A DNA stretch of 64,000 nt from Candidatus Gastranaerophilales bacterium (GTDB lineage: Bacteria > Cyanobacteriota > Vampirovibrionia > Gastranaerophilales > Gastranaerophilaceae), in NCBI GenBank assembly GCA_944323145.1, contig CALURJ010000009.1, forward strand, positions 1 to 64,000. The letters run 5' to 3'. The notes below the pieces were generated by a model. It had not been told where the DNA came from. It ran no database searches and was given only the letters and a program-made list of their open reading frames with translations. Both the position numbers and the translations under genes were made by a program. Numbering within the stretch: position 1 is the first letter of the stretch; each line of letters begins with the position of its first letter. This document shows positions 1 to 64,000 of this stretch, in pieces.

Positions 1-1046
1 ACTAAATCAGGATAAGCTTCGCCGTAATTATCAACAACAACGTCAACAAGTTTGTATAAGAACGGCAAATCCATTCCGAGAATTTTTCCGTGGCGCAGCG
101 CGCGGCGCAAAATCATTCTCAAAACATAGCTTCTGCCTTCATTCCCCGGGATTACACCATCAGAAATCAAGAAAGTTACGCACCTTGCATGGTCTGTAAT
201 AATTCTCAAAGAAATATCAGTTTTTTCTGATTTTTTATAAGGAACACCGCTCATTTCAGAGACCTTATCCATAATAGGTCTTAAAAGGTCGGTTTCAAAG
301 GTTGAAGCCACTCCCTGACAAACCATTGTAATACGTTCCAAACCCATGCCTGTATCAACGTTTTTACTTTCAAGAGGCGACTGGTTGCCTTCTTCATCCT
401 GATAAAGTTCTGTAAACACAAGGTTCCAAATTTCAACCCATCTGTCGCATTCGCAAGTGTCGATACCGCAGCCTCTCGGATCATTACATTTATACTGTTC
501 GCCTAAGTCGTAGTGGATTTCAGAACACGGTCCGCAAGAACCTGATGCACCCGGAGGCCCCCAGAAGTTATCTTTTTTACCTTTGCGTTTAATACGTTCA
601 GCCGGAACTCCGACACTTCTCCAGATTTCATAAGCTTCATCATCAGTTTCGAAAATCGTAATCCATAACCTGTCTTTATCAAGCTTCAAAACTTCTGTAA
701 CAAATTCCCACGCCCAGGGAATAACTTCTTTTTTGTAATAGTCGCCAAAAGAAAAATTCCCGAGCATTTCAAAAAAAGTATGATGGCGCGGAGTTCTTCC
801 GACATTTTCAATATCTGAATCTTTTCCGCCTGCTCTTGCACATTTCTGACACGATGTAGCTCTTGGAGGATTATAAGGTGACTTCACAATCCCCAAAAAT
901 ATCGGCAAAAATTGCAACATGCCGGCAGTAGTCAACAAAACCGTCGGATTATCAGGCACAAGGCTAGAACTTTCAACAACTGTATGCTGATGTTTATCTT
1001 TAAAATAATCTAAGTATAATTTTCTAATTTGATTTCCGGTTAGCAT
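1..1046 (-). CDS. alaS: Alanyl-tRNA synthetase, N-terminal part (runs off the window)
   Basis: This enzyme charges tRNA-Ala with alanine in the cytoplasm. About 348 codons are visible, read leftward from ATG 1046 and continuing past base 1. The N-terminus (MLTGNQIRKLYLDYFKDK) and the class II core with HHTFFEMLGNFSFGDYYK, GASGSCGPCSEIHYDLG, TGMGLERI and RMILRRA are typical of AlaS. The editing and C-terminal domains lie outside. The start is preceded by AAGGAAG at good spacing. Its own promoter is seen upstream (1085-1113), and nothing suggests co-transcription with the gene to the right, which has a terminator. Confidence 0.97.
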   Translation of the reverse strand, partial: MLTGNQIRKLYLDYFKDKHQHTVVESSSLVPDNPTVLLTTAGMLQFLPIFLGIVKSPYNPPRATSCQKCARAGGKDSDIENVGRTPRHHTFFEMLGNFSFGDYYKKEVIPWAWEFVTEVLKLDKDRLWITIFETDDEAYEIWRSVGVPAERIKRKGKKDNFWGPPGASGSCGPCSEIHYDLGEQYKCNDPRGCGIDTCECDRWVEIWNLVFTELYQDEEGNQSPLESKNVDTGMGLERITMVCQGVASTFETDLLRPIMDKVSEMSGVPYKKSEKTDISLRIITDHARCVTFLISDGVIPGNEGRSYVLRMILRRALRHGKILGMDLPFLYKLVDVVVDNYGEAYPDL

Positions 1047-1084
1047 AATCTTAACTTCCTTATAAATTACTACATTATGAGAAA

Positions 1085-1113
1085 ATTATACTCTAAACAA
1101 AAAACAGTTGCAA
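1085..1113 (-). promoter_or_regulatory. Sigma70-type promoter of alaS
   Basis: On the minus strand TTGCAA (1108-1113) and TATAAT (1085-1090) are separated by exactly 17 bp. The leader to the alaS ATG would be about 30 nt and contains the ribosome binding site. No T-box leader is visible. Confidence 0.7.
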
Positions 1114-1120
1114 AAAAACA

Positions 1121-1150
1121 AAAAAAGACCGGATATAAATCCGGTCTTTT
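1121..1150 (-). terminator. Intrinsic terminator after the 1.2-2.2 kb gene
   Basis: An 11-bp perfect stem (AAAGACCGGAT / ATCCGGTCTTT) with a 4-nt loop is followed on the minus strand by a T-rich run. It ends transcription from the unknown gene to the right, just before the alaS promoter. Confidence 0.85.
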
Positions 1151-1168
1151 ATATATTTATAATTTATT

Positions 1169-1303
1169 TTATTCAAACAGTTTAGCTGCAAGCCCAACTG
1201 GAACCGCTAATCCACCAACTACAAGAGTTGATGCAGCATTGAGAGCGACATATTCACCAACAGACATCCCTGCTTCTTTAGCTAAATTATTAATTTTTTT
1301 GTT
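1169..1303 (-). other. Displaced C-terminal reading frame of the unknown gene at 1290-2162
   Basis: This minus-strand frame is open from 1303 to a TAA at 1169-1171 and reads NNLAKEAGMSVGEYVALNAA followed by a hydrophobic stretch (STLVVGGLAVPVGLAAKLFE). It overlaps the 3' end of the 290-aa ORF in a run of seven A's (1294-1300), and its composition is protein-like. Removing one A (or a +1 shift) would fuse it to the upstream ORF. It could instead be translated as a 32-aa ORF from ATG 1267. Which is true cannot be decided from sequence alone. Confidence 0.5.
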
Positions 1304-2162
1304 TTAAAGTTTCTTTTTCGTTCTGAGGCAATTTCCCAATTTCGACTGCATTGCCTATTTCTTTTTTATTACCTTTACCAATTTCTGGATTATTAGAAGG
1401 AGGGTTATACTTTGGCTTTTCGCTTGTGACTGGCTGCTCAGCAGAAGATCCATCCTGATTATCTTGTTTAATAGTATTTATAATTCGCTCATTATCAAGC
1501 CGCATAATCTTTCTGTTGTCACGACCGACTTTTCTAGTATCAGCACCTTCCTGATCAACATTTGCATTAATTTCTGCAGCATTCCTATTATCATTGCGAA
1601 TTATTTCGTTTTTATTTTCTTCAGCATTTTGAAGTATTGCATCTCCGACTGCTATAGTGGCACTGGCATTCATTGCAGCATTAGCATTATCGTTCGCTAT
1701 GATTTGTCCTGTCATACCTTGTACCAATTCCTGCGTACTTCTTTCTCTTTCATTTTCAATTTGTGTTAATGCCATATCTTTCCAATCATCCAATTGCTGT
1801 TGATAGTTTAAAAAGCCTTCTCTTTTTTTACCGCATGTTGTCGGATCAGGCATTGGTTCAAATGTAAGCTCAACATCCGGGAATTCATGCTTTAATTGCA
1901 TATATTGTCTTTTTACATCATTTGCCACCGTATTTGTCATACGCATAGCGTCATGTTTGTCATTTCCTTTAAATTTGTCAAAGTTTGCAATATCTTTGCC
2001 GTAAACATTAAAATCTTGCGGTTTGTCTACTTGCTCAGATTGCCCCCCCCCCGAAGTCATAGGTATTGCACCCATTTTTTTAGCATCTTCTTGTTTCTTC
2101 ACTTCATAGCTTGCTCCGGCATTAGGTGTTCCAGATACGCCTGATACGTTAAAATTTTCCAT
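1290..2162 (-). CDS. Uncharacterised hydrophilic protein with an in-frame homopolymer tract
   Basis: I do not recognise this 290-aa protein. It is rich in Asn, Asp, Glu and Lys, has no signal peptide or membrane segment in this frame, and its central part (about residues 145-235) is a run of Asn/Asp/Ala/Arg heptad-like repeats (NANAAMNASA, ENKNEIIRNDNRNAAEINAN) that may form coiled coil. The start ATG 2162 follows AAGGAG at ideal spacing. Two oddities are visible: a C10 tract at 2043-2052 encodes the Gly-Gly-Gly of TSGGGQ, so slippage would switch the gene off, and the 3' end stops in an A7 run while a protein-like tail continues in another frame. Confidence 0.75.
   Translation of the reverse strand: MENFNVSGVSGTPNAGASYEVKKQEDAKKMGAIPMTSGGGQSEQVDKPQDFNVYGKDIANFDKFKGNDKHDAMRMTNTVANDVKRQYMQLKHEFPDVELTFEPMPDPTTCGKKREGFLNYQQQLDDWKDMALTQIENERERSTQELVQGMTGQIIANDNANAAMNASATIAVGDAILQNAEENKNEIIRNDNRNAAEINANVDQEGADTRKVGRDNRKIMRLDNERIINTIKQDNQDGSSAEQPVTSEKPKYNPPSNNPEIGKGNKKEIGNAVEIGKLPQNEKETLKQKN
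2043..2052. repeat. C10 homopolymer inside the 1290-2162 gene
   Basis: Ten consecutive C's on the plus strand (G10 in the coding strand), followed by GAA. In an AT-rich genome such a tract is unlikely by chance. The current length keeps the gene in frame. Two similar tracts lie at 24663-24672 and 58982-58992. Confidence 0.9.
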
Positions 2163-2442
2163 GTTCTAATCTCCTTTATAACTTAAAGTAGCACACTGTA
2201 TGTTCCATATTACGGTTAATAGAATTAAAAACTTTAACAAAACTGAAAGTTAAATTTATATAAAAAAATGAAAACCTTGATTTCAGAGGCTTTTGAGGAA
2301 AAACTTATATTCACAATTCTTAACAATCACAAAAAAAATAATTTATCTTGCAAAGAAAAATGTTTGTGATAACATAAAATTTATGAGGGATTATACAGGT
2401 ACCCCACGAAACCAAACACTTGTCTAAGCCCTCTGGATCCAA

Positions 2443-2500
<58 letters not shown>

Positions 2501-2516
<16 letters not shown>

Positions 2517-2884
2517 AATAAGACAGGATGACTTTTGTTATCCTGTCTTATTTGTTATGGATAGCGATGAGAACGCTTTTTGCGTTCGAGCGGGAGCGAG
2601 CTGAGGGCGGAGGAGCTTTCTTTGTAAGAAGCATAGCTTCTAAAAAGAAAGTCCGCAGACCCGTTAAAAGCGAGCGACCAAGACAATCGCATCCAGGGTA
2701 AATAAGACAGGATGACTTTTGTTATCCTGTCTTATTTGTTATGGATAGCGATGAGAACGCTTTTTGCGTTCGAGCGGGAGCGAGCTGAGGGCGGAGGAGC
2801 TTTCTTTGTAAGAAGCATAGCTTCTAAAAAGAAAGTCCGCAGACCCGTTAAAAGCGAGCGACCAAGACAATCGCATCCAGGGTA
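2501..2884 (+). repeat. Two tandem 184-bp units that start with the tRNA-Arg 3' end
   Basis: Unit 1 is 2501-2684 and unit 2 is 2685-2868, near identical to the eye; a third copy of only the 16-nt tRNA 3' end follows at 2869-2884. Each unit holds the tRNA 3' end, a terminator hairpin, a short hairpin (GAACGC-TTTTT-GCGTTC) and a long imperfect hairpin (GCGGA..CTTTCTTT..AGAAGC pairing with GCTTCT..AAAGAAAG..TCCGC). No ORF of note lies inside. The geometry (short tRNA-derived direct repeats bounding a unit) resembles integration or unequal duplication at an attachment-like site. Confidence 0.92.
2517..2553 (+). terminator. Terminator after tRNA-Arg
   Basis: AATAAGACAGGAT pairs with ATCCTGTCTTATT across a 10-nt loop, followed by T's. 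An identical copy occurs in the second tandem unit at about 2701-2737. Confidence 0.8.
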
Positions 2885-2887
2885 AAA

Positions 2888-2916
2888 AAAAAGGACGGGT
2901 TTATTCCGTCCTTTTT
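2888..2916 (+). terminator. Terminator after the tandem tRNA-associated units
   Basis: AAAGGACGG pairs with CCGTCCTTT over a 7-nt loop, followed by T5. It immediately follows the third copy of the tRNA 3' end, so the whole tRNA-repeat block may end here. Confidence 0.8.
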
Positions 2917-3093
2917 ATTTATTTTTAAATATTAAAATTTACTTTTCGGCTAGAATGAGTGGTGTTAGTATATTATACCATTTGCATTAAAAATCCGTCA
3001 ATGAATAGATATATATCACATTGGTCTAACTCTAATATAGAATTACTATTTTTTTTATTTCTCTTATTTTAATAGATAAGAAAGGAGAATAAA

Positions 3094-3399
3094 ATGTATT
3101 ACAATGTATTAAAGGCCAAAGATATTGTTGATTTAGGAGAAGAAAAATTTAAACGTGAAGTTCTAATGGAAGATAATAACAATTGTCTTTCTGTTGTTGC
3201 CATCAAAAAGAATGAAATTATTGACACACATACATCCGTTTGTGATGCTGCAGTTTATGTTTTAGACGGAGAAATTGAATTACATTTTGATGCCGAAAAA
3301 TTCAGAGTTGATAAGGGAGAAATCCTTATGTTTAAAAAAGATAATCAACATAAAGTTATTGCTCTCAAAGACAGTAAATTCTTTTTAATAAAGATATAA
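3094..3399 (+). CDS. Small single-domain cupin protein
   Basis: This 101-aa protein is one cupin_2-type beta-barrel: the segment around residues 45-95 contains the conserved strand pattern AAVYVLDGEIELHFD...FRVDKGEILMFKKDNQHKVIAL, where DGE and the late His are typical of cupins. Its N-terminal half has HTSVCDAAV instead of the full HxH motif, so metal binding is uncertain. The start follows GAAAGGAG. It is monocistronic, with its own terminator. The substrate is unknown; such small cupins often act in sugar metabolism, oxidative stress or as ligand sensors. Confidence 0.8.
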   Translation: MYYNVLKAKDIVDLGEEKFKREVLMEDNNNCLSVVAIKKNEIIDTHTSVCDAAVYVLDGEIELHFDAEKFRVDKGEILMFKKDNQHKVIALKDSKFFLIKI

Positions 3400-3400
3400 T

Positions 3401-3426
3401 AAAAAAGGAGCTAAAGCTCCTTTTTT
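3401..3426. terminator. Bidirectional terminator between cupin and AAA ATPase genes
   Basis: AAAAAAGGAGCT and AGCTCCTTTTTT form a perfect stem with a 2-nt centre. It serves both convergent genes and overlaps the AAA stop codon. Confidence 0.85.
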
Positions 3427-4960
3427 AATTTTTGTTATTATAACTTGCAAATCCGATTGGTTTTCTTGAAACCTGCTTATTAACAGATGAAAAATCATTT
3501 ATCGCCGCGGTAAAATCTTCAAAAGTCAGACGAAGATTTTCAATATCCTCTGATTTAAATGTCCCGTTTTCCATTTTTTCATATATGCCTGCTCGTTCAA
3601 AAGACCTTTCATGTGCGCTGTTAACAATATGTGCAATATCTGCACCTGTTGCTTTTACTTTTAGCAGCTGCTCGGCGACTTTGTCCTTCGGGAAATTCTG
3701 TTCCAATACCTTATTTTTGGTGTGTATATCAAAAATTTTTAACACAGCATCTTTTGTATCGGGTGCCTTAACTTCAATATGTTTTCCAAAACGTCCGGAA
3801 CGGGTAATTGCGCTGTCAAGCATATCCAATCTGTTTGTTGCAGTAACAACAAATATATCATCTCCGTTCTTTTCAACATCACTCATTAATGTCAAAAGCT
3901 GATTTACAACTTTATCACCGTATACATCTGCGCCGCCTCTTTTCTTTGCTACCGCATCAAATTCATCAATAAATATTATTGACGGCTGACTTTCTCTTGC
4001 TGCATCAAAAAGTTTCCGCCAGTTCTCTTCAGACTGTCCGACCCATTTTGACTCCATTTCAAGTCCGTTAAGCTTAATAAAACTAGCATTTGTTTCATTT
4101 GCAAGAGCTTGTGCAATAAGAGTTTTACCCGTACCGGGAGGACCGTATAAAACATAACCATGATTTACAATACTATTTTTATATGCTTCAGGATACTTTA
4201 TCGGATACAATATACCTTTTTTCAAAGCACTTATAACACCGTCTTGTCCGCCGACATCCGCAAAAGAAAGTTTACGTCCCTTACCTGCCAAGGTCGTTAA
4301 AATTGAAGAAATAGATTTTTGATTTTGACGTTTTATTACAGGGTTTACTTCATTCGAAAAATCAAAAGATCTTACAAACGTATTTCTAAGCATACTTAAA
4401 TCCGCAAGAGGTTTATCTTTTATTTGAATATCTCTGTCATTTATTTTCAAAACATCCCCTGTTTCAAGATAAAAACTGTCACCCTTGCTCATATTGTAGA
4501 CCGAATCACCGCTTTTCAAAATAAAATCAAACTTATTAGGGTTATAAGCCTCCAGTTCATTATTATAATTTTTAAATAACGCCAGCGAAGCATTCAAAGT
4601 ATCATCTTCAATATAGAAAAGACGTTTTATAATATTATGAAAAGAATTGCCGATTTCCTTCAAACTTTTCTGGGCAGATTTTAGTGTTTTATCAATAACC
4701 ACAACATCACCTTGCTGTATAACCTGCAAAACTGAAGCCAAACGATCCTCTAGCGGAATTCGTTTCACTAGCTCAATAGCACTTGATTGTGTTCCTGTAA
4801 AACTAATCTGCGGATAAAATTTGTACCCTGGCAGAGCTGAAATTTGCCCACTATCTGGAGTTACAGTTTTATTTTGATTTTGTACGGGGTTTGTATTGTT
4901 ACGCAGCACATTATTAGTGTATTGCGGACAATAATAATTTTGGACAGGATTTATTCTCAT
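3425..4960 (-). CDS. AAA-family ATPase with a unique N-terminal region
   Basis: About 511 aa. The C-terminal half is a single AAA module like those of FtsH/Cdc48/katanin: Walker A GPPGTGKT (near residue 275), Walker B IIFIDEFDA, sensor 1 VVTATNRLDMLD, and SRH SGRFGKHIEV, with the arginine finger region intact, then the helical lid. No protease or membrane domain is present, so it is probably a soluble remodelling or unfolding ATPase. The first ~60 residues are low-complexity (NPVQNQNKTV, ending in ISFTG), and the middle region is not recognised. ATG 4960 is preferred over GTG 4966 because it lies 7 nt after AAGGAGG. Palindromic operators lie upstream. Confidence 0.85.
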   Translation of the reverse strand: MRINPVQNYYCPQYTNNVLRNNTNPVQNQNKTVTPDSGQISALPGYKFYPQISFTGTQSSAIELVKRIPLEDRLASVLQVIQQGDVVVIDKTLKSAQKSLKEIGNSFHNIIKRLFYIEDDTLNASLALFKNYNNELEAYNPNKFDFILKSGDSVYNMSKGDSFYLETGDVLKINDRDIQIKDKPLADLSMLRNTFVRSFDFSNEVNPVIKRQNQKSISSILTTLAGKGRKLSFADVGGQDGVISALKKGILYPIKYPEAYKNSIVNHGYVLYGPPGTGKTLIAQALANETNASFIKLNGLEMESKWVGQSEENWRKLFDAARESQPSIIFIDEFDAVAKKRGGADVYGDKVVNQLLTLMSDVEKNGDDIFVVTATNRLDMLDSAITRSGRFGKHIEVKAPDTKDAVLKIFDIHTKNKVLEQNFPKDKVAEQLLKVKATGADIAHIVNSAHERSFERAGIYEKMENGTFKSEDIENLRLTFEDFTAAINDFSSVNKQVSRKPIGFASYNNKN

Positions 4961-5051
4961 ACACACACCTCCTTGATTTTATGAGATTACTCCTTTTTTC
5001 ATAAATCGTCAATAGGCATGTCAGATAGAAAAAATCAGCATTTTGGGCAAT

Positions 5052-5069
5052 ATACTACAAATGTAGTAT
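5052..5069. promoter_or_regulatory. Perfect palindromic operator candidate
   Basis: ATACTACA-AA-TGTAGTAT is an 18-bp palindrome upstream of the AAA ATPase gene. On the minus strand it abuts a possible -10 (TATATT). The TACA/TGTA core resembles operators of BlaI/MecI/CopY-type winged-helix repressors. No such repressor gene is in the window. Confidence 0.5.
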
Positions 5070-5148
5070 TAAAAACAGAAAATTCGTGCGTTTTGTTTTT
5101 TTAATCAATTGGATTATAATTAAAAAATTGTATTTTTATAAAAAAATG

Positions 5149-5164
5149 TACTACAATTGTAATA
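5149..5164. promoter_or_regulatory. Second, degenerate copy of the TACTACAA operator
   Basis: TACTACAATTGTAATA matches the 5052-5069 palindrome at most positions and lies about 95 bp away in the same divergent intergenic region, supporting a two-site operator. Confidence 0.4.
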
Positions 5165-5257
5165 AAAACACTTTTCCGCAACATTTGTTACATTTATTAA
5201 TATTTTGAATGCTGCATATTGTTCCATCATATATTGATTAAGTTGTTTTTATTATAC

Positions 5258-5286
5258 TTGACAAAATCAAACGTTTGTTTTATAAT
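5258..5286 (+). promoter_or_regulatory. Promoter and operator of the TetR-family gene
   Basis: TTGACA (5258-5263) and TATAAT (5281-5286) are consensus and 17 bp apart. The spacer holds the palindrome CAAACGTTTG (5268-5277), the expected place for an autorepressor operator. The predicted start of transcription coincides with the ATG at 5293, so the mRNA would be leaderless. Confidence 0.8.
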
Positions 5287-5292
5287 CACATT

Positions 5293-5928
5293 ATGGTCTA
5301 TGATAATGAAAAAGATGAAAATTCAAAAACAAGAATTTTAGAGGCTGCAACAAAGCTTTTTGCACAAAAGGGGTTTGACGGAACAAGCATCAGAGAAATC
5401 TGCAAAAAAGCTAATGTAAATCTTTGCATGATTTCATATTACTGGGGCGGAAAACAAGAATTGTACAACGGTATTATCGAAAATCTCCTTGAAAGACAGA
5501 TTGAATACTCCAAAAATTTTCTTGATTTGAATAAAAATCCCAAAAGTATGAGCATTGATGAATGCGCTGATTTGCTAATGGTTATATCAGAAAAATTCGT
5601 TGACTTTTTCTATACAAATATTTCTTCGGATTTAATAGTTTTGCTGCTAAAAGAGCAGCAAAAACCCGATTTTATAGTCAAGTCTCCGGTTCTGGATTAT
5701 ATGAGAGCTGTGGTTGCAAGAGTTTTAAATAAAGATGCTGATGACCGACTTGTTATATTCAAAACTCTCTTTATGCTTTCGCAGGTAAATTCTCCGCGTA
5801 TTCTTCCGGCATTCTCACTTAGACTGCTCGGGCAGGATGATTTCTGTGAAGAAGATATTAAAATTATAAAAGAAAATGTAAAACTTTATATTAAAAGTGT
5901 TATAAAGGAGGGTGCAAATGAGGATTAA
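5293..5928 (+). CDS. TetR/AcrR-family regulator of the efflux operon
   Basis: 211 aa. The N-terminal helix-turn-helix is clear: TRILEAATKLFAQKGFDG, then IREICKKANVN and a recognition-helix region ISYYWGGKQELY. The C-terminal ligand domain is divergent, like CecR-type regulators. The upstream TTG at 5275 is rejected as start because it lies inside the promoter spacer; ATG 5293 sits at the predicted +1. It overlaps the next gene (TolC) by 11 nt. The arrangement TetR-TolC-MFP-ATPase-permease-permease matches the YbiH(CecR)-YbhGFSR layout known from enterobacteria, so it likely senses an exported toxic compound. Confidence 0.9.
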   Translation: MVYDNEKDENSKTRILEAATKLFAQKGFDGTSIREICKKANVNLCMISYYWGGKQELYNGIIENLLERQIEYSKNFLDLNKNPKSMSIDECADLLMVISEKFVDFFYTNISSDLIVLLLKEQQKPDFIVKSPVLDYMRAVVARVLNKDADDRLVIFKTLFMLSQVNSPRILPAFSLRLLGQDDFCEEDIKIIKENVKLYIKSVIKEGANED

Positions 5929-7237
5929 AAAACTGCTCCTTGTATTAGTTTTGCTGTTTATGGCACAAAGCTGCTTTGCGGTTGATATTCAGGAATTGAA
6001 TATTGAATTTTTTAACAGGTTTAACGATGAAAACTTGAACTGCTATATTCAGGATGCGTTGAATAACAACCATGACTTAAAAAAAGCCGGTTATGTTGTT
6101 GAACAGTACCGCCAGCAGACAAAATATTCTCTGGGGAAAGAACTCCCTTCATTCAGTGTCAGCACAAATTACCTTGGGATAAAAGTTCCTGAACTGGACA
6201 CTTTTCAATTAAAAGATAATGCTTTTATACTTCCTTTTATGGCAAGTTATGAGGCAGATTTACTTTTGAAAAACAGGGATAAAACGAAATCGGTAAAGAA
6301 AAGCTGGGAGGCTGCAAAATTTAATGAAAAAACAATTTATTTAGCACTTTTAACCGATGTCGCAACTGTTTATACAAATATTCTGCAGTATGACGATTTG
6401 ATTGAAAGACAAACAAAAATTGTAAAAAATCAGGAAGAAATTTTAAACAGAAGCATAAAAAAATATGAACGCGGAGTTATAAGTTTAACTGAGTTGAATA
6501 ATGCTAAAAAAAGTGTAGAAGCAGGCAAAAGTTCTCTCGAAAAATTACAAAAGGAACGCGAAACAGCAATGATGCAGTTAGCTGTTTTGACAGGTAATTC
6601 CTCCTCAAATATTGCTGATATGAAGGTAGGGAATCTGGAGAGTTTTGAATATTCGGGTGTAATCCCTGACGAAATAAGTTCTGACGTGATTTTTTCAAGA
6701 CCTGATGTAAAAATGGCAGAGGCAAATCTTGAAAAAGCAAAAATTGATGTAAGAGTTGCTAAAAAAGAATTTTTCCCGAGATTTAATATTGTCGGCGTGT
6801 GGGCTTTTAATACAATAGCACCCGGGACATTTTTTTCATGGGAATCTTCGCTTGCCGCAATTTTAGCAGGAGCAACACAGGATATTTTTAAAGGCGGGAT
6901 GAAGGTTGCAAATTTAAAAATTCAAAAAGCAAAGTATGAAGAACTTTTTGAGAACTATAATCAGACGAATTTGGAAGCTGTCAAAGAAGTTAATACATCG
7001 CTTTGTATAATCAAACATGATAAACAAATAGAGAATAATACAAAATCAGAGCTTAATTATGAAACACAGAATTTCCAAAACGCACAAAAAAAACTCAGAC
7101 AAGGAGTTATTTCCGAGCCTGAATATCTGGCAGAAGAAAATAAGTTTATAAATACGCAAACAAATTACGCACAGGCAAAAACACAGAGAATAGTAAATTA
7201 TTTCACATTATATAAAGCCGTCGGAGGTCAATTATGA
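5918..7237 (+). CDS. TolC-family outer-membrane efflux channel
   Basis: 439 aa with a Sec signal peptide (KKLLLVLVLLFMAQSCFA). The body is long alternating coiled-coil helices with the two OEP repeats characteristic of TolC: LKKAGYVVEQYRQQTKYSLG in the first half, and SRPDVKMAEANLEKAKIDVR followed by FFPRFNIVG in the second. The start ATG 5918 follows AAGGAGG and overlaps the regulator gene. It should form the outer-membrane tunnel joined by the membrane-fusion protein encoded next, whose start overlaps its stop (ATGA-type overlap). Confidence 0.93.
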   Translation: MRIKKLLLVLVLLFMAQSCFAVDIQELNIEFFNRFNDENLNCYIQDALNNNHDLKKAGYVVEQYRQQTKYSLGKELPSFSVSTNYLGIKVPELDTFQLKDNAFILPFMASYEADLLLKNRDKTKSVKKSWEAAKFNEKTIYLALLTDVATVYTNILQYDDLIERQTKIVKNQEEILNRSIKKYERGVISLTELNNAKKSVEAGKSSLEKLQKERETAMMQLAVLTGNSSSNIADMKVGNLESFEYSGVIPDEISSDVIFSRPDVKMAEANLEKAKIDVRVAKKEFFPRFNIVGVWAFNTIAPGTFFSWESSLAAILAGATQDIFKGGMKVANLKIQKAKYEELFENYNQTNLEAVKEVNTSLCIIKHDKQIENNTKSELNYETQNFQNAQKKLRQGVISEPEYLAEENKFINTQTNYAQAKTQRIVNYFTLYKAVGGQL

Positions 7238-8094
7238 AGAAAAAAGCAATCGTTTTGATATTATTAGTTTTAATCGTTTGCGGGACTTTAGGATTTTTGT
7301 ATTTTAAAAACCGTAAAACAGAAAATGAACTTACGCTTTACGGCAACATTGAAATCCGGCAGGTTGATTTAAGTTTTCAGGTAGCGGGTAAGATTGAAAA
7401 AATGCTGAAAGAAGAAGGCGATACTGTAAAAGCAGGTGAGTTAATCGCCATTCTAGATGATAAGGATTATGTATCAAATCTGGAAAAGGCAGAAGCCGAT
7501 GTTGAAAAAACGCTTGCCCTGAAAGACGATGCCGAATCAAAATTTGAACGTCAGGCGCCTCTGGTTGAAGATAATACGATTTCAAAACAGGATTATGACA
7601 CATTATTGAATACAAAAAACAAATCAAAAGCTGATTATGACGGCGCAGTTGCGCAGAAAAATTTTGCTAAAAACCAGCTGGATTATACAAAAGTCTATGC
7701 ACCGGAAGACGGCATAATTATGATAAGAGTTCAGGAACCGGGAGCAAATGTTTCTAAAGGCCAGCCGGTTTACACAATGGCAAAAACAAAACCTGTATGG
7801 GTGCGTGCTTATGTTAACGAAACAGATTTAGGCAACATCAAATACGGACAAACCGTAAAAGTTTACACAGACACAACTGACCCCAAAACAGGCAATAAAA
7901 GAGAATACAAAGGTCAGGTCGGATATATTTCGCCGGTTGCAGAATTTACACCTAAGACCGTCCAATCAACAGATATAAGAACAAATCTGGTTTATCGTAT
8001 AAGAGTTTATATTTATGATATAGATGAATACTTGCGTCAGGGCATGCCTGTAACTATTAAGGTGGATTTAACTGATATTACCCCTCACCCTTAA
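7234..8094 (+). CDS. Membrane-fusion (HlyD/YbhG-like) protein of an ABC efflux system
   Basis: 286 aa. A single N-terminal membrane anchor (AIVLILLVLIVCGTLGFLYF) is followed by the lipoyl half-motifs (SFQVAGKIEKMLKEEGDTVKAG...LAILDD and DGIIMIRVQEPGANVSKGQP) around a coiled-coil hairpin. This is the periplasmic adaptor linking the ABC permeases to TolC. Its last residues (ITPHP) and its stop codon are provided by a palindromic repeat (8080-8118), so the natural C-terminus may have been replaced. It overlaps the TolC gene by 4 nt. Confidence 0.92.
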   Translation: MKKKAIVLILLVLIVCGTLGFLYFKNRKTENELTLYGNIEIRQVDLSFQVAGKIEKMLKEEGDTVKAGELIAILDDKDYVSNLEKAEADVEKTLALKDDAESKFERQAPLVEDNTISKQDYDTLLNTKNKSKADYDGAVAQKNFAKNQLDYTKVYAPEDGIIMIRVQEPGANVSKGQPVYTMAKTKPVWVRAYVNETDLGNIKYGQTVKVYTDTTDPKTGNKREYKGQVGYISPVAEFTPKTVQSTDIRTNLVYRIRVYIYDIDEYLRQGMPVTIKVDLTDITPHP

Positions 8095-8118
8095 TCCCTC
8101 TCCCGCAAGGGGCGAGGG
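8080..8118 (-). repeat. Palindromic repeat copy R1 (left flank of DUF559 gene)
   Basis: Contains ACCCCTCACCC, then CCCTCTCCCGCAAGGGGCG and GAGGG. Its orientation is opposite to copy R2 at 8499-8548, so the two form inverted flanks of the DUF559 gene. It lies at the very 3' end of the membrane-fusion gene. Confidence 0.9.
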
Positions 8119-8139
8119 AATAAAAATAAAGAGGACTCA

Positions 8140-8550
8140 ATGATAACTAATAAACAACACAGATATTATGCACAATATATAAAAGAATTTGCAAGACAAA
8201 TGCGTCAAGAACAAACAATGCAAGAACGTAAATTGTGGCAGATAATACGAAACTCTAAACTTGGAGTAAAATTCCGCAGACAATTTCCAATAGATAATAA
8301 GTATATTGCTGATTTTGTTTGTCTGGAAAAACGACTTATTATAGAAATCGACGGCGGACATCATAATGGTTCTTTTTCAGATATACAAAGAACTTTTTAT
8401 ATTGAAAAACAAAATTTTAAAGTAATTAGGTTTTGGAATAATGAAATTGACGACAATATAGAAGGCTGCTATGAGTTTTTAATAAAGGAAATAGCTTCAC
8501 CCTCGCCCCTTTGCGGGAGAGGGTGGCACGAAGTGTCGGGTGAGGGGTAA
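8140..8550 (+). CDS. DUF559-family endonuclease-like protein inserted in the efflux operon
   Basis: 136 aa. The fold is the Vsr/PD-(D/E)XK-like DUF559 domain: the N-terminal MRQEQTMQERKLWQIIRNS, the KFRRQFPIDNKYIADFVC motif and IIEIDGGHH, where D and E-x-D are the probable metal ligands. It ends with RFWNNEI...GCYEFLIKEI, after which the C-terminal residues SPSPLCGRGWHEVSGEG are encoded by the palindromic repeat R2. It has no evident link to efflux and splits an otherwise tight operon. Start ATG 8140 follows AAAGAGG. Related DUF559 genes in other bacteria often carry similar repeats at their ends (general knowledge). Confidence 0.9.
   Translation: MITNKQHRYYAQYIKEFARQMRQEQTMQERKLWQIIRNSKLGVKFRRQFPIDNKYIADFVCLEKRLIIEIDGGHHNGSFSDIQRTFYIEKQNFKVIRFWNNEIDDNIEGCYEFLIKEIASPSPLCGRGWHEVSGEG
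8499..8548 (+). repeat. Palindromic repeat copy R2 (right flank of DUF559 gene)
   Basis: Two hairpins (CCCTCGCCCC..GCGGGAGAGGG, then GGCACGAAGTGTC) followed by GGGTGAGGGGT. It supplies the C-terminus and the stop of DUF559, and its GAGGGGT lies where a ribosome binding site for the next gene would be expected. Confidence 0.9.
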
Positions 8551-8556
8551 TAAACA

Positions 8557-10164
8557 ATGAACACCATAGAAATTAAAAACTTAACAAAAACTTTCGGAAA
8601 AATAACAGCTCTTGATAACCTTTCTCTGAATATTGAAAAAGGTAAAATCACAGGGTTAATGGGCGCTGACGGAGCAGGGAAAACTACACTCTTACGTACA
8701 ATTATCGGACTATTAGTTCCCGATAAAGGAAAAATTTTAACACTCGGATTTGATCCCGTAACTCAAAAAGATGAATTAACACAGCTTATCGGTTATATGC
8801 CTCAAAAGTTCGGGCTTTATGAAGACTTAACGGTTAATGAAAACTTGACACTATATGCCGACTTAAAAGGAATTTCTCTTAGCGGGATTAAGGGTGAGGG
8901 GTCAATACTTAATAAAATGCTTGAATTTACAAAACTTGCGCCGTTTCAAGACAGACTTGCAGGCGCATTGTCGGGCGGAATGAAACAGAAACTCGGACTA
9001 GCCTGTACTCTTCTCGGCAATCCCGAATTTCTGCTTCTTGACGAACCGTCTGTCGGTGTTGACCCGATTTCACGCAAAGATTTAATGCAAATGGTGCGTG
9101 AGATGATTAATCCCGAAACAACAGTTTTATGGTCAACAGCGTATCTGGATGAAGCTCACAGTTTTGATACCGCAGTTGTTATTGACAAAGGAAGAGTAAT
9201 TTATGAAGGTAAACCGCATGATTTGGGGGCAACGGCACAAGAATTTGAAGATAAAGTAATTGATCTTATGGGCGGATATAAGCAGGAAGAGTCTTTGATT
9301 GCTAAAAATTATGAATACACGGACATTTTACCCTCGCCCCGTGCGGGAGAGGGTGGCACAAAGTGCCGGGTGAGGGGACAATCAGAATTTTATACCGTTG
9401 AGGCAGATAATCTTGAGAAAAAATACGGAAATTTTTATGCGGTAAAAAACAATTCTTTCTGCATACAAAAAGGAGAAATCTTCGGACTTCTCGGCCCTAA
9501 CGGGGCGGGAAAATCAACTTCCTTCAAGATGATGTGCGGGCTTGCCAAACCGACAAACGGAACAGCAAGAATTATGGGAATTGATATTACAAAAGATCCC
9601 GAAAAAGCACGCTCAAATTTAGGCTATATGGCGCAGAAATTTTCACTTTACGGAAGCCTTACAGTAAGAGAAAATCTTGAATTTTTTGCATCAGCTTACG
9701 GCATAAAATTTAAAAACAGAGCATCTAAAGTTCAGGAAATTATTGAAGTTTTTGGTTTAAAAGGGTATGCAGACCAAAAAAGCGAAGAGCTACCGCTGGG
9801 TTTAAAACAGCGTCTTTCAATGGCATGCGCTCTAATCCACAATCCGCCCGTGTTATTTCTTGATGAGCCGACATCCGGCGTTGATGTTCTGACAAGACGC
9901 GATTTTTGGAACCATATTACATCCCTTGCCAAAAAGGGAGTAACAATACTTGTAACAACCCACTTTATGGACGAGGCAGAATACTGCGACAGAATAAGTC
10001 TTTTTTACCATGGAGAAACCATTGCTCTTGGTACGCCCGAGGAATTGAAACGTAAGGCGCTTGAATTAAACCCCTCACCTCACCCCCCCTCAAGGGGCGA
10101 GGAAGCTTTGCCGACAATGGAAGAAACTTTTATAACGCTTATAAAGGAGAGTGAAAAAGAATGA
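8557..10164 (+). CDS. ABC transporter ATPase with two fused nucleotide-binding domains (YbhF-like)
   Basis: 535 aa. Domain 1 (about residues 1-240) has Walker A GADGAGKTT, signature LSGGMKQK and Walker B FLLLDEPSVGVDP. Domain 2 (about 280-510) has GPNGAGKST, a variant signature LPLGLKQRL and VLFLDEPTSGVDV with TTHFMDEAE as the switch His. It powers the two permeases encoded next. Three pieces of palindromic repeat are translated in frame: a fragment near residue 111 (IKGEGS), a full copy in the linker (residues about 258-273, LPSPRAGEGGTKCRVRG) and one near the C-terminus (NPSPHPPSRGEEALP). All lie at linkers or loops, so activity is probably kept. Confidence 0.93.
   Translation: MNTIEIKNLTKTFGKITALDNLSLNIEKGKITGLMGADGAGKTTLLRTIIGLLVPDKGKILTLGFDPVTQKDELTQLIGYMPQKFGLYEDLTVNENLTLYADLKGISLSGIKGEGSILNKMLEFTKLAPFQDRLAGALSGGMKQKLGLACTLLGNPEFLLLDEPSVGVDPISRKDLMQMVREMINPETTVLWSTAYLDEAHSFDTAVVIDKGRVIYEGKPHDLGATAQEFEDKVIDLMGGYKQEESLIAKNYEYTDILPSPRAGEGGTKCRVRGQSEFYTVEADNLEKKYGNFYAVKNNSFCIQKGEIFGLLGPNGAGKSTSFKMMCGLAKPTNGTARIMGIDITKDPEKARSNLGYMAQKFSLYGSLTVRENLEFFASAYGIKFKNRASKVQEIIEVFGLKGYADQKSEELPLGLKQRLSMACALIHNPPVLFLDEPTSGVDVLTRRDFWNHITSLAKKGVTILVTTHFMDEAEYCDRISLFYHGETIALGTPEELKRKALELNPSPHPPSRGEEALPTMEETFITLIKESEKE
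8887..8902 (+). repeat. Partial palindromic repeat copy R3
   Basis: Only the tail of the repeat (AAGGGTGAGGGGTC) is present, in frame within the first nucleotide-binding domain (IKGEGS). Confidence 0.5.
9330..9376 (+). repeat. Palindromic repeat copy R4, in frame in the ATPase linker
   Basis: Full copy with both hairpins; differs from R2 in loop positions and has paired changes (GGCACAAAGTGCC versus GGCACGAAGTGTC) that keep the second stem. Confidence 0.9.
10070..10102 (-). repeat. Palindromic repeat copy R5, in frame near the ATPase C-terminus
   Basis: ACCCCTCACC..CCCCCCTCAAGGGGCGAGG, the same orientation as R1. Encodes PSPHPPSRGEE. Confidence 0.8.
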
Positions 10165-11339
10165 AAATACTTCTTGCGCTCATAAAAAAAGAAATTAAAC
10201 AAATTCTCCGCGATCCGAGCAGTATAATAATCGCATTTGTACTGCCCTTAATTTCTATCCTGATTTATATGTACGGGATAAATCTGGATTCTGTTAGAGT
10301 TACGATGGGGATTAAAAATGATGACCCGACGCCTGAAGTTGCAACGCTTGTCAAATCTTTCGGACACAGCAAATACGTTAATTCAATATATTTTGATAAT
10401 GTAAAAGATATTGAAACCGCGATTGCCCGTTCAAAAATTAAAGGAGCAGTTATAATCCCTAACGACTTTTCAACAAAACTCGCAAGAGGACAAAATGCCG
10501 ATTTACTGGTAATCACAGACGGTTCGGAAGTTAATACGGCAAATTATGTTCAAAGTTATGCTCTTGCAATTGCAAACAACTGGCTTGCAACGAGCAAATA
10601 TGCAAATTCCGCAAAACAACCTGCAGTAAACACCGAAGTCCGCACATGGTACAATCCAGATTTAAACAGCCACTATTTTATTGTTCCCGGATCAATCGCA
10701 ATCACAATGACTCTAATCGGAATTTTATTAACCTCGCTTGTTGTTGCACGCGAATGGGAAAGAGGCACAATGGAAGCTATGCTTTCAACATCAGTCAAAA
10801 CAATTCATATAGTCTTAGGCAAATATATTCCGTATTTTATTCTCGGAATGCTGTCACTCACATTTAATATTTTCCTCTGCATTGTTATTTTTCAAATACC
10901 ATTCAGGGGTAATTATTTTGTCCTGCTGCTGGTAAGCAGTTTATTCCTCTTTACATCACTTGGAATAGGGTTAAATGTTTCATCGGTATTGAAAAATCAA
11001 TTCTTAGCCAGCATGGTTGCCATGAGTGTAGGATTTATGCCGGCTCTAATGCTTTCAGGCTTAATGTTCCCGATAAATTCCATGCCGGTATTTTTCCAGC
11101 ATCTGACAAGAATTTTACCGCCGAGATATTATGTTTCGTTTATAGAAAGCGAGTTTATGGCGGGAACAGTACCCGAAATTGTTACTGCCAATGCAATATA
11201 TTTAACAATACTCGGCTTGATTTTATTTGCCGCTGTTTATAAAAATACTTCAATGAGGCTTGAAAAATACCCCTCATCCGCCCTTCGGACACCCTCTCCA
11301 GCACCGGGCGATGGAAAAACAGGAGATATAAAATGTTAA
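10161..11339 (+). CDS. ABC-2 type permease, first subunit (YbhS-like)
   Basis: 392 aa. An N-terminal membrane helix after a basic segment (IKQILRDPSSIIIAFVLPLI), a large extracytoplasmic loop (about residues 45-175), then five membrane helices including TMTLIGILLTSLVVAREWER and the GTMEAMLSTSV motif typical of the ABC2_membrane_3 family. Start overlaps the ATPase stop (ATGA). The last residues (YPSSALRTPSPAPGDGKTGD) come from palindromic repeat R6 and extend the normal C-terminus. It should form the inner-membrane pore with the next gene product. Confidence 0.93.
   Translation: MKILLALIKKEIKQILRDPSSIIIAFVLPLISILIYMYGINLDSVRVTMGIKNDDPTPEVATLVKSFGHSKYVNSIYFDNVKDIETAIARSKIKGAVIIPNDFSTKLARGQNADLLVITDGSEVNTANYVQSYALAIANNWLATSKYANSAKQPAVNTEVRTWYNPDLNSHYFIVPGSIAITMTLIGILLTSLVVAREWERGTMEAMLSTSVKTIHIVLGKYIPYFILGMLSLTFNIFLCIVIFQIPFRGNYFVLLLVSSLFLFTSLGIGLNVSSVLKNQFLASMVAMSVGFMPALMLSGLMFPINSMPVFFQHLTRILPPRYYVSFIESEFMAGTVPEIVTANAIYLTILGLILFAAVYKNTSMRLEKYPSSALRTPSPAPGDGKTGDIKC
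11269..11314 (-). repeat. Palindromic repeat copy R6 at the 3' end of the first permease
   Basis: ACCCCTCATCCGCCCTTCGG..CACCCTCTCCAGCACCGGGCGATGG, a diverged copy in the R1 orientation, translated in frame just before the stop. Confidence 0.8.
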
Positions 11340-12478
11340 GAGATTTTTTCCGCAGAGTTCTTGCGCTGATGAAAAAAGAATTTATAACAATCTGGAATGA
11401 CCCGAAAACAAAAGGGATAATTATCGGGCTTCCGATAGTGCAGCTCTTGATTTTTTCAAACGCAGCTACAATGGAAGTACAAAATATTGATACGGCTGTT
11501 TTTGATCGTTCTCAAAGTGTCGAATCAAGAGAATTATTATCAAGGTTTGAAAATTCGCCGAGATTCAGAAATTTTTACTATGTGGATAATGAAGCCGATT
11601 TTAAAAAGAAACTTGATACACAAAAAGTCCAGATTGGATTAATGATAAATAATGATTTTTCACGAAATATCAAATCAGGGGAAACAGCAACTGTTCAGGT
11701 AATTTCAGACGGCAGGCAAACCAATTCGGCATCTATTGCCTCAGGTTATGCATCACAAATAATTACAGGCTACGGGGCGGAAGTTTCTTCATCAACAAAA
11801 CCTCCCGCACGGGGCGAGGGAGTTATGAGCGATGCAAACATAAATATTTCTGTCCGCAACTGGTTTAATCCAAACCTTGAATATAAATGGTATATTTTAA
11901 CAGTAATTGTTGCAATGCTTTCGCTTGTCACGACTTTAATTTTAACATCTTTGTCAATAGCGCGCGAAAGAGAACTCGGAACTTTTGACCAGCTTATCGT
12001 AAGCCCTCTTTCCTCTTTTGAAATTCTGCTGGGCAAATCAATCCCGCCTCTTATTATTGCAATGGCATTAACTATGATTATGACCGGAATTGTAATTATA
12101 TTTTTCCATATCCCGTTTGCCGGCTCATTCCTTTTGTTTATGATTTCAATTTTTATTTCTCTGCTTGCGATAGTCGGCGTCGGACTTTATATTTCTGCAA
12201 TCTGTAACACCCAGCAGCAGGCAATTTTATCTGCAATGACATTTATGATGCCAGCGGTACTTTTGTCCGGATTTATTTCTCCGATAGAGGATATGCCGGT
12301 TGCTCTGCAATATTTGACATGGCTTAATCCTGTCAGATTTTTTATGGTTTTAACCCGCGGAATATTTTTAAAAGGAATGGGATTTGCAGATGTTTTCACA
12401 AATCTAATCCCGCTGATTATAATTGCCTTAATAACTTTAACCCTTGCGAGCCGAACATTCAAGAGAAAACTTGGATAA
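11333..12478 (+). CDS. ABC-2 type permease, second subunit (YbhR-like)
   Basis: 381 aa, paralogous to the preceding permease: N-terminal helix after KEFITIWNDPKTKGIIIGL, a long loop, then helices including YILTVIVAMLSLVTTLILTS, with SIARERELGTFDQLIVSPLS as the conserved cytoplasmic motif. It overlaps the previous gene by 7 nt and ends the operon. A short palindromic repeat (11801-11820) is translated in frame inside the extracytoplasmic loop as KPPARGEGV. Confidence 0.93.
   Translation: MLRDFFRRVLALMKKEFITIWNDPKTKGIIIGLPIVQLLIFSNAATMEVQNIDTAVFDRSQSVESRELLSRFENSPRFRNFYYVDNEADFKKKLDTQKVQIGLMINNDFSRNIKSGETATVQVISDGRQTNSASIASGYASQIITGYGAEVSSSTKPPARGEGVMSDANINISVRNWFNPNLEYKWYILTVIVAMLSLVTTLILTSLSIARERELGTFDQLIVSPLSSFEILLGKSIPPLIIAMALTMIMTGIVIIFFHIPFAGSFLLFMISIFISLLAIVGVGLYISAICNTQQQAILSAMTFMMPAVLLSGFISPIEDMPVALQYLTWLNPVRFFMVLTRGIFLKGMGFADVFTNLIPLIIIALITLTLASRTFKRKLG
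11801..11820 (-). repeat. Short palindromic repeat copy R7, in frame in the second permease
   Basis: CCTCCCGCACGGGGCGAGGG: only the core hairpin of the family, in the R1 orientation, inserted in a periplasmic loop. Confidence 0.75.
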
Positions 12479-12530
12479 AAAAACTAACAATAATCGTAAA
12501 AATTTTATATACGAAAATTGTTAGTTTTTA
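12479..12530 (+). terminator. Terminator of the efflux operon
   Basis: AAACTAACAAT pairs with ATTGTTAGTTT around an inner CGTA/TACG stem, followed by T's. No other terminator is visible between 5.3 and 12.5 kb. Confidence 0.8.
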
Positions 12531-12553
12531 TAATAGAGAGCAGTGACAGTTAT

Positions 12554-13575
12554 CTATTTTAAATATTGTTTAAAATAAGAATCAAGTTTATCAAGCGCTT
12601 GTCCCATATATTGCGGTACATCATATAAATCAACATGGGTTGCATCTTTAATAACAAAAAGTTCCTTCGGTTCAGCTGCTTTTGAATATGCATCATCGCT
12701 GAAATATTTTGATACAGCATTTTCACCGACTATAAATAATACAGGACGCGGCGAAATTGTCTCAATTTGTGCAAACGGGAAAAAGTTCATCATAGGAGCA
12801 AGGCTTGTATACGAATACCAACCGTCTGAATTCGGATGATAACCGCGCTCAGGATTTTCATAATAAGCGATAAATTCACGTGCATATTGCGGAGTATTTT
12901 CATCTACTTTTACAGGCAAAGCTCTTATATCTTTTCTTTTTTCACCTCTAAATTCAAGTGTTCTTTGTCTTCCTATTTCATCAAGAGTTTTCATTCTGTC
13001 TTCATAAGATACGGTATCGCCGACACCCTGTCTTCTGGCTCTGCCCATATCATACATGCTTACAATTGCAACAGCTTTTATACGATGGTCAATTTGTGCA
13101 GCGCTGACCGAATATCCGCCGCCGCCGCATATCCCGATTACTCCGATTTTATTCTCATCAACAAGCGGATAATTGCTCATATAGTCAACCGCAGCGCTGT
13201 AATCTTCAACACGGATTTCCGGAACCTCTATTTTTCTTGGGGTTCCGCCGCTTTCACCGTAAAATGAAGCGTCAAAAGCAAGAGTTATATAACCTCTTTC
13301 CGCAAGTTTTTGTGCATACAGTCCGGCAGTTTGTTCTTTCACCCCGCCAAACGGGTGTCCTACAATTATCGCAGGGTATTTTTTGCTTTTATCAATATCT
13401 TTAGGGATATACAAATTTCCAACAACAGTTATATCTATCCTGTTTTTAAACTTAACTTTTTTACCGTTACCTTATCACTGTGAGAAGGCGGTGCAGATGC
13501 AAAGGCTTTAAAAGCACCGAGAGTAATACAGGCAATAGTTGCCAAACCAATTGTGAAAACCTTTTTTACATTCAT
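12554..13575 (-). CDS. Secreted alpha/beta hydrolase, split by a -1 frameshift
   Basis: The body (12554 to about 13462) is a dienelactone-hydrolase/S15-like alpha/beta hydrolase: GHPFGGVKEQT, catalytic nucleophile elbow GICGGGGYS (Cys in place of Ser), a late Asp region and THVDLYD as the catalytic His. The first part (13435-13575) is in another frame and begins at ATG 13575 after AAGGA with a signal peptide (KKVFTIGLATIACITLGAFKAFA). The frames meet at the heptamer A-AAA-AAG (13456-13462), read in phase by the signal-peptide frame; a -1 slip gives ...KVTVKKVKFKNRIDITVV.., which fits the family's usual start. It may be programmed frameshifting, a pseudogene or a homopolymer error. The product would be periplasmic or secreted; substrate unknown. 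Confidence 0.75.
13456..13462 (-). promoter_or_regulatory. Candidate -1 ribosomal frameshift site (A AAA AAG)
   Basis: The heptamer is in the same phase and has the same sequence as the E. coli dnaX slippery site. An AAGG sits about 9 nt upstream, and a small hairpin (AACAG/CTGTT) follows about 12 nt downstream. Confidence 0.45.
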
Positions 13576-13734
13576 AAACAGAATCCTTTCTTACCTGATA
13601 AATGCCGTTATAAAATACTATAAAATCTTATAATAGTATTATTAAGTATTTTGTAATTTTATAAAGACCTAATTCTGCATAATTATTATCTAATTCTCTC
13701 AAATACAGAACCTTAAAAATTTTTCGGCATAAAA

Positions 13735-13966
13735 TTTTAAGGTTCAATTCTCACACCGGCATAAAAAAACAGGCCAATAAGGCTGTTTTTCGGTATCAAC
13801 GGGAATTTGCTTAGTCGTAGGCGAGAATATGAAATTCGAGCCGTACGAATAAGTATGCAAAGCTTACCTTTAAAATTTTCCAACAGAAAATTTTAAGGTT
13901 CAATTCTCGCGCCGCTATAAAAAAACAGGCTTATTGAGCCTGTTTTTTTCGGCGGCAACGGGAATT
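13735..13966. repeat. Diverged duplication anchored at the tRNA-Glu 3' end
   Basis: Segments 13735-13807 and 13891-13966 are similar (offset 156-159 bp). Read on the minus strand, each starts with AATTCCCGTTG (the 3' end of tRNA-Glu), has a CAGGC..GCCTG terminator hairpin and ends with GAGAATTGAACC. On the plus strand the ends look like two orphan tRNA 3' ends (GGTTCAATTCTC followed by CACCGGCA or GCGCCGCTA). Confidence 0.7.
13924..13949 (-). terminator. Terminator after tRNA-Glu
   Basis: AACAGGCT..AGCCTGTT with a T7 run directly after the tRNA 3' end on the minus strand. A related hairpin is in the duplicated copy near 13765-13790. Confidence 0.8.
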
Positions 13967-14021
13967 GAACCCGTGTCAACAGAATGAGAATCTGCTATCC
14001 TGACCCCTAGACGATGCCGCT
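13950..14021 (-). tRNA. tRNA-Glu (anticodon CTC)
   Basis: D-arm after TCGTCTAGGGGTCAGGATAGC, anticodon stem GCAGA/TCTGT with loop TTCTCAT (anticodon CTC, codon GAG), T-arm ACGGG-TTCAATT-CCCGT. The acceptor pairs over six positions (GCGGCA/TGCCGC), but the first pair would be A1-C72, a mismatch. CCA is not encoded. Confidence 0.9.
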
Positions 14022-14095
14022 TTGCAACTTTATTTTACTACCGAAAATTTATTTATTCAAGTAGTTGAAGATAATTGTGTAGTGCCGTTTTAAGC

Positions 14096-15004
14096 TCAGT
14101 TTAATATCAATGAAGCCCCGTTGACCATTTCCTTAATCCCGCTTCTTAAAGTAATTGACGGGACAAAATGAAGTAAAGAAATTAATTTATTGTTTGAAAG
14201 TACAGATTTTTCAATATCGCCTTCTCGAGAAGACGTATATTCCGGTTCAAGTATATAGCTGGTTTCTTCTTTCAAAACTTCAAACAATTCATTTATTGAT
14301 GTTCTGGTATTTGTAGAAACATTAATTATTTCACCTTCAATATCGGATTGCAAGCCTATAACATTTACTTTAGCGACATCTTTTACATTAATAAAATCCC
14401 TATACTGTCTGCCGTTTCCATGAATTTTAACCGGCAAACCCTGTGACATAAGTGCAAAAAATTTTGCAACAACTCCTGCTTCTCCCGAAGTATCCTGCCC
14501 TGCTCCATAGACATTTGCATATCTGAAAATAATATAATCAAGACCGCTGTATTGTATAAAATGTTCAGAAGCACTTTTTGTTATCGCATAGGGCGACAAA
14601 AAGGAAACAGGGTGTTTTTCGTCGACGGGTAAGTACTGAGGATTTGCGTAAACAGCAGCTGTTGATGAAAATATTATTTTTTTTACATTATAAAGTTTTG
14701 CAATTGTGCATAAATTAACAGTTGCCTGATAGTTATCACGGCAATCAATTAAGGGCATTTTAATAGAGTCCGCAACTGACGGTAATGCTGCTAAATGGAT
14801 TATATAATCTATCTTACTTTTCTTAAAAATTTCAGCTAATTCAAGCGAAGTAACATCCATTTGAAAATACTGGCAGTCTAAATATTGCGGTTTTTCTTTT
14901 CTGTCAACAACAATCACATTAAAATTATTGTCCAATAATTCTTTTACTGAATACCTGCCGATAAATCCCACACCACCGGTTACCAAGACAGTTTGTTTAA
15001 GCAT
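14096..15004 (-). CDS. NAD-dependent nucleotide-sugar epimerase/dehydratase
   Basis: 302 aa extended SDR. Rossmann motif TGGVGFIGRYSVKELL at the N-terminus, DVTS, catalytic SSTAAVY and the YAITKSASE (YxxxK) pair, with RYANVYGAGQ and a C-terminal sugar-binding part (RDFINVKDVAKVNV). It resembles GalE/RfbB-type enzymes that interconvert UDP- or dTDP-sugars; the exact substrate cannot be told. It overlaps the upstream sugar-transferase gene by 8 nt, so the two form a surface-polysaccharide operon under the candidate invertible promoter. Confidence 0.92.
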   Translation of the reverse strand: MLKQTVLVTGGVGFIGRYSVKELLDNNFNVIVVDRKEKPQYLDCQYFQMDVTSLELAEIFKKSKIDYIIHLAALPSVADSIKMPLIDCRDNYQATVNLCTIAKLYNVKKIIFSSTAAVYANPQYLPVDEKHPVSFLSPYAITKSASEHFIQYSGLDYIIFRYANVYGAGQDTSGEAGVVAKFFALMSQGLPVKIHGNGRQYRDFINVKDVAKVNVIGLQSDIEGEIINVSTNTRTSINELFEVLKEETSYILEPEYTSSREGDIEKSVLSNNKLISLLHFVPSITLRSGIKEMVNGASLILN

Positions 15005-16364
15005 GTCTTCCTCCTAAAGCAAGAAACACAGCTTTTATCAAAATTGAAATATCCCAAAATATATTTCTGTGTTTTATATAATACAGATCATATTGAAGCT
15101 TAACAGCTTCATTATCAGACGAAAAACAAGCCCCCTGGTTAATCTGCGCCCAGCCCGTCCAGGCCGTCTTCACACTCATTCTCAAAGAATAACCTTTAAT
15201 TTCTTTTTCATATACTTTTGCGACTTCCGTCCATTCAGCACGCGGTCCAACAATAGACATTTCTCCCTTTAAAATGTTAATCATCTGTGGGATTTCATCA
15301 AATCTGGCTTTTCGCACAAATTTACACCATGGAATAACCCTGTCATCCTCATCCTGATTTTCTACATAACCAACCTTTTTATTATCATTCGGGACAAAGT
15401 CATTATCATACATTGTTCGTAATTTGTATGCTCTAAAAATTTTTCCTCCTTTACCGACTCTGTCCTGAGTATAGAAAGGAGATTTTCCGTCTGTAAATTT
15501 AATACGTAAAGCTATATATCCTGTTATCGGAAGAGTTACAATCAAAATTATTAATGCTGCGGCAACATCGAAAATACGTTTACAGATATCATAAAATTTA
15601 GTATTTTTCGTACTAAAATAATAAGTAAACTCTTTTATTGAATAATCATCAACGAAATATCTTCCGGTTGCCATTTCATAAAAATCATAAATTGTATATA
15701 CCTTAACCTTACGTGCTATTACATCATCAGATATTAAGGCAAGTGTAAAAAGTTCATCCATAGGTTTATCAGTTGCAAATATAAGGATATCAATATTTAA
15801 ATCTTTAATTTGAGAAGTTAAATATTCTACCTGTTCATGAATTTTTTTAGGGTAATTTTCAGTATTTTTATATTCAAAAAAAACTTTAATCTCCATTTTT
15901 AAAGCATATTTATCTTTTATAACTCCGGAAATAATTTCTGCATTTTTACCTTTACCTATAATTAAAACATTTTTGACTTTTTTTATTCGAAACAAATAAA
16001 AATGAAAAACAATCCTGTAAAGCAGCAATAAAAGCCAAATAGTAAATAAATTTGCAAGAATAAACCAGACAGAATTTAAATTTGCATTTATAAAGTACAA
16101 AGCAATAGATACCGGAAACATTGCAAAAATAATACCTTCAAAAAGTAAATATGTATTTTTCAAAGTTATATTAAATTCTCTGATTTTATAATTATCTTTT
16201 AAAAACAAAACAATGCATCCTGTTAAAACAGTCAACAGAATTATAAAAATAATATATTGTTCCGGCATCTTAAATTTCGTATACCAGTAAAAAGTTGACA
16301 AAGCTATAATTGCAAAGTCAAATAAAAACATAAAAACAACTGACTTAGAAAGTATCCTTAACAT
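14997..16364 (-). CDS. Polyprenyl-phosphate sugar-1-phosphate transferase initiating exopolysaccharide synthesis
   Basis: 455 aa. Four N-terminal membrane helices, a CoA-binding-like soluble domain (VLIIGKGKNAEIIS), a further helix (DVAAALIILIVTLPITGYIA) and the C-terminal bacterial sugar-transferase domain: RIKFTDGKSPFYTQDRVG, FRAYKLRTM, ARFDEIPQMINILKGEMS and VGPRAEW. This is the WbaP/WcaJ-type fold that transfers a sugar phosphate to undecaprenyl phosphate. The start ATG follows AGAGGTAATG. It is the first gene of the operon, about 30 bp downstream of an inverted repeat of the putative switch. Confidence 0.94.
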   Translation of the reverse strand: MLRILSKSVVFMFLFDFAIIALSTFYWYTKFKMPEQYIIFIILLTVLTGCIVLFLKDNYKIREFNITLKNTYLLFEGIIFAMFPVSIALYFINANLNSVWFILANLFTIWLLLLLYRIVFHFYLFRIKKVKNVLIIGKGKNAEIISGVIKDKYALKMEIKVFFEYKNTENYPKKIHEQVEYLTSQIKDLNIDILIFATDKPMDELFTLALISDDVIARKVKVYTIYDFYEMATGRYFVDDYSIKEFTYYFSTKNTKFYDICKRIFDVAAALIILIVTLPITGYIALRIKFTDGKSPFYTQDRVGKGGKIFRAYKLRTMYDNDFVPNDNKKVGYVENQDEDDRVIPWCKFVRKARFDEIPQMINILKGEMSIVGPRAEWTEVAKVYEKEIKGYSLRMSVKTAWTGWAQINQGACFSSDNEAVKLQYDLYYIKHRNIFWDISILIKAVFLALGGRHA

Positions 16365-16392
16365 TAAAACATTACCTCTTTATAATTTTCAA

Positions 16393-16417
16393 TACATTTT
16401 ATTCAAAATGTATAGAA
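16393..16417 (+). repeat. Left 25-bp inverted repeat of the switch
   Basis: Begins TACATTTTATTCAAAATGTA, itself a dyad of 8-bp arms around ATTC, then TAGAA. Exact reverse complement of 16510-16534. A dyad with a short asymmetric centre is what a tyrosine recombinase core site looks like. Confidence 0.95.
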
Positions 16418-16491
16418 TGCAATAAATAAGACTGTTTTCAGGTAAAAATATCCATTTGTCTATATTTTTTTAATACAACAAATGTTTGTAG

Positions 16492-16497
16492 TATAAT
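16492..16497 (+). promoter_or_regulatory. -10 box inside the invertible segment
   Basis: TATAAT, preceded by the dyad ACAAA-TG-TTTGT. In the present orientation it points away from the exopolysaccharide genes and into the recombinase on its antisense strand. The -35 at 17 bp (TTTAAT) is weak. Confidence 0.45.
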
Positions 16498-16509
16498 AAT
16501 TCAAAAGAT

Positions 16510-16534
16510 TTCTATACATTTTGAATAAAATGTA
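16510..16534 (-). repeat. Right 25-bp inverted repeat of the switch
   Basis: Perfect inverted copy of the left repeat; the central tetranucleotide is GAAT here and ATTC on the left, so the sites are in head-to-head orientation, as needed for inversion rather than excision. Confidence 0.95.
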
Positions 16535-16554
16535 ATAAATTTTTTTTATACAAA

Positions 16555-17094
16555 CTACAGAACAAAATCCATGTAGCTTTTATTTATTTGTTCCTGCTCC
16601 AACCCTATGTATCTCAATGTTATAACAGGAGATGAATGATTAAATATTTTTTGCAGCATTGCTATATCTTTATATTTTTTATAATGATGATAACCGAATG
16701 TTTTACACATCGTGTGGGTGCCGAATTTCTCTTCAAGTTTTGCCTGCTGACATGCTTTTCTTATTGTGTAGTAAGCTGTTACCCTGTTTAATCTGTTTTC
16801 AAATTTTGTGATAAATAAAGGCTCATCCAAATCTCTATTTTTGGTAAATTCTCGAAACATCAATTTAAGTTTCGCATTTACAGGAAACTTCTTAAACTTT
16901 CCAGTTTTCCTTTCTTTGATTTGGATAAATTTTTTACCTTTTACATCTCCCACATCTAATGCCAATATATCAGAAATTCTTAGTCCACAATTTGTTCCTA
17001 TTGTAAAAAACAATAAATCTCTTTTATTTTCTGATAATATACCTTCAATCTTTTTCAAATCTGTCAATCTTCTAATTGGTTCTACAGTTCCCAT
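16555..17094 (-). CDS. Short tyrosine recombinase, probable switch invertase
   Basis: 179 aa, the size of FimB/FimE, with only a catalytic domain and no arm-binding domain. Visible active-site residues are Arg39 (CGLRISD), the Lys region (ERKTGKFKKF), His127 (THTMCKTFGYH), His153 (NHSS) and Tyr162 (RYIG). The usual HxLR motif reads HTMC, so the second catalytic Arg is Cys130; Lys131 follows. Related proteins usually show HTLRKTFGYH. The gene ends 20 bp from the right inverted repeat. Start after AGGAAAGGA. It likely acts on the two repeats, unless the Cys change has disabled it. Confidence 0.88.
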   Translation of the reverse strand: MGTVEPIRRLTDLKKIEGILSENKRDLLFFTIGTNCGLRISDILALDVGDVKGKKFIQIKERKTGKFKKFPVNAKLKLMFREFTKNRDLDEPLFITKFENRLNRVTAYYTIRKACQQAKLEEKFGTHTMCKTFGYHHYKKYKDIAMLQKIFNHSSPVITLRYIGLEQEQINKSYMDFVL

Positions 17095-17208
17095 AATTTA
17101 AATCCTTTCCTGTGTTTCAACTACTTATTTTTTATTGCAAAAAAGTTAAAATTTTGGAAAGGTATACATTACATTAAAAAAATTTATAAAACAAAACTAA
17201 AAATATGA

Positions 17209-17916
17209 TTATTCGCAATTTCTTTGTATACACAAATCTTCGCATAAAATAATAGGTATTTCTTCACCGGCTTTTGCATGGTATTTCAACCCAGGTGTAA
17301 TCAAACCCGTTATCAAACCGACAGTTGTACCGACAGGAATACCAATTGCATAACCCACACCTAACTTTGCAGGGTTCGGAATAAATGCAAAACCTGTACC
17401 GGCACCTGCACCAACAATACCAAGGCCGAGCGTGTATGCGGTAAGTTTTCCGGCAGTATTCCATGGGCCTTCTTTTAAAGAACCGTCTTTTGTCAGAGGT
17501 TTTGCGGACATTTCAAAAGCTGAGCCGTCCGGAAAAATTAAACACTCAAAATTTAGATAAACACGTGCATTTTTGTTAGGAATTCTCTGTTTTTCTATTC
17601 TTATTACCGTTGCAACCACTTTTGAACCCGCAGGAATAAGCAGAGTTCCTTCCTGCGTATAAATTGCATCAGAAACATCGAAATTAACCCTATCTCCCGC
17701 TTTAGCGCAATCAGACCAGAATTTACAGCTGTAAACGATTTTAAAAGCATTTCCTTTACAAATTATGTTTCTTAAGTTTGTTATTGTTACCATATTTGAA
17801 AGCGCGCCTTTTTCACAAAACATGTGTTCTCTTGCACATACCTGCTCATCGCAATTTTCTGCATAAACAGAAGCTCCAACAAACATAATTAACAATAATA
17901 ACAGTAGTCTTTTCAT
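17209..17916 (-). CDS. Exported protein of unknown function
   Basis: 235 aa from ATG 17916, chosen because it gives a classic signal peptide (MKRLLLLLLIMFVGASVYA) that the longer frame (to 18006) would bury. The mature part has many Cys (CDEQVCAREHMFCEKG, ICKGN, SCKFWSDC, CEDLCIQRNC), a beta-rich middle (SDAIYTQEGTLLIPAGSKVV) that resembles pore or VirB10-like beta domains only loosely, and two Gly-rich hydrophobic segments near the C-terminus that may lie in a membrane. No Shine-Dalgarno is seen; TATAAT lies 12 nt before the ATG. It is not in an operon. Confidence 0.7.
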   Translation of the reverse strand: MKRLLLLLLIMFVGASVYAENCDEQVCAREHMFCEKGALSNMVTITNLRNIICKGNAFKIVYSCKFWSDCAKAGDRVNFDVSDAIYTQEGTLLIPAGSKVVATVIRIEKQRIPNKNARVYLNFECLIFPDGSAFEMSAKPLTKDGSLKEGPWNTAGKLTAYTLGLGIVGAGAGTGFAFIPNPAKLGVGYAIGIPVGTTVGLITGLITPGLKYHAKAGEEIPIILCEDLCIQRNCE

Positions 17917-18054
17917 AACAAATAAATAATTATATATTTTTTCAAAAAATAACAGTTCCGCTTGGGTTAAATAAACCGGCTGTAATTTTACAAGCCATTC
18001 AGGCAATTCTCAAAAAATATTTCTCAAAATAACATTATTTAAAAAGGAGGAACT

Positions 18055-19029
18055 ATGAGCGAACCATCATCAAAACAACCATATCTTGACAATACTGCAA
18101 AAACTTTTTTGGAAAATCTTGCTAAAAATGCTAAACCGCTTTATGAAATTGATCCTGAGGATGCAAGGGAATTTTTAACTTTTATTCAGGAAAAAGGGTA
18201 CAAAGATATTGATGCACAGATTGAAGATATAACAATATCTGATGAAAACGCGGGTGAAATCAGCGTAAGATTAATCCGCCCGAAAGATTATTCAGGAGAT
18301 GAAAATCTTCCGCTGATAATTTATTGCCACGGCGGCGGCTGGGTTATGGGATGTGCCGATAACTTTGATATGACAATTAAAACCATTGCAAACCACACAC
18401 ACTCAGCTCTTGCATTCGTAAATTACTCTAGAGCTCCCGAATTTCAATATCCGACAGCTCTTAATCAAATTTATGCCGTACTTGAACATTTCAGCCAAAA
18501 CGGGGGAGATTATAAAATTAATCCATACCGCATTGCAATTATGGGTGACAGTGCAGGCGGAAATATGGCTGCGGCCACCGCTATCAGGACAAAACTTGAA
18601 AACGGCCCTCAATTAGTGTTTCAGGTTTTAGTTTATCCCGTAACAGATGCAGAGATGAAGACTGATTCATACAAAGAATTCAAAGACGGCCCGTGGCTCA
18701 GTAAAAAAGCAATGGAATATTTCTGGAATTGCTATTTACCTGATAAAGATAAACGAAACGGAATTTATATTTCACCATTGAAGGCTGAAATTGAATATTT
18801 GAAAGGGGTTGCACCTGCACTTGTTTTAACGGCGGAAAATGATGTTTTGCGTGATGAAGGTGAAGCTTATGCAAGAAAGCTTATTGAAGCAGGGGTAGAC
18901 ACAGGATGTGTCAGAATAAACAACACATTCCACGACTTTCTGCTTCTTAACGGCTTAAGAGAAAGCAGAGGCGTTAAATCTGCCTATAAACTTATTTGTA
19001 AAACTCTGAAACATGCACTGCACAATTAA
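18055..19029 (+). CDS. Alpha/beta hydrolase of the hormone-sensitive-lipase family
   Basis: 324 aa. HSL-family oxyanion motif HGGGWVMG (near residue 97), nucleophile elbow GDSAGGNMAAA, the catalytic Asp in TAENDVLRDEGEAY and catalytic His in NTFHDFLL. It should hydrolyse short acyl or aryl esters in the cytoplasm (no signal peptide). Start ATG 18055 follows AAAAAGGAGG. It is monocistronic with a terminator whose T-tract overlaps the convergent dehydrogenase gene end. Confidence 0.93.
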   Translation: MSEPSSKQPYLDNTAKTFLENLAKNAKPLYEIDPEDAREFLTFIQEKGYKDIDAQIEDITISDENAGEISVRLIRPKDYSGDENLPLIIYCHGGGWVMGCADNFDMTIKTIANHTHSALAFVNYSRAPEFQYPTALNQIYAVLEHFSQNGGDYKINPYRIAIMGDSAGGNMAAATAIRTKLENGPQLVFQVLVYPVTDAEMKTDSYKEFKDGPWLSKKAMEYFWNCYLPDKDKRNGIYISPLKAEIEYLKGVAPALVLTAENDVLRDEGEAYARKLIEAGVDTGCVRINNTFHDFLLLNGLRESRGVKSAYKLICKTLKHALHN

Positions 19030-19057
19030 GGGGTGATTTTTCACCTCTTAATTTTTT
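19024..19057 (+). terminator. Terminator of the lipase-like gene
   Basis: AATTAAGGGGTGA and TCACCTCTTAATT pair over a T5 loop and run into T6. Confidence 0.8.
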
Positions 19058-20082
19058 ACGGCAATTTTTAAACATCCGTCAGCTTTTGCATCAAAAAATT
19101 TGTAGGCCTCAATTATATTATCAAGCTTATACCTGTGAGTAATTAAAAAGTCAGTATTTATCTTATCCTCTGATATAAGTTTTACAAGCTCGCCGCATTT
19201 TGAAGCATCAACCCCGCCGGTTTTGAAAATCAAGTTTTTTCCGTACATTCCAGGCAGCGGGATAATTTGATTTTCCTCATACATTGCAACAACAGCAACA
19301 ATTGCATTAGGCCGTGCAATTTTGTAAGCAAGCTCAAACGTATTTTTTCCGCCTGCTGCTTCAATTACAGAATCTGCTCCGCGCCCCTGAGTTAATTCTT
19401 TCAGAATTTTACAGACATCTTCTTTTGCAGGGTTAATAAAATAATCGGCAAGTTCTTCCCGTTTTGTAATTTCAAGTCTTGAGTCATTAATATCTATCGC
19501 AACAACTTTTGAGGCTCCCTGAAGTTTTGCGCTGAGCATAGAACAAAGTCCCACGGGCCCTGCACCGATTACGGCTATTGTATCGCCTTCTTTAATTTCA
19601 CAAAGTTCTGCACCCCACCATCCGCTTGATAAAATATCTCCGACAAACAAGGCATTTTCAAAACTGACATTATCGGGAAGTTTTGTAAGTCCCGTATCAG
19701 CATAAGGCACTCTGACATATTCGGCATGACATCCGTCAATTCGGCATCCGAGTTCCCATCCGCCTTTTTCGCAGTTATTTACAAACCCCCTTTTACAAAA
19801 CCAGCATTCTCCGCAAAAAGTTTCACAATTCGCACTCACTCTGTCGCCGGGTTTTAAATTTTTTACGGCAGAACCGACACTTACTATAGTTCCGACAAAC
19901 TCATGCCCTAGAACAACATCTTTATTCGCCCTTGGAACAAAACCCCTTAAAATATGCAAATCACTTGTACAAATTGAGGAAACCTCAACTTTTACAACAG
20001 CATCGTTTTCTGATTGAATTGCAGGCACAGGTCTTTCAACCAGTTCAATTTTACCTGTATCTTTGTAAACAAGTGCTCTCAT
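19048..20082 (-). CDS. Zinc-dependent alcohol dehydrogenase (MDR family)
   Basis: 344 aa. Catalytic zinc ligands in CTSDLHILRG, GHEFVG and the structural-zinc loop CETFCGECWFCKRGFVNNC, followed by the Rossmann fold (VIGAGPVGLCSML, VVAIDINDSRLE). It oxidises a secondary alcohol or polyol with NAD(P); threonine-dehydrogenase- or butanediol-dehydrogenase-like substrates are possible. Monocistronic. Confidence 0.93.
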   Translation of the reverse strand: MRALVYKDTGKIELVERPVPAIQSENDAVVKVEVSSICTSDLHILRGFVPRANKDVVLGHEFVGTIVSVGSAVKNLKPGDRVSANCETFCGECWFCKRGFVNNCEKGGWELGCRIDGCHAEYVRVPYADTGLTKLPDNVSFENALFVGDILSSGWWGAELCEIKEGDTIAVIGAGPVGLCSMLSAKLQGASKVVAIDINDSRLEITKREELADYFINPAKEDVCKILKELTQGRGADSVIEAAGGKNTFELAYKIARPNAIVAVVAMYEENQIIPLPGMYGKNLIFKTGGVDASKCGELVKLISEDKINTDFLITHRYKLDNIIEAYKFFDAKADGCLKIAVKN

Positions 20083-20098
20083 ACATAAATAATAGCAT

Positions 20099-20127
20099 AA
20101 AAAGCCCCTTTTTAAAAGGAGCTTTTT
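20099..20127 (-). terminator. Terminator of the holin-like gene
   Basis: AAAAGCTCC and GGGGCTTTT (minus strand, one G-T) across TTTTAAAAA, with T run; it separates the holin-like gene from the dehydrogenase gene. Confidence 0.65.
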
Positions 20128-20129
20128 TA

Positions 20130-20480
20130 TTAATCTTTACCATCATTTAAGGTAATCATATTTATAATAAGACCTAAGAATGAAAGCACCACAGACCCCA
20201 AAAACGCTGCTAAAAATCCGTCTACATAAAATCCCGGCGCAACATAACCCGCAAGCATAAATAAAAGTGCATTTACAACAAGACCGAATAAACCTAAAGT
20301 TAAAATATTAATCGGCAGCGTTATAAACACGATTAAAGGTCTTATAAATATGTTAATAAGAGCCATGATTACTGTCACAAGCATTGCACTTTGAAAATTT
20401 TCAACAAAAATTCCCGGCACAAGCCATGCAACAAAAAGAATTGCAAGGGTGAAGAATATCCATCTTATAAGTAATACCAT
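20130..20480 (-). CDS. Four-helix membrane protein of the phage-holin-4_2 (PF04020) type
   Basis: 116 aa from ATG 20480, chosen because AAAGGAAAAA lies just upstream; the longer frame adds nine residues. Four hydrophobic helices cover nearly the whole chain (IRWIFFTLAILFVAWLVPGI; MLVTVIMALINIFI; ITLPINILTLGLFGLVVNAL; FLAAFLGSVVLSFLGLI). Despite the family name, such proteins are housekeeping genes of many bacteria, including cyanobacteria, with no proven lysis role. Confidence 0.88.
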   Translation of the reverse strand: MVLLIRWIFFTLAILFVAWLVPGIFVENFQSAMLVTVIMALINIFIRPLIVFITLPINILTLGLFGLVVNALLFMLAGYVAPGFYVDGFLAAFLGSVVLSFLGLIINMITLNDGKD

Positions 20481-20622
20481 AACACTTTTTTCCTTTCTCA
20501 TATACAAGTTTAAAAGTTTACAATAAATTTTTCATTGTCTTAAAGCATAATAATAAACTTGCTAATCCTAACCGTTAAGTGTATAATTATCAGGTCAATT
20601 AAACAAAAGAAAGGGACTTTAT

Positions 20623-20973
20623 ATGAAAGAAAATATCTTAATTGCTCTTGCAATCGTTATTATTGCTTCAATGTGGATACAATTTACAACTCAAAATGCA
20701 AATGACAGATACAAAGTTATCACAGGCAGCAATATGATGACTATATTACTCGACAAAAAAACAGGTGTTACATGGAGAAACTGCATTTGTGATACAAAAT
20801 CAAACATCCCCGGCTGCTGGGAAAGAATGTATACATTGAATGTTGAGGACTACAGCAAACCGCAGGGCGAAGTTGTTATTACAAAAAAATTGAGAAAAGA
20901 TCTCGAAAAACAGGCAAAACAAGCTCCTGTACCTGCAGCTCAAACTCAGGCTCCGGCACAGGAACAAAAATAA
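20623..20973 (+). CDS. Small membrane-anchored protein of unknown function
   Basis: 116 aa with an N-terminal membrane helix (ILIALAIVIIASMWIQF), a small domain containing a Trp-Cys motif (TGVTWRNCICDTK..GCWERM) and a Lys/Ala/Pro-rich tail (KQAPVPAAQTQAPAQEQ). The core repeats the theme of small bacterial proteins that read a residue value of a variable (MTILLDKKTGVTWR), but I cannot assign a role. Preceded by GAAAGGGAC. Terminated by a strong hairpin. Confidence 0.75.
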   Translation: MKENILIALAIVIIASMWIQFTTQNANDRYKVITGSNMMTILLDKKTGVTWRNCICDTKSNIPGCWERMYTLNVEDYSKPQGEVVITKKLRKDLEKQAKQAPVPAAQTQAPAQEQK

Positions 20974-20978
20974 CAGAT

Positions 20979-21017
20979 AAAAAATTCCCTCTCCGAAACA
21001 GAGAGGGAATTTTTTTA
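20979..21017. terminator. Bidirectional terminator
   Basis: AAAAATTCCCTCTC and GAGAGGGAATTTTT pair over a 7-nt loop; T7 follows. It serves the small membrane protein (plus) and the PPIase gene (minus). Confidence 0.88.
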
Positions 21018-21026
21018 TCTTACAAA

Positions 21027-21383
21027 TTATTTTTTATCCAACACTTTAATCAAATGCCATCCGAACTGTGAATAAATTGGCTTTGTAACCTCGCCTACAG
21101 GAGTTGAAAACGCTGCTCTTTCAAATTCAGGAACCATCTGTCCTCTCCCGAAATACCCCAAGTCCCCGCCGTTCTGACCGGAAGGACAAATTGAATACAT
21201 CCTTGCATAGTATTCAAAATCCCCGCCTTCATCAATCGCTTTTTTAATCTGCTGTGCCTCTACAGCCGTTTTTACAAGAATATGTTCCGCATGAACAGTT
21301 TCATATTCTTCAGCATACACAACCCCGCTCAACAGCATAATAAATACAAATAATTTACATAAGTTTTTTATCATAAACACCAT
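21027..21383 (-). CDS. Secreted parvulin-type peptidyl-prolyl isomerase
   Basis: 118 aa. A signal peptide (NLCKLFVFIMLLSGVVYA) is followed by one Rotamase domain: HAEHILVKTAVEAQQIK, GGDFEYYARMYSICPSG, GGDLGYFGRGQMVPEFE, FSTPVGEVTKPIYSQFGWHLIKV. Such stand-alone exported parvulins fold outer-membrane or secreted proteins. It lies 27 bp downstream of the GGDEF gene and may be co-transcribed with it. Confidence 0.9.
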   Translation of the reverse strand: MVFMIKNLCKLFVFIMLLSGVVYAEEYETVHAEHILVKTAVEAQQIKKAIDEGGDFEYYARMYSICPSGQNGGDLGYFGRGQMVPEFERAAFSTPVGEVTKPIYSQFGWHLIKVLDKK

Positions 21384-21410
21384 CCTATATAATTTTAAAC
21401 AAAATTTCCA

Positions 21411-22082
21411 TTACCCGAATGTCTTAACTCTGTTGCGTCCTTCCTCTTTTGCCATATAAAGCGCTTTATCCGCATTTTCAAACATTTCAGAGATATCATT
21501 TACATCTTTACTGGAAGAAATTCCGGCACTTATTGTCACATTTAATTCTGTCCCCTTGAATTTAAATCTGGTGCTTTCAACAGCTTTTCTTAATCTTTCA
21601 ACAGGAATTGATGCTGTATCAAAAGGGGTTTCGGTAAGCAAGATAACAAATTCTTCCCCGCCGTAACGAAAAACCATATCTGTCTGACGGAAATTGTCAA
21701 CCATAATCCAGCTCAATTCTCTCAAAACATAATCACCGCATAAATGTCCGTAAGTGTCATTAATTTGTTTGAAAAAATCAATATCAATCACCGCAAGCGA
21801 TAAATCGGAATTATAACGTTTTGCCCTCGCAAATTCCCGTTTAAAAGTAGTTTCAAAATATCTGCGATTATAAAGATTTGTCAAAGCATCCGTTATAGAA
21901 AGCTGCTTTGTCTGAGTGTACATAAAATTAATCTTTCTGATAACTTCAAATTTGTTATCGTCAGGAATATCAAAACTCTCTATAATACTTTGAATATTAT
22001 GCTGAATTTCATCTAAAACATCTGAAGGTAAATCAAAATTTATATCTGTCATATCACTATTTTCCATAACCATTTTTATCAT
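21411..22082 (-). CDS. Diguanylate cyclase (GGDEF domain)
   Basis: 223 aa. The first ~55 residues are a short unrecognised alpha-helical region; the rest is a GGDEF domain with DALTNLYNRRYF, FDxxKxxND-like IDFFKQINDTYGHLCGD and the active-site loop RYGGEEF. It should make cyclic di-GMP from two GTP. There is no RxxD I-site evident before the loop (VDNFRQTDMV has RxxD in the expected place, so product inhibition is possible). No membrane segment; a soluble enzyme. Confidence 0.93.
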   Translation of the reverse strand: MIKMVMENSDMTDINFDLPSDVLDEIQHNIQSIIESFDIPDDNKFEVIRKINFMYTQTKQLSITDALTNLYNRRYFETTFKREFARAKRYNSDLSLAVIDIDFFKQINDTYGHLCGDYVLRELSWIMVDNFRQTDMVFRYGGEEFVILLTETPFDTASIPVERLRKAVESTRFKFKGTELNVTISAGISSSKDVNDISEMFENADKALYMAKEEGRNRVKTFG

Positions 22083-22132
22083 AGCAGAAATATTGCTGAC
22101 AATCCATTTTTTTGCTAAATTTAATATTAATT

Positions 22133-22720
22133 ATGAAACCTACAGTTGATGAAATGCTTCAAAAATATTCAAAAGACAAAACCCATGCAAATGAGGTAAA
22201 ACGTCTTGCTTTAATCATTTTTGACGAAGCATCCAGAGAAATTTACGAAATGCCGGAGCTTGAAAAAGAATATCTTGAAGCTGCCGCCCTATTACATGAT
22301 ATAGGCTACTTTATAGAGGCAAAAAGCCATAACAAACATTCTATGCAAATGATTATAAAAGAAGGGCTGTACGGTTTCGACGATAGAGAAACAAAAATTA
22401 TAGGCTGTATCGCTAGATATCACAGAGGCGGTCTGCCGGATAAAGAGTCACACGAAATCTACGGTTCACTTGAAAAGAAAGACAGAAAAACCGTAAAGCG
22501 TCTCGGCGGAATTTTAAAGCTTGCAGACGGGCTGTGTAAAGATGATAAAAAACATTTCAAAAATATAACAATCAATTACGATAAAAAAAATAGTATTGCA
22601 GAATTTATTTTGCTTCCCGATGACATTAACAATAAACCGGATATAAAAACCGCAATAAGAAAACGTGATTTATTTGAAATAGGTTTTAAATGCCAGAGTG
22701 TTTTATTATTCAGTGAATAA
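22133..22720 (+). CDS. HD-domain phosphohydrolase
   Basis: 195 aa from ATG 22133. The HD motif is LLHDIGYFI, with upstream H in HANEVKRLAL and a later cluster (YHRGG, GILKLADGLCKD) typical of the C-terminal domain of Ppx/GppA exopolyphosphatases. It would hydrolyse a phosphate ester or nucleotide; the substrate is unknown. The longer frame to 22112 is rejected because TAATAT at 22122-22127 lies directly upstream of ATG 22133, giving a leaderless start, and no Shine-Dalgarno serves the earlier codon. Confidence 0.85.
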   Translation: MKPTVDEMLQKYSKDKTHANEVKRLALIIFDEASREIYEMPELEKEYLEAAALLHDIGYFIEAKSHNKHSMQMIIKEGLYGFDDRETKIIGCIARYHRGGLPDKESHEIYGSLEKKDRKTVKRLGGILKLADGLCKDDKKHFKNITINYDKKNSIAEFILLPDDINNKPDIKTAIRKRDLFEIGFKCQSVLLFSE

Positions 22721-22865
22721 CATATTGTAAATTTTTTGTTACAAACCTCATAAAATTGTAACATTTCTTCATGAAAAATACTTTATATATATGTAAGGGA
22801 AAAATATGAAAGGATTACGGCAATCTGAAAATAATATTTAGACAGTCGTAAGCAATGGTAAAAAA

Positions 22866-23150
22866 ATGTCATTCGATGTAAATGTTTTGAGCACAAAACC
22901 GGTTATCAAAGCAGCAGCATCCATGCAAAATGACGGCGGCGGCGGCAACCTCGGTTATATGGCTCAAGGCGGCAGGGAAGAAAAAAAAGAAAAGAAATAT
23001 TTAGAGGAAAGTATTTTCACATCTAAACCGGAAGTTGATACTTTTGGATTTGAAAAAGAACCGGAAATGCCCGAAGAAAAATTCTCGTTTGCAAAATTTG
23101 TCGCAGAAATTATTTTTAAATTAAAGAGTGTCTTTATCAACAATAAATGA
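22866..23150 (+). CDS. Small hydrophilic protein of unknown function
   Basis: 94 aa, starting MSFDVNVLSTKPVIKAA, with a Gly tract (DGGGGNLGYMAQGG) and a charged C-terminal half. No domain is recognised. Its last 30 bp overlap the convergent XRE-regulator gene. No good ribosome binding site is seen; a short upstream ORF (ATG 22806, MKGLRQSENNI) ends 24 nt before it. Confidence 0.5.
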   Translation: MSFDVNVLSTKPVIKAAASMQNDGGGGNLGYMAQGGREEKKEKKYLEESIFTSKPEVDTFGFEKEPEMPEEKFSFAKFVAEIIFKLKSVFINNK

Positions 23151-23459
23151 ATTAATATTTTTTGAAATTTCATAAAGCAGCTTTAAACTTTTATCATCAA
23201 GCTGTTTCATTGAATCTATAAATTTATTTTCCAATTCGCTTCTTGATAAGTTTTTTGAATACTTAAAAAAATCAGAACTATCTATATTCAATGCAAGAGC
23301 CAATTTCTCTATCAAATCGCATGAAGGAAAACTCTTTGCATTCTCTAGAAAAGAAATATATCTAAAATCAACCCCAACAAGCTCAGCAAGTTTTTCCTGC
23401 GTTAGTTTTCTTGATTTTCGAAATTTTTTAAGATTTTCAGCAAATCTTTGTTTTATCAT
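23121..23459 (-). CDS. XRE-family transcription regulator
   Basis: 112 aa. N-terminal Cro/C1-type helix-turn-helix: FAENLKKFRKSRKLTQEKLA, ELVGVDFRYISFLENAKSFP; the C-terminal ~45 residues are a helical tail for dimerisation. It is divergent from the glycosyltransferase cluster (23608 onward), with AT-rich dyads (TTCTAATTAATTTATAGAA and similar) in between, so it may control that cluster and itself. Start preceded by GAGGTT. Confidence 0.88.
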   Translation of the reverse strand: MIKQRFAENLKKFRKSRKLTQEKLAELVGVDFRYISFLENAKSFPSCDLIEKLALALNIDSSDFFKYSKNLSRSELENKFIDSMKQLDDKSLKLLYEISKNINSFIVDKDTL

Positions 23460-23524
23460 ATAACCTCATATACAGTTTATAAATTAAATCGCCAAAATAT
23501 TACTAACAAATTTTAGGAATTGCA

Positions 23525-23553
23525 TTGACATTTTTCTAATTAATTTATAGAAT
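23525..23553 (+). promoter_or_regulatory. Promoter of the glycosyltransferase cluster
   Basis: TTGACA (23525-23530) and TAGAAT (23548-23553) with 17 bp spacing; the spacer and -10 are part of a dyad that an adjacent XRE protein could bind. Confidence 0.7.
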
Positions 23554-23607
23554 TTCATATAATTATTTAGAATTATTATATAGAAATTCATCTCGGAGAT
23601 TAGTAAA

Positions 23608-24474
23608 ATGCCAAAAATCAGTGTTATTATCCCTGTCTACAATGTTGAAAGATTTCTCAAGAAATGTCTGGAAAGTGTAATTAATCAAACATTATCAGAT
23701 TTAGAAATTATCTGCATCAATGACGGTTCTACAGATAAAAGTTTATCTATACTCAATTCTTTTGCGCAAAAGGATAACAGAATTATTGTAATTAATCAGG
23801 ATAATCAAGGGCAATCATGCGCAAGAAATGCAGGATTATCTATTGCAACAGGAAAATATATAGGCTTTGTAGATTCTGATGACTGGATAGATTTAGATTT
23901 TTACGAAAAACTGTATAATACGGCAAAAAAATATAATGCAGATATTGCCGCAGCTGGCATTAAAAGATTAAGAACATATAAATGGAAATATCATCTCAAA
24001 ATAAAGAATGAAGAATATACAGCAAATACAGACCAAAAATTTCTGCTTTGTGACGTGCCTGACAAGTGTTATGTATGGAATAAAATTTATAAAACAACAG
24101 AACTAAAAAAATACAATATTATTTTTGAACCTCATGTATTTTTTGAGGACAGATGTTTTACGGCAGAAGCACTTATTAAGCTGAAATATCTTGTGACAGT
24201 TCCTGATACTTATTATAACTACTGGACTAACAACAAGTCTACCGTCAAAACAAAATCTCCTAAAAAAAATGCAGATTCCGCATACACTCACAACAAAATG
24301 ATGGAATATCTTAAAGAAAATCACATCAATCTTGACCATTATTTTTTAGACTTAAAAAAAATAAAATTATTTGGATTAACAATATTTAAAATCAAAACTT
24401 TTAAGACCAAAAAACAGTATCTTCTGTTTAATTGTATAAAGTTTGAAATCAAACTTCCGCTTTCACAAAAATAA
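23608..24474 (+). CDS. Family 2 glycosyltransferase
   Basis: 288 aa. GT-A fold: KISVIIPVYNVERFLKKC, INDGSTDKSL, nucleotide-sugar DxD at VDSDDWIDL, and the downstream EDRC motif (FFEDRCFTAEAL). It transfers a sugar from a nucleotide donor, probably to a surface glycan, in the cytoplasm or at the membrane (no membrane helix). The gene directly downstream is a close paralogue; together with the GT8 gene they form a three-gene glycan cluster. Start after TCGGAGATTAG. Confidence 0.94.
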   Translation: MPKISVIIPVYNVERFLKKCLESVINQTLSDLEIICINDGSTDKSLSILNSFAQKDNRIIVINQDNQGQSCARNAGLSIATGKYIGFVDSDDWIDLDFYEKLYNTAKKYNADIAAAGIKRLRTYKWKYHLKIKNEEYTANTDQKFLLCDVPDKCYVWNKIYKTTELKKYNIIFEPHVFFEDRCFTAEALIKLKYLVTVPDTYYNYWTNNKSTVKTKSPKKNADSAYTHNKMMEYLKENHINLDHYFLDLKKIKLFGLTIFKIKTFKTKKQYLLFNCIKFEIKLPLSQK

Positions 24475-24483
24475 AATTTATGA

Positions 24484-24489
24484 TACAAT
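24484..24489 (+). promoter_or_regulatory. -10 box giving a leaderless start for the second glycosyltransferase
   Basis: TACAAT ends 7 nt before ATG 24497, which would place transcription start at or next to the start codon. Confidence 0.45.
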
Positions 24490-24496
24490 TGCCTGT

Positions 24497-25375
24497 ATGA
24501 CAAAAGTGAGTGTGGTAGTTCCTGTTTATAATACAAGCAGATATCTTGAAAGATGCTTGAAAACTTTGCTTAATCAAACTTTGAGCGATATTGAAATAAT
24601 CTGTGTTAATGACGGCTCTACCGACAATTCTTTAGAAATTCTTGAAAAAATCTCAGAAATCGCCCCCCCCCCGAAACTTCGTATTATTACGAATAAAAAT
24701 CAGGGGATATCCTGCGCCCGCAACACAGGTATGAGTGTTGCACAGGGAGAATATATCGGATTTGTTGATTCTGACGACTGGGTCGATTTGGATTTCTTTG
24801 AAAAACTTTATAATTCGGCAAAAAAATATGACTGCGATATAGCAGCAGCGGATTTTATAAGACAGCATCCGAAAAAACAAAAAATCAGGCTTAATATTAC
24901 GGAAGAAAAAGTTTATACAAAGCCCGAGGATAAATATTTAGCCTGCAAAACCTATAGAGAAGGCTGCGTTTGGAATAAAATTTATAAAACCACATTGTTA
25001 AAAGGTATAAATCTTGAATTCATTCCTGGAATGTATTATGAAGACCGAGATTTCACGGCACGCGCACTTTATTATTCTAATAAGCTTGTGACTGTTCCAA
25101 AAACTTATTACTATTATTTTGTCAATGAAAAATCAATTGTAAAAAAAGGCGGAAACAAACTTCAGGATGAACATTACATCCTTGCCCGCCGTCAGGTCTT
25201 AGATTTTATCAAAGAAAAAAATATAAATGTGCCCGATGGATTATACAGAGCCGAAAAATCAAGATTTAAAATATTCGGCAAAACCCTGTTTGCAATACGA
25301 GAGAGCATAAATACCGAATATGTTCTTCTTTTCGGGAAAATCAATATTTTTACATACAAAAAGAGGGTAAAATGA
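24497..25375 (+). CDS. Family 2 glycosyltransferase with an in-frame C10 tract
   Basis: 292 aa from ATG 24497. KVSVVVPVYNTSRYLERC, VNDGSTDNSL, VDSDDWVDL and YYEDRDFTARAL as in the upstream paralogue. Between motif 2 and the DxD there is a C10 tract (24663-24672) coding Pro-Pro-Pro in EIAPPPKLRI, at a place where the paralogue has FAQKDNRI. One-base slippage would truncate the enzyme, so its expression is likely phase variable. The upstream extension (to 24443) overlaps the first glycosyltransferase and has no ribosome binding site. Confidence 0.92.
   Translation: MTKVSVVVPVYNTSRYLERCLKTLLNQTLSDIEIICVNDGSTDNSLEILEKISEIAPPPKLRIITNKNQGISCARNTGMSVAQGEYIGFVDSDDWVDLDFFEKLYNSAKKYDCDIAAADFIRQHPKKQKIRLNITEEKVYTKPEDKYLACKTYREGCVWNKIYKTTLLKGINLEFIPGMYYEDRDFTARALYYSNKLVTVPKTYYYYFVNEKSIVKKGGNKLQDEHYILARRQVLDFIKEKNINVPDGLYRAEKSRFKIFGKTLFAIRESINTEYVLLFGKINIFTYKKRVK
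24663..24672. repeat. C10 homopolymer inside the glycosyltransferase gene
   Basis: Ten C's followed by GAA, the same context as at 2043 and 58982. It is currently in frame (gene ON). Confidence 0.92.
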
Positions 25376-26280
25376 CAGAGATAAATGTATGTATTTCATG
25401 TGATGACAATTATTCAAAGTATGCATCTGTTGTAATAGCATCAATACTTTACAATGCACTTGAAGATGACTTTTTGCATTGTTATATTCTGGATGGAAAA
25501 ATTTCATCTGAAAACAAAACAAAAATGCTAAGCCTTGAAAAAATTAAACCCTGTAAAATAGAATTTGTTGAAGTTGATGAAAGCAAACTTGAAGTATATA
25601 AACAAGTAAATACACATGAATACATTACTCTGCCAACATATTACAGACTTATATTATCCGAACTTTTGCCGGATGTGGAAAAAATTATTTATCTTGACTG
25701 CGATACTGTTGTAAATACAAGCTTAAAAGATTTATTTGAAACTGACTTAGAAAATAATATTATAGCCGGCGTACTAGATGCCAGAGTAAAACACAAAAAA
25801 AGATGGAAAAACTCAAAATATATTAATGCCGGTATGGTAGTTTTTGACTTAGAAAAAATCCGTAACGAAAAAATTGAACAAAAATTTGTTGAATACACAA
25901 AAAACAATTCTGATAAAATTGAAGCCGGCGATCAGGATATCATAAATTACACACTTGAGAGAAGAATAAAAATTCTGACTGATGAATGGAATGTTCAGGT
26001 CAGCGGCTTTGCAAGCAGAACATCATTCACAAGACATCCGAAAATTATACACTATATCGGATATTATAAGCCATGGGTATTCGGGTCATGTACGTTTTTC
26101 AAAGATTTGTATTTCAAATATCTTCAAATGACACCGTGGGCTTTAACCGAAGAAGAACAAAAATACTGGTATGATGAAAATAAAAAAGCAAGCCGCATTA
26201 ATTTTTGGAAAAAACGCCCGCTTTGTTTTCTTAACCCGAAATACTGGTATGCGTTTTATTGCTCTTATATTAAACACTAA
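25372..26280 (+). CDS. Family 8 glycosyltransferase (LgtC/RfaJ-like)
   Basis: 302 aa. VCISCDDNYSKYASVVIASI at the N-terminus, YRLILSELLPDVEKIIYLD then the DxD motif in LDCDTVVNTSL, later GDQDIINY and HYIGYYKPW, all GT8 hallmarks. GT8 enzymes add galactose or glucose to lipooligosaccharides or to glycogenin-like acceptors. Overlaps the previous gene by 4 nt (ATGA). Confidence 0.94.
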   Translation: MTEINVCISCDDNYSKYASVVIASILYNALEDDFLHCYILDGKISSENKTKMLSLEKIKPCKIEFVEVDESKLEVYKQVNTHEYITLPTYYRLILSELLPDVEKIIYLDCDTVVNTSLKDLFETDLENNIIAGVLDARVKHKKRWKNSKYINAGMVVFDLEKIRNEKIEQKFVEYTKNNSDKIEAGDQDIINYTLERRIKILTDEWNVQVSGFASRTSFTRHPKIIHYIGYYKPWVFGSCTFFKDLYFKYLQMTPWALTEEEQKYWYDENKKASRINFWKKRPLCFLNPKYWYAFYCSYIKH

Positions 26281-26306
26281 ATTTAATTTTATGGTATCAT
26301 TACAAT

Positions 26307-27575
26307 ATGGACAAAAAAATTAAAATCGGATTAATAGGACTGGGAACAGTCGGCTCGGGAGTTTTTAAAACTCTGAAAAACTTTGATAACGTAGAAGTTA
26401 CAAAAATTGCAGTTAAAAATATTAATAAAAAACGCGATATTGAAGGATTAGATAATTCAATCATTACGGATAACGCTTATACAATAGTTAATGATTCCGA
26501 AATTGATATCGTAGCTGAATTGGTCGGCGGAATTGAACCCGCATTTGACCTGATTTCTACGGCTATAAAAAACGGTAAACATATAGTTACCGCAAATAAA
26601 GAACTTCTCGCAAAACGCGGAGAAGAAATATTTAAACTTGCGGAAAAATACAACAGAGTAATTCTTTATGAAGCAGCAATTGCAGGCGGCATACCTATTA
26701 TCATGCCTGTAAAAACAATACTTGCCGGCAACAAAATTACCCACATTGAAGCTATCTTAAACGGAACAACAAATTACATTCTGACTAAAATGGATGTACA
26801 AAAAGCTTCATATTCGGATGTGTTAAAAGAAGCACAGGAACTCGGTTATGCAGAAGCCGACCCAACAGGTGATGTGGAAGGTTTTGATGCGGCATATAAA
26901 ATTGCAACCCTTGCCTCAATAACTTTTAACAAAAGAATAGATATTCAAAAAGTTTACAGAGAAGGAATTACCAAAATACGCGCAAAAGATATGGAAGCCG
27001 CAAATGATTTGGGATACAAAATCAAACTCATAGCTTCTGCCAATATTGATGACAACGGCAACGCAGATGTAAGAGTTCATCCTATGCTTGTTTCAAAAAA
27101 ATCAACTCTTGCACATATTGATTATGTCACAAACGCAGTAATGCTCAACGGCCACCCGATAGGGAGCGTAACGCTTTCAGGCCCCGGGGCGGGAGAATTC
27201 CCTACTGCAAGTTCCGTTGTCGGCGATATTCTGGCAATCGCGGCAGAAATCGGAAAAACTGATTATATTCTGCCAATGATGAGATGTAAACACAATTCGG
27301 ACGCCCGCATGCTTGACATTTCAGAAACAATTAACAAATATTATATTTCTATCAAAGCAAAAAATAACAAAGGTGTTATAGGCAAAATCGGAACTATTTG
27401 TGCAGATAATGATATAAGCCTTGCAAGTATAGTGCAAAAATGTGTTTCTGAGGATAATACTGCCGATATTACCGTCATAACCGAACTTGTCAAAGAACAA
27501 AATATGCAAAATGCAATAAAACAGATTGAGAAGGACGGAAATATAGTAGAAAATCTTATAAGAGTTCAGGTATAA
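26307..27575 (+). CDS. hom: Homoserine dehydrogenase
   Basis: 422 aa. NAD(P)-binding GLGTVGSGV, substrate-binding and catalytic motifs [28 protein letters not shown], and a C-terminal ACT domain (about residues 350-422) for feedback control by threonine. It reduces aspartate semialdehyde to homoserine. TATCAT (26295-26300) is 6 nt before the ATG, suggesting a leaderless mRNA. thrC follows 18 nt downstream, forming a threonine operon; no threonine leader peptide is seen. Confidence 0.97.
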
Positions 27576-27592
27576 AATTTAAGAGGAAAGTC

Positions 27593-28645
27593 ATGTACTA
27601 TCAGGGATTAATAAACAAATTCAGAGAATATTTACCGGTTTCTGATAAAACTCCGGTTATAACTTTAAACGAGGGAAACACACCTTTAATCAAAGCTGAA
27701 AATCTTGCAAAAAAAATCGGGCTTGAAGCTGAAATTTATTTAAAATTTGAAGGCTGCAACCCGACCGGAAGTTTTAAAGACCGCGGGATGACAATGGCAG
27801 TTTCAAAAGCTAAAGAAGCAGGCTCCGGAGCAATCATCTGCGCATCTACCGGAAATACTTCGGCATCAGCGGCAGCTTATGGAGCAAAAGCTGGAATGAG
27901 AACATTTGTATTAATTCCCGATGGCTACATCGCACTCGGTAAACTTTCTCAAGCCATGATGTACGGTGCAGAAATTATTGCAATTCAGGGGAATTTTGAT
28001 GAAGCTCTTGAAATGGTTAGAAAAATTTCTGATAATTACCCGATTACTCTTGTAAATTCAGTAAATCCATACAGAATTGAAGGCCAGAAAACAGGTGCAT
28101 TTGAAATATGCAACGCTCTCGGCCAGGCGCCTGACTATCATTTTATACCTGTCGGCAATGCTGGAAATATCACGGCATACTGGAAAGGTTACAAACAGTG
28201 GCATGAACTCGGCAAAATTTCTGCTCTGCCCAAAATGATGGGATTTGAAGCCGAGGGAGCCGCAGCAATCGTTAAAGGCGAAAGAATTTTCAAACCGGAA
28301 ACACTTGCAACTGCAATCAGGATAGGAAATCCGGCAAGCTGGAAGCAGGCAGAAGCTGCACGTGATGAAAGCAACGGTATGATTAACTTTGTTACAGACG
28401 AAGAAATTGTAAAAGCTTATAAAATGATTGCTTCTACAGAAGGAATACTTGCAGAACCTGCAAGTGCAGCATCAGTTGCGGGATTAATAAAAGTAAAAGA
28501 TAAAGTAAAAGAAGGCTCAAAAATCGTATGCATTTTAACCGGTAACGGTTTAAAAGATCCTGATAATGCCATAAAATATTCAAATTCCGATGTTAAAAAG
28601 ACATCAGCCGATATGACAGAAATTTTAAAAGCAATGAAAATATAA
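27593..28645 (+). CDS. thrC: Threonine synthase
   Basis: 350 aa, PLP-dependent fold type II. The PLP lysine is in [13 protein letters not shown]; other landmarks are [38 protein letters not shown] and the glycine-rich phosphate loop VGNAGNI. It converts O-phosphohomoserine to threonine. Preceded by GAGGAAAG and closely downstream of hom. Confidence 0.97.
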
Positions 28646-28650
28646 GACTG

Positions 28651-29187
28651 TTATTCCCCGCGCAAATCCTCTGTAATTATACCGCCTGAACCGCGGTCTA
28701 TTTCGCGTTTTAGGGGTTTGCCGTTTTCGTCAAACCAGGTTTTTACTGTACCGCGCTGCTCATACGAAGCAGTTAACTTACCCTGTTCATCAAACATGGA
28801 AACATTTGTGATGTCTTCAGGAAACTTTGTTACGCTTTCTGTTTTTTTCTGTCCGTTATCGTGGTAAGTATATGAGTATTCTTTTCTCATGGCCTGTACA
28901 TTATGTTCATCATAAACAATATCCACCTGAAAGGCTATTCGGTCAAATTCATCATACTGACGTCCAATTTCTAGATTTTTATTACGTGCGTATTCAGCAA
29001 TCAGCTGTCCTGAATGATTATAAGTTCTTGAAATATATACCTTATCAGGGCTGACTTCATAGACAATACGCCCGACAGGGTCGTCTTTTTCATAAACCTT
29101 TGTACCGTCTTCCTTTACATAAGAAGGAAGTAACTGATTTTGATTATTTTGCTGCTCTAAAGGGTTAACAAAAAAGTTTTTAAACAT
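28651..29187 (-). CDS. MORN_2-like repeat protein of unknown function
   Basis: 178 aa from ATG 29187 (the longer frame to 29235 lacks a ribosome binding site). It consists of repeated short beta hairpins (SGQLIAEYARNK, YDEFDRIAFQ, DNGQKKTES, EQGKLTASYEQ, ENGKPLKREI), the pattern of MORN_2/YwqK-type proteins. No signal peptide and no enzymatic motif. It is convergent with thrC, with only 5 bp between. Confidence 0.72.
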   Translation of the reverse strand: MFKNFFVNPLEQQNNQNQLLPSYVKEDGTKVYEKDDPVGRIVYEVSPDKVYISRTYNHSGQLIAEYARNKNLEIGRQYDEFDRIAFQVDIVYDEHNVQAMRKEYSYTYHDNGQKKTESVTKFPEDITNVSMFDEQGKLTASYEQRGTVKTWFDENGKPLKREIDRGSGGIITEDLRGE

Positions 29188-29251
29188 GTTTAATTTATCG
29201 GATAAAATGTATAAAACTTTAAAAATTTCATACATACGAATGAAATTATGA

Positions 29252-29257
29252 TATAAT
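29252..29257 (+). promoter_or_regulatory. -10 box giving a leaderless start for the TPR gene
   Basis: Consensus TATAAT ends 7 nt before ATG 29265; there is no Shine-Dalgarno between. Confidence 0.5.
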
Positions 29258-29264
29258 TCTAAGT

Positions 29265-30149
29265 ATGAAGAAACTGGTTATTTTATGTTTATTGTTTCCC
29301 TGTATTTCGGTATATTCAAATGAAGTTACGGAAGATTATTTTGATATTGCTTCTAATTACGCAGCATACGGACAATACAAAGAAGCTGGAGAATATCTCA
29401 ATAAAATCTTAGAAATCGAACCTTCCAATTATGATGCAGTTGAGCTGAAAAATATAATTTTGAGGGCAGCAAATCCTAATGCCAAATCATACTTATCAAC
29501 CAACAATAAAAACATTAAAGATGCTTTTTCATATAAAAAACAGGGAAATAAAGAAAAAACAATTTCCGCACTGTCAGCAAACTCCGATGATTTTTGGTCA
29601 TGTTATCTGCTTGGAGATTTTTATTTAAGCAATAATGAATACGCCAATGCAATTGATTATTACAAAAAAGCAATTAGTCTTAAACCGAATTATGCACAGA
29701 GTTACCTTGGACTTGCCCAAAGTTATACAGGAATAAAAGATTATAAAAATGCACTCGACAATATTAATAAATATCTGACTTATGATAAAAATGCCGACAT
29801 CGCTTATGCAATACGTGCAGAACTTAATTTGCAGCTCGGAAATATCACACAGGCTGAAAATGATATAAATAAAGCTCTTGCTATAGAAGAAAATATATCA
29901 TATTTACTAATCGAAGCAAAAATTCTTTATTCCAAAGGTGATTATGAAACCGCACGTGAAAAATTGAATATTTTATCAAAAAATGTACAGACATCAGAAG
30001 TTTACAAATACTTAGGTTTGTGCGATTATGCACTAAGCGATTATACAAATGCGTTGCTTAATCTTGACAAAGCAATCATACTCTCTGATGAAGACAATAA
30101 TTTGAATACAACGTATAATGAGATAAAATCAAAACTGGAAAATAAATGA
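29265..30149 (+). CDS. Exported TPR-repeat protein
   Basis: 294 aa. An N-terminal signal peptide (MKKLVILCLLFPCISVYS) is followed by about seven TPR units (YFDIASNYAAYGQYKEAG; YYKKAISLKPNYAQSYLG; YLTYDKNADIAYAIRAELN; LLNLDKAIIL). TPR proteins of this type are periplasmic scaffolds; partners unknown. The stop overlaps the next gene's start (ATGA), so it is translationally coupled to the metallophosphoesterase. A leaderless start is likely. Confidence 0.85.
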   Translation: MKKLVILCLLFPCISVYSNEVTEDYFDIASNYAAYGQYKEAGEYLNKILEIEPSNYDAVELKNIILRAANPNAKSYLSTNNKNIKDAFSYKKQGNKEKTISALSANSDDFWSCYLLGDFYLSNNEYANAIDYYKKAISLKPNYAQSYLGLAQSYTGIKDYKNALDNINKYLTYDKNADIAYAIRAELNLQLGNITQAENDINKALAIEENISYLLIEAKILYSKGDYETAREKLNILSKNVQTSEVYKYLGLCDYALSDYTNALLNLDKAIILSDEDNNLNTTYNEIKSKLENK

Positions 30150-31135
30150 CAAAAAAACATAAAAAACACGTAATAAAAAGAGAATCAACAATAACAAGAA
30201 TTAAGAACTGGACAATTTCTATTCTGCTTGCCGCTTTAATGCTTCTCGGGCTTCAATGCTACAGCACAAGCACATCATCTTTAAAATTTGCTCAGGTCAG
30301 TGATGTTCATTATTACACAGGCTCAAATAACACTACATATAAAATGATTGCCGAATCGCCAAAACTGCTTGATGATGCAATCGAACAGATTAACACAACC
30401 CCGAATGTATCTTTTGTAATGTTCACGGGAGATTTAATAGATAAAGCTTTTGAAAAAGAATTGAGTTCATTTTTACCGCATACAGAAAAGCTGAATGTAC
30501 CATGGTATTTTGCTTTCGGCAACCATGACACAATGCAGGGCGGATATTTGACGCCTTCTGTCTTTATGCAGATGGTAAACAAATATAACAAAAATTATAA
30601 ATTTGAAAAAAGCTATTATTCATTTACCCCGCAGGAAGGCTTTAAAGTAATCGTTCTGGATACAATAATCCGCGACAGACTTACATCTAATGGCAGAATA
30701 GGAGATGAACAGCTAAAATGGCTCGATGATGAGTTAAAAAATTCTCAAAAAGATATTGTATTGATATTTATGCACATACCTGTTATAGAACCTTATGTAG
30801 CCCCAAATCACAGGCTGCTTGATGCATATAAGATGGAAGATATTCTTGCAAAATATAAAAATCCCATAGGAGTTTTTCAGGGGCATTACCATGGCGCCAA
30901 GATAACCCAAAAGGGAAATATTCTCTACGTAAGCTGTCCGTCTATGGTAACTTATCCTAATGCTTTCAGAATGGTTACTGTAACAAACTACAGAAATAAA
31001 GTGGTATTTAATATCGAAAATAAAGAAACAGGATTGAAAAATATTCAAAAACTCGCTAAACTGCTTGTATTCGGTACAAGTGTTTACACAGGTTCAGAAA
31101 ATGATCAAAATGCAACAATTACAATAAAAAAATAG
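30146..31135 (+). CDS. Membrane-anchored calcineurin-like metallophosphoesterase
   Basis: 329 aa. N-terminal membrane helix (ISILLAALMLLGLQCYSTST), then the metallophosphoesterase fold: DVHYYTG, GDLIDKA, GNHDTMQGG, MHIPVIE and GHYHGAK, the expected two-metal ligands. It should hydrolyse a phosphodiester at the outer face of the inner membrane. Overlaps the TPR gene by 4 nt. Confidence 0.92.
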   Translation: MTKKHKKHVIKRESTITRIKNWTISILLAALMLLGLQCYSTSTSSLKFAQVSDVHYYTGSNNTTYKMIAESPKLLDDAIEQINTTPNVSFVMFTGDLIDKAFEKELSSFLPHTEKLNVPWYFAFGNHDTMQGGYLTPSVFMQMVNKYNKNYKFEKSYYSFTPQEGFKVIVLDTIIRDRLTSNGRIGDEQLKWLDDELKNSQKDIVLIFMHIPVIEPYVAPNHRLLDAYKMEDILAKYKNPIGVFQGHYHGAKITQKGNILYVSCPSMVTYPNAFRMVTVTNYRNKVVFNIENKETGLKNIQKLAKLLVFGTSVYTGSENDQNATITIKK

Positions 31136-31258
31136 GAGCGTGCCGCTCCACCCAGGACTCAGGGTTTGCATAAAATCCGAGAAGTCTAAACTAAAGAAAA
31201 GCGTACCGCTTCATACAAAACTCAACCGGTATAAATTAAATTAAAGAAGGATAAAAAT

Positions 31259-32188
31259 ATGAGTGAATTTAACGTAAAATTTAGAGGAGTAAGAGGAAGT
31301 TATCCGATAGCAAACAAAGATTTTTTGCAGTATGGGGGTAACACTTCCTGCGTTGAGGTTAACGTCAACGGACATCTTATTATTCTGGATGCCGGAACAG
31401 GTTTGATTGAAGTCGGCAACAGACTTATGAAAGATTACATTTCATCAGGTCTTAATACTTCGGAAAGAACTCCGATTCGTGCAACAGTGCTTATATCACA
31501 TATACATCAGGATCACCTTCAAGGGTTTACGTTTTTTAGACCTCTGCATATCCCGTCTTCACATATAAATGTATTCGGAAATGTAAATTACAACGAAAGT
31601 CTGTCTGATGAACTCGCGGAACTTTTGTTCGGGAAGTCATTCCCGCTGGACTTAGGCGATATTGCAGGGAATTTAAATATCAGAGATATATCCGAAACCG
31701 AAGGAATTATTTTACGCCACGGAGAAGATCCGATAATTAAAAGAATAGAAAACGAAAATGATGCAAAAGTCGAAAATGAAGATGTACTAATAACCTGCTA
31801 CCGCTCTTATGCTCACCCGCAGGAAGGCGTTCTGGTATACAAAATTTCTTACAAGGATAAATCTCTTGTTTACGCAACAGATAAAGAAAGCTACGCAGGC
31901 GGCGATAAAAAACTCATTAATTTTGCCCGCGGATGCAATCTGTTAATCCATGATGCGCAGTATACAACGGAAGACTATATGGATTCGTTCTCCCCTAAAC
32001 AGGGATACGGACATTCAACTTTTGATATGGCAGTTGAAGCTAAAAATCAATCAGGTGCTGAAAGACTGGTATTTTTCCACTATGATCCCGGTTATGATGA
32101 TACGAAACTAAATTCAATAAAAGAAAATTACAAGCAGGATGAAAATATCATACTTGCCTTTGAAGGTCTTAAAATTGACCTGATGTAA
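31259..32188 (+). CDS. Metallo-beta-lactamase-fold hydrolase
   Basis: 309 aa. FRGVRGSYP and YGGNTSCVEV start the PhnP/RNase-Z-like fold; the metal site is SHIHQDHLQG (HxHxDH), with RSYAHPQEG, DAQYTTEDY and FFHYDPGY as further ligands. Members of this branch cleave phosphodiesters such as cyclic nucleotides. Start preceded by AAGAAGGA. No signal peptide. Confidence 0.9.
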   Translation: MSEFNVKFRGVRGSYPIANKDFLQYGGNTSCVEVNVNGHLIILDAGTGLIEVGNRLMKDYISSGLNTSERTPIRATVLISHIHQDHLQGFTFFRPLHIPSSHINVFGNVNYNESLSDELAELLFGKSFPLDLGDIAGNLNIRDISETEGIILRHGEDPIIKRIENENDAKVENEDVLITCYRSYAHPQEGVLVYKISYKDKSLVYATDKESYAGGDKKLINFARGCNLLIHDAQYTTEDYMDSFSPKQGYGHSTFDMAVEAKNQSGAERLVFFHYDPGYDDTKLNSIKENYKQDENIILAFEGLKIDLM

Positions 32189-32209
32189 TTTTCAATTAAA
32201 TTAATAAGT

Positions 32210-32770
32210 ATGAAAAAAGAATTATTATTGCTTCTATTATTACTGAGTTTTGTTACATCCGGCTACAGAAAACCTGATGTATATGTAATTGATGCGACAA
32301 AAAACGCTTATCTGCACAATAACATGGGGCTTCGTTATATGGATGAACATTGTTATTATGCTGCGATTCAGGAGTTTAAAATTGCTATCAGCTTAAGTCC
32401 TTCTGCACAGGCAACAGCAGTTTACTACAAAAACCTAGGGGATGCTTATATGACAATCGGCTACCCTGATATGGCGCGCCAGCCATACGAGGATGCTGTA
32501 AAACAGTTCAGCCTGAATTTTCAGTATTACAAAGATCTGGCAAAATGTTATAAGGCACTGGGGCTGATTCCTTCAAAAATCACAGAATACAGGAATGAAG
32601 ATAATCCGTTAAATAAAGTAATGCTGGGGCTTTTATATGTTGAAAGCGGGAATCCGAAACGCGGAATAACTGTTCTGGATGAGTTTGCCATGTCAGAACC
32701 CGACCTTTTGATTACTCCGGCTGTTAAACAGTATATAAAAGAAACCGTTAAACATATAGATGATTTATAA
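32210..32770 (+). CDS. Small exported TPR protein
   Basis: 186 aa. Signal peptide (KELLLLLLLLSFVTSG) followed by four TPR motifs (YYAAIQEFKIAISLSPSAQ; YKNLGDAYMTIGYPDMARQPYE; YYKDLAKCYKALGL; LGLLYVESGNPKRGI). The 3' end overlaps the convergent CCA-transferase gene by 23 bp. Partners unknown. Confidence 0.8.
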   Translation: MKKELLLLLLLLSFVTSGYRKPDVYVIDATKNAYLHNNMGLRYMDEHCYYAAIQEFKIAISLSPSAQATAVYYKNLGDAYMTIGYPDMARQPYEDAVKQFSLNFQYYKDLAKCYKALGLIPSKITEYRNEDNPLNKVMLGLLYVESGNPKRGITVLDEFAMSEPDLLITPAVKQYIKETVKHIDDL

Positions 32771-33938
32771 TTGAAATTTCTTCATCTTTTGTCATATCAG
32801 GCTTTTGGAGTTTTCGCTTCAGTATTTCATCAAAAATCTGCTGATATTTCGGCGACGGCTTTATGCCGAGTTTTTGCAAATCATCACCGTTTACCGCGAC
32901 TTTTATTTTTCTCAAATCATCAAGGTAATGCCTTGCACCCGCTTCATCTTTTAAAATTCCGTAAAGTAAAACCGATTCAAGACGTGCATTTTCAAAAGCT
33001 TTGTATAATTCAAAATCACAGTTTAATTTTTCTTTCGGCACATCATCAAGAATTTTTTGTTCAATTTTTGTAAGAGGAAGTCTGGATAAATCTTCAAGCA
33101 CACCGACATAAATTAACCAAACATATACTGCCTTCTCCCCGATGGCGGGAGAAGGTGCCTGAAAGGCGGATGAGGGGTAATAATAATCATTAACAAATTT
33201 TTCAATATTAACAGAAGGCATTTCAACTTCATTTGGGCTTACAAGTTTATAAATTTTTTCATTAATAAATTTTTCAAAGGCAAGTTGATACATTCCCTTC
33301 CCCCCGATGGCGGGAGAAGGTGCCTGAAAAGCAGATGACGCGGAATAGCGAGGGTTAAAAGTTTCAATGAGTTCTTTTTTAACCCTTTTGTAACTCATAT
33401 CATAATTAATATTTTCAAGGTAATCTTCCTGAAGTTTTCTGGTATGCTCATCTAAGTCAAAACCGAAACGAACAGAAAATTTCAAACCTCTTATAATTCT
33501 TGTCGGATCGTCAATAAAACTTTCGTCATGTAAAACGCGGAGTTTTTTATTTTTCAAATCCTCAAGTCCGCCGGTATAATCAATAATTTCTCCGGTTGTA
33601 ACGGATTTTGCAAGCGAATTTATTGTAAAATCACGGCGCATAACATCTTCCCTTAAAGAACATCCTATTTTATCCACAACAGGCAAATGCCCTTTGCGCG
33701 GATAACTTTCCGAGCGGGTCGAAGCGAAATCAACCTCACGTCCGCCAACATTCACCCTTACAGTGCCAAAATCTGGATTTTCCTGAATAACCTCTCCAAA
33801 CTTGCCGCAGTATTCAATAGCGTTGCCGACATACGTTATATCAATATCAAAAGATTTCCTCCCGAGGAGTTCATCACGAACAACCCCGCCAATATAAAAC
33901 AATTTGTTTGAAGTATCCTTTATATTGATGATTTCCAT
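32748..33938 (-). CDS. CCA tRNA nucleotidyltransferase / poly(A) polymerase family, with two translated palindromic repeats
   Basis: 396 aa from ATG 33938. The class II nucleotidyltransferase head is complete: FYIGGVVRDELLGRKSFDIDI (GG..RD, DxD) and the RRDFTINSLA, DDPTRIIRGLKF motifs. It adds CCA to tRNA 3' ends; neither tRNA gene here encodes CCA, so the enzyme is needed. In the C-terminal half two insertions, SSAFQAPSPAIGGKG and SSAFQAPSPAIGEKA, come from palindromic repeats R9 and R8. The 33938 start is chosen over 34019 because the longer frame reads through a dispersed hairpin repeat. Confidence 0.9.
   Translation of the reverse strand: MEIINIKDTSNKLFYIGGVVRDELLGRKSFDIDITYVGNAIEYCGKFGEVIQENPDFGTVRVNVGGREVDFASTRSESYPRKGHLPVVDKIGCSLREDVMRRDFTINSLAKSVTTGEIIDYTGGLEDLKNKKLRVLHDESFIDDPTRIIRGLKFSVRFGFDLDEHTRKLQEDYLENINYDMSYKRVKKELIETFNPRYSASSAFQAPSPAIGGKGMYQLAFEKFINEKIYKLVSPNEVEMPSVNIEKFVNDYYYPSSAFQAPSPAIGEKAVYVWLIYVGVLEDLSRLPLTKIEQKILDDVPKEKLNCDFELYKAFENARLESVLLYGILKDEAGARHYLDDLRKIKVAVNGDDLQKLGIKPSPKYQQIFDEILKRKLQKPDMTKDEEISIINHLYV
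33131..33178 (+). repeat. Palindromic repeat copy R8 inside the CCA-transferase gene
   Basis: CCTTCTCCCC-GATGG-CGGGAGAAGG, then GCCTGAAAGGC and GGATGAGGGGT. Same plan as R2/R4 but with paired base changes in both stems. Confidence 0.88.
33295..33340 (+). repeat. Palindromic repeat copy R9 inside the CCA-transferase gene
   Basis: Near-identical to R8 over its first 38 bp, then diverges (GCAGATGACGCGG). It lies 164 bp from R8 in the same orientation and is translated in the same frame. Confidence 0.88.
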
Positions 33939-33977
33939 GTAAAGCATTTTAGCGTAAAATGTAAGAATAGTAAATAA

Positions 33978-34036
33978 GTGAAGTGTGAAGCGTGAAGAGT
34001 GAGACACTTCACTGTTCACATTTCACTCTTCACTTA
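33978..34036. repeat. Dispersed AGTGAAG/CTTCACT hairpin repeat, first copy
   Basis: AAGTGAAGTGTGAAGCGTGA..TTCACATTTCACTCTTCACTT forms a long hairpin between the CCA gene and the helicase gene. A related element lies at 38961-39015, before fabG. Confidence 0.75.
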
Positions 34037-34045
34037 GAGGTTACT

Positions 34046-37000
34046 ATGCTACAGGAAGCTTCACGAGCAATAAATTCAGCATTCAATAACAGTTTTATAA
34101 AAAAATTAAGCCAGTATCTGCACGACTGTGTCAGAGAAGAAGTTAAAAGCTCAACTTTCAGAAACCTGAAAGGCGATAAAGATAACAAATGGATTTTCCT
34201 CAAAGGAGATGAACAGCTGTTCTCAACAGGCGCCGAATATATTTCACTTGACGGAAGCGACCCGAAGCTTACTGAATTAATGATACAGAGTGATTTGGGG
34301 CAAAAAGATAAATACCTTATCTACGGCTACCTTTTTTTAGTCGGCAAAAGCTCAAAATCAAAAAAACATAATGAATTCCTGACCCCGCTTTTATATATGC
34401 CCTGTAAACTTGAGCGCAACGGGGTAAATATAAACTGTCTTCCGCTTGATGAAGTTTTATCGCTTAATACAGGCGCGCTTGCAGCTTTAATGCGAAAAAA
34501 TGATGACGAAGATGAAGTTGATCTGCTTCTTGAAGGAATACTTGATGTTGTTCCGGACTTGCCGATTACTCAGGACAAATTAAACATTTTCCTGACAACT
34601 TTGAAATCCCTTGTGCCTGAAATTGAAATTGCAGAAAATCTCGGAGATTACAAAGAAGATGACAATATAACAAAAGCAAAAGATTTTTACAAAGAAAAAA
34701 TTGACGGCGAAAATTTAGACGAAATCATTGAAGAAGAAACCGAGCAGGAAAAACAAAAAGTTAAATTAGAAAAAATTGCCGTAACTTATCAAAGTGCAAT
34801 TATCTTAACCAAACGCCCCTCTGTAACAGCCGGTGTTTTGCATGAATTAACACAAATTGCAGAAAAACCGTCAGGGATTTACAGAGAAACAGCTTTAAGC
34901 ATAATCAATGAAGAATACGCTCAAAGTAAAGAAAAATCCGTACCGCTTAAAGATATGAATAAAATTACGGATTTTTACCCCATAACCCCGCTTTCATTGA
35001 GTGACAGCCAGCTTCAGGTTATCAAAAATATTGACAACAGCAAATTTGTCGCAGTTCAGGGACCTCCGGGAACAGGTAAATCTCAGACAATAGTAAACCT
35101 CGTCGCCCACCTTGTTGCAAACGGCAAGACAGTTCTTGTTGCTTCACGTATGGACAAGGCAGTTGATGTTGTTGCGGAAAGATTAAACGAACTAGGTGCA
35201 TCTCACATGGCGCTGCGCGCGGGGCGTCTGAATTATCAAAGACAGTTAAGCGAAGAATTAAACAACCTTCTTTCCCAAAACAGCGATTTGGATGAAGGTG
35301 TTGAAGATATTCTTCTTGTAGACACAAAGGATATGAAAGACCACCTTGACATGCTTAAAAACATGGAAGTTAAGTCAGAAACCATAATTAAACTGGAAAA
35401 AGACTGGCACGACAAATTGCTTGAGGTTGAAGAACAGGAAAAAGTTCTCGGGAAAAAAGAATTTATCAAAAAAAGTCTTAAAAGAGGAGAAATTGAAATT
35501 GTTTCAGGGATAATAAAAGTTCTTGAACACAATATGGAAAAAGCGGGCTTTATATCTAAAATTGCAAACTTTACAAGCCTCGGTCAGCTCAAAAAAATAC
35601 TTAACCTCAAAGATTTTGAAGTAAATTACGAAAATCTCGGAAGGTTAAAACAGGAGCTGGATTTTGCCAATATAGAATGGTCTTTGAGAAAAATCGAAGC
35701 AGATATTCAAAAAACAGGCAATCTCCACATGCTCTCGGAGCAAATAAGAACAATGAAACGCAAGCAAAAAACTCTTGCGACAAATATTTTGAAAAACAAA
35801 CGCCGCGAAGCTTTGAAGGGACTTTTACGCGATGAAAATAAACGCAGAAGATTAAAAGTTCATGCAAAATCCCTTGTAACAAACAGAAAACGCCTGCAGA
35901 CAAATATTCTGGAAGAAGAAGATTTTAAACCATTATTGGAAGCCTTCCCCTGCTGGTGTGTAACAACTTATGCAGTATCTGATTCATTACCGTTAAAACC
36001 GGGGATGTTTGATGTTGCAATTATTGACGAAGCTTCACAATGCGACATCGCAAGCTGTTTCCCGATATTATTCAGAGCAAAACGCGCCGTAATCGTAGGA
36101 GATGACAAACAGCTTCCTCATTTATCCTTCCTTGAAAAAGCTAAAGAACAGTCTTTCCTGAGCCAGTACGGAATTCCTGACAAATACCAGCTAATCTGGC
36201 GTTTCAGAACAAATTCAATGTTTGATTTAGCAGATTATTATTCTATGAATTCCGTTATGCTTGATGAACATTTCAGGAGCCTTCCGCCAATAATCAACTT
36301 CTCAAATCACGAATTTTACAATGACAGAATTCGTGTTATGAGAAAAGACAAAACAGATGAAAAAGTTCTTGAACTTGTCGAAGTTCTTGACGGAAAAGTT
36401 GACTTTGACGCGACAAGAAATCTTCCTGAAATTGAAGCACTTGTAAAAAGATTACACGAAATAATTATAGAAGACGAAAGACAAAACCCGGATAACCCTG
36501 TTTCTGTCGGCATAATATCACCTTTCAGAGCTCAGGTTGAACAGTTGAAAATTTCTGTTTCAAAAGTTCTTTCAGACTATATGATAAAGAAACACCAGAT
36601 AGAAATCGGTACCGCACACACATTCCAGGGAGATGAACGCGATATCATGATGATTTCATGGGCTATCGCAGATAACAGCTATACACAAAGCCTTATGTTT
36701 ATGCAAAAACCAAACCTGTTTAACGTAGCAATTACACGCGGAAGAAATAAAGTTATCAACTTCATATCACGCAACCCGCGCGAACTCCCTGAAGGTCATT
36801 TCAGAAATTACGTATCATATATGCAGTTATATCAAGACCGCAAACAGGCAATGCTTTCAGGTGAAATAGACGAAAATATCTATAAAAATCCACTTGAACG
36901 TGAAGTTGCAGAACAAATTAGAGAACTCGGGCATAAAGTCATATCAGGAGCTGAAATTGCAGGCTTAAGCGCAGATTTGCTTATTGATGACAAGTTTGTA

Positions 37001-37162
37001 ATCGAAATTGACGGGCTTGAAGATAAAAACTGCGAAAAAATCTCAAATATGAAAAAACAGGCAATAATTGAACGTTCAGGCTTTAAAGTCAAACGTATAA
37101 CCTTCCGTGAATGGCACTATTCACAGAAAGCATGCCTTGACAGAGTTTTGATTGAAGAATAA
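34046..37162 (+). CDS. Superfamily 1 DNA/RNA helicase with C-terminal PD-(D/E)XK nuclease
   Basis: 1038 aa from ATG 34046 (after TAGAGG). Helicase motifs: GPPGTGKSQTIVNLV (I), VASRMDKAVDVV (Ia), VAIIDEASQCD (II), VGDDKQLPHLSF (III), LDEHFRSLPP, VGIISPFRAQ (IV), IGTAHTFQGDERD (V) and NVAITRGRNK (VI). A coiled coil (about 440-640) interrupts the core, as in Dna2/Upf1-like proteins. The last ~90 residues match the REase_MTES_1575 nuclease type (GLSADLLIDDKFVIEIDG, KKQAIIERSGFKVKRI). Such fusions are often in defence systems, but no partner gene is adjacent, so the role is open. Confidence 0.9.
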   Translation: MLQEASRAINSAFNNSFIKKLSQYLHDCVREEVKSSTFRNLKGDKDNKWIFLKGDEQLFSTGAEYISLDGSDPKLTELMIQSDLGQKDKYLIYGYLFLVGKSSKSKKHNEFLTPLLYMPCKLERNGVNINCLPLDEVLSLNTGALAALMRKNDDEDEVDLLLEGILDVVPDLPITQDKLNIFLTTLKSLVPEIEIAENLGDYKEDDNITKAKDFYKEKIDGENLDEIIEEETEQEKQKVKLEKIAVTYQSAIILTKRPSVTAGVLHELTQIAEKPSGIYRETALSIINEEYAQSKEKSVPLKDMNKITDFYPITPLSLSDSQLQVIKNIDNSKFVAVQGPPGTGKSQTIVNLVAHLVANGKTVLVASRMDKAVDVVAERLNELGASHMALRAGRLNYQRQLSEELNNLLSQNSDLDEGVEDILLVDTKDMKDHLDMLKNMEVKSETIIKLEKDWHDKLLEVEEQEKVLGKKEFIKKSLKRGEIEIVSGIIKVLEHNMEKAGFISKIANFTSLGQLKKILNLKDFEVNYENLGRLKQELDFANIEWSLRKIEADIQKTGNLHMLSEQIRTMKRKQKTLATNILKNKRREALKGLLRDENKRRRLKVHAKSLVTNRKRLQTNILEEEDFKPLLEAFPCWCVTTYAVSDSLPLKPGMFDVAIIDEASQCDIASCFPILFRAKRAVIVGDDKQLPHLSFLEKAKEQSFLSQYGIPDKYQLIWRFRTNSMFDLADYYSMNSVMLDEHFRSLPPIINFSNHEFYNDRIRVMRKDKTDEKVLELVEVLDGKVDFDATRNLPEIEALVKRLHEIIIEDERQNPDNPVSVGIISPFRAQVEQLKISVSKVLSDYMIKKHQIEIGTAHTFQGDERDIMMISWAIADNSYTQSLMFMQKPNLFNVAITRGRNKVINFISRNPRELPEGHFRNYVSYMQLYQDRKQAMLSGEIDENIYKNPLEREVAEQIRELGHKVISGAEIAGLSADLLIDDKFVIEIDGLEDKNCEKISNMKKQAIIERSGFKVKRITFREWHYSQKACLDRVLIEE

Positions 37163-37171
37163 ATATAAAAC

Positions 37172-37216
37172 AAAAAATACAGCGGGAACAAAAATTGTTA
37201 AACCGCTGTATTTTTT
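37172..37216. terminator. Bidirectional terminator between helicase and fabF
   Basis: AAAAAATACAGCGG pairs with CCGCTGTATTTTTT across a 17-nt loop. Confidence 0.85.
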
Positions 37217-37231
37217 CAGATTATATATCTA

Positions 37232-38485
37232 TTATTTTACTTCTTTTACAACAATAGAAGCGTTCTGTCCGCCAAAACCAAATGAGTTAGACAATGCGAC
37301 ATGAATATCAGCTTTTCTTGCCTTATGAGGGACATAATCAAGGTTGCCGACTTTTTCATCCTGATTATCAAGGTTAATAGTCGGAGGAACAAGATGTTCA
37401 TTAATTGCTTTTACGCAGGCAATACACTCTACAGCACCTGTAGCGCCGAGCAAGTGTCCATGCATTGATTTTGTTGAACTTACAAGAAGTTTTTTATTGT
37501 CATCTTTGCTTCCGAACAAACCTTCAATAGCTTTAGATTCAGCGACATCGCCAAGTCCCGTACTTGTACCGTGTGCATTAATATAATCAACATCAGAAGG
37601 TTTTAAACCTGCATCTTCAAGAGCAAATTTCATAGAATGAGTAGCACCATTACCCTCTGGATCAGGAGCAACAACATCATAAGCATCACCTGTTTGACCA
37701 TAGCCTACGATTTCAGCATAAATTTTTGCACCACGTTTTTTGGCATGTTCATATTCCTCAAGAATAAGAACACCTGCACCTTCAGACATTACAAATCCAT
37801 CTCTGTCAACATCCCATGGACGAGAAGCCTTTGTAGGTTCGTCATTACGTTTTGATAATGTTCTTGCACTTGAAAAAGCTCCGATACCTACATCACAAAT
37901 TGTAGCCTCACAGCCGCCTGCAACCATAATATCAGCATCACCATATTGAATTGAACGGAAAGCATCGCCAATTGTATGAGTACCTGTTGCGCAAGCTGAA
38001 ACAACAACTTTATTTATACCTTTAAAACCGTATTTCATAGAAATCCTGCCTGAAGCCATATTTACAATCATCATAGGGATTGTAAACGGAGAACATTTAT
38101 TAGGTCCTTTTTCAAGAATTCTTACATGGTTATCTTCAAAAGTTCTGAAACCGCCTGCCGCAGAACTTACCATAACACCGATTTTATAAGGATCGACATC
38201 TTTGACTTCTTCTAGTTTAGCATCTTTTACAGCTTCATCAGCAGCAATCATGGCAAACTGAATAAATCTATCCATCTTTTTAGCTTCTTTAGGATCCAGA
38301 TATTCTTCCGGGTTAAAATTTTTCACTTCGCCTGAAATTTTTACAACATGCTTGGAAACATCAATAAGTTCAGACGTACTAATTCCGCTTTTTCCTTCTA
38401 CAAGACTATTCCAAAATTTATTAACACCGACACCAAAAGGAGTAACGGCACCAAGTCCTGTGATAACTACTCTTCTCTTTGTCAT
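37232..38485 (-). CDS. fabF: 3-oxoacyl-[acyl-carrier-protein] synthase II
   Basis: 417 aa thiolase fold. Active-site Cys in SACATGTHTIGDAF, His in NAHGTSTGLGD and His in MHGHLLGATGAVE, plus the C-terminal NSFGFGGQNAS. It elongates acyl-ACP with malonyl-ACP. It is the last gene of the fatty-acid cluster that runs leftward from about 44 kb; a hairpin at 38519-38556 separates it from acpP and may attenuate. Confidence 0.97.
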   Translation of the reverse strand: MTKRRVVITGLGAVTPFGVGVNKFWNSLVEGKSGISTSELIDVSKHVVKISGEVKNFNPEEYLDPKEAKKMDRFIQFAMIAADEAVKDAKLEEVKDVDPYKIGVMVSSAAGGFRTFEDNHVRILEKGPNKCSPFTIPMMIVNMASGRISMKYGFKGINKVVVSACATGTHTIGDAFRSIQYGDADIMVAGGCEATICDVGIGAFSSARTLSKRNDEPTKASRPWDVDRDGFVMSEGAGVLILEEYEHAKKRGAKIYAEIVGYGQTGDAYDVVAPDPEGNGATHSMKFALEDAGLKPSDVDYINAHGTSTGLGDVAESKAIEGLFGSKDDNKKLLVSSTKSMHGHLLGATGAVECIACVKAINEHLVPPTINLDNQDEKVGNLDYVPHKARKADIHVALSNSFGFGGQNASIVVKEVK

Positions 38486-38518
38486 CTCTTTACCTTTTTA
38501 AAACTATCTTTTAAATAT

Positions 38519-38556
38519 ACGAGGGGAAAATTAGTATAAAATTTTCGCCCCTCGCA
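38519..38556. terminator. Hairpin between acpP and fabF
   Basis: CGAGGGG..AAAATT pairs with AAATTTTCgCCCCTCG. No clear T-run follows on the minus strand, so it may be a partial terminator or mRNA-processing element. Confidence 0.55.
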
Positions 38557-38599
38557 TAAAATTATTTAGTCAGCGCTTCATTTAACGCCATCAATCTTC

Positions 38600-38833
38600 T
38601 TATTTGCTGTGAGCATCAATGTAGTTAACAGCATCTTGAACTGTTTGAATTTTTTCAGCTTCTTCATCAGGGATTTCGCAGCCGAATTCTTCTTCAAAAG
38701 CCATAACTAATTCAACTGTATCTAAAGAATCAGCGCCTAAATCAGCTGTAAAGCTAGCTTCCGGAGTAACTAAAGCTTCATCAACGCTTAACTGATCTAC
38801 TACAACTTTTTTTACTTTTTCAAATGTACTCAT
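38600..38833 (-). CDS. acpP: Acyl carrier protein
   Basis: 77 aa from ATG 38833, with [16 protein letters not shown] and the phosphopantetheine site [19 protein letters not shown] (Ser in DSL). The longer frame to 38848 starts inside the ribosome binding site (GAGGAAAT). It carries acyl chains between all the Fab enzymes encoded around it. Confidence 0.98.
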
Positions 38834-38960
38834 TTCTAATTTCCTCATAATTTAAATTGTATACTATACTATTTGTTCTCTAATATTATACTTAGAGCAA
38901 GATTTTTTTGCAAGGAATTTACAATCCCGTGTCCATATTGTTAAAAATCTTTACTTTTTC

Positions 38961-39015
38961 AGAAGTGAAGTGTGAAAAGTGAAAAAGTGAAGTGAACCAT
39001 TCACCCTTCACGTTT
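38961..39015. repeat. Dispersed AGTGAAG/CTTCACT hairpin repeat, second copy
   Basis: AGTGAAGTGTGAAAAGTGAA..CATTCACCCTTCACGTTTCA, just downstream of fabG on the coding strand. Related to 33978-34036. Confidence 0.7.
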
Positions 39016-39020
39016 CAATC

Positions 39021-39752
39021 TTATATAATCAAAGCTCCTGCAACTTCAATTGCCTGACCAGAAACGTAGTCTGCATCAAGAGCAAGGAATTTAACAGTTT
39101 TTGCAATATCTTCAGGAGTTCCTAATCTCTTCATCGGAATAGCTTTTAAGTATTCTTCAATATTAGGAAGATTTGCAGTCATAGCTGTTTGGATAAATCC
39201 AGGACATACTGCGTTAACTCTGATATTTCTTGAACCAAATTCTTTTGCAAGAGTTTTAGTCAAACCTACCAAACCAGCTTTAGATGCTGAATAGTTTGCC
39301 TGACCGGGGTTTCCGTGCAAGCCTACAACGCTCGACATATTGATAATTGAACCCTGACGTGCTTTCATCATGTGTTTGATAACAGCATGGGTTACGCAAT
39401 ATGCGCTTGTAAGGTTAATTTTAATAACTCTTTCCCACTGTTCCATATCCATTCTGATGAATAAACCGTCTTTTGTAATACCTGCATTGTTAAGCAAGAC
39501 ATCAATTTTTCCGTGTTCAGCAATCATTTTATCAACATTAGCCTGAACTTCTTCATCATTTGAAACATCAAATCTGTAAAAATAAGCATTTACACCGCAT
39601 GCTTTTATTTCATCAAGAGCAGGCTGAGCTTTTTCAGCTTCACAGATATCGTTAATAATAATGTCGCATCCTGCTTTTGCAAGTTCCAACGCGCAAGCTA
39701 AACCGATACCGCGGGAACCGCCTGTAATCAATGCAATTTTTCTTTCAGTCAT
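39021..39752 (-). CDS. fabG: 3-oxoacyl-[acyl-carrier-protein] reductase
   Basis: 243 aa short-chain dehydrogenase. TGGSRGIGLACAL cofactor motif, NNAGITKDGL, catalytic NMSSVVG and YSASKAGLVGL (YxxxK), ending with GQAIEVAGALI. It reduces 3-oxoacyl-ACP with NADPH. In cluster order between fabD and acpP. Confidence 0.97.
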   Translation of the reverse strand: MTERKIALITGGSRGIGLACALELAKAGCDIIINDICEAEKAQPALDEIKACGVNAYFYRFDVSNDEEVQANVDKMIAEHGKIDVLLNNAGITKDGLFIRMDMEQWERVIKINLTSAYCVTHAVIKHMMKARQGSIINMSSVVGLHGNPGQANYSASKAGLVGLTKTLAKEFGSRNIRVNAVCPGFIQTAMTANLPNIEEYLKAIPMKRLGTPEDIAKTVKFLALDADYVSGQAIEVAGALII

Positions 39753-39770
39753 TAATCTTTCTCCTTATTT

Positions 39771-40721
39771 TTATACACACATTAATTCTTCTTTTAAAGA
39801 AGCAATTGCAGCATCTAAAGATGCTTTATCATAAATATTAAATACTTTAGCATCTGGTGCAATCTTTTTATTTAAGCCTGCAAGAACTTTGCCGGGGCCA
39901 ATTTCTACAAAGATTTCAACGCCGTCTGAAACCATTTTTTCTATAGTTTGCGTCCAGTGAACTGATGAATAAATTTGTTTAGGCATTTTTACCTTAAAAT
40001 CAGAACTTTCAGTAGTTGCAGAGGCGTCAACATTGGTAATAACAGGGATTGAAGCATTGTTTAAATCTAAAGAACTTACAAAACTTTCAAACTCATGCCC
40101 TGCATTTTCCATAAACTTTGAATGGAAAGCTCCTGATACTGCAAGAGGAACAACACGTCTTACGCCGTTTGCAAGCAGGTAATCAGACGCAGCCTTTACT
40201 GCATTTTCATCGCCGGTAATAACAACCTGAGCCGGAGAGTTGTAGTTTGCGACATCAACATATCCAACCTTTGAACCCTCTTCCAATCCTGCTTTAAGCT
40301 GTTCTTCAGATGCATTCAAAATAGCAGCCATAGCTCCGCCGTTTGCAGAAGCATTCATCAAATCTGCACGTTTTTGAATAGCTTTCAAAGTTGTTTCCAA
40401 AGACATAACGCCTGCTTCATACATAGCACAATATTCCCCAAGTGAATGCCCGGCAACATAGTCAGGTTTAATATCCAATTGAGATTTCAAAGCTTCAAGC
40501 GCAGCAATTGACATTGTAACGATACAAGGCTGAGTGTTCACAGTCTGTTTTAAAGCATCTTCAGGCCCTTCAAAACACAAAGTCGTAACACTTTTCCCTA
40601 AAACTTTGTCAGCCGTATCAAATACATTTTTAGAACTTTCAAAACTTTCATACAAATCTTTTCCCATGCCGACAGCCTGAGAGCCCTGTCCGGGAAAAAG
40701 AAACGCAATTTTTTTTGTCAT
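39771..40721 (-). CDS. fabD: Malonyl-CoA:ACP transacylase
   Basis: 316 aa. FPGQGSQAVGMG at the N-terminus, catalytic GHSLGEYCAM (Ser-His), TRT-like QKRADLM and the catalytic His in SGAFHSKFM. It loads malonyl groups on ACP. Confidence 0.97.
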   Translation of the reverse strand: MTKKIAFLFPGQGSQAVGMGKDLYESFESSKNVFDTADKVLGKSVTTLCFEGPEDALKQTVNTQPCIVTMSIAALEALKSQLDIKPDYVAGHSLGEYCAMYEAGVMSLETTLKAIQKRADLMNASANGGAMAAILNASEEQLKAGLEEGSKVGYVDVANYNSPAQVVITGDENAVKAASDYLLANGVRRVVPLAVSGAFHSKFMENAGHEFESFVSSLDLNNASIPVITNVDASATTESSDFKVKMPKQIYSSVHWTQTIEKMVSDGVEIFVEIGPGKVLAGLNKKIAPDAKVFNIYDKASLDAAIASLKEELMCV

Positions 40722-40746
40722 AAATTATACTCCTTAAAAATTAAAT

Positions 40747-41757
40747 TTAGCAAATACCTTCACGCAGCCTTATAATAGCGCCGCCCCAGGTCATACCTGC
40801 ACCGAAACCGCAAAGAACTGCTGTTGTTCCAAGTTTCACATTGCCTTTTTCAACGCTTTCAGCTAAAGCAATGGGAATTGAAGCAGCAGAGGTGTTACCG
40901 TAATACTTGATATTGGTCACAACTTTTTCATCAGGATATCCGAGTCTTTCCTGAACAGCCTGAATAATTCTGATATTTGCCTGATGAGGAATTAAATAAT
41001 CAATATCTTCAGGTTTCAGACCTGCATTTGAAATCAAATCTTCAACATAATGCGGAAGAACCTTTGCGACAAATGTATAAACACCGCGTCCGTTCATTCT
41101 TATGCCTTTGGGTTTTTCTTCATACTGCTCAACAAGCGGACAATTTTTACCGTCAAAAGAAAGCTCAATTAGGTTTCCGTAATTTCCGTCAGCCTTAATG
41201 TCAATTGCAATAATATCGTCAATACCATCTTCTGCCTGAGTTACAACCATAGCACCGGCACCGTCGCCAAACAAAATTGATGTGCTTCTATCAGCCCAGT
41301 TTACAAGGCGTGAATTATTATCTGTTGCTACAAGCAAAATATTTTTGTACATCCCTGATGCTATATAAGCTCTGGCAATACTTAAAGCATAAATTAACCC
41401 CGAGCATGCCGCAGTTATATCAAATGCAGGAATAGCTTTTGTAATACCCAAACGTGCCTGAATATGACATGCAATCGCAGGATATAAATCAGGCGGAGCA
41501 GATGATGCTGCCAAAATTAAATCAATTTCTTCAGGGTTCATCTTAGCTTTTGCAAGCGCTTTTTGAGCTGCTTCCAAACCTAAATCAATAGCATTTTGTT
41601 CACCTGATACAACACGTCTTTCTTTAATCCCCGTACGTGTATAAATCCACTCGTCAGATGTTTCGTATAATTGAGTTAAATCATCATTTGTAATAACTGT
41701 TTCGGGTAAACTGTATCCAACCCCTGCAATTCTCAACGGAATTAATTTATCTGTCAT
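40747..41757 (-). CDS. fabH: 3-oxoacyl-[acyl-carrier-protein] synthase III
   Basis: 336 aa. YETSDEWIYTRTGIKERR near the N-terminus, active Cys in TAACSGLIYAL, then IPHQANIRII and YYGNTSAASIP for His and Asn. It condenses acetyl-CoA with malonyl-ACP to start fatty-acid synthesis. Follows plsX by 2 bp. Confidence 0.97.
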   Translation of the reverse strand: MTDKLIPLRIAGVGYSLPETVITNDDLTQLYETSDEWIYTRTGIKERRVVSGEQNAIDLGLEAAQKALAKAKMNPEEIDLILAASSAPPDLYPAIACHIQARLGITKAIPAFDITAACSGLIYALSIARAYIASGMYKNILLVATDNNSRLVNWADRSTSILFGDGAGAMVVTQAEDGIDDIIAIDIKADGNYGNLIELSFDGKNCPLVEQYEEKPKGIRMNGRGVYTFVAKVLPHYVEDLISNAGLKPEDIDYLIPHQANIRIIQAVQERLGYPDEKVVTNIKYYGNTSAASIPIALAESVEKGNVKLGTTAVLCGFGAGMTWGGAIIRLREGIC

Positions 41758-41759
41758 GT

Positions 41760-42818
41760 TTATTCCTCATAAAACTTAGCTATTTTTTCATTTATACCGG
41801 TTTCTACTGCAAATTTAGCAACTCGCACTGCATTTTTTATTGCATAAGCTTTACTTCTGCCATGGGAAATAACTGTAATACCCTTAACGCCCAGCAGCAA
41901 AGCTCCGCCAAATTCTTCATAGTTAATTTTTGTATATATTCTTTTCATAAACGGTTTTGCAAGCAAACCAATTATTTTACCGAGTAAATCTGCCTTAAAT
42001 TCCTGCTTAAGCATTCTGAAAAGCATCTGTGAAGTACCTTCAGTAACTTTTAACGCAACATTGCCGACAAAGCCGTCACAAACAACAACGTCACAAACAC
42101 TTAAGAAAATTTCTTTTCCCTCAATATTACCGACAAAATTCAATTTGTCCTGCTGTTCTTCCAACAACTTGTATGTAGCCTGAGCAAGTTCATTACCTTT
42201 GCCTGCTTCTTCGCCTATATTCAAAACTCCAACCCTCGGATGTTCAATACCTAAAACATTTTTAGAAAAAGTTGCGCCCATAATAGCAAATTGATGAAGC
42301 ATTTCAGGTGTACAATTACTGTTTGCACCGCCATCAATAACAACTATTGGTTTTTTGACAGTCGGTAAAGTAACTGCAATTGCAGGTCTATCAATTCCGG
42401 GAATTCTGCCCAGACCGAACAAACTCGATGCCATAGCAGCTCCTGTAGAGCCTGCCGCAACAACAGCATCAGAACTGCCCTGTGCAACAGCGTCCACTGC
42501 AAGAACAATAGATGACTTTTTCTTTTTACGAATAGCCTGGCCCGGAGCCTCACCCATCTCAATAACTTCTGAGGCATGGGTAATTTTTATATCAAGTTTA
42601 GAGGTATCAATTTTAACCCTATACTTAGCGGCACCGCCCTTGCCATGATCAGTCATAAAACCTTCTTGAGTAATTTTATCAAGTTCCTGTTCTATTCTGT
42701 CTTGTTTGCCGACCAGTTCAATTGCCACACCGTATTCTTTTGCAGCCCAAACAGCTCCTGCTACTATTTCGTGCGGAGCATGGTCGCCGCCCATTGCATC
42801 TATAGCTATTCTTGTCAT
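41760..42818 (-). CDS. plsX: Phosphate acyltransferase PlsX
   Basis: 352 aa. IAIDAMGGDHAP, PGQAIRKKKKSSIVLAVD, GSTGAAMAS and VVIDGGANSNC are signature segments. It makes acyl-phosphate from acyl-ACP for phospholipid synthesis. Its place between rpmF and fabH is the classic bacterial order. Confidence 0.97.
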   Translation of the reverse strand: MTRIAIDAMGGDHAPHEIVAGAVWAAKEYGVAIELVGKQDRIEQELDKITQEGFMTDHGKGGAAKYRVKIDTSKLDIKITHASEVIEMGEAPGQAIRKKKKSSIVLAVDAVAQGSSDAVVAAGSTGAAMASSLFGLGRIPGIDRPAIAVTLPTVKKPIVVIDGGANSNCTPEMLHQFAIMGATFSKNVLGIEHPRVGVLNIGEEAGKGNELAQATYKLLEEQQDKLNFVGNIEGKEIFLSVCDVVVCDGFVGNVALKVTEGTSQMLFRMLKQEFKADLLGKIIGLLAKPFMKRIYTKINYEEFGGALLLGVKGITVISHGRSKAYAIKNAVRVAKFAVETGINEKIAKFYEE

Positions 42819-42849
42819 CTTATCCCTCTCAAATCTAGTTTAACGGTTG

Positions 42850-42893
42850 ATAATTGAATGGTTGAAAGATTGAAACTTCCAACCATTCATTGA
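42850..42893 (-). terminator. Hairpin between rpmF and plsX
   Basis: AATGGTTG pairs with CAACCATT around GAAAGATTGAAACTTC (itself GAAAG/CTTC). No strong T-run, so probably a processing or attenuation structure rather than a full terminator. Confidence 0.4.
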
Positions 42894-42896
42894 AAG

Positions 42897-43241
42897 TTAT
42901 TTTTCTTCAGTTTCAGAAGTTTCTTCAGATTTTACTTCTTCAGCAGAAGCTTCTGCTTTAGTTTCTTCAACGGTTTCTTCTACCTTAACTTCTTCAACTT
43001 CAGCTTTTTTAGTTGATTTCTTCTTTGCCGGTTTCTTTTCTTCTTTAACCGGAGTTTCTTCAACTCTGTCTTTAATGCTTACGGGTTTTCCTTTATAAGT
43101 TCCGCAAGCTGTGCAAACTGTGTGAGTTAATACTGTTGCTCCGCAATTTTGACACTTTGTAGTTTCCGGCTTTGTAGCTTTCCAGTTACTTCTTCTGTGT
43201 CCTTGAGCGGAATGTCCTGTTCTTTTCTTAGGTACTGCCAT
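42897..43241 (-). CDS. rpmF: Ribosomal protein bL32 with a long C-terminal tail
   Basis: 114 aa. The first ~60 residues are a normal bL32: MAVPKKRTGHSAQGHRRSNW, zinc ribbon CQNCGA...CTACGTYKG. The remaining ~55 residues are a Lys/Glu-rich low-complexity tail (KEEKKPAKKKSTKKAEVEEV, then EETVEETKAEASAEE). bL32 is usually 55-65 aa, so the tail is unusual. Upstream AAAAAGGAAAAAG is the ribosome binding site. Confidence 0.95.
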   Translation of the reverse strand: MAVPKKRTGHSAQGHRRSNWKATKPETTKCQNCGATVLTHTVCTACGTYKGKPVSIKDRVEETPVKEEKKPAKKKSTKKAEVEEVKVEETVEETKAEASAEEVKSEETSETEEK

Positions 43242-43273
43242 TTTTCTTTTTCCTTTTTATTTTGTTATACTAC

Positions 43274-43771
43274 TTATATTTCTTTCTTGTCTTGAATTTT
43301 GATGTTTTTAAATACATCAAGCCGCGGATCAGACAAATTTTCTTCTTTCAAAAATTTGTCCCCATTACAATTTATACCACAAACTTTTTTATTTGGTAAA
43401 TTTAATATTACAGATTGATACAATAAGTCATAAATATCAATTTCATCCTGTCCGTTAAGGTCTGTTATAAACTGTCCGTCTTTAAGTTCGGTTTCCTGTC
43501 CGTATTCATCCAGTAACGCATTTTTTGCATACATTTCATCAATATTAAAATCAAACGGATAATCAAACTCTTTCAGACACAAGTCACATTCAAGTTTTAA
43601 AGTTCCCTTAACATTACCTGTAACTTCTACAAATTCCCCGAGTGATTTTACCTCCAAATCAGAGATTATCGGAGTAACACAATTTAGTCCCTCTATTTTA
43701 TCTTCAAAATGAAAATCAATAGTTTTGGACGGAGAATTTTCAAGATCTTCGATTGAAATTTTATAATCCAT
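43274..43771 (-). CDS. yceD: DUF177/YceD-family protein
   Basis: 165 aa. Central VKGTLKLECDLCLKEFDYPF and C-terminal DIYDLLYQSVILNLPNKKVC with paired Cys are typical of YceD (large ribosomal RNA accumulation, PF02620), found next to rpmF in most bacteria. Function at the 23S rRNA level is from the family. Two Cys pairs may bind zinc. Confidence 0.9.
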   Translation of the reverse strand: MDYKISIEDLENSPSKTIDFHFEDKIEGLNCVTPIISDLEVKSLGEFVEVTGNVKGTLKLECDLCLKEFDYPFDFNIDEMYAKNALLDEYGQETELKDGQFITDLNGQDEIDIYDLLYQSVILNLPNKKVCGINCNGDKFLKEENLSDPRLDVFKNIKIQDKKEI

Positions 43772-43772
43772 G

Positions 43773-44024
43773 TTATCCTACGTACTGTTCTTCCTGAATT
43801 GCAACAGCTGCAATCTGATTTGAAATAAAGCATACTTTTTTAATAGGGCCGAGAGTTTCTTTTTCTATCAATGCAGCAGCAGAACTCTTAACTGCCTGTT
43901 GAAGTTCCGCATAAAGTTCCTCCGGCTTTTCAACATACAATACCAAAGGCGCTGTTGAACCTTTCAAAAATACCAAAACAGAAACTCTTTTTTTAATATT
44001 TTGTGCATTAAATTGCTGTGCCAT
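43773..44024 (-). CDS. Small conserved-context protein heading the rpmF-fab cluster
   Basis: 83 aa (MAQQFNAQNIKKRVSVLVFL...), with two beta strands and a helix, ending in FISNQIAAVAIQEEQYVG. No domain is recognised. It is 1 bp from yceD and preceded by AGAAGGAGTG, so it is the first gene of the cluster read leftward. Confidence 0.75.
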   Translation of the reverse strand: MAQQFNAQNIKKRVSVLVFLKGSTAPLVLYVEKPEELYAELQQAVKSSAAALIEKETLGPIKKVCFISNQIAAVAIQEEQYVG

Positions 44025-44097
44025 TTCACACTCCTTCTATTTACATAACAATCATAAAAAAGTATAAAATAAAAAGAGAGATAATGCAAATTGTTAA

Positions 44098-44127
44098 AAT
44101 ACAAAAAGAGAACAGGTTTTACTGTTC
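44098..44127. terminator. Terminator between glyoxalase and the fab cluster
   Basis: AAAGAGAACAG and CTGTTCTCTTT pair over GTTTTA; T-rich on both sides. It ends gloA (minus) and insulates the cluster. Confidence 0.8.
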
Positions 44128-44138
44128 TCTTTAAAGAA

Positions 44139-44513
44139 TTATTTTGCCATAATTTCAATTTCATTACCGTCAGGATCTTTCAAGAACGCAATACGCATAT
44201 TAACCTCCGGCATAAAATACGGTTCATAAAGATATTTGTAACCGAATTTATTCATCTTATCGGTAAATTCATCCATTGATTTAGTTTCAAAAGCTAAATG
44301 TCCGAAAGCATTACCGTTTTTGTATCCTTCTTTTGGTGTTTCATTATTGTAAGTCAATTCAATTTGAGTCTGACCATCTTCATCACTCAGATAGTACAAA
44401 GTAGAATCATCAAGTTTAACTTCTCCTGTTCTGTTTAAATCAAGAAGTTCTGTGTAAAACTTCATTGATTCATCAATGTTTTTAACCCTGATCATTACAT
44501 GCGCAAATCTCAT
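44139..44513 (-). CDS. gloA: Lactoylglutathione lyase (glyoxalase I)
   Basis: 124 aa single-domain glyoxalase. Metal ligands are His in RFAHVMIRV, Glu in GQTQIELTYN, His in FGHLAFET and Glu in GNEIEIMA, all present. It converts the methylglyoxal hemithioacetal. Start ATG 44513 follows AAAAGGAGG. Confidence 0.95.
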   Translation of the reverse strand: MRFAHVMIRVKNIDESMKFYTELLDLNRTGEVKLDDSTLYYLSDEDGQTQIELTYNNETPKEGYKNGNAFGHLAFETKSMDEFTDKMNKFGYKYLYEPYFMPEVNMRIAFLKDPDGNEIEIMAK

Positions 44514-44570
44514 ATATGCCTCCTTTTGATTTTAGTTTAGCACAACAAAAATTTTTATTGCAATAATTTT

Positions 44571-45686
44571 TTAATCAACATGAGATATAATGCCATTTGA
44601 GGCATTTTTATCAATTTCAATAACATGCCTGATAATTGTATGCGCCATTAAAAGCATGTATGGATTAATTTCATTTGTATCAGACATATTAATTTTTGCC
44701 TGCGGTTTTTCCTGCTTTTCATTAACCGTCGTTTGCGCGGATGTTTCAAAAGAGAGCACCGATGACACTGAATAATGTTTTTCATCACCTTCAATTCTTC
44801 TTGTCAATTCTTCTTTCGGAAATTCTTCTGCACACTCAATATTTACATGCACTGAATTTGAACTTTCCAGAATCAAGGTTGCAATAACATTTCCGAAATT
44901 CAAAGTAGTAATAGTTATAATAAGAATACTGTCCGAACCGTCATCTTTTGCACCTGCCTCAATATCAATGTCAAAGCCGACACCTTCCTGCAGAGGAAGC
45001 CATGGAAGATAAAGAAGCATAAGTAGTTTCATCGTTTGCGCCGAATCATTCTGCGAAGCCGCTGCAACGCTGGCATTAATAAGTTTTGCAGTATCTTTCA
45101 TCTGAGATAAATCGGTTATACCGAGTTTTGCTGAGTTTGCCATTGCTGTAATTAACTTTGCAACGGCATCTTTACCGTTTGTTTGAATCATTGCCGCAAT
45201 TTGAGAAAGATTTATCAAACCGTTTGACGAAATCGCAAGATTTTTTATGGAATTTTGAAGCTGTGCCAATACAGCTTTATTTCCCGTAAGAAGCATGTTT
45301 TGCGCCTCGGTGAGCGACAATCCCTGAAGCTGTGCCAAAATCTGCGCCTGTGTCTGGGAAAGCGAATTCCTTTGTAGCGCAAATTGACTTGAAAACCTTT
45401 GATTAAACTGTGCCAGAGTTATATTTTTTTGAAGTATATATATTAACTCATTAAGATTTTTAGGCAGGTTCATCATTTCTTTAACATAAACGGACTGATC
45501 GGCAGCGGCCATTACCCCCATTTGCGGTGCAGGAAGAGAACTTTTTGCGGTTTGGGCAGCGGAAGAAGATGGCGCAGGAGTAAATGAAGTCTGTCCAACC
45601 GGTTTTGCAGACGTATTTTTTTGAGCATTAAGCGCCTGATAATTTACAAACTTTGAAATCAGATGACCTAAGTTTAAATCTGCCAT
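44571..45686 (-). CDS. Unknown Gln/Ala-rich protein
   Basis: 371 aa. The N-terminal ~75 residues are low-complexity (SFTPAPSSSAAQTAKSSLPA); the middle (80-215) is helical with repeated QTQAQILAQLQGLSLTEAQN-type segments; a beta-rich C-terminal third (SILIITITTLNFGNVIATLI) looks like the C-terminal domain of flagellar hook-length or related proteins, but no flagellar gene is near. No signal peptide. TATAAT (45694-45699, minus strand) lies 7 nt before the ATG with TGGACA 16 bp upstream, so transcription is probably leaderless. Confidence 0.7.
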   Translation of the reverse strand: MADLNLGHLISKFVNYQALNAQKNTSAKPVGQTSFTPAPSSSAAQTAKSSLPAPQMGVMAAADQSVYVKEMMNLPKNLNELIYILQKNITLAQFNQRFSSQFALQRNSLSQTQAQILAQLQGLSLTEAQNMLLTGNKAVLAQLQNSIKNLAISSNGLINLSQIAAMIQTNGKDAVAKLITAMANSAKLGITDLSQMKDTAKLINASVAAASQNDSAQTMKLLMLLYLPWLPLQEGVGFDIDIEAGAKDDGSDSILIITITTLNFGNVIATLILESSNSVHVNIECAEEFPKEELTRRIEGDEKHYSVSSVLSFETSAQTTVNEKQEKPQAKINMSDTNEINPYMLLMAHTIIRHVIEIDKNASNGIISHVD

Positions 45687-45693
45687 AGGATTA

Positions 45694-45720
45694 ATTATAA
45701 TGATTTTTCAATCTTTGTCC
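45694..45720 (-). promoter_or_regulatory. Leaderless promoter of the 44571-45686 gene
   Basis: On the minus strand TGGACA, 16 bp, TATAAT (45694-45699), then 7 nt to the ATG at 45686. Confidence 0.6.
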
Positions 45721-45742
45721 AGAGTAAAAATTTACAAAAGAC

Positions 45743-45770
45743 TTGAAAAATTAAAGAAATAGGTTATAAT
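45743..45770 (+). promoter_or_regulatory. Promoter of the antisense RNA at locus TA1
   Basis: TTGAAA (45743-45748) and TATAAT (45765-45770), 16 bp apart, on the plus strand. It fires towards the short peptide gene on the other strand. Confidence 0.65.
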
Positions 45771-45776
45771 AAAGTA

Positions 45777-45890
45777 TAGGGAAACGGATTAAGCTCCGTG
45801 TAAACTTAATCCGCTTGACGTACCCTATATGAAATTCGAAATTAAATTAAGCAAAAGTCCTATTACCCGTAGGACTTTTCTTATATTTTC
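45777..45890 (+). ncRNA. Candidate antisense RNA of locus TA1
   Basis: Starting near 45777 the RNA has a closing stem TATAGGG/CCCTATA, an inner perfect hairpin GGATTAAG/CTTAATCC, and a terminator hairpin AAAAGTCCTA/TAGGACTTTT (45853-45877) with T-rich tail. It is complementary to most of the 24-codon ORF on the minus strand. It matches no RNA family I can recognise (not SRP, RNase P, tmRNA). Confidence 0.55.
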
Positions 45891-45899
45891 TCGTTCCAT
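45825..45899 (-). CDS. 24-aa hydrophobic peptide, candidate type I toxin (locus TA1)
   Basis: Minus-strand ORF from ATG 45899: MERENIRKVLRV, then a hydrophobic run IGLLLNLISNFI. A very strong Shine-Dalgarno (GAGGAGG) lies 6 nt upstream. The leader contains ACCTCC (revcomp of 45950-45955), which can pair with the GGAGGT and hide it. The 5' end (AGGGAAACG) pairs with the 3' end of the transcript (CGTTTCCCT). Occlusion of the Shine-Dalgarno and 5'-3' pairing are known from Hok/AapA-type toxin mRNAs. The peptide would insert in the inner membrane. Toxicity is inference. Confidence 0.45.
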   Translation of the reverse strand: MERENIRKVLRVIGLLLNLISNFI

Positions 45900-45980
45900 A
45901 ATTTACCTCCTCTCTCGCCCTATTGACGTAACATAGTTTGTGTGCGCTTTGGAGGTATCGGGCGTTTCCCTGTATTTTAT

Positions 45981-45986
45981 TCTATA
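45981..45986 (-). promoter_or_regulatory. Possible -10 of the TA1 peptide mRNA
   Basis: TATAGA on the minus strand, 7 nt before the predicted 5' end at about 45973; the -35 is weak. Confidence 0.3.
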
Positions 45987-46018
45987 TAAACAAACAAGAA
46001 AGTAAATATTATTAAAAA

Positions 46019-47038
46019 TTACTCTTTAACCGGCAGGTAAGCCTGCGGGTAATTATAATCTTCCTTAAACCCGAGATGTCTATACATTTTCAATGCCTGA
46101 AAATTATTTGTTTCAGTTGTAGTGTTAACTTCCGTAATTGGTTTTTCACCGCTGTCTGCCCAATCAAGGAGCTTGTCAACGGATTTTTTCAGCATGTGCT
46201 TGGATAATCCTTTGCCCTGATGTTTCTTTCTTATAGACACAATAGGAATATTAGCAATTCTCCCGCCTGTTAAATTCATAAAACAAAAACCGACAGGTTC
46301 ATCATTATAAAGCATAACAGATGTGGCTTCCGGAAGAAATTCCGCGTAAATATTTTCAACAATTTTGGATATAATATCGCGCGTACCTTCAATTGTTTTA
46401 AATCTCGGGTCAAACAGAGCATCCGCAGATGTTTCAAAACCTTCCTGCACAACCTCTACCGCATCTTCGATATATTTATTATCCCATTCGACAAGTTTGT
46501 ATCCGCTTTCCAATTCTTTCAACTGAGCCATTTTTAAGATGTCGCGGGAATTTGTACCGGCCGTCATAAATCTTAAAACCGCTATGCCGACAAATTTAAA
46601 CCCGAATCTTGCAATATCCGCAATCAAATCTTTTTGTGCACCGAGCATAGGATAGCAGACTATTTTTTCCGTTCTTTCAGCTTTTGTAAGCTCTAAGAAT
46701 TTTTTCACAAGATACATTGATCTTATTGTCATATCTTCCATTTTGAAAGAATGTATTATATTCAATTCAACAGCCTCAGAAATTGCCGTTGTATAAACAA
46801 GAAACGCAACAGGAATTGTATTTTCAAACAATACAAGGCAATCTATTAAATTCTTTTCCACCGAATCCGTAAAATCTTCAAAATCCAGAGGTTCAAGTTC
46901 AAACTTATATTCATCGCATGCCCTTGTTCTGAAATCATTATAAACAGGCGCAAAACCTTTATAATCCTGAGGAGTCAGCAGTCTTGCTTCAAAATTTGTA
47001 TCATTCTTGTCATTTTCGCTGTGAACATAAGGGAGCAT
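46019..47038 (-). CDS. GNAT-family acetyltransferase, two-domain
   Basis: 339 aa. The C-terminal half is a GNAT domain (PVGFCFMNLTGGRIANIPIV, then the acetyl-CoA loop IRKKHQGKGLSKHMLKK) with ALKMYRHLGFKEDYNY. The N-terminal half is a degenerate GNAT-like fold (LTPQDYKGFAPVYNDF, AVAFLVYTT). It acetylates an unknown amine. Start after AAGGAATTAAG. Monocistronic. Confidence 0.88.
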   Translation of the reverse strand: MLPYVHSENDKNDTNFEARLLTPQDYKGFAPVYNDFRTRACDEYKFELEPLDFEDFTDSVEKNLIDCLVLFENTIPVAFLVYTTAISEAVELNIIHSFKMEDMTIRSMYLVKKFLELTKAERTEKIVCYPMLGAQKDLIADIARFGFKFVGIAVLRFMTAGTNSRDILKMAQLKELESGYKLVEWDNKYIEDAVEVVQEGFETSADALFDPRFKTIEGTRDIISKIVENIYAEFLPEATSVMLYNDEPVGFCFMNLTGGRIANIPIVSIRKKHQGKGLSKHMLKKSVDKLLDWADSGEKPITEVNTTTETNNFQALKMYRHLGFKEDYNYPQAYLPVKE

Positions 47039-47082
47039 ATCTTAATTCCTTATTTTTACAATTAATTTCAACGGGGAAATTA

Positions 47083-48291
47083 TTATAACATGTGGTGCAT
47101 TTTTTCTTTTTTAGTTTCCATATAACGTCTGTTATATGAATTTATCTGCGGTTCTATTTTAACTATATCATGTACAGTTAATCCGTAACCGTTCAAACCG
47201 ACGATTTTTTTAGGATTATTTGTAATCAGGTTAAAATTATTAAATCCCAGATCAAGAATAACCTGTGCACCCATGCCGTAATCTCTCAAATCAGGTTTAA
47301 ACCCGAGAGATATGTTGGCTTCTACAGTATCCTGACCCTCTTCCTGAAGATGATAAGCCTTAATTTTATTAATAATCCCTATTCCTCTGCCTTCATGGCC
47401 TTTCATATAAACAACCGCGCCTTTTCCGTATTTGTCAATCATCTGTAAAGCCGTATGAAGCTGATAGTTGCAGTCGCATTTAAGACTCCCGAAAATATCC
47501 CCGGTCAAACATTCACTGTGGACGCGTATAAGAGGAATTTTATCAGAGCCGTCATCTTTTACAAGAGCAACGCACTCCTGCCCTGTTACATGATTTACGT
47601 ACCCGTAAATATCAAATTCTCCGAATTGTGTCGGCAGATGTGCTTCGGCTTCACGTGTTACGATTTTTTCAATTTTTAATCTGTAAGCAATCAATTCGGC
47701 AACAGAAATAAATTTAATTCCATATTTTTGTGCAAATTCGTAAAGTTCATCGCGTTTTGCCATGTGGCCGTCTTTACCCATAATTTCGCACATCGGCCCC
47801 GCAGGAATATGACCGCAGAGCCTTGCAAGGTCTACTACAGCCTCCGTGTGTCCTGTACGGGTCAGAACTCCGCCTTTTCTGGCAACACAGGGGAACAAAT
47901 GTCCAGGGCGGCGCAGGTCAGACGGCTGAGCATCAGGGGCAAGACAAACCTCAATTGTTTTTGCCCTGTCAAAAGCTGAAATTCCCGTTGTAACCCCGTA
48001 TTTTTCAGCGGCATCAATACTTACGGTAAATGCCGTTCTCATAGATTCGGTATTTTGGTTAACCATCTGCGGCAAATCCATTTTTTCAGCAATCTCCGGC
48101 GAAATTGCAAGACATATAAGCCCTTTTGCATTTTCGGCCATAAATTTTATAATTTCAGGTGTAACCATTTGACCCGAACAGATTAAATCTCCTTCGTTTT
48201 CTCTGTCCTCATCATCGGCAACTATTACCATTTTACCGTTTTTAAAATCCTCTATAGCGTCTTCAATTGAATCAAATTTAAAGTTTTCCAT
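47083..48291 (-). CDS. ribBA: Bifunctional DHBP synthase / GTP cyclohydrolase II
   Basis: 402 aa. N-terminal RibB domain (1-200): VVADDEDRENEGDL, RPGHLFPCVARKGGVLTRTGHTEA. C-terminal RibA domain (205-402): the zinc site CLTGDIFGSLKCDCNYQL and MKGHEGRGIGI. Together they make the two precursors of riboflavin. It follows ribE by 1 bp; no FMN riboswitch precedes the operon. Confidence 0.97.
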   Translation of the reverse strand: MENFKFDSIEDAIEDFKNGKMVIVADDEDRENEGDLICSGQMVTPEIIKFMAENAKGLICLAISPEIAEKMDLPQMVNQNTESMRTAFTVSIDAAEKYGVTTGISAFDRAKTIEVCLAPDAQPSDLRRPGHLFPCVARKGGVLTRTGHTEAVVDLARLCGHIPAGPMCEIMGKDGHMAKRDELYEFAQKYGIKFISVAELIAYRLKIEKIVTREAEAHLPTQFGEFDIYGYVNHVTGQECVALVKDDGSDKIPLIRVHSECLTGDIFGSLKCDCNYQLHTALQMIDKYGKGAVVYMKGHEGRGIGIINKIKAYHLQEEGQDTVEANISLGFKPDLRDYGMGAQVILDLGFNNFNLITNNPKKIVGLNGYGLTVHDIVKIEPQINSYNRRYMETKKEKMHHML

Positions 48292-48292
48292 T

Positions 48293-48886
48293 TTACATAA
48301 ACCCGTTTTCTTTCAAAAAATTTTCCGTAATATTATTATTTTTCGTTGATAAAAATTTTTCAACATACCGTCCCAAAATATCTGTTTCAATATTTACAAG
48401 GTCACCTGCTTTGAGGTCTTTAAGGTTTGTATTTTCAAGTGTGTGCGGGATTATTGCAACACTGAAAGTATTATTTTGATTTTTAGAAACTGTCAGACTG
48501 ACCCCGTTCACTGTGATAGAACCTTTGTAGACAATGTACCTGTCAAGTTCCGTTGAAACTGCAAATGTCATATCTCCTAAATATTTTGCTGTTCCGTCAA
48601 CATGCCCCTGAACAATATGACCGCCCATTCTTGTTTGGGGTGTCAGGGCGCGTTCAAGATTTACGCGCTCACCCGCTTTAAAGCCTTTTGTAATTCTCAG
48701 GGTTTCTGTGCTGACATCAGTTTGAAAAGAATTTGGCGTCATAAGAGTAACAGTCTGACAGCACCCGTCAATTGCAATACTGTCGCCTATTTGCGTATTT
48801 TCAAGCACTTTTGCGCACTCAACAATAAGTTTTTTACCGTCAAAACTTTTTATAAATCCTGTTTCTTCTACAATCCCTGTAAACAT
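48293..48886 (-). CDS. ribE: Riboflavin synthase alpha chain
   Basis: 197 aa. Duplicated lumazine-binding barrel: MFTGIVEETG, SIAIDGCCQTV, ALTPQTRMGGHIVQGHVDGT, SITVNGVSLTVS and IPHTLENTNL. It disproportionates two lumazines to riboflavin. On the minus strand TAAAAT (48894-48899) ends 7 nt before the ATG, so the operon may be leaderless; it shares a divergent control region with the 49 kb peptide locus. Confidence 0.96.
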   Translation of the reverse strand: MFTGIVEETGFIKSFDGKKLIVECAKVLENTQIGDSIAIDGCCQTVTLMTPNSFQTDVSTETLRITKGFKAGERVNLERALTPQTRMGGHIVQGHVDGTAKYLGDMTFAVSTELDRYIVYKGSITVNGVSLTVSKNQNNTFSVAIIPHTLENTNLKDLKAGDLVNIETDILGRYVEKFLSTKNNNITENFLKENGFM

Positions 48887-48942
48887 ACATTTTATTTTAA
48901 CATGAAAATAATTAATTTTTTAAATATCTATTTTTAATAATA

Positions 48943-48971
48943 TTGACTTTTTTATGCCGCAACTATACAAT
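48943..48971 (+). promoter_or_regulatory. Promoter of the TA2 peptide mRNA
   Basis: TTGACT (48943-48948) and TACAAT (48966-48971) with exactly 17 bp between; start of transcription near 48978. Confidence 0.75.
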
Positions 48972-49059
48972 AAGATATACGGGTAAGCCCTTGATATCAT
49001 TAACTTGCCTCTGCGGCGCAAACTTCAAATTTGTTAAACCGGTAGAGGAAAGGAGGTGA

Positions 49060-49176
49060 TAAAAATGATTGTAAATACAGAAGAACTAGTAATAATCTTT
49101 TTGATACTACTAGTTCTAAAACAATCATAACAGAGGGGCTTTTAATGGAGCAAGCTGCAACTTGTCCCGCCCTTTT
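49060..49176 (-). ncRNA. Candidate antisense RNA of locus TA2
   Basis: From the minus-strand promoter at 49182-49210 an RNA of about 115 nt would cross the complete peptide ORF. The same big hairpin followed by TTTTT (49061-49065 region, minus strand) could end it just past the start codon complement. Confidence 0.5.
49065..49130 (+). CDS. 21-aa hydrophobic peptide, candidate type I toxin (locus TA2)
   Basis: ORF from ATG 49065: MIVNTEELVII, FLILLVLKQS. An ideal Shine-Dalgarno AAAGGAGGTGAT lies 5-8 nt upstream. The peptide has an acidic N-terminal stretch, a hydrophobic core of about 13 residues and a Lys, like small membrane-acting toxins. Almost the whole ORF lies in inverted repeats, and a consensus promoter on the other strand would give an RNA fully complementary to it. 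It could alternatively be a leader for tpiA, but a terminator and a separate tpiA promoter intervene. Confidence 0.5.
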   Translation: MIVNTEELVIIFLILLVLKQS

Positions 49177-49181
49177 TTTAT
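49135..49181 (+). terminator. Terminator of the TA2 peptide transcript
   Basis: GGGC pairs with GCCC outside an inner CAAG/CTTG stem, followed by T7 at 49173-49179. Confidence 0.65.
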
Positions 49182-49210
49182 ATTATAACCCATGTTTTTT
49201 CGAATTTCAA
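49182..49210 (-). promoter_or_regulatory. Promoter of the TA2 antisense RNA
   Basis: On the minus strand TTGAAA (49205-49210), 17 bp, TATAAT (49182-49187). It points at the peptide ORF. Confidence 0.7.
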
Positions 49211-49226
49211 GTCCGTCACTGTCTGA

Positions 49227-49254
49227 TTGCAATAAAATATTTTCTTCATATAAT
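49227..49254 (+). promoter_or_regulatory. Promoter of tpiA
   Basis: TTGCAA (49227-49232), 16 bp, TATAAT (49249-49254); the leader carries AAAAAAGGAGAG before ATG 49290. Confidence 0.65.
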
Positions 49255-49289
49255 ATACATGTCAATTGTAGTAAAAAAGGAGAGTTACT

Positions 49290-50102
49290 ATGACAAGAAA
49301 ACCTATTATTGCAGGAAACTGGAAAATGAACTTACTTCGTTCAGAAGCTAAAGAAGTTTTTGAAGGTGTTAAAAATTTCGTAAAAGATTATACTGCTGTT
49401 CAATTACCGACAGTTGTAATTGCACCTGTATTCACTTCAATTTCTGCTGTTGAAGCTGTTAGATGCGATTGCGGATGCGGCGGAAACAAAATTTCTATCG
49501 CAGGTCAAAACTGCCACTGGGAAAAATCAGGAGCTTACACAGGCGAAATTTCTGTTGAAATGTTAAAAGATGCAGGATGTGACTACGTTATTATCGGACA
49601 CTCAGAAAGAAGACAATACTTCTCTGAAACTGATGAAATGATTAACAAAAAAGCAAAAGCAATTCTTGCAGGCGGTTTAATCCCTATCATCTGCTGCGGC
49701 GAAACTCTTGAACAAAGAGAATCAGGCGTAACAGACAGCTGGATTGCAGGCCAGATTAAAGCAGCACTCGAAGGAATTTCTTCAGAAGATGTTGCAAAAT
49801 CAGTTATTGCTTACGAACCTATCTGGGCTATCGGAACAGGCAAAACTTGCGACGCTGACGAAGCTAACAGAGTTATCGCTATGATTAGAAGTGTTGTTAA
49901 AGAAGTTGCAGGCGCACAAGCTGCTGATTCTATCAGAATTCTTTACGGCGGCTCAGTTAAACCTTCAACAATCGAAGAACAAATGTCTAAATCAGACATT
50001 GACGGCGCTTTAATCGGCGGGGCCTCATTAAAAGCTGACAGCTTAAACGAAATCATTGAAAAAACAATGAAATTAATGAGCAAACAAACAGCTAACGTTT
50101 AA
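49290..50102 (+). CDS. tpiA: Triose-phosphate isomerase
   Basis: 270 aa TIM barrel. RKPIIAGNWKMN, catalytic His in IIGHSERRQYF, Glu in VIAYEPIWAIGTGKT and phosphate loop YGGSVKP. It interconverts DHAP and G3P. The protein is about 15 residues longer than usual, with a small Cys cluster (CDCGCGGNK) near residue 67. Codon use is strongly biased, as expected for high expression. Own promoter and terminator. Confidence 0.97.
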   Translation: MTRKPIIAGNWKMNLLRSEAKEVFEGVKNFVKDYTAVQLPTVVIAPVFTSISAVEAVRCDCGCGGNKISIAGQNCHWEKSGAYTGEISVEMLKDAGCDYVIIGHSERRQYFSETDEMINKKAKAILAGGLIPIICCGETLEQRESGVTDSWIAGQIKAALEGISSEDVAKSVIAYEPIWAIGTGKTCDADEANRVIAMIRSVVKEVAGAQAADSIRILYGGSVKPSTIEEQMSKSDIDGALIGGASLKADSLNEIIEKTMKLMSKQTANV

Positions 50103-50124
50103 TTTTGTATCTTAATTAATAAAA

Positions 50125-50158
50125 CTAGCGGACAACATTGTGTTTTCCGCTAGTTTTT
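50125..50158 (+). terminator. Terminator of tpiA
   Basis: AAAACTAGCGG..CCGCTAGTTTTT hairpin with T-run. Confidence 0.88.
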
Positions 50159-50372
50159 GAATTCAACTTCACACTATGTAACATTAAAAATACTATCCTA
50201 AAATTAGTTCTAATTAATATTAATACTGGATTTTAAAACAATTTATCCACGTCAAATAATTAATTTACCAAAAAATGATAATAATTCCTACTTTACAAAT
50301 AAAATATTATATAGTACAATTAATATTGTAGAAAAAGAGATGCTATTATTTGAATTAAGAAAGGTGGTCAAA

Positions 50373-50915
50373 ATGGCTAAATTTGTATGTACAGTATGCG
50401 GTTGGTCTACAGAAGCTGATAAAGCTCCGGAAAGATGTCCTTTATGCGGAGCAACTACTTTCAAAGAAATCAACACAGCAGAAGGAAAAGTATATGCTTG
50501 TGAACATAAAGTAGGCGACGGAAAAGTTGAAGATAAAGAAGTAATGGACGGATTAAGAGCTCATTTTGCAGGAGAATGCACAGAAGTAGGTATGTATCTT
50601 GCAATGGCAAGAGTTGCTGAAAGAGAAGGATATCCCGAAGTCGCAGAAGCTTACAAAAGATACGCTTTTGAAGAAGCTGAACACGCAGCTAAATTCGCTG
50701 AATTGTTAGGCGAAGTTGTAACAGATTCAACAAAGAAAAACCTTGAATTACGTGCAGAAGCTGAACACGGCGCTTGCGAAGGCAAACTTGCCATTGCTGC
50801 TCGTGCTAAACAACTGGGCTACGATGCTATCCATGACACAGTACATGAAATGGCTAAAGACGAAGCACGCCACGGTAAAGGTTTTGACGGATTGTTGAAA
50901 AGATATTTTTCATAA
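50373..50915 (+). CDS. Reverse rubrerythrin (rubredoxin domain first)
   Basis: 180 aa from ATG 50373, after AAGAAAGGTGG. The rubredoxin-like iron site comes first ([20 protein letters not shown], residues 6-27), then the ferritin-like diiron domain with EECT-type ligands ([36 protein letters not shown] and [12 protein letters not shown]). Reverse rubrerythrins are NADH-linked peroxidases of anaerobes that remove peroxide and oxygen. Strong promoter context and codon bias suggest high expression. Confidence 0.93.
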
Positions 50916-50939
50916 TTTGATGTCATAATCAAACACTTT

Positions 50940-50975
50940 AAAAAGACGTTTTAATAAAAACGTCTTTTTTTTTTA
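50940..50975 (+). terminator. Terminator of the reverse rubrerythrin gene
   Basis: AAAGACGTTTT and AAAACGTCTTT pair over a short loop, then T9. Confidence 0.88.
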
Positions 50976-50993
50976 ATTGAAAATTATTAGAAA

Positions 50994-51440
50994 TTATCTC
51001 CTGTGGATATCAACATTATTTTCATACAAAAGCTGTTTACTTTTTATCTTATACAAATCGTTTTTCTGTGTTTCCATTTCTCTCAAATTTGCATAACAGG
51101 TAGATTTTGCCTCGCTGCTTAACACTTCACAACTTTTCAGATATTTTTCAAAACTTACACGGCGTTCCGCCCAATAGTTCTTTTTGGCGCGTTCCGATTT
51201 TACAAAGCTAATGAAATTAAAAACGTCATGACTATCCTTATAAACAGCATTTTCATAACCTGCTTCACAGAATTCCGACCATCTCGGCGGCAATTCTTCT
51301 CTAACAGGATCTACAGGTTTAATAACTTCCTGCACGGGAATAACTTCGGATTTCGGTATACTGATTTCTTCAACAGTATCATCACAAATTACAGGCATTC
51401 CTATAACCAATAATGACGCTAACAATAATACTTTCTTCAT
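50994..51440 (-). CDS. Exported protein of unknown function
   Basis: 148 aa. Signal peptide (MKKVLLLASLLVIGMPVICD), a Pro/Glu-rich linker (IPKSEVIPVQEVIKPVDPVR), then a conserved-looking helical part (PPRWSEFCEAGYENAVY, RRVSFEKYLKSCEVLSSEAK) with three Cys. The YW-E-R motif is reminiscent of small periplasmic lysozyme-inhibitor or DUF proteins, but I assign nothing. It lies 8 bp downstream of the acyl-CoA ligase gene and is probably co-transcribed. Confidence 0.75.
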   Translation of the reverse strand: MKKVLLLASLLVIGMPVICDDTVEEISIPKSEVIPVQEVIKPVDPVREELPPRWSEFCEAGYENAVYKDSHDVFNFISFVKSERAKKNYWAERRVSFEKYLKSCEVLSSEAKSTCYANLREMETQKNDLYKIKSKQLLYENNVDIHRR

Positions 51441-51448
51441 GGCAACTC

Positions 51449-53122
51449 CTATATATTTACAAGCTCTTTTACTTCTTTACGTTTAACCTTTCTTGTTGTA
51501 GTTCTCGGTAAAGGTTGTCTGCTTATAATTATATTAATAGGTCTTTTGTATGGAGTCAACCTCAAAGATAATTTTTTAACCTCATCTCTAATAAGTTTAT
51601 CTACAATATCCCGTTCAAACTTTTGAATAATATCTTCACAGGGCACTATAACGGCAGTTATTTCTTCCGTCCCGTCCTTTGCGCCGGAGTTTCTCGTAGT
51701 TCCCAACACACAAACCTCAGCGATATAAGGGCTTTTGTCAATCACTGATTCAACTTCCTCGGGGAATACCTTTTTCCCGCCCGAAAGAACAATCATATTT
51801 TTAATACGTCCGGTTATATAAATATGTCCTTCTTTGCTTATTTTTGCAATATCACCGGTGTGCAGCCAGCCGTCGGGTTCAATTACTTCCGCGGTCAATT
51901 CCGGATGATTATGATACCCCTTCATGACAGCAGGTCCTCTAAGCATTAATTCGCCTGTCTGTTCATCAATTTTTGCCTCAAAACTTTTTAACGGTTTTCC
52001 TACCGATGCAATATCATTCCGTCTGTCTGTATTAACAGAAACTACAGGACTTGTTTCAGAAAGACCGTATCCCTGATAGACCTTTATGCCTATTCTCTGG
52101 AAAAAATCGCCTACAGAAACTTCCAGAGGCGCACCACCGGAAATACAACCTGAAAAATGGCCGCCAAATTTTTCATGAATTTTTCTAAACATTAATTTCT
52201 TAATTCTGTATGACGGGATAAATTTTGCAAGTTTAAACATTATATTAAAAGCTGTTTGAACATGTTTCGGAGAATTTCGCAGTTCCGACTCAATTCCTGT
52301 TTTCAAAAGCTTTAAAAAAGCCGGAACGACAATCATAAACTCAATCTGCTTCTCCCTCATTATACTTAAAACATCTTTCGGCTTAAGGCTCGGAGTGTAA
52401 TAAACCGAAAAACCGAAATTTAAAAATGTTGAAAACCCGACTGTCATTTCAAAAAGATGGTTCATTGGCAAAATTGAAAGTATATTTACATGCTTATATG
52501 GGAGGATTTCGTCAAGTGCGATCTTTAAATCATCTAGCTGTGCAAGCATATTTGCAAATGTTATTTCCACACCCTTTGGCGCCCCTGTGGTTCCTGACGT
52601 GTATATTATAAAAGCAGTTGAATTAGAACTTCTGAAACGCCATTTATAATCATAGTTTTCGGGAAGTTCATAAATACTTTTTTCATCAAAATCTGCGGAA
52701 GGTTCATCCATCAAAATAACTTCTTTTATTGAAGGAAGCACATCCTTCAAATACCTTGCCATTTCAAGATTATTTTCGGAAGCCATAATTACAGAAGGTT
52801 CACAGTCCGACAGAATGGACTTTAATTCATACTTTGTAAGTTTTACATCCAGAGGAACAGCCGTCATCCCAGATATAACTGATGCAAAGACACAGGCACC
52901 ATATTCAGGCTTTGATTCGGAAAGAATTGCTAATCTGTCGCCTTTTTGAACATTAACCTCATTAATAAGGTAATGCGCAAGCTTTCTTGACATCAAACCT
53001 ATCCCGCGATAAGTAAATTCCCGCCATCCGTATTTGTTTTTCATTCCTAAGGCGACTTTATCAGCGTATTTTTCGGTACGCTCCTGCAGCAAAAACAAAA
53101 CATTTTTCTTACATAATCCCAT
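51449..53122 (-). CDS. Long-chain fatty acid-CoA ligase / AMP-forming synthetase
   Basis: 557 aa from ATG 53122. Adenylate-forming motifs: P-loop IIYTSGTTGAPKGVE, YQGYGLSETSPVVS, GWLHTGDIAKISKEGHIYI, the hinge GRIKNMIVLSGGKKVFPEEV and the C-terminal catalytic Lys in RTTTRKVKRKE. It activates fatty acids with ATP and CoA (or loads ACP). The longer frame (to 53140) starts with GTG inside the AAAGGTG ribosome binding site. Confidence 0.93.
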   Translation of the reverse strand: MGLCKKNVLFLLQERTEKYADKVALGMKNKYGWREFTYRGIGLMSRKLAHYLINEVNVQKGDRLAILSESKPEYGACVFASVISGMTAVPLDVKLTKYELKSILSDCEPSVIMASENNLEMARYLKDVLPSIKEVILMDEPSADFDEKSIYELPENYDYKWRFRSSNSTAFIIYTSGTTGAPKGVEITFANMLAQLDDLKIALDEILPYKHVNILSILPMNHLFEMTVGFSTFLNFGFSVYYTPSLKPKDVLSIMREKQIEFMIVVPAFLKLLKTGIESELRNSPKHVQTAFNIMFKLAKFIPSYRIKKLMFRKIHEKFGGHFSGCISGGAPLEVSVGDFFQRIGIKVYQGYGLSETSPVVSVNTDRRNDIASVGKPLKSFEAKIDEQTGELMLRGPAVMKGYHNHPELTAEVIEPDGWLHTGDIAKISKEGHIYITGRIKNMIVLSGGKKVFPEEVESVIDKSPYIAEVCVLGTTRNSGAKDGTEEITAVIVPCEDIIQKFERDIVDKLIRDEVKKLSLRLTPYKRPINIIISRQPLPRTTTRKVKRKEVKELVNI

Positions 53123-53246
53123 AAAATAAACACCTTTCACACCATTATGATATCAGAATATAATTTTTTCAGCTTAAAGTCAAGAGAGTTAACTATTTTT
53201 GTATTATAATTTTAACAGTTAATATAAATAGCAGGAATTTTAAAAT

Positions 53247-54581
53247 ATGAAAAAAGTTTACATAGAAACAATGGGCTGTCAGATGAACAAATCCGATACA
53301 GAAAGAATGCTCGGAATGCTCTCATATATGGGATATGAAGAAACTAAAGAACCTGAACAGGCAGATTTGTTAATAGTTAACACATGCTCCATCAGACAGC
53401 TTAGTGAAGATAAAGCCTTCAGCCAGCTTGGCGTGTGGGGTAAATGGAAACATGAAAAAGCAGATTTTAAACCTCTTAAAATAGGAATAGCAGGCTGCGT
53501 TGCCCAGCAAAAAGCCGAAAGCATTTTCAAGCGTGCACCTTATGTTGATTTTGTTCTCGGAACCCATAAAATCTATGCCCTTCCTGAAATTATAGAAAGG
53601 ATTAATAAAGGAGAAAAGGTTTGCGAATGCACAGAAACTAACGCAACCGAGGATAATCTGGCAAAAAACTATGATATTAAAAGAGTCAAAGGAGTAAATG
53701 CCTGGATTCCTATAACAGAAGGCTGCAACAATTTCTGCACCTACTGTATAGTTCCGTATACAAGAGGAAGAGAACGTTCAAGACTGCCGGAGCTGATAAT
53801 CAAAGAAGCCAAAGACGCATTAAACACAGGTTTCAAAGAAATTACACTTCTCGGTCAAAACGTTGACAGCTACGGCAAAGATTTTAAAGACAGAAATTAC
53901 AGGCTTGCAGACCTTTTAAGAGAACTTAACGCAATTGACGGGAAATTCAGAATACGCTTTGTAACTTCTTACCCGACAGACATCACAGACGAACTTATAA
54001 AAACCGTTGTTGAACTTGACAAGGTTTGTGAGTACTTCCATATCCCTATGCAGTCGGGCAGCTCGGAAGTCTTAAAAGCAATGAACAGACGCTATGATAG
54101 ACAAACCTATGCCAAAATAGTTCAAAAAGTCAGGGATATGGTACCTGATGTGACAATCACAAGCGACTTTATAGCAGGTTTCCCCGGAGAAACGGAAGAG
54201 CAGTTTCAGGAAACCCTCACAGCAATTGATGAATTTGAACTTGATTACTCAAACCTCGCAGCATACTCCCCGCGGGAAAAGACTGTTGCCGCAAGATGGA
54301 CAGACAAATTTATACCTGAAGATATTAAAGATGAAAGATTTCAAAGGCTGAACAAAAAAGTTCAGGAAAACTGCCTTAAATCAAATCTTAAATACGTCGG
54401 ACGCGAAATGGAAGTTTTAATTGAAAACTTCTACGAGCACAAAGGTAAAATGATTAACACAGGCAAAACAAGAAATTTTAAAACAGTGCATATCCCTTGT
54501 GATAAAGATTTGACCGGAGAATTTGTAAACGTTAAAATTACCGGTGCAAAAACCTGGTATCTGCAGGGAGAAATAAAATAA
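53247..54581 (+). CDS. miaB: tRNA-2-methylthio-N6-isopentenyladenosine synthase
   Basis: 444 aa. N-terminal MTTase domain with Cys in ETMGCQMNKSD, NTCSIRQ and AGCVAQ for the first 4Fe-4S; radical-SAM CNNFCTYCIVPYTRGRERS for the second; C-terminal TRAM domain (about 380-444). It methylthiolates A37 of tRNAs. Start at ATG 53247; no good Shine-Dalgarno is visible. Confidence 0.96.
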   Translation: MKKVYIETMGCQMNKSDTERMLGMLSYMGYEETKEPEQADLLIVNTCSIRQLSEDKAFSQLGVWGKWKHEKADFKPLKIGIAGCVAQQKAESIFKRAPYVDFVLGTHKIYALPEIIERINKGEKVCECTETNATEDNLAKNYDIKRVKGVNAWIPITEGCNNFCTYCIVPYTRGRERSRLPELIIKEAKDALNTGFKEITLLGQNVDSYGKDFKDRNYRLADLLRELNAIDGKFRIRFVTSYPTDITDELIKTVVELDKVCEYFHIPMQSGSSEVLKAMNRRYDRQTYAKIVQKVRDMVPDVTITSDFIAGFPGETEEQFQETLTAIDEFELDYSNLAAYSPREKTVAARWTDKFIPEDIKDERFQRLNKKVQENCLKSNLKYVGREMEVLIENFYEHKGKMINTGKTRNFKTVHIPCDKDLTGEFVNVKITGAKTWYLQGEIK

Positions 54582-55086
54582 TATTTTATTCCATAGTAGA
54601 GTTATTGATTAACCCCTCCCTTTTTAGGGAGGGCATGGGTAGACTTTTAAGTTTATGCGATTGCGGATCAAGTCCGCAATGACGAAAATAATTGGTAAAT
54701 AGTTTATTTTATATGCGGGAACTCTGCGTCTCCGCACCCCGCACTTAATTCAACCTGAGCGGATGAACACGCTATATATTCTTATCATTGCACACCTGTT
54801 GAGCAATCTAATATTTGTTATAATACAGATCGCGGACTAAATCCGCGATGACATAACTATTTAGTGTTATTGCGGACTTGTTGCATAATCTCTTTCCCGT
54901 TCAAACAGCATTCCGCTTTGACAATGTTTCATTAAGTGCAGATTATTGGAATTTTACGCGCGCTTCGGCCTACCGTTATGACTTATTGCCTTAACGACTT
55001 ATTAACTTCTAATAATATTTATTATGTAAAAAAATAGCCGAATTGAATCAATTCGACCTTATATTTTTTGGTGAAAAAATATAAAA
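54582..55086. other. Non-coding gap with degenerate palindromes
   Basis: No convincing ORF. It holds a CCCTCCC-TTTTTA-GGGAGGG hairpin (about 54615-54635), then related palindromes ATTGCGGATCAAGTCCGCAAT (about 54659) and ATCGCGGACTAAATCCGCGAT (about 54827), with a half copy (ATTGCGGACTTGTTGC) near 54866. These look like remnants of another interspersed palindrome family. An AT-rich hairpin with CGAATTGAATCAATTCG near 55038 is the terminator for the next gene. Confidence 0.6.
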
Positions 55087-55614
55087 TTATGCGATAAAGT
55101 CATCTTTCATGACATTATGCGCAAAACCTGCCAAAAATCCGGCACCTGCACCTGCAACCAAAAACGGTACTGCCGGTCTTTTAAACTTAAGCATTATATG
55201 ATATGCCGTTGCAAATTTTCTTGTCATATTTTTAGAAGATTCATTTACATAACGAATAATATTTCTGAATTCTTTCCCTGCAGAAGAATCTTCACCGCCC
55301 AGAGCTTTAACCTTTGCGGTAATATTCTTAAATGTGAATGCATCTTTTTTGATTTTGTCTTCATTTTCAATCATTTTAACAAACATATCCTGAGCAGGTG
55401 TCATCTGTTTTCTTGATTTGAATTCGGATATACAATTTTTGTTTGTAACCTTACGGCAGTAATTAATAACTGTACGGGGGTTAAAATCATTTTCCTGTTT
55501 TGTTACAGGCCACAAATATTTAAGAGAGTATCCTGCTGCCGTACCGAGAGCCGTAGATTTTACTATAGTACTTAAATGAGTATTTTCGTTTTGTCCAACT
55601 TTATTTACCGTCAT
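55087..55614 (-). CDS. Unknown protein with C-terminal membrane segment
   Basis: 175 aa. Ser/Gln-rich start with a weak hydrophobic stretch (LGTAAGYSLKYLWPV, residues 23-37), a central charged region with a PAQDMFVKMIENEDKIKKDA segment, and a C-terminal hydrophobic pair (PAVPFLVAGAGAGFLAGFA). No recognised domain. No strong ribosome binding site before ATG 55614. The gap on the left carries its terminator. Confidence 0.65.
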   Translation of the reverse strand: MTVNKVGQNENTHLSTIVKSTALGTAAGYSLKYLWPVTKQENDFNPRTVINYCRKVTNKNCISEFKSRKQMTPAQDMFVKMIENEDKIKKDAFTFKNITAKVKALGGEDSSAGKEFRNIIRYVNESSKNMTRKFATAYHIMLKFKRPAVPFLVAGAGAGFLAGFAHNVMKDDFIA

Positions 55615-55795
55615 AGCTAATAAACCTTTACTTAACTAATACACGTAATGCCTTCTACTGTTAGACTTTTTAAAACAAGTCTAACGTAAAAAATATATAG
55701 GCGGACTTACACTTAAATATTTTGAACATCAATCTCGTGAAAACGACATGGCTCAAAACTGAGTAATTAAATCCATTAGGGATGATAACACATAA

Positions 55796-56827
55796 TTATT
55801 TTTTTGTCAAGACCTTTATGAAGTTTAACAACAACATTATGGCAACAATTACCAGAATATAGATAAAATAGTGTTTTATTGTCTGGCTTCCCATAAAGAG
55901 CGACGCAAGAGCGCCTGCGATAATGGCAACCGATGTTAAAATCATAACTGTTTTTTTCTGGGAAAATCCGGCGTGCAGTAATTTGTGATGAATATGTTCC
56001 GCGTCAGCTACAAAAGGGGATTTTCCTTTGGCAATCCTGCGTAATGATGAAAAAGTTATGTCCATAATAGGAACAGCCAATACAAGAAACGGCAATAAAA
56101 TTGCGAGTGTAGCAGCTTTCATAACCCCTGTTATTGATATGGTTGCCAGTAAAAAGCCAGAAAACAGCGCTCCGCTGTCCCCCATAAAAATTCTTGCGGG
56201 ATTAAAGTTATAAGTTAAAAACGCGAGCATTGAACCTGCTAGAATAAATCCGATTAAAGCACTTATGGGATTTGGCGGTGTCATTGCAACAGCAATAATT
56301 GCAAGGGTTACTGCGTTTATGGTTACAACAGACCCCGCAAGACCGTCTACACCGTCTATAAAGTTCAGAGCGTTTGAAATTCCCACAATCCATAATAAAG
56401 TTATCGGGTATGAAAATATACCCAAATCACCTATGAATGGAACATTATTAATCTGAACACCCAGAAGATAAACCAGTGTCGCTATTGAAACCTGTAAAAA
56501 CAGTTTAAATTTTGCATCAAGATTATAAATATCATCAACAAGCCCGAGTAAAAACATCAAAGAGCCGCCGAGCAAAATTCCCGATAACAAACTTCCGTAA
56601 GGATAATAGCTCATAAACACGAGGCACAAAAATGTAAGCATTGTACTTGCCCAAATGGCAACACCACCGATACGTGAAATCGGTTTAGTATGAATTTTAC
56701 GCTCATTAGGGACATCTACAAGCCCTTCTTTTTTAGAAAAATTTATGACAAGAGGTACAAGACATACCCCTATTAAATAAGCTATTACCGTTCCGATTAC
56801 ATGTGCATGTGTCAGTTTAATTAACAT
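55796..56827 (-). CDS. Undecaprenyl-phosphate N-acetylglucosaminyl-1-phosphate transferase family (WecA/TagO/MraY)
   Basis: 343 aa with about ten membrane helices. Hallmarks: IPRRIGGVAIW-type PISRIGGVAIWAS, LVDDIYNLDAKFKLFLQ (DD motif), NFIDGVDGLAGSV, FMGDSGALFSGFLLA and the HIHHKLLHAG loop. It transfers a sugar-1-phosphate to the lipid carrier to start a wall or O-antigen-type glycan. Start ATG 56827, no strong Shine-Dalgarno. glyA lies 38 bp upstream and may be co-transcribed. Confidence 0.95.
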   Translation of the reverse strand: MLIKLTHAHVIGTVIAYLIGVCLVPLVINFSKKEGLVDVPNERKIHTKPISRIGGVAIWASTMLTFLCLVFMSYYPYGSLLSGILLGGSLMFLLGLVDDIYNLDAKFKLFLQVSIATLVYLLGVQINNVPFIGDLGIFSYPITLLWIVGISNALNFIDGVDGLAGSVVTINAVTLAIIAVAMTPPNPISALIGFILAGSMLAFLTYNFNPARIFMGDSGALFSGFLLATISITGVMKAATLAILLPFLVLAVPIMDITFSSLRRIAKGKSPFVADAEHIHHKLLHAGFSQKKTVMILTSVAIIAGALASLFMGSQTIKHYFIYILVIVAIMLLLNFIKVLTKK

Positions 56828-56864
56828 TGTATTAATCCCTTTTAAGGCTTACCTTCCTAACTTC

Positions 56865-58115
56865 TTACCCTCCTATCTTCTGATATATCGGGTATTTTTT
56901 ACAAAGTTTAAGAGAACGTTCTCTTAAATTTTGTAATCCCAGTTCATTATCTGATGAAAATATTGCAGATGCAATAATTTTTGCAACTTCCGTCATATCT
57001 TCTTCTTTAAAGCCCCTTGTAGTAACTGCAGGAACACCTAATCTTATGCCGCTTGTCACAAACGGACTCTGCGGATCGTTCGGAACCGTATTTTTGTTTG
57101 CGGTAATCCCGACACGCTCAAGAACGTTTGCCATATCTTTTCCTGTTTTTCCGGTTTTACGAAGATCAAGAGTCATCAAATGATTTTCGGTCATTCCGCC
57201 GACAATATCCATTCCTTCGTCCATTAAGCCCTGCGCAAGAGCTTTGGCATTTTTCAAAATCTGCTGCGCATACTCTTTAAATTCCGGTTTTGAAGCTTCC
57301 AAAAGCGCAACAGCTTTACCTGCAATAATGTGTTCTAAAGGGCCGCCCTGCATGCCGGGGAAAATAGCTTTATCAATAATTTGTGCAAACTCCTCATCAC
57401 ACATAGTAATTCCGCCTCTGGGGCCTCTTAAAGATTTGTGAGTAGTTGTTGTTACAAAATGAGCATAACCCGCAGGAGATGGATGCAAACCTGCTGCAAC
57501 AAGTCCTGCAATGTGTGCAATATCAGCTAACAAATATGCTCCAACTTCATCGGCAATTTCTCTGAACTTTTTAAAGTCAATAATTTTAGAATAGTTGCTT
57601 GCACCGCAGATAATAAGTTTTGGTTTGTGTTCGTGAGCCATCTGACGAACGTTTTCATAATCTATATTACCGTATTCATCGACTCCGTAGCTTTTTACAT
57701 CAAAGTAAAGTCCTGAAAAATTTACAGGAGAACCGTGTGAAAGATGCCCGCCGTTAGACAAATCCATTCCCAAAACTTTATCGCCTGGTTTTAAAACAGC
57801 CATAAATACTGCCATATTTGCCTGAGCACCGCTGTGGGGCTGAACATTCGCATGAGCCATTTTAAAAAGTTCGCAAGCCCTTTTTTGCGCAAGTTCTTCA
57901 ATCACATCGACATACTCGCAGCCGTTATAAAATCTTTTATGCGGTTTACCTTCCGCATATTTATTTGTCAAAACACTGCCGCAAGCTTCCATAACAGCTT
58001 CAGACGTAATATTTTCACTTGCAATAAGCTCAATTGTATTTTGCTGTCTGTCAAACTCTTTTTCTATTTCCGCTGCTACCTGCGGATCAACTTTTTTAAT
58101 GTTCTCAATATTCAT
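56865..58115 (-). CDS. glyA: Serine hydroxymethyltransferase
   Basis: 416 aa from ATG 58115 (after GAGGTGAGC). PLP lysine in [15 protein letters not shown], with [27 protein letters not shown]-type [12 protein letters not shown] and [15 protein letters not shown]. It converts serine plus THF to glycine and methylene-THF. The longer ORF (to 58145) begins upstream of this ribosome binding site. Confidence 0.96.
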
Positions 58116-58193
58116 GCTCACCTCGCACATTACCCTAAATCTCAAAAGTAATTATAGGTGAAAAAAGTTTTTATGACAACAAATTAACAAATC

Positions 58194-59021
58194 CTAATCA
58201 CAACTTTTCTTTCCGTCCCAACTCAAGCCCTCACAGTGCAGGTAATCCACATTTTCATTAAATACCACCCAAGCTGTACAGCCAATGCCGTCGTCATAAC
58301 AATCGTTTTCAAAACTGTAGATTCTATCAACAAATGAGCGGTTTTGCTGCCCTAAAGGAATAAATTTATCTTTATATAAAGCAAAATAAAAAGTATCTTT
58401 TCCCAATACGTTAGGATTTCGATTTCCGTTTATATCAGTGACAACATACGCACAAAGGTCTTCCGGATTATTAATACAACTCCCATAATGAGAATATATG
58501 TGCACCGATTGGCCATTAGCAAGTCTGAAAGACCCACCGCCAGTTCGGGTAAGAGTAAAAGAAGAATTATCAAGTCTTTTATAACTATCTGCAAAGCATG
58601 TATTTATACCATTCTGTTTCAAAGAACAAGATTGAACAGATTTTACATATGACAATAATTTATCAGCAATAATTTTTCCGCCGTTTTCATCAAATGTAAT
58701 TCCCCATTCATTAACAGTTCCGTTTTCATTAATTGCCATTAAAAGTGCCTGATTTAAAGTACTGTAAACAACTTTAAGTCTTGTTACATATTCTTTCTCT
58801 CTATATTTATTAATAACAGAGGGTATAGTTAAAGCAGCAACAACCCCTATAATGCCGAGTGTAATCAAAACCTCTGCCAGAGTAAAAGCAAAAATTCTAT
58901 GATTAGGATGATGTATCATGTCACTATTATAACATATTTTATTTTTACAGCAACAAAAAAAATACGACAGAAAGCTTACAGCCCCCCCCCCCGAAGGTAC
59001 AGATTTAAAGAATTTATTCAT
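58194..59021 (-). CDS. Type II secretion/type IV pseudopilin-like protein with a possible phase-variable leader
   Basis: The mature-like part begins FAFTLAEVLITLGIIGVVAALTIPSV, a prepilin N-methylation site (F/A after the basic leader HHPNHRI), then a C-terminal domain with six Cys. Two starts are possible. ATG 59021 follows a perfect AAGGAG and gives a 34-residue extension containing a G11 tract (SVPSGGGAVSF) and no proper prepilin leader. ATG 58919 follows TATAAT (58926-58931) by 6 nt, leaderless, and gives the short leader MIHHPNHRI expected for prepilins. Length from the inner start is 241 aa. I favour the inner start. Confidence 0.85.
   Translation of the reverse strand: MNKFFKSVPSGGGAVSFLSYFFCCCKNKICYNSDMIHHPNHRIFAFTLAEVLITLGIIGVVAALTIPSVINKYREKEYVTRLKVVYSTLNQALLMAINENGTVNEWGITFDENGGKIIADKLLSYVKSVQSCSLKQNGINTCFADSYKRLDNSSFTLTRTGGGSFRLANGQSVHIYSHYGSCINNPEDLCAYVVTDINGNRNPNVLGKDTFYFALYKDKFIPLGQQNRSFVDRIYSFENDCYDDGIGCTAWVVFNENVDYLHCEGLSWDGKKSCD
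58926..58931 (-). promoter_or_regulatory. -10 box giving a leaderless start for the pseudopilin
   Basis: TATAAT on the minus strand, 6 nt before ATG 58919. Confidence 0.5.
58982..58992. repeat. C11 homopolymer at the start of the pseudopilin ORF
   Basis: Eleven C's followed by GAA, the same flank as the tracts at 2043 and 24663. It is in frame with both starts at present. Confidence 0.92.
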
Positions 59022-59024
59022 ATA

Positions 59025-59915
59025 CTACTCCTTTCTTAAAATCTCTTTTACATAGTTAAAATATTCATTATTATTATACTTTTCTACAATTTCTTGTAAA
59101 TCTTCTTTTGTTACAAACCCCATGCGGTAAGCAACTTCTTCAAGGCAGGCAATTTTTATCCCCTGATTTTCTTCTATGGTTTTAACATACTGGCTTGCCT
59201 GTAAAAGCGAATTGTGAGTTCCCGTATCAAGCCATGCAAAACCACGCGGGAAAAGTTCCACACTTAATTTATTATTCTTCAGGTAAATGTTATTTAAATC
59301 CGTAATTTCAAGCTCGCCTCTGGTAGAAGGCTTCAAATTTTTTGCATATTCAACAACTTTATTATCGTAAAAATACAAACCTGTTACGGCATAATTTGAT
59401 TTCGGATTTTGCGGTTTTTCTTCTATAGAAAGCACTTTCAAAGCAGAGGTTTCATTCTTTTCAAATTCAACAACCCCGAACCTTTGCGGATCCTTCACAA
59501 GATATCCGAAAACAGTTGCACCGCCGTTATGTTTAATGCTTTCAACAACACGTTTCAACTTTCCTGAAAATCCGCCGCCGTAAAATATGTTATCTCCAAG
59601 AATCAAAGCAACATCTTCATTCCCTATAAATTCTTCACCAAGTATAAATGCCTGTGCAAGCCCGTCAGGAGAGGGCTGTTCTTTATATGAAAAATTTACG
59701 CCAAACTGGCTTCCGTCCCCTAAAAGGCGTTTAAAATTCGGCAAATCAGCAGGAGTTGAAATAATCAAAATATTTCTAATACCTGCAAGCATCAGAACAG
59801 AAATCGGATGATAAATCATCGGCTTGTCATAAATAGGAAGCAGCTGTTTTGAAACTGCGATAGTACTTGGATACAACCTTGTGCCTGAACCGCCTGCTAA
59901 TACAATACCTTTCAT
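59025..59915 (-). CDS. rfbA: Glucose-1-phosphate thymidylyltransferase
   Basis: 296 aa. [20 protein letters not shown] nucleotide-binding loop, [37 protein letters not shown] and [16 protein letters not shown] identify RmlA/RfbA. It makes dTDP-glucose for rhamnose or other deoxysugars of surface glycans. The next gene (pseudopilin) starts 3 bp after its stop. Confidence 0.96.
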
Positions 59916-59985
59916 AAATACCTCTTTTCGGAAAGTACGCCAAACATTTTAGAGTATATTACAATAAAATAACTTGTTTGTCTAT

Positions 59986-60390
59986 TTATTTAGTTACAGA
60001 AAACTCTGCTGCGGTAAGAACTTTATGCGGATTGTCCTTGGAATAAACCTTCATAAAATAGTAACCGTCTTCATGAAGTACAAAGTAATCCGTAAAATAA
60101 TTTATTTCTTCATCTTTTAATCTTATATCGCGTGTCCAGACGAGTTTGTAGCCAAACTGTCCGTAGTCATTATCTTTTTTTACAACCTGAATATACAGGT
60201 ATCTTGATTCAACCTTTCTGGGCATTAAAATTACATAATAAATTCTTGAGCCCGCAGGAAAAACCTTTTCATAATCATAAATGTTATCCTTTGTAATTGG
60301 ATATTTGTTAAACAAAATACCGGCTTTATCAGTCGTACAGGCGGTTGTAAACAAAAGTATAAAACAAACTGCAAGAATTAATTTCTTCAT
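59986..60390 (-). CDS. Lipoprotein of unknown function
   Basis: 134 aa. Signal peptide with lipobox ending TTAC (LILAVCFILLFTTAC, Cys18), then a beta-rich domain (YPITKDNIYDYEKVFPAGSR, YYVILMPRKVESRYLYIQV). Probably anchored in the outer membrane. Its start overlaps the stop of the TPR gene by 4 nt, so they are coupled. Confidence 0.85.
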   Translation of the reverse strand: MKKLILAVCFILLFTTACTTDKAGILFNKYPITKDNIYDYEKVFPAGSRIYYVILMPRKVESRYLYIQVVKKDNDYGQFGYKLVWTRDIRLKDEEINYFTDYFVLHEDGYYFMKVYSKDNPHKVLTAAEFSVTK

Positions 60391-62429
60391 TTTTCGAGTG
60401 CTTTAATTCTTTCTCTGACTGTTTTAGCAACAGCCTCGTCCTTATTGCGGGTTAAGAATATTCTGTAATTATCCAGAGCTTCCTTTTCGTCCCCGTCCTG
60501 ATCATAAGCCAGAGCAAGTGCATAATATGCATAACCGTATGCAGGATCAAGTGTAATTACACGATGGAAACATTCTTTTGCCTTAGAAGTATTTTCTTCA
60601 TTCGCGTAAACCAAACCGAGATTAAACCATCCGTCAGCATAGTTCGGGTTCACAACTATAGCTTTTTTATAAAAATCCAATGCGTTTTTGTTATCATTTT
60701 TTATCTTATAAATGTTGCCGATTTTCAAAAGAGTAATCTCATCAGAAGGATTCAGCTTTAACGCTTCCTGATAATTTTTGATTGACTCATCATATTGCTG
60801 GCTTTTATAATTTGCATCACCTTTGGCAATCAAACTTTTATTAGCTAAATTTTTATCAGTGTTTTCCTGAACCTCAGGTTCTGCCGTAAGTGTGATTTCC
60901 TTAATTTCAGCAGATTCTTCCTGACTTGACGGTGCAACAGCCGCCGGTTTATTTGTTGACGAAATAAATTCAGCATACTCATTACTGTATTCCGTATTAT
61001 CAGGCGCAAGAGCAATTGCCTTTTCATAAGCTGCCGCGGCTTTATCATTCAATTCACAGGCGCGATAGGACTTTGCAAGGCCGTAATAAGCATAAGAATC
61101 CTTTGTTCCAAGTTCTGTCGCTCGTTCAAAAGCGGAAGTTGCAAGTGAGAAGTTTTTATCGTTATAATAAGCATCGCCCAATGCAACCAGCGCAGCCGTC
61201 AAATTATTCTTAACAGCAGAATCATCGCTCTTTTGTTTTAAAAGTTCCGTATAAATCGCAATAGCATCGTTATACTGTTCCATTGCGTGAAGAACCAGTG
61301 CTTTATTATATTTTAGATTGTAATCATCTTTTTTCACAAGAAGAACTTCATTATAGTATTTCAAAGCATTCGGATAATCTTTCTTCATGTGATAACATTC
61401 GGCCAAATCTTCCACAAGGTCAATATCTTTTTTATCCTTCTGAAGTTCAAGAGCTTTTTCATAATTTGCTATCACATCATCAAGTTTGTTCATGCGTTTG
61501 TAAACAACACCTATATTTTGATAAGCTCTTGCATCCTGTGGGAAGTTCTGGATATAAATTCTGTAGTTTGCAATAGCCGCCTCGTCTTTCCCCATATCAG
61601 CAAGAAGATTACCGTAATCAAGACGCAGAGAGTTTAATCCCGGCTGCTGCCTGAATATTACATCATACTGCGCGAGCGCCAGATCGTCTTCTTCTAACTC
61701 CTGATAAGAAAGAGCGAGGCTTATACGCGCAGAAATATTGTCCGGATCGGCTTCCACAGCTTTTTCAAGAAAAGCAGAGGCTTTTTCATAATTTTTAAGC
61801 TTAAATAAAGCAAGCCCGAAATTTGCATAATCCTTAAACGAAGCAGGATTTTTCACATAAAGATTTTCATACTCATTTGCAGCGCTGGTATAGTTTCCAT
61901 CATTCATATATGAATTTGCGAGATTTTCGCGAGCTTCGGAATGCTGCGAGTAAGTTGCCAAAAATTTGTTATAATTTTCAATCGCTGATTTATAGTCCCT
62001 CAACTGATACTGAACATTTGCAATATTCAAATAATTATACAAATATTCAGGGCACATTTGTGCAACTTTGTTATAAGCTTCCAGAGCTTCTTTATATTTG
62101 CCCTGATTTTCATAAATACTTCCGACGCTTATATAAATATAACCGTCCGCAGGTTTTAGTTCGGCTACTTTAGCGTAAGCCGCAAGCGCTTTATCATACT
62201 CTCCCATTTCGCTGTAAACACCAGCAAGTTTGGTATAAAGCATAACATCATTGCCGGCAAGTTTTAAAGCTTCCGTCAGCTTTTGAACTGCCGTTGTATA
62301 ATCTTCTTTGTACTCAGCAGAACATGCCTGCTGATATAACAGGTTTACTTCAGGCGTCATTGCCTGCACTTGAGAACCCGTAAGTATTAAAGATAATAAT
62401 GCCGAAACTAATAACTGCTTTTTAATAAT
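60387..62429 (-). CDS. Large exported TPR protein, apparently starting at ATT
   Basis: About 680 aa, almost entirely TPR units (for example YTKLAGVYSEMGEYDKALAA, YNKVAQMCPEYLYNYLNIAN, ALALAYDQDGDEKEALDNYR), with a Pro/Ala/Glu-rich linker (TNKPAAVAPSSQEESAEIKE) near residue 490. The usual start codons begin only at GTG 62369 within a signal peptide. The preceding codons give IIKKQLLVSALLSLILTGSQ, a normal signal peptide. An in-frame stop (TAG 62439-62441) limits the gene, and AGGAG (62436-62440) lies 6 nt before ATT 62429. An AUU start is therefore likely. It is a periplasmic scaffold; partners unknown. Confidence 0.85.
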   Translation of the reverse strand: MIKKQLLVSALLSLILTGSQVQAMTPEVNLLYQQACSAEYKEDYTTAVQKLTEALKLAGNDVMLYTKLAGVYSEMGEYDKALAAYAKVAELKPADGYIYISVGSIYENQGKYKEALEAYNKVAQMCPEYLYNYLNIANVQYQLRDYKSAIENYNKFLATYSQHSEARENLANSYMNDGNYTSAANEYENLYVKNPASFKDYANFGLALFKLKNYEKASAFLEKAVEADPDNISARISLALSYQELEEDDLALAQYDVIFRQQPGLNSLRLDYGNLLADMGKDEAAIANYRIYIQNFPQDARAYQNIGVVYKRMNKLDDVIANYEKALELQKDKKDIDLVEDLAECYHMKKDYPNALKYYNEVLLVKKDDYNLKYNKALVLHAMEQYNDAIAIYTELLKQKSDDSAVKNNLTAALVALGDAYYNDKNFSLATSAFERATELGTKDSYAYYGLAKSYRACELNDKAAAAYEKAIALAPDNTEYSNEYAEFISSTNKPAAVAPSSQEESAEIKEITLTAEPEVQENTDKNLANKSLIAKGDANYKSQQYDESIKNYQEALKLNPSDEITLLKIGNIYKIKNDNKNALDFYKKAIVVNPNYADGWFNLGLVYANEENTSKAKECFHRVITLDPAYGYAYYALALAYDQDGDEKEALDNYRIFLTRNKDEAVAKTVRERIKALEK

Positions 62430-62474
62430 CCCACTCTCCTAATCTTTAGCTATATAACAACATTATACCAAAAA

Positions 62475-63389
62475 TTATATTTGTGTAAAGCTGTGCGAAT
62501 AAATCTCTTTATTTAAAAGAATTTTTGCAGTTTTAACAATTTTTGCCTGCTCCGCACTATCTTTATCATAATCTATGTCATCAATTTCTCCAAAATTTCT
62601 GATTAGATCCGCAAGAGAAGTATATAGTTTATCCACATCAGATTTTGGCGAATTATTTTCAAGCATTCTGAAAATTCTCACCAGCTCCTCATCTTTTGCA
62701 TCAATAATAGCAGCATCAAGTCCTGCGCCGAAAGCCAGAACTCCAAAAACACGATTAATCAAAGGCCGTATATCTTTCGGACAGCCGTTAGACACATTGG
62801 AAAGCCCGATAACAGTATTTACGGGCGGATCAAAACTTTCCTTAACCATTTGAATTGTATTCAATGCTTCTAAAGCCTGCCCCTGTTCAACACAAACGGG
62901 CAAAATCAAAGGGTCAAAAAATATTTTTTCGCTGTCAATTCCCTTTTCCAGACATTTTTCATAAATCTCAAAAGCAATTTCAAGCCTTCCGTCAGCGGTT
63001 TTAGGAATACCTGTTTCTTTGCTTAAAGTCAAAGCTATAAGATTGCTGCAAAATTCAACGGCTAAATCCGTCATTTTTTCAAGGCGTTCAATATCTTTGC
63101 TTGTGCTGTTAATAAATGTTTTGCCGTTGAATGACTTTAACCCGCTCTCCATTTCAGCGATATTTGTTGTATCAAATGAAATCCCCTGAGCACAAGAACT
63201 TTGTACCAATTTTGCAAGCCATGGCAAAATACCTTCCATATTTTTTTTCGCAGGCCCGACATTCAAATCTATGTAATCCATATTTTTCTGAAGTTCTATC
63301 AGCTCGGAAATAAATCTTTCATCACGTTCAACAAGAGCATTTTGAACTGATTTAGAAATAACATGTATGTTTTCGCCTATTAAAATCAT
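62475..63389 (-). CDS. Pterin-binding methyltransferase (AcsE/MetH-domain type)
   Basis: 304 aa TIM barrel. GENIHVISKSVQ, DLNVGPAKKNME, ISFDTTNIAEM, FINSTSK, and TVIGLSNVSNGCPKD are the dihydropteroate-synthase-like signatures of methyltetrahydrofolate:corrinoid methyltransferases. It probably moves the methyl group from methyl-THF to a corrinoid protein. No corrinoid partner or CO-dehydrogenase gene is in the window. Confidence 0.85.
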   Translation of the reverse strand: MILIGENIHVISKSVQNALVERDERFISELIELQKNMDYIDLNVGPAKKNMEGILPWLAKLVQSSCAQGISFDTTNIAEMESGLKSFNGKTFINSTSKDIERLEKMTDLAVEFCSNLIALTLSKETGIPKTADGRLEIAFEIYEKCLEKGIDSEKIFFDPLILPVCVEQGQALEALNTIQMVKESFDPPVNTVIGLSNVSNGCPKDIRPLINRVFGVLAFGAGLDAAIIDAKDEELVRIFRMLENNSPKSDVDKLYTSLADLIRNFGEIDDIDYDKDSAEQAKIVKTAKILLNKEIYSHSFTQI

Positions 63390-63590
63390 AAACCTATTTT
63401 ATCACAAAAAGATAAAACCATTTTTAGCCCGTTCGGGTAATTGAAATTAAGATGTAATACATTTAATATACTGATGTCGATATTGCATCCAAAATCTTTT
63501 ACAAAAATTTACATCGAATTTTCGCAGGCAGTGCGCAAATTTTGATTACTTCTGGTTTCTATACCACTAGAAAAACGTGTCAAGATATGT

Positions 63591-63596
63591 TATAAT
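63591..63596 (+). promoter_or_regulatory. -10 box of the 63.6 kb overlapping ORFs
   Basis: TATAAT is 6 nt before ATG 63603; TAGAAA lies 17 bp upstream. Confidence 0.5.
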
Positions 63597-63602
63597 TTGA
63601 AC

Positions 63603-63707
63603 ATGAATTATATATGGGGTACTAATGGAAAATTAAAAGGAGTACATTATGACAGTGTTAGTTTCGAAAACCAAAAAGGAAAAAAGAACAAAATCAAAAT
63701 TCAATGA
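63603..63707 (+). CDS. 34-codon leaderless ORF overlapping the next gene
   Basis: Starts MNYIWGTNGKLKGVHYDSVS at the predicted +1 of transcription and overlaps the 53-aa ORF in another frame. Protein reality is uncertain; it could act as a regulatory leader ORF. Confidence 0.3.
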   Translation: MNYIWGTNGKLKGVHYDSVSFENQKGKKNKIKIQ

Positions 63708-63810
63708 TGAGTTCGAAAATTATCTTAAAAATCAATGTTTAAAAACAACTTTCAACGGGATTGAATTGGAAACATTCTCCTGGTACAGAAAAGTTCTCGG
63801 ATTGATATAA
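63649..63810 (+). CDS. 53-aa basic small protein of unknown function
   Basis: MTVLVSKTKKEKRTKSKFND, then EFENYLKNQCLKTTFNGIEL and a Trp-rich end (FSWYRKVLGLI). It has a good ribosome binding site (AAAAGGAG, 6 nt spacing) and lies after a consensus -10, so it is likely real. No membrane segment. No family recognised. Confidence 0.65.
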   Translation: MTVLVSKTKKEKRTKSKFNDEFENYLKNQCLKTTFNGIELETFSWYRKVLGLI

Positions 63811-63851
63811 GAAAAAAATAGACAAAAAGGATTTTAGAGATTAAAAAATAG

Positions 63852-63899
63852 CATCCAAAACCGACCATTAAACTAATAGGCCGGTTTTTCGGATGTTTA
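63852..63899. terminator. Bidirectional terminator between the small gene and the last TPR gene
   Basis: GCATCCAAAACCG..CGGTTTTTCGGATG with an inner stem CC/GG; T-rich on both sides. Confidence 0.75.
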
Positions 63900-63900
63900 T

Positions 63901-64000
63901 TTATGAAATTTCACGAATTAATTCCTGAGCTTCTTCGCACTCCGGAAAAGCTTCAACCACTTTGTCAAGCGCAGCAAGAGCAGAATCGTTGTCCCCGAGT
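63901..64000 (-). CDS. TPR protein, C-terminal end only
   Basis: The last 32 codons before TAA (63901-63903) read LGDNDSALAALDKVVEAFPE and CEEAQELIREIS, a terminal TPR. The rest lies beyond base 64000, so the size and domains are unknown. Confidence 0.6.
   Translation of the reverse strand, partial: LGDNDSALAALDKVVEAFPECEEAQELIREIS

Follow-up and report, generated by a model that had tools for sequence, protein, structure and literature searches.

A putative invertible promoter with an adjacent recombinase gene before a sugar-transferase operon of Gastranaerophilales

Described inversion systems and the present locus

The FimB/FimE fimS switch of Escherichia coli comprises a segment of about 300 bp. 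The locus described here, with a segment of 92 bp, shares with it a tyrosine recombinase of about 180-200 residues made up of the catalytic domain only, short repeats and a putative inner promoter. It lies in the window, by which we mean the whole stretch of 64,000 nucleotides analysed, and differs from fimS in having a single recombinase gene that is co-directional with its target. The likeness to FimB/FimE put forward in an earlier note on this DNA holds for the small, catalytic-domain-only size and fails for the family, as the window recombinase scores 28.5 bits against a cut-off of 222 for NF007371, a model of tyrosine-type DNA invertases. Mpi of Bacteroides fragilis, to which the note also pointed, resembles the locus in that promoters of polysaccharide loci are inverted. 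Mpi, however, is a serine invertase with many distant sites, whereas the window has one local pair of sites and a protein with PF00589 as its sole recombinase domain and no serine recombinase domain, so that the parallel does not extend to the enzyme.

Invertible promoters of gut bacteria (invertons of the PhaseFinder class) are well known, for example from PMC11892184. The features common to these and the window are an intergenic segment, inverted repeats, a promoter (in the window a putative one) inside it, an adjacent invertase and surface-related targets; in the window the inverted repeats surround a short intergenic segment beside the invertase gene. The window copy differs in its occurrence in Gastranaerophilales and in an invertase without one of the catalytic residues. 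A literature search, with subscription journals largely outside its coverage, revealed no paper naming Gastranaerophilales together with phase variation, or Melainabacteria together with invertible. The inversion of hsdS by PsrA in Streptococcus pneumoniae (PMC7096588) likewise employs a tyrosine recombinase and short inverted repeats, and relatives of the window recombinase adjoin type I restriction genes. PsrA, in contrast, recombines the hsdS coding sequence, whereas the repeats in the window are intergenic and precede a sugar transferase.

The window stretch is best explained as a phase-variation switch encoded in cis with an invertible promoter, a reading to which we assign a probability of about 0.82. 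The small tyrosine recombinase would take the two dyad repeats as recombination sites and invert the intervening 92 bp, a segment proposed to hold a single outward-facing promoter. In the ON orientation this promoter would drive the glycosylphosphotransferase/epimerase pair with an mRNA start near 16423, and in the OFF orientation it would point into the 3' end of the recombinase gene, possibly giving rise to an antisense RNA to the recombinase. The assembled genome would represent the OFF state, most likely frozen in the lineage by the substitution R130C. Coordinates are collected in Table 1.

Table 1. Features of the switch locus and its surroundings (positions in the window)
Feature	Position	Strand	Remarks
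tRNA-Glu (CTC)	13950..14021	-	adjoins cassette
Cassette (recombinase, switch and two-gene operon), about 3.1 kb	14062..17204	-	missing at the corresponding site in six relatives
NAD-dependent sugar-nucleotide epimerase/dehydratase, 302 aa	14096..15004	-	PF01370; 8-base overlap with the transferase gene
Polyprenyl glycosylphosphotransferase, 455 aa	14997..16364	-	PF02397; accessory copy, main copy G000:C6
Likely ribosome-binding site AAAGAGG	16375..16381	-	from sequence; aligned AAAGAGG in L096
Left inverted repeat	16393..16417	.	25 bp, TACATTTT-ATTC-AAAATGTA plus TAGAA; putative recombination site, operon side
Invertible segment (predicted)	16418..16509	.	92 bp; predicted from homologous segments reversed between relatives
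Promoter motif GTTTGTAGTATAAT	16484..16497	+	-10 TATAAT at 16492-16497; towards recombinase, away from operon (OFF)
Right inverted repeat	16510..16534	.	reverse complement of left repeat; 20 bp past recombinase stop codon
Tyrosine recombinase, catalytic domain only, 179 aa	16555..17094	-	PF00589, Pfam E 2.6e-21; R39, K63, H127, H153 and Y162 present
Codon 130, TGT (Cys)	16705..16707	-	second catalytic Arg (HxxR box) in 128 of 129 homologues

Repeats and operon of the window

On re-reading the sequence, the perfect 25-bp inverted repeats, their asymmetric dyads, the 92-bp interior and the TATAAT were all found where the earlier note had placed them, and the same is true of the distances from the recombinase to the right repeat (20 bp) and from the operon to the left one (28 bp, with the ATG at 16364 on the minus strand). 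The two repeats match each other perfectly in inverted orientation with 92 bp between them, and each is itself a dyad, TACATTTT-ATTC-AAAATGTA, with an asymmetric centre, which is the usual form of the core sites of tyrosine recombinases. The pair scores 22.4, and the best of 360 dinucleotide shuffles made from homologous downstream regions reaches 11.8. By this comparison the pair is not a product of chance. The exact 25-bp repeat has no match in viral contigs.

Repeats that are each a dyad could also be operators of a dimeric regulator, which would require no inversion of DNA. A search of the 1.885-Mb genome, however, revealed the exact dyad at two places only, namely the left and the right repeat, which speaks against the operators of an unlinked regulator that the earlier note had named as a possible refutation.

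The two genes of the operon carry PF02397 and PF01370, in agreement with their previous description as a sugar-transferase/epimerase pair. The nearest NCBIfam model of the transferase is TIGR03025, with 278 bits, slightly under the cut-off of 295.6. The C6 transferase is 63-90% identical to the copies in those relatives of the same genus that have one, and the window copy 52-57%; by these identities the latter is an accessory copy. The operon would be expected to alter the surface glycan.

The recombinase family in relatives

Close relatives of the recombinase are found across the genus, with up to a dozen matches per genome, and the comparison covers 60 regions of other genomes as well as 80 loci on genome contigs. 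Significant inverted repeats are present on the 3' side of the recombinase in 47 of 118 distinct loci; on the 5' side they are found in 2 of 113, and in the 360 shuffles they do not occur. Those on the 3' side begin 0-191 bp past the recombinase stop and mostly enclose loops of 90-180 bp. The repeat sequences differ between related loci while their position is the same. The same search gave no repeats at the other 71 of the 118 loci, several of which adjoin type I restriction genes, and members of the family therefore do not all serve a promoter switch.

The relatives were also searched for an inverted interior, as had been suggested, and reversed segments were identified at several pairs of loci. 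L086 and L087 share a collinear stretch of 96.9% identity that begins 1139 bp ahead of the recombinase stop and extends 1500 bp past it, except that the segment 181-369 bp after the stop, lying between TTCTTTATAGAATTTATATTGTGTATAGAA and TTCTATACACAATATAAATTGTGTATAGAA, is reversed and matches the opposite strand with 96.8% identity. A similarly reversed segment (97.9%) with collinear flanks separates L145 from L146, and L062 and L064, both encoded in one genome (G029), have a reversed segment of 94.2% identity within flanks of 84%. L027 and L097 also show a reversed segment, at lower identity. As the loci and species differ from those of the window, these reversals demonstrate flipping for this kind of unit rather than for the window copy. 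They bear out the earlier proposal of an invertible promoter with its recombinase in cis, as does a motif conserved in both orientations, and they point to DNA inversion as a means of phase variation among the non-photosynthetic Cyanobacteriota of the gut.

For 76 recombinases with 60% identity or more, contig ends within 200 bp were counted: 10 fall on the switch side and 1 on the opposite side (p = 0.006), which is consistent with both orientations being present in the samples. A search for the partner contig at the suspected assembly break of L090 returned the known end only.

The operator reading was rejected on two grounds, the restriction of the dyad to two sites and the reversal of segments between relatives; related loci moreover carry other repeat sequences at the same place. 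The pair L086/L087 largely refutes it at the level of the family, and for the window we regard it as very improbable.

Conventional -35/-10 scoring of the interiors was uninformative at most loci, the window included, and was replaced by a de novo motif. In the window region a simple sigma-70 scan gave fewer matches than in its own shuffles, and no clear -35 was found beside the promoter motif. The de novo motif obtained from the 47 interiors, which reads GTTTATGTTATTAT / TTTGTTTGTGTTATTATA in the promoter sense and resembles an extended -10 element, scores 529 as compared to 398-419 in shuffles. When scored with held-out training, from which listed close relatives were also excluded, it reaches p <= 0.05 at 21 loci and is directed towards the operon in 12 and towards the recombinase in 9 of them. 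All but one of these 21 significant motifs are within 35 bp of the repeat that they face, where 29% would be expected by chance. The held-out score of the window copy, GTTTGTAGTATAAT, corresponds to p about 0.03; its TATAAT would be poor evidence if taken alone and is significant as a member of the family-wide motif. We take the motif as a putative promoter. Its direction towards the recombinase agrees with the earlier assignment of the sequenced orientation as OFF, and the inverted 92 bp would carry the -10 at 16430-16435, facing the operon.

Catalytic residue, cassette and related loci

Across 129 aligned recombinases, R39, K63, H153 and Y162 are invariant and H127 is present in 127. The second arginine of the RKHRH pentad, which is found in 128 of the 129, is replaced by Cys130 in the window recombinase alone, leaving its pentad incomplete. 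The position aligns with the HxxR-box arginine of the XerA structures, and the recombinase of L096 retains the residue. The pentad is described as strictly preserved otherwise (PMC8138268), and its residues build the pocket around the scissile phosphate (PMC7096588). Judged by domain and homology the assignment to tyrosine recombinases stands, while activity appears doubtful: loss of the second catalytic arginine should abolish or strongly lower it. The protein would be the recombinase that acts, or once acted, on the window repeats.

Both repeats and the remaining catalytic residues are intact, so that Arg130 was either lost recently or is masked by a one-base assembly error; Cys130 could be a consensus error of a single assembly. 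As the second catalytic arginine is missing from the recombinase, the switch is probably stuck in the OFF orientation, and we lean towards a state fixed OFF in the window lineage. A fully active switch, in a population that flips normally because Cys130 stems from an error in sequencing or assembly or because another recombinase acts in trans, is a variant of the same explanation and departs from it solely in the present state. It agrees with the otherwise intact conserved positions, with two repeats that are still perfect and with a paralogue of 56% identity and intact active site in the same genome (C4:111289-111828). The exact dyad, however, is found neither near this paralogue nor elsewhere in the genome, the paralogue adjoins type I restriction genes, and the locus lies on an unbroken contig in the OFF orientation only, as read from one assembly of the species. 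An active switch is therefore considered rather unlikely, and a frozen one is preferred. A broken invertase beside repeats that are still perfect makes a natural case in which to examine how the state of a phase-variable trait is fixed.

Recombinases of this type are common in phages and plasmids, chiefly of Firmicutes. Their identity to the window recombinase is below 60% throughout, and they are thus uninformative on its function.

The recombinase, the switch and the operon together form a unit of about 3.1 kb that looks mobile by sequence comparison. The orthologue of the gene at 17209-18006 comes immediately after the tRNA-Glu in six relatives, and G022 has 17 bp in place of the 3.14 kb of the window. 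An orthologous unit, L096, is encoded in another species (BRZ_FE bin44), where the recombinase is 77%, the transferase 68% and the epimerase 69% identical; the repeats are present, and an interior of 103 bp carries the same motif, also in the OFF orientation. Nucleotide similarity to L096 is confined to the region from about 17109 to about 14121 of the window, and the flanking genes differ. L096 is situated beside tRNA-His, the window unit beside tRNA-Glu, and the site corresponding to that of L096 (tRNA-His and response regulator, C4) is empty in the genome of the window. The different sites in the two genomes and the empty sites in relatives mark the unit as an accessory cassette.

Such tRNA-adjacent places and empty sites would also be expected if the recombinase and its sites served integration and excision of the cassette and not promoter inversion. 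The repeats, however, are internal to the cassette, whose ends show no terminal repeats besides one 11-bp inverted match, and homologous repeats flank the reversed segments in relatives. We therefore consider integration and excision improbable as the role of the repeats and retain promoter inversion.

The stretch 13700-13900 of the window, between a hydrolase gene and tRNA-Glu, contains by eye sequences that look like degenerate 3' ends of tRNAs and like terminators, which are perhaps remnants of past insertions at tRNA-Glu.

The comparison indicates that the inversion switch recurs as a regulatory module, the targets of which relate to the surface, the pilus and restriction. A broader picture, which we put forward tentatively and hold slightly less probable than its opposite, is that Gastranaerophilales possess exchangeable promoter-switch cassettes with a shared motif and up to a dozen recombinases per genome, that their targets include glycan, adhesin-like, pilin and DNA-methylation genes, and that individual cassettes are locked in one surface state once the active site of their invertase is lost.

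A number of related loci have other neighbours. Switches of the same kind are placed immediately before genes of pilin-like proteins with the N-terminal sequence AFTLAEVLITLGVIGVVA in L062, L064 and L067 of G029, the first two in opposite orientations within that one genome. Switches of L074 and L080 precede N6-DNA-methylase-like genes, with their best promoter-like matches oppositely directed. A second group of recombinases (52-57% identity), comprised of L050-L061 and C4:111289-111828 of the own genome, is often found by type I restriction-modification-like genes and without simple promoter repeats, similar to the shuffling of hsdS by PsrA. Among L029, L034, L040, L041, L046 and L048 there are recombinases that follow a phage-virion-like ORF (MSDPIEIKIDNKEIESRLLDLAKR...) in a prophage-like setting, and in L040 a small ORF resembling helix-turn-helix regulators follows the switch. 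A second, distant recombinase (26-35% identity) is encoded shortly downstream of the first in L030, L094, L109, L111, L112 and L116.
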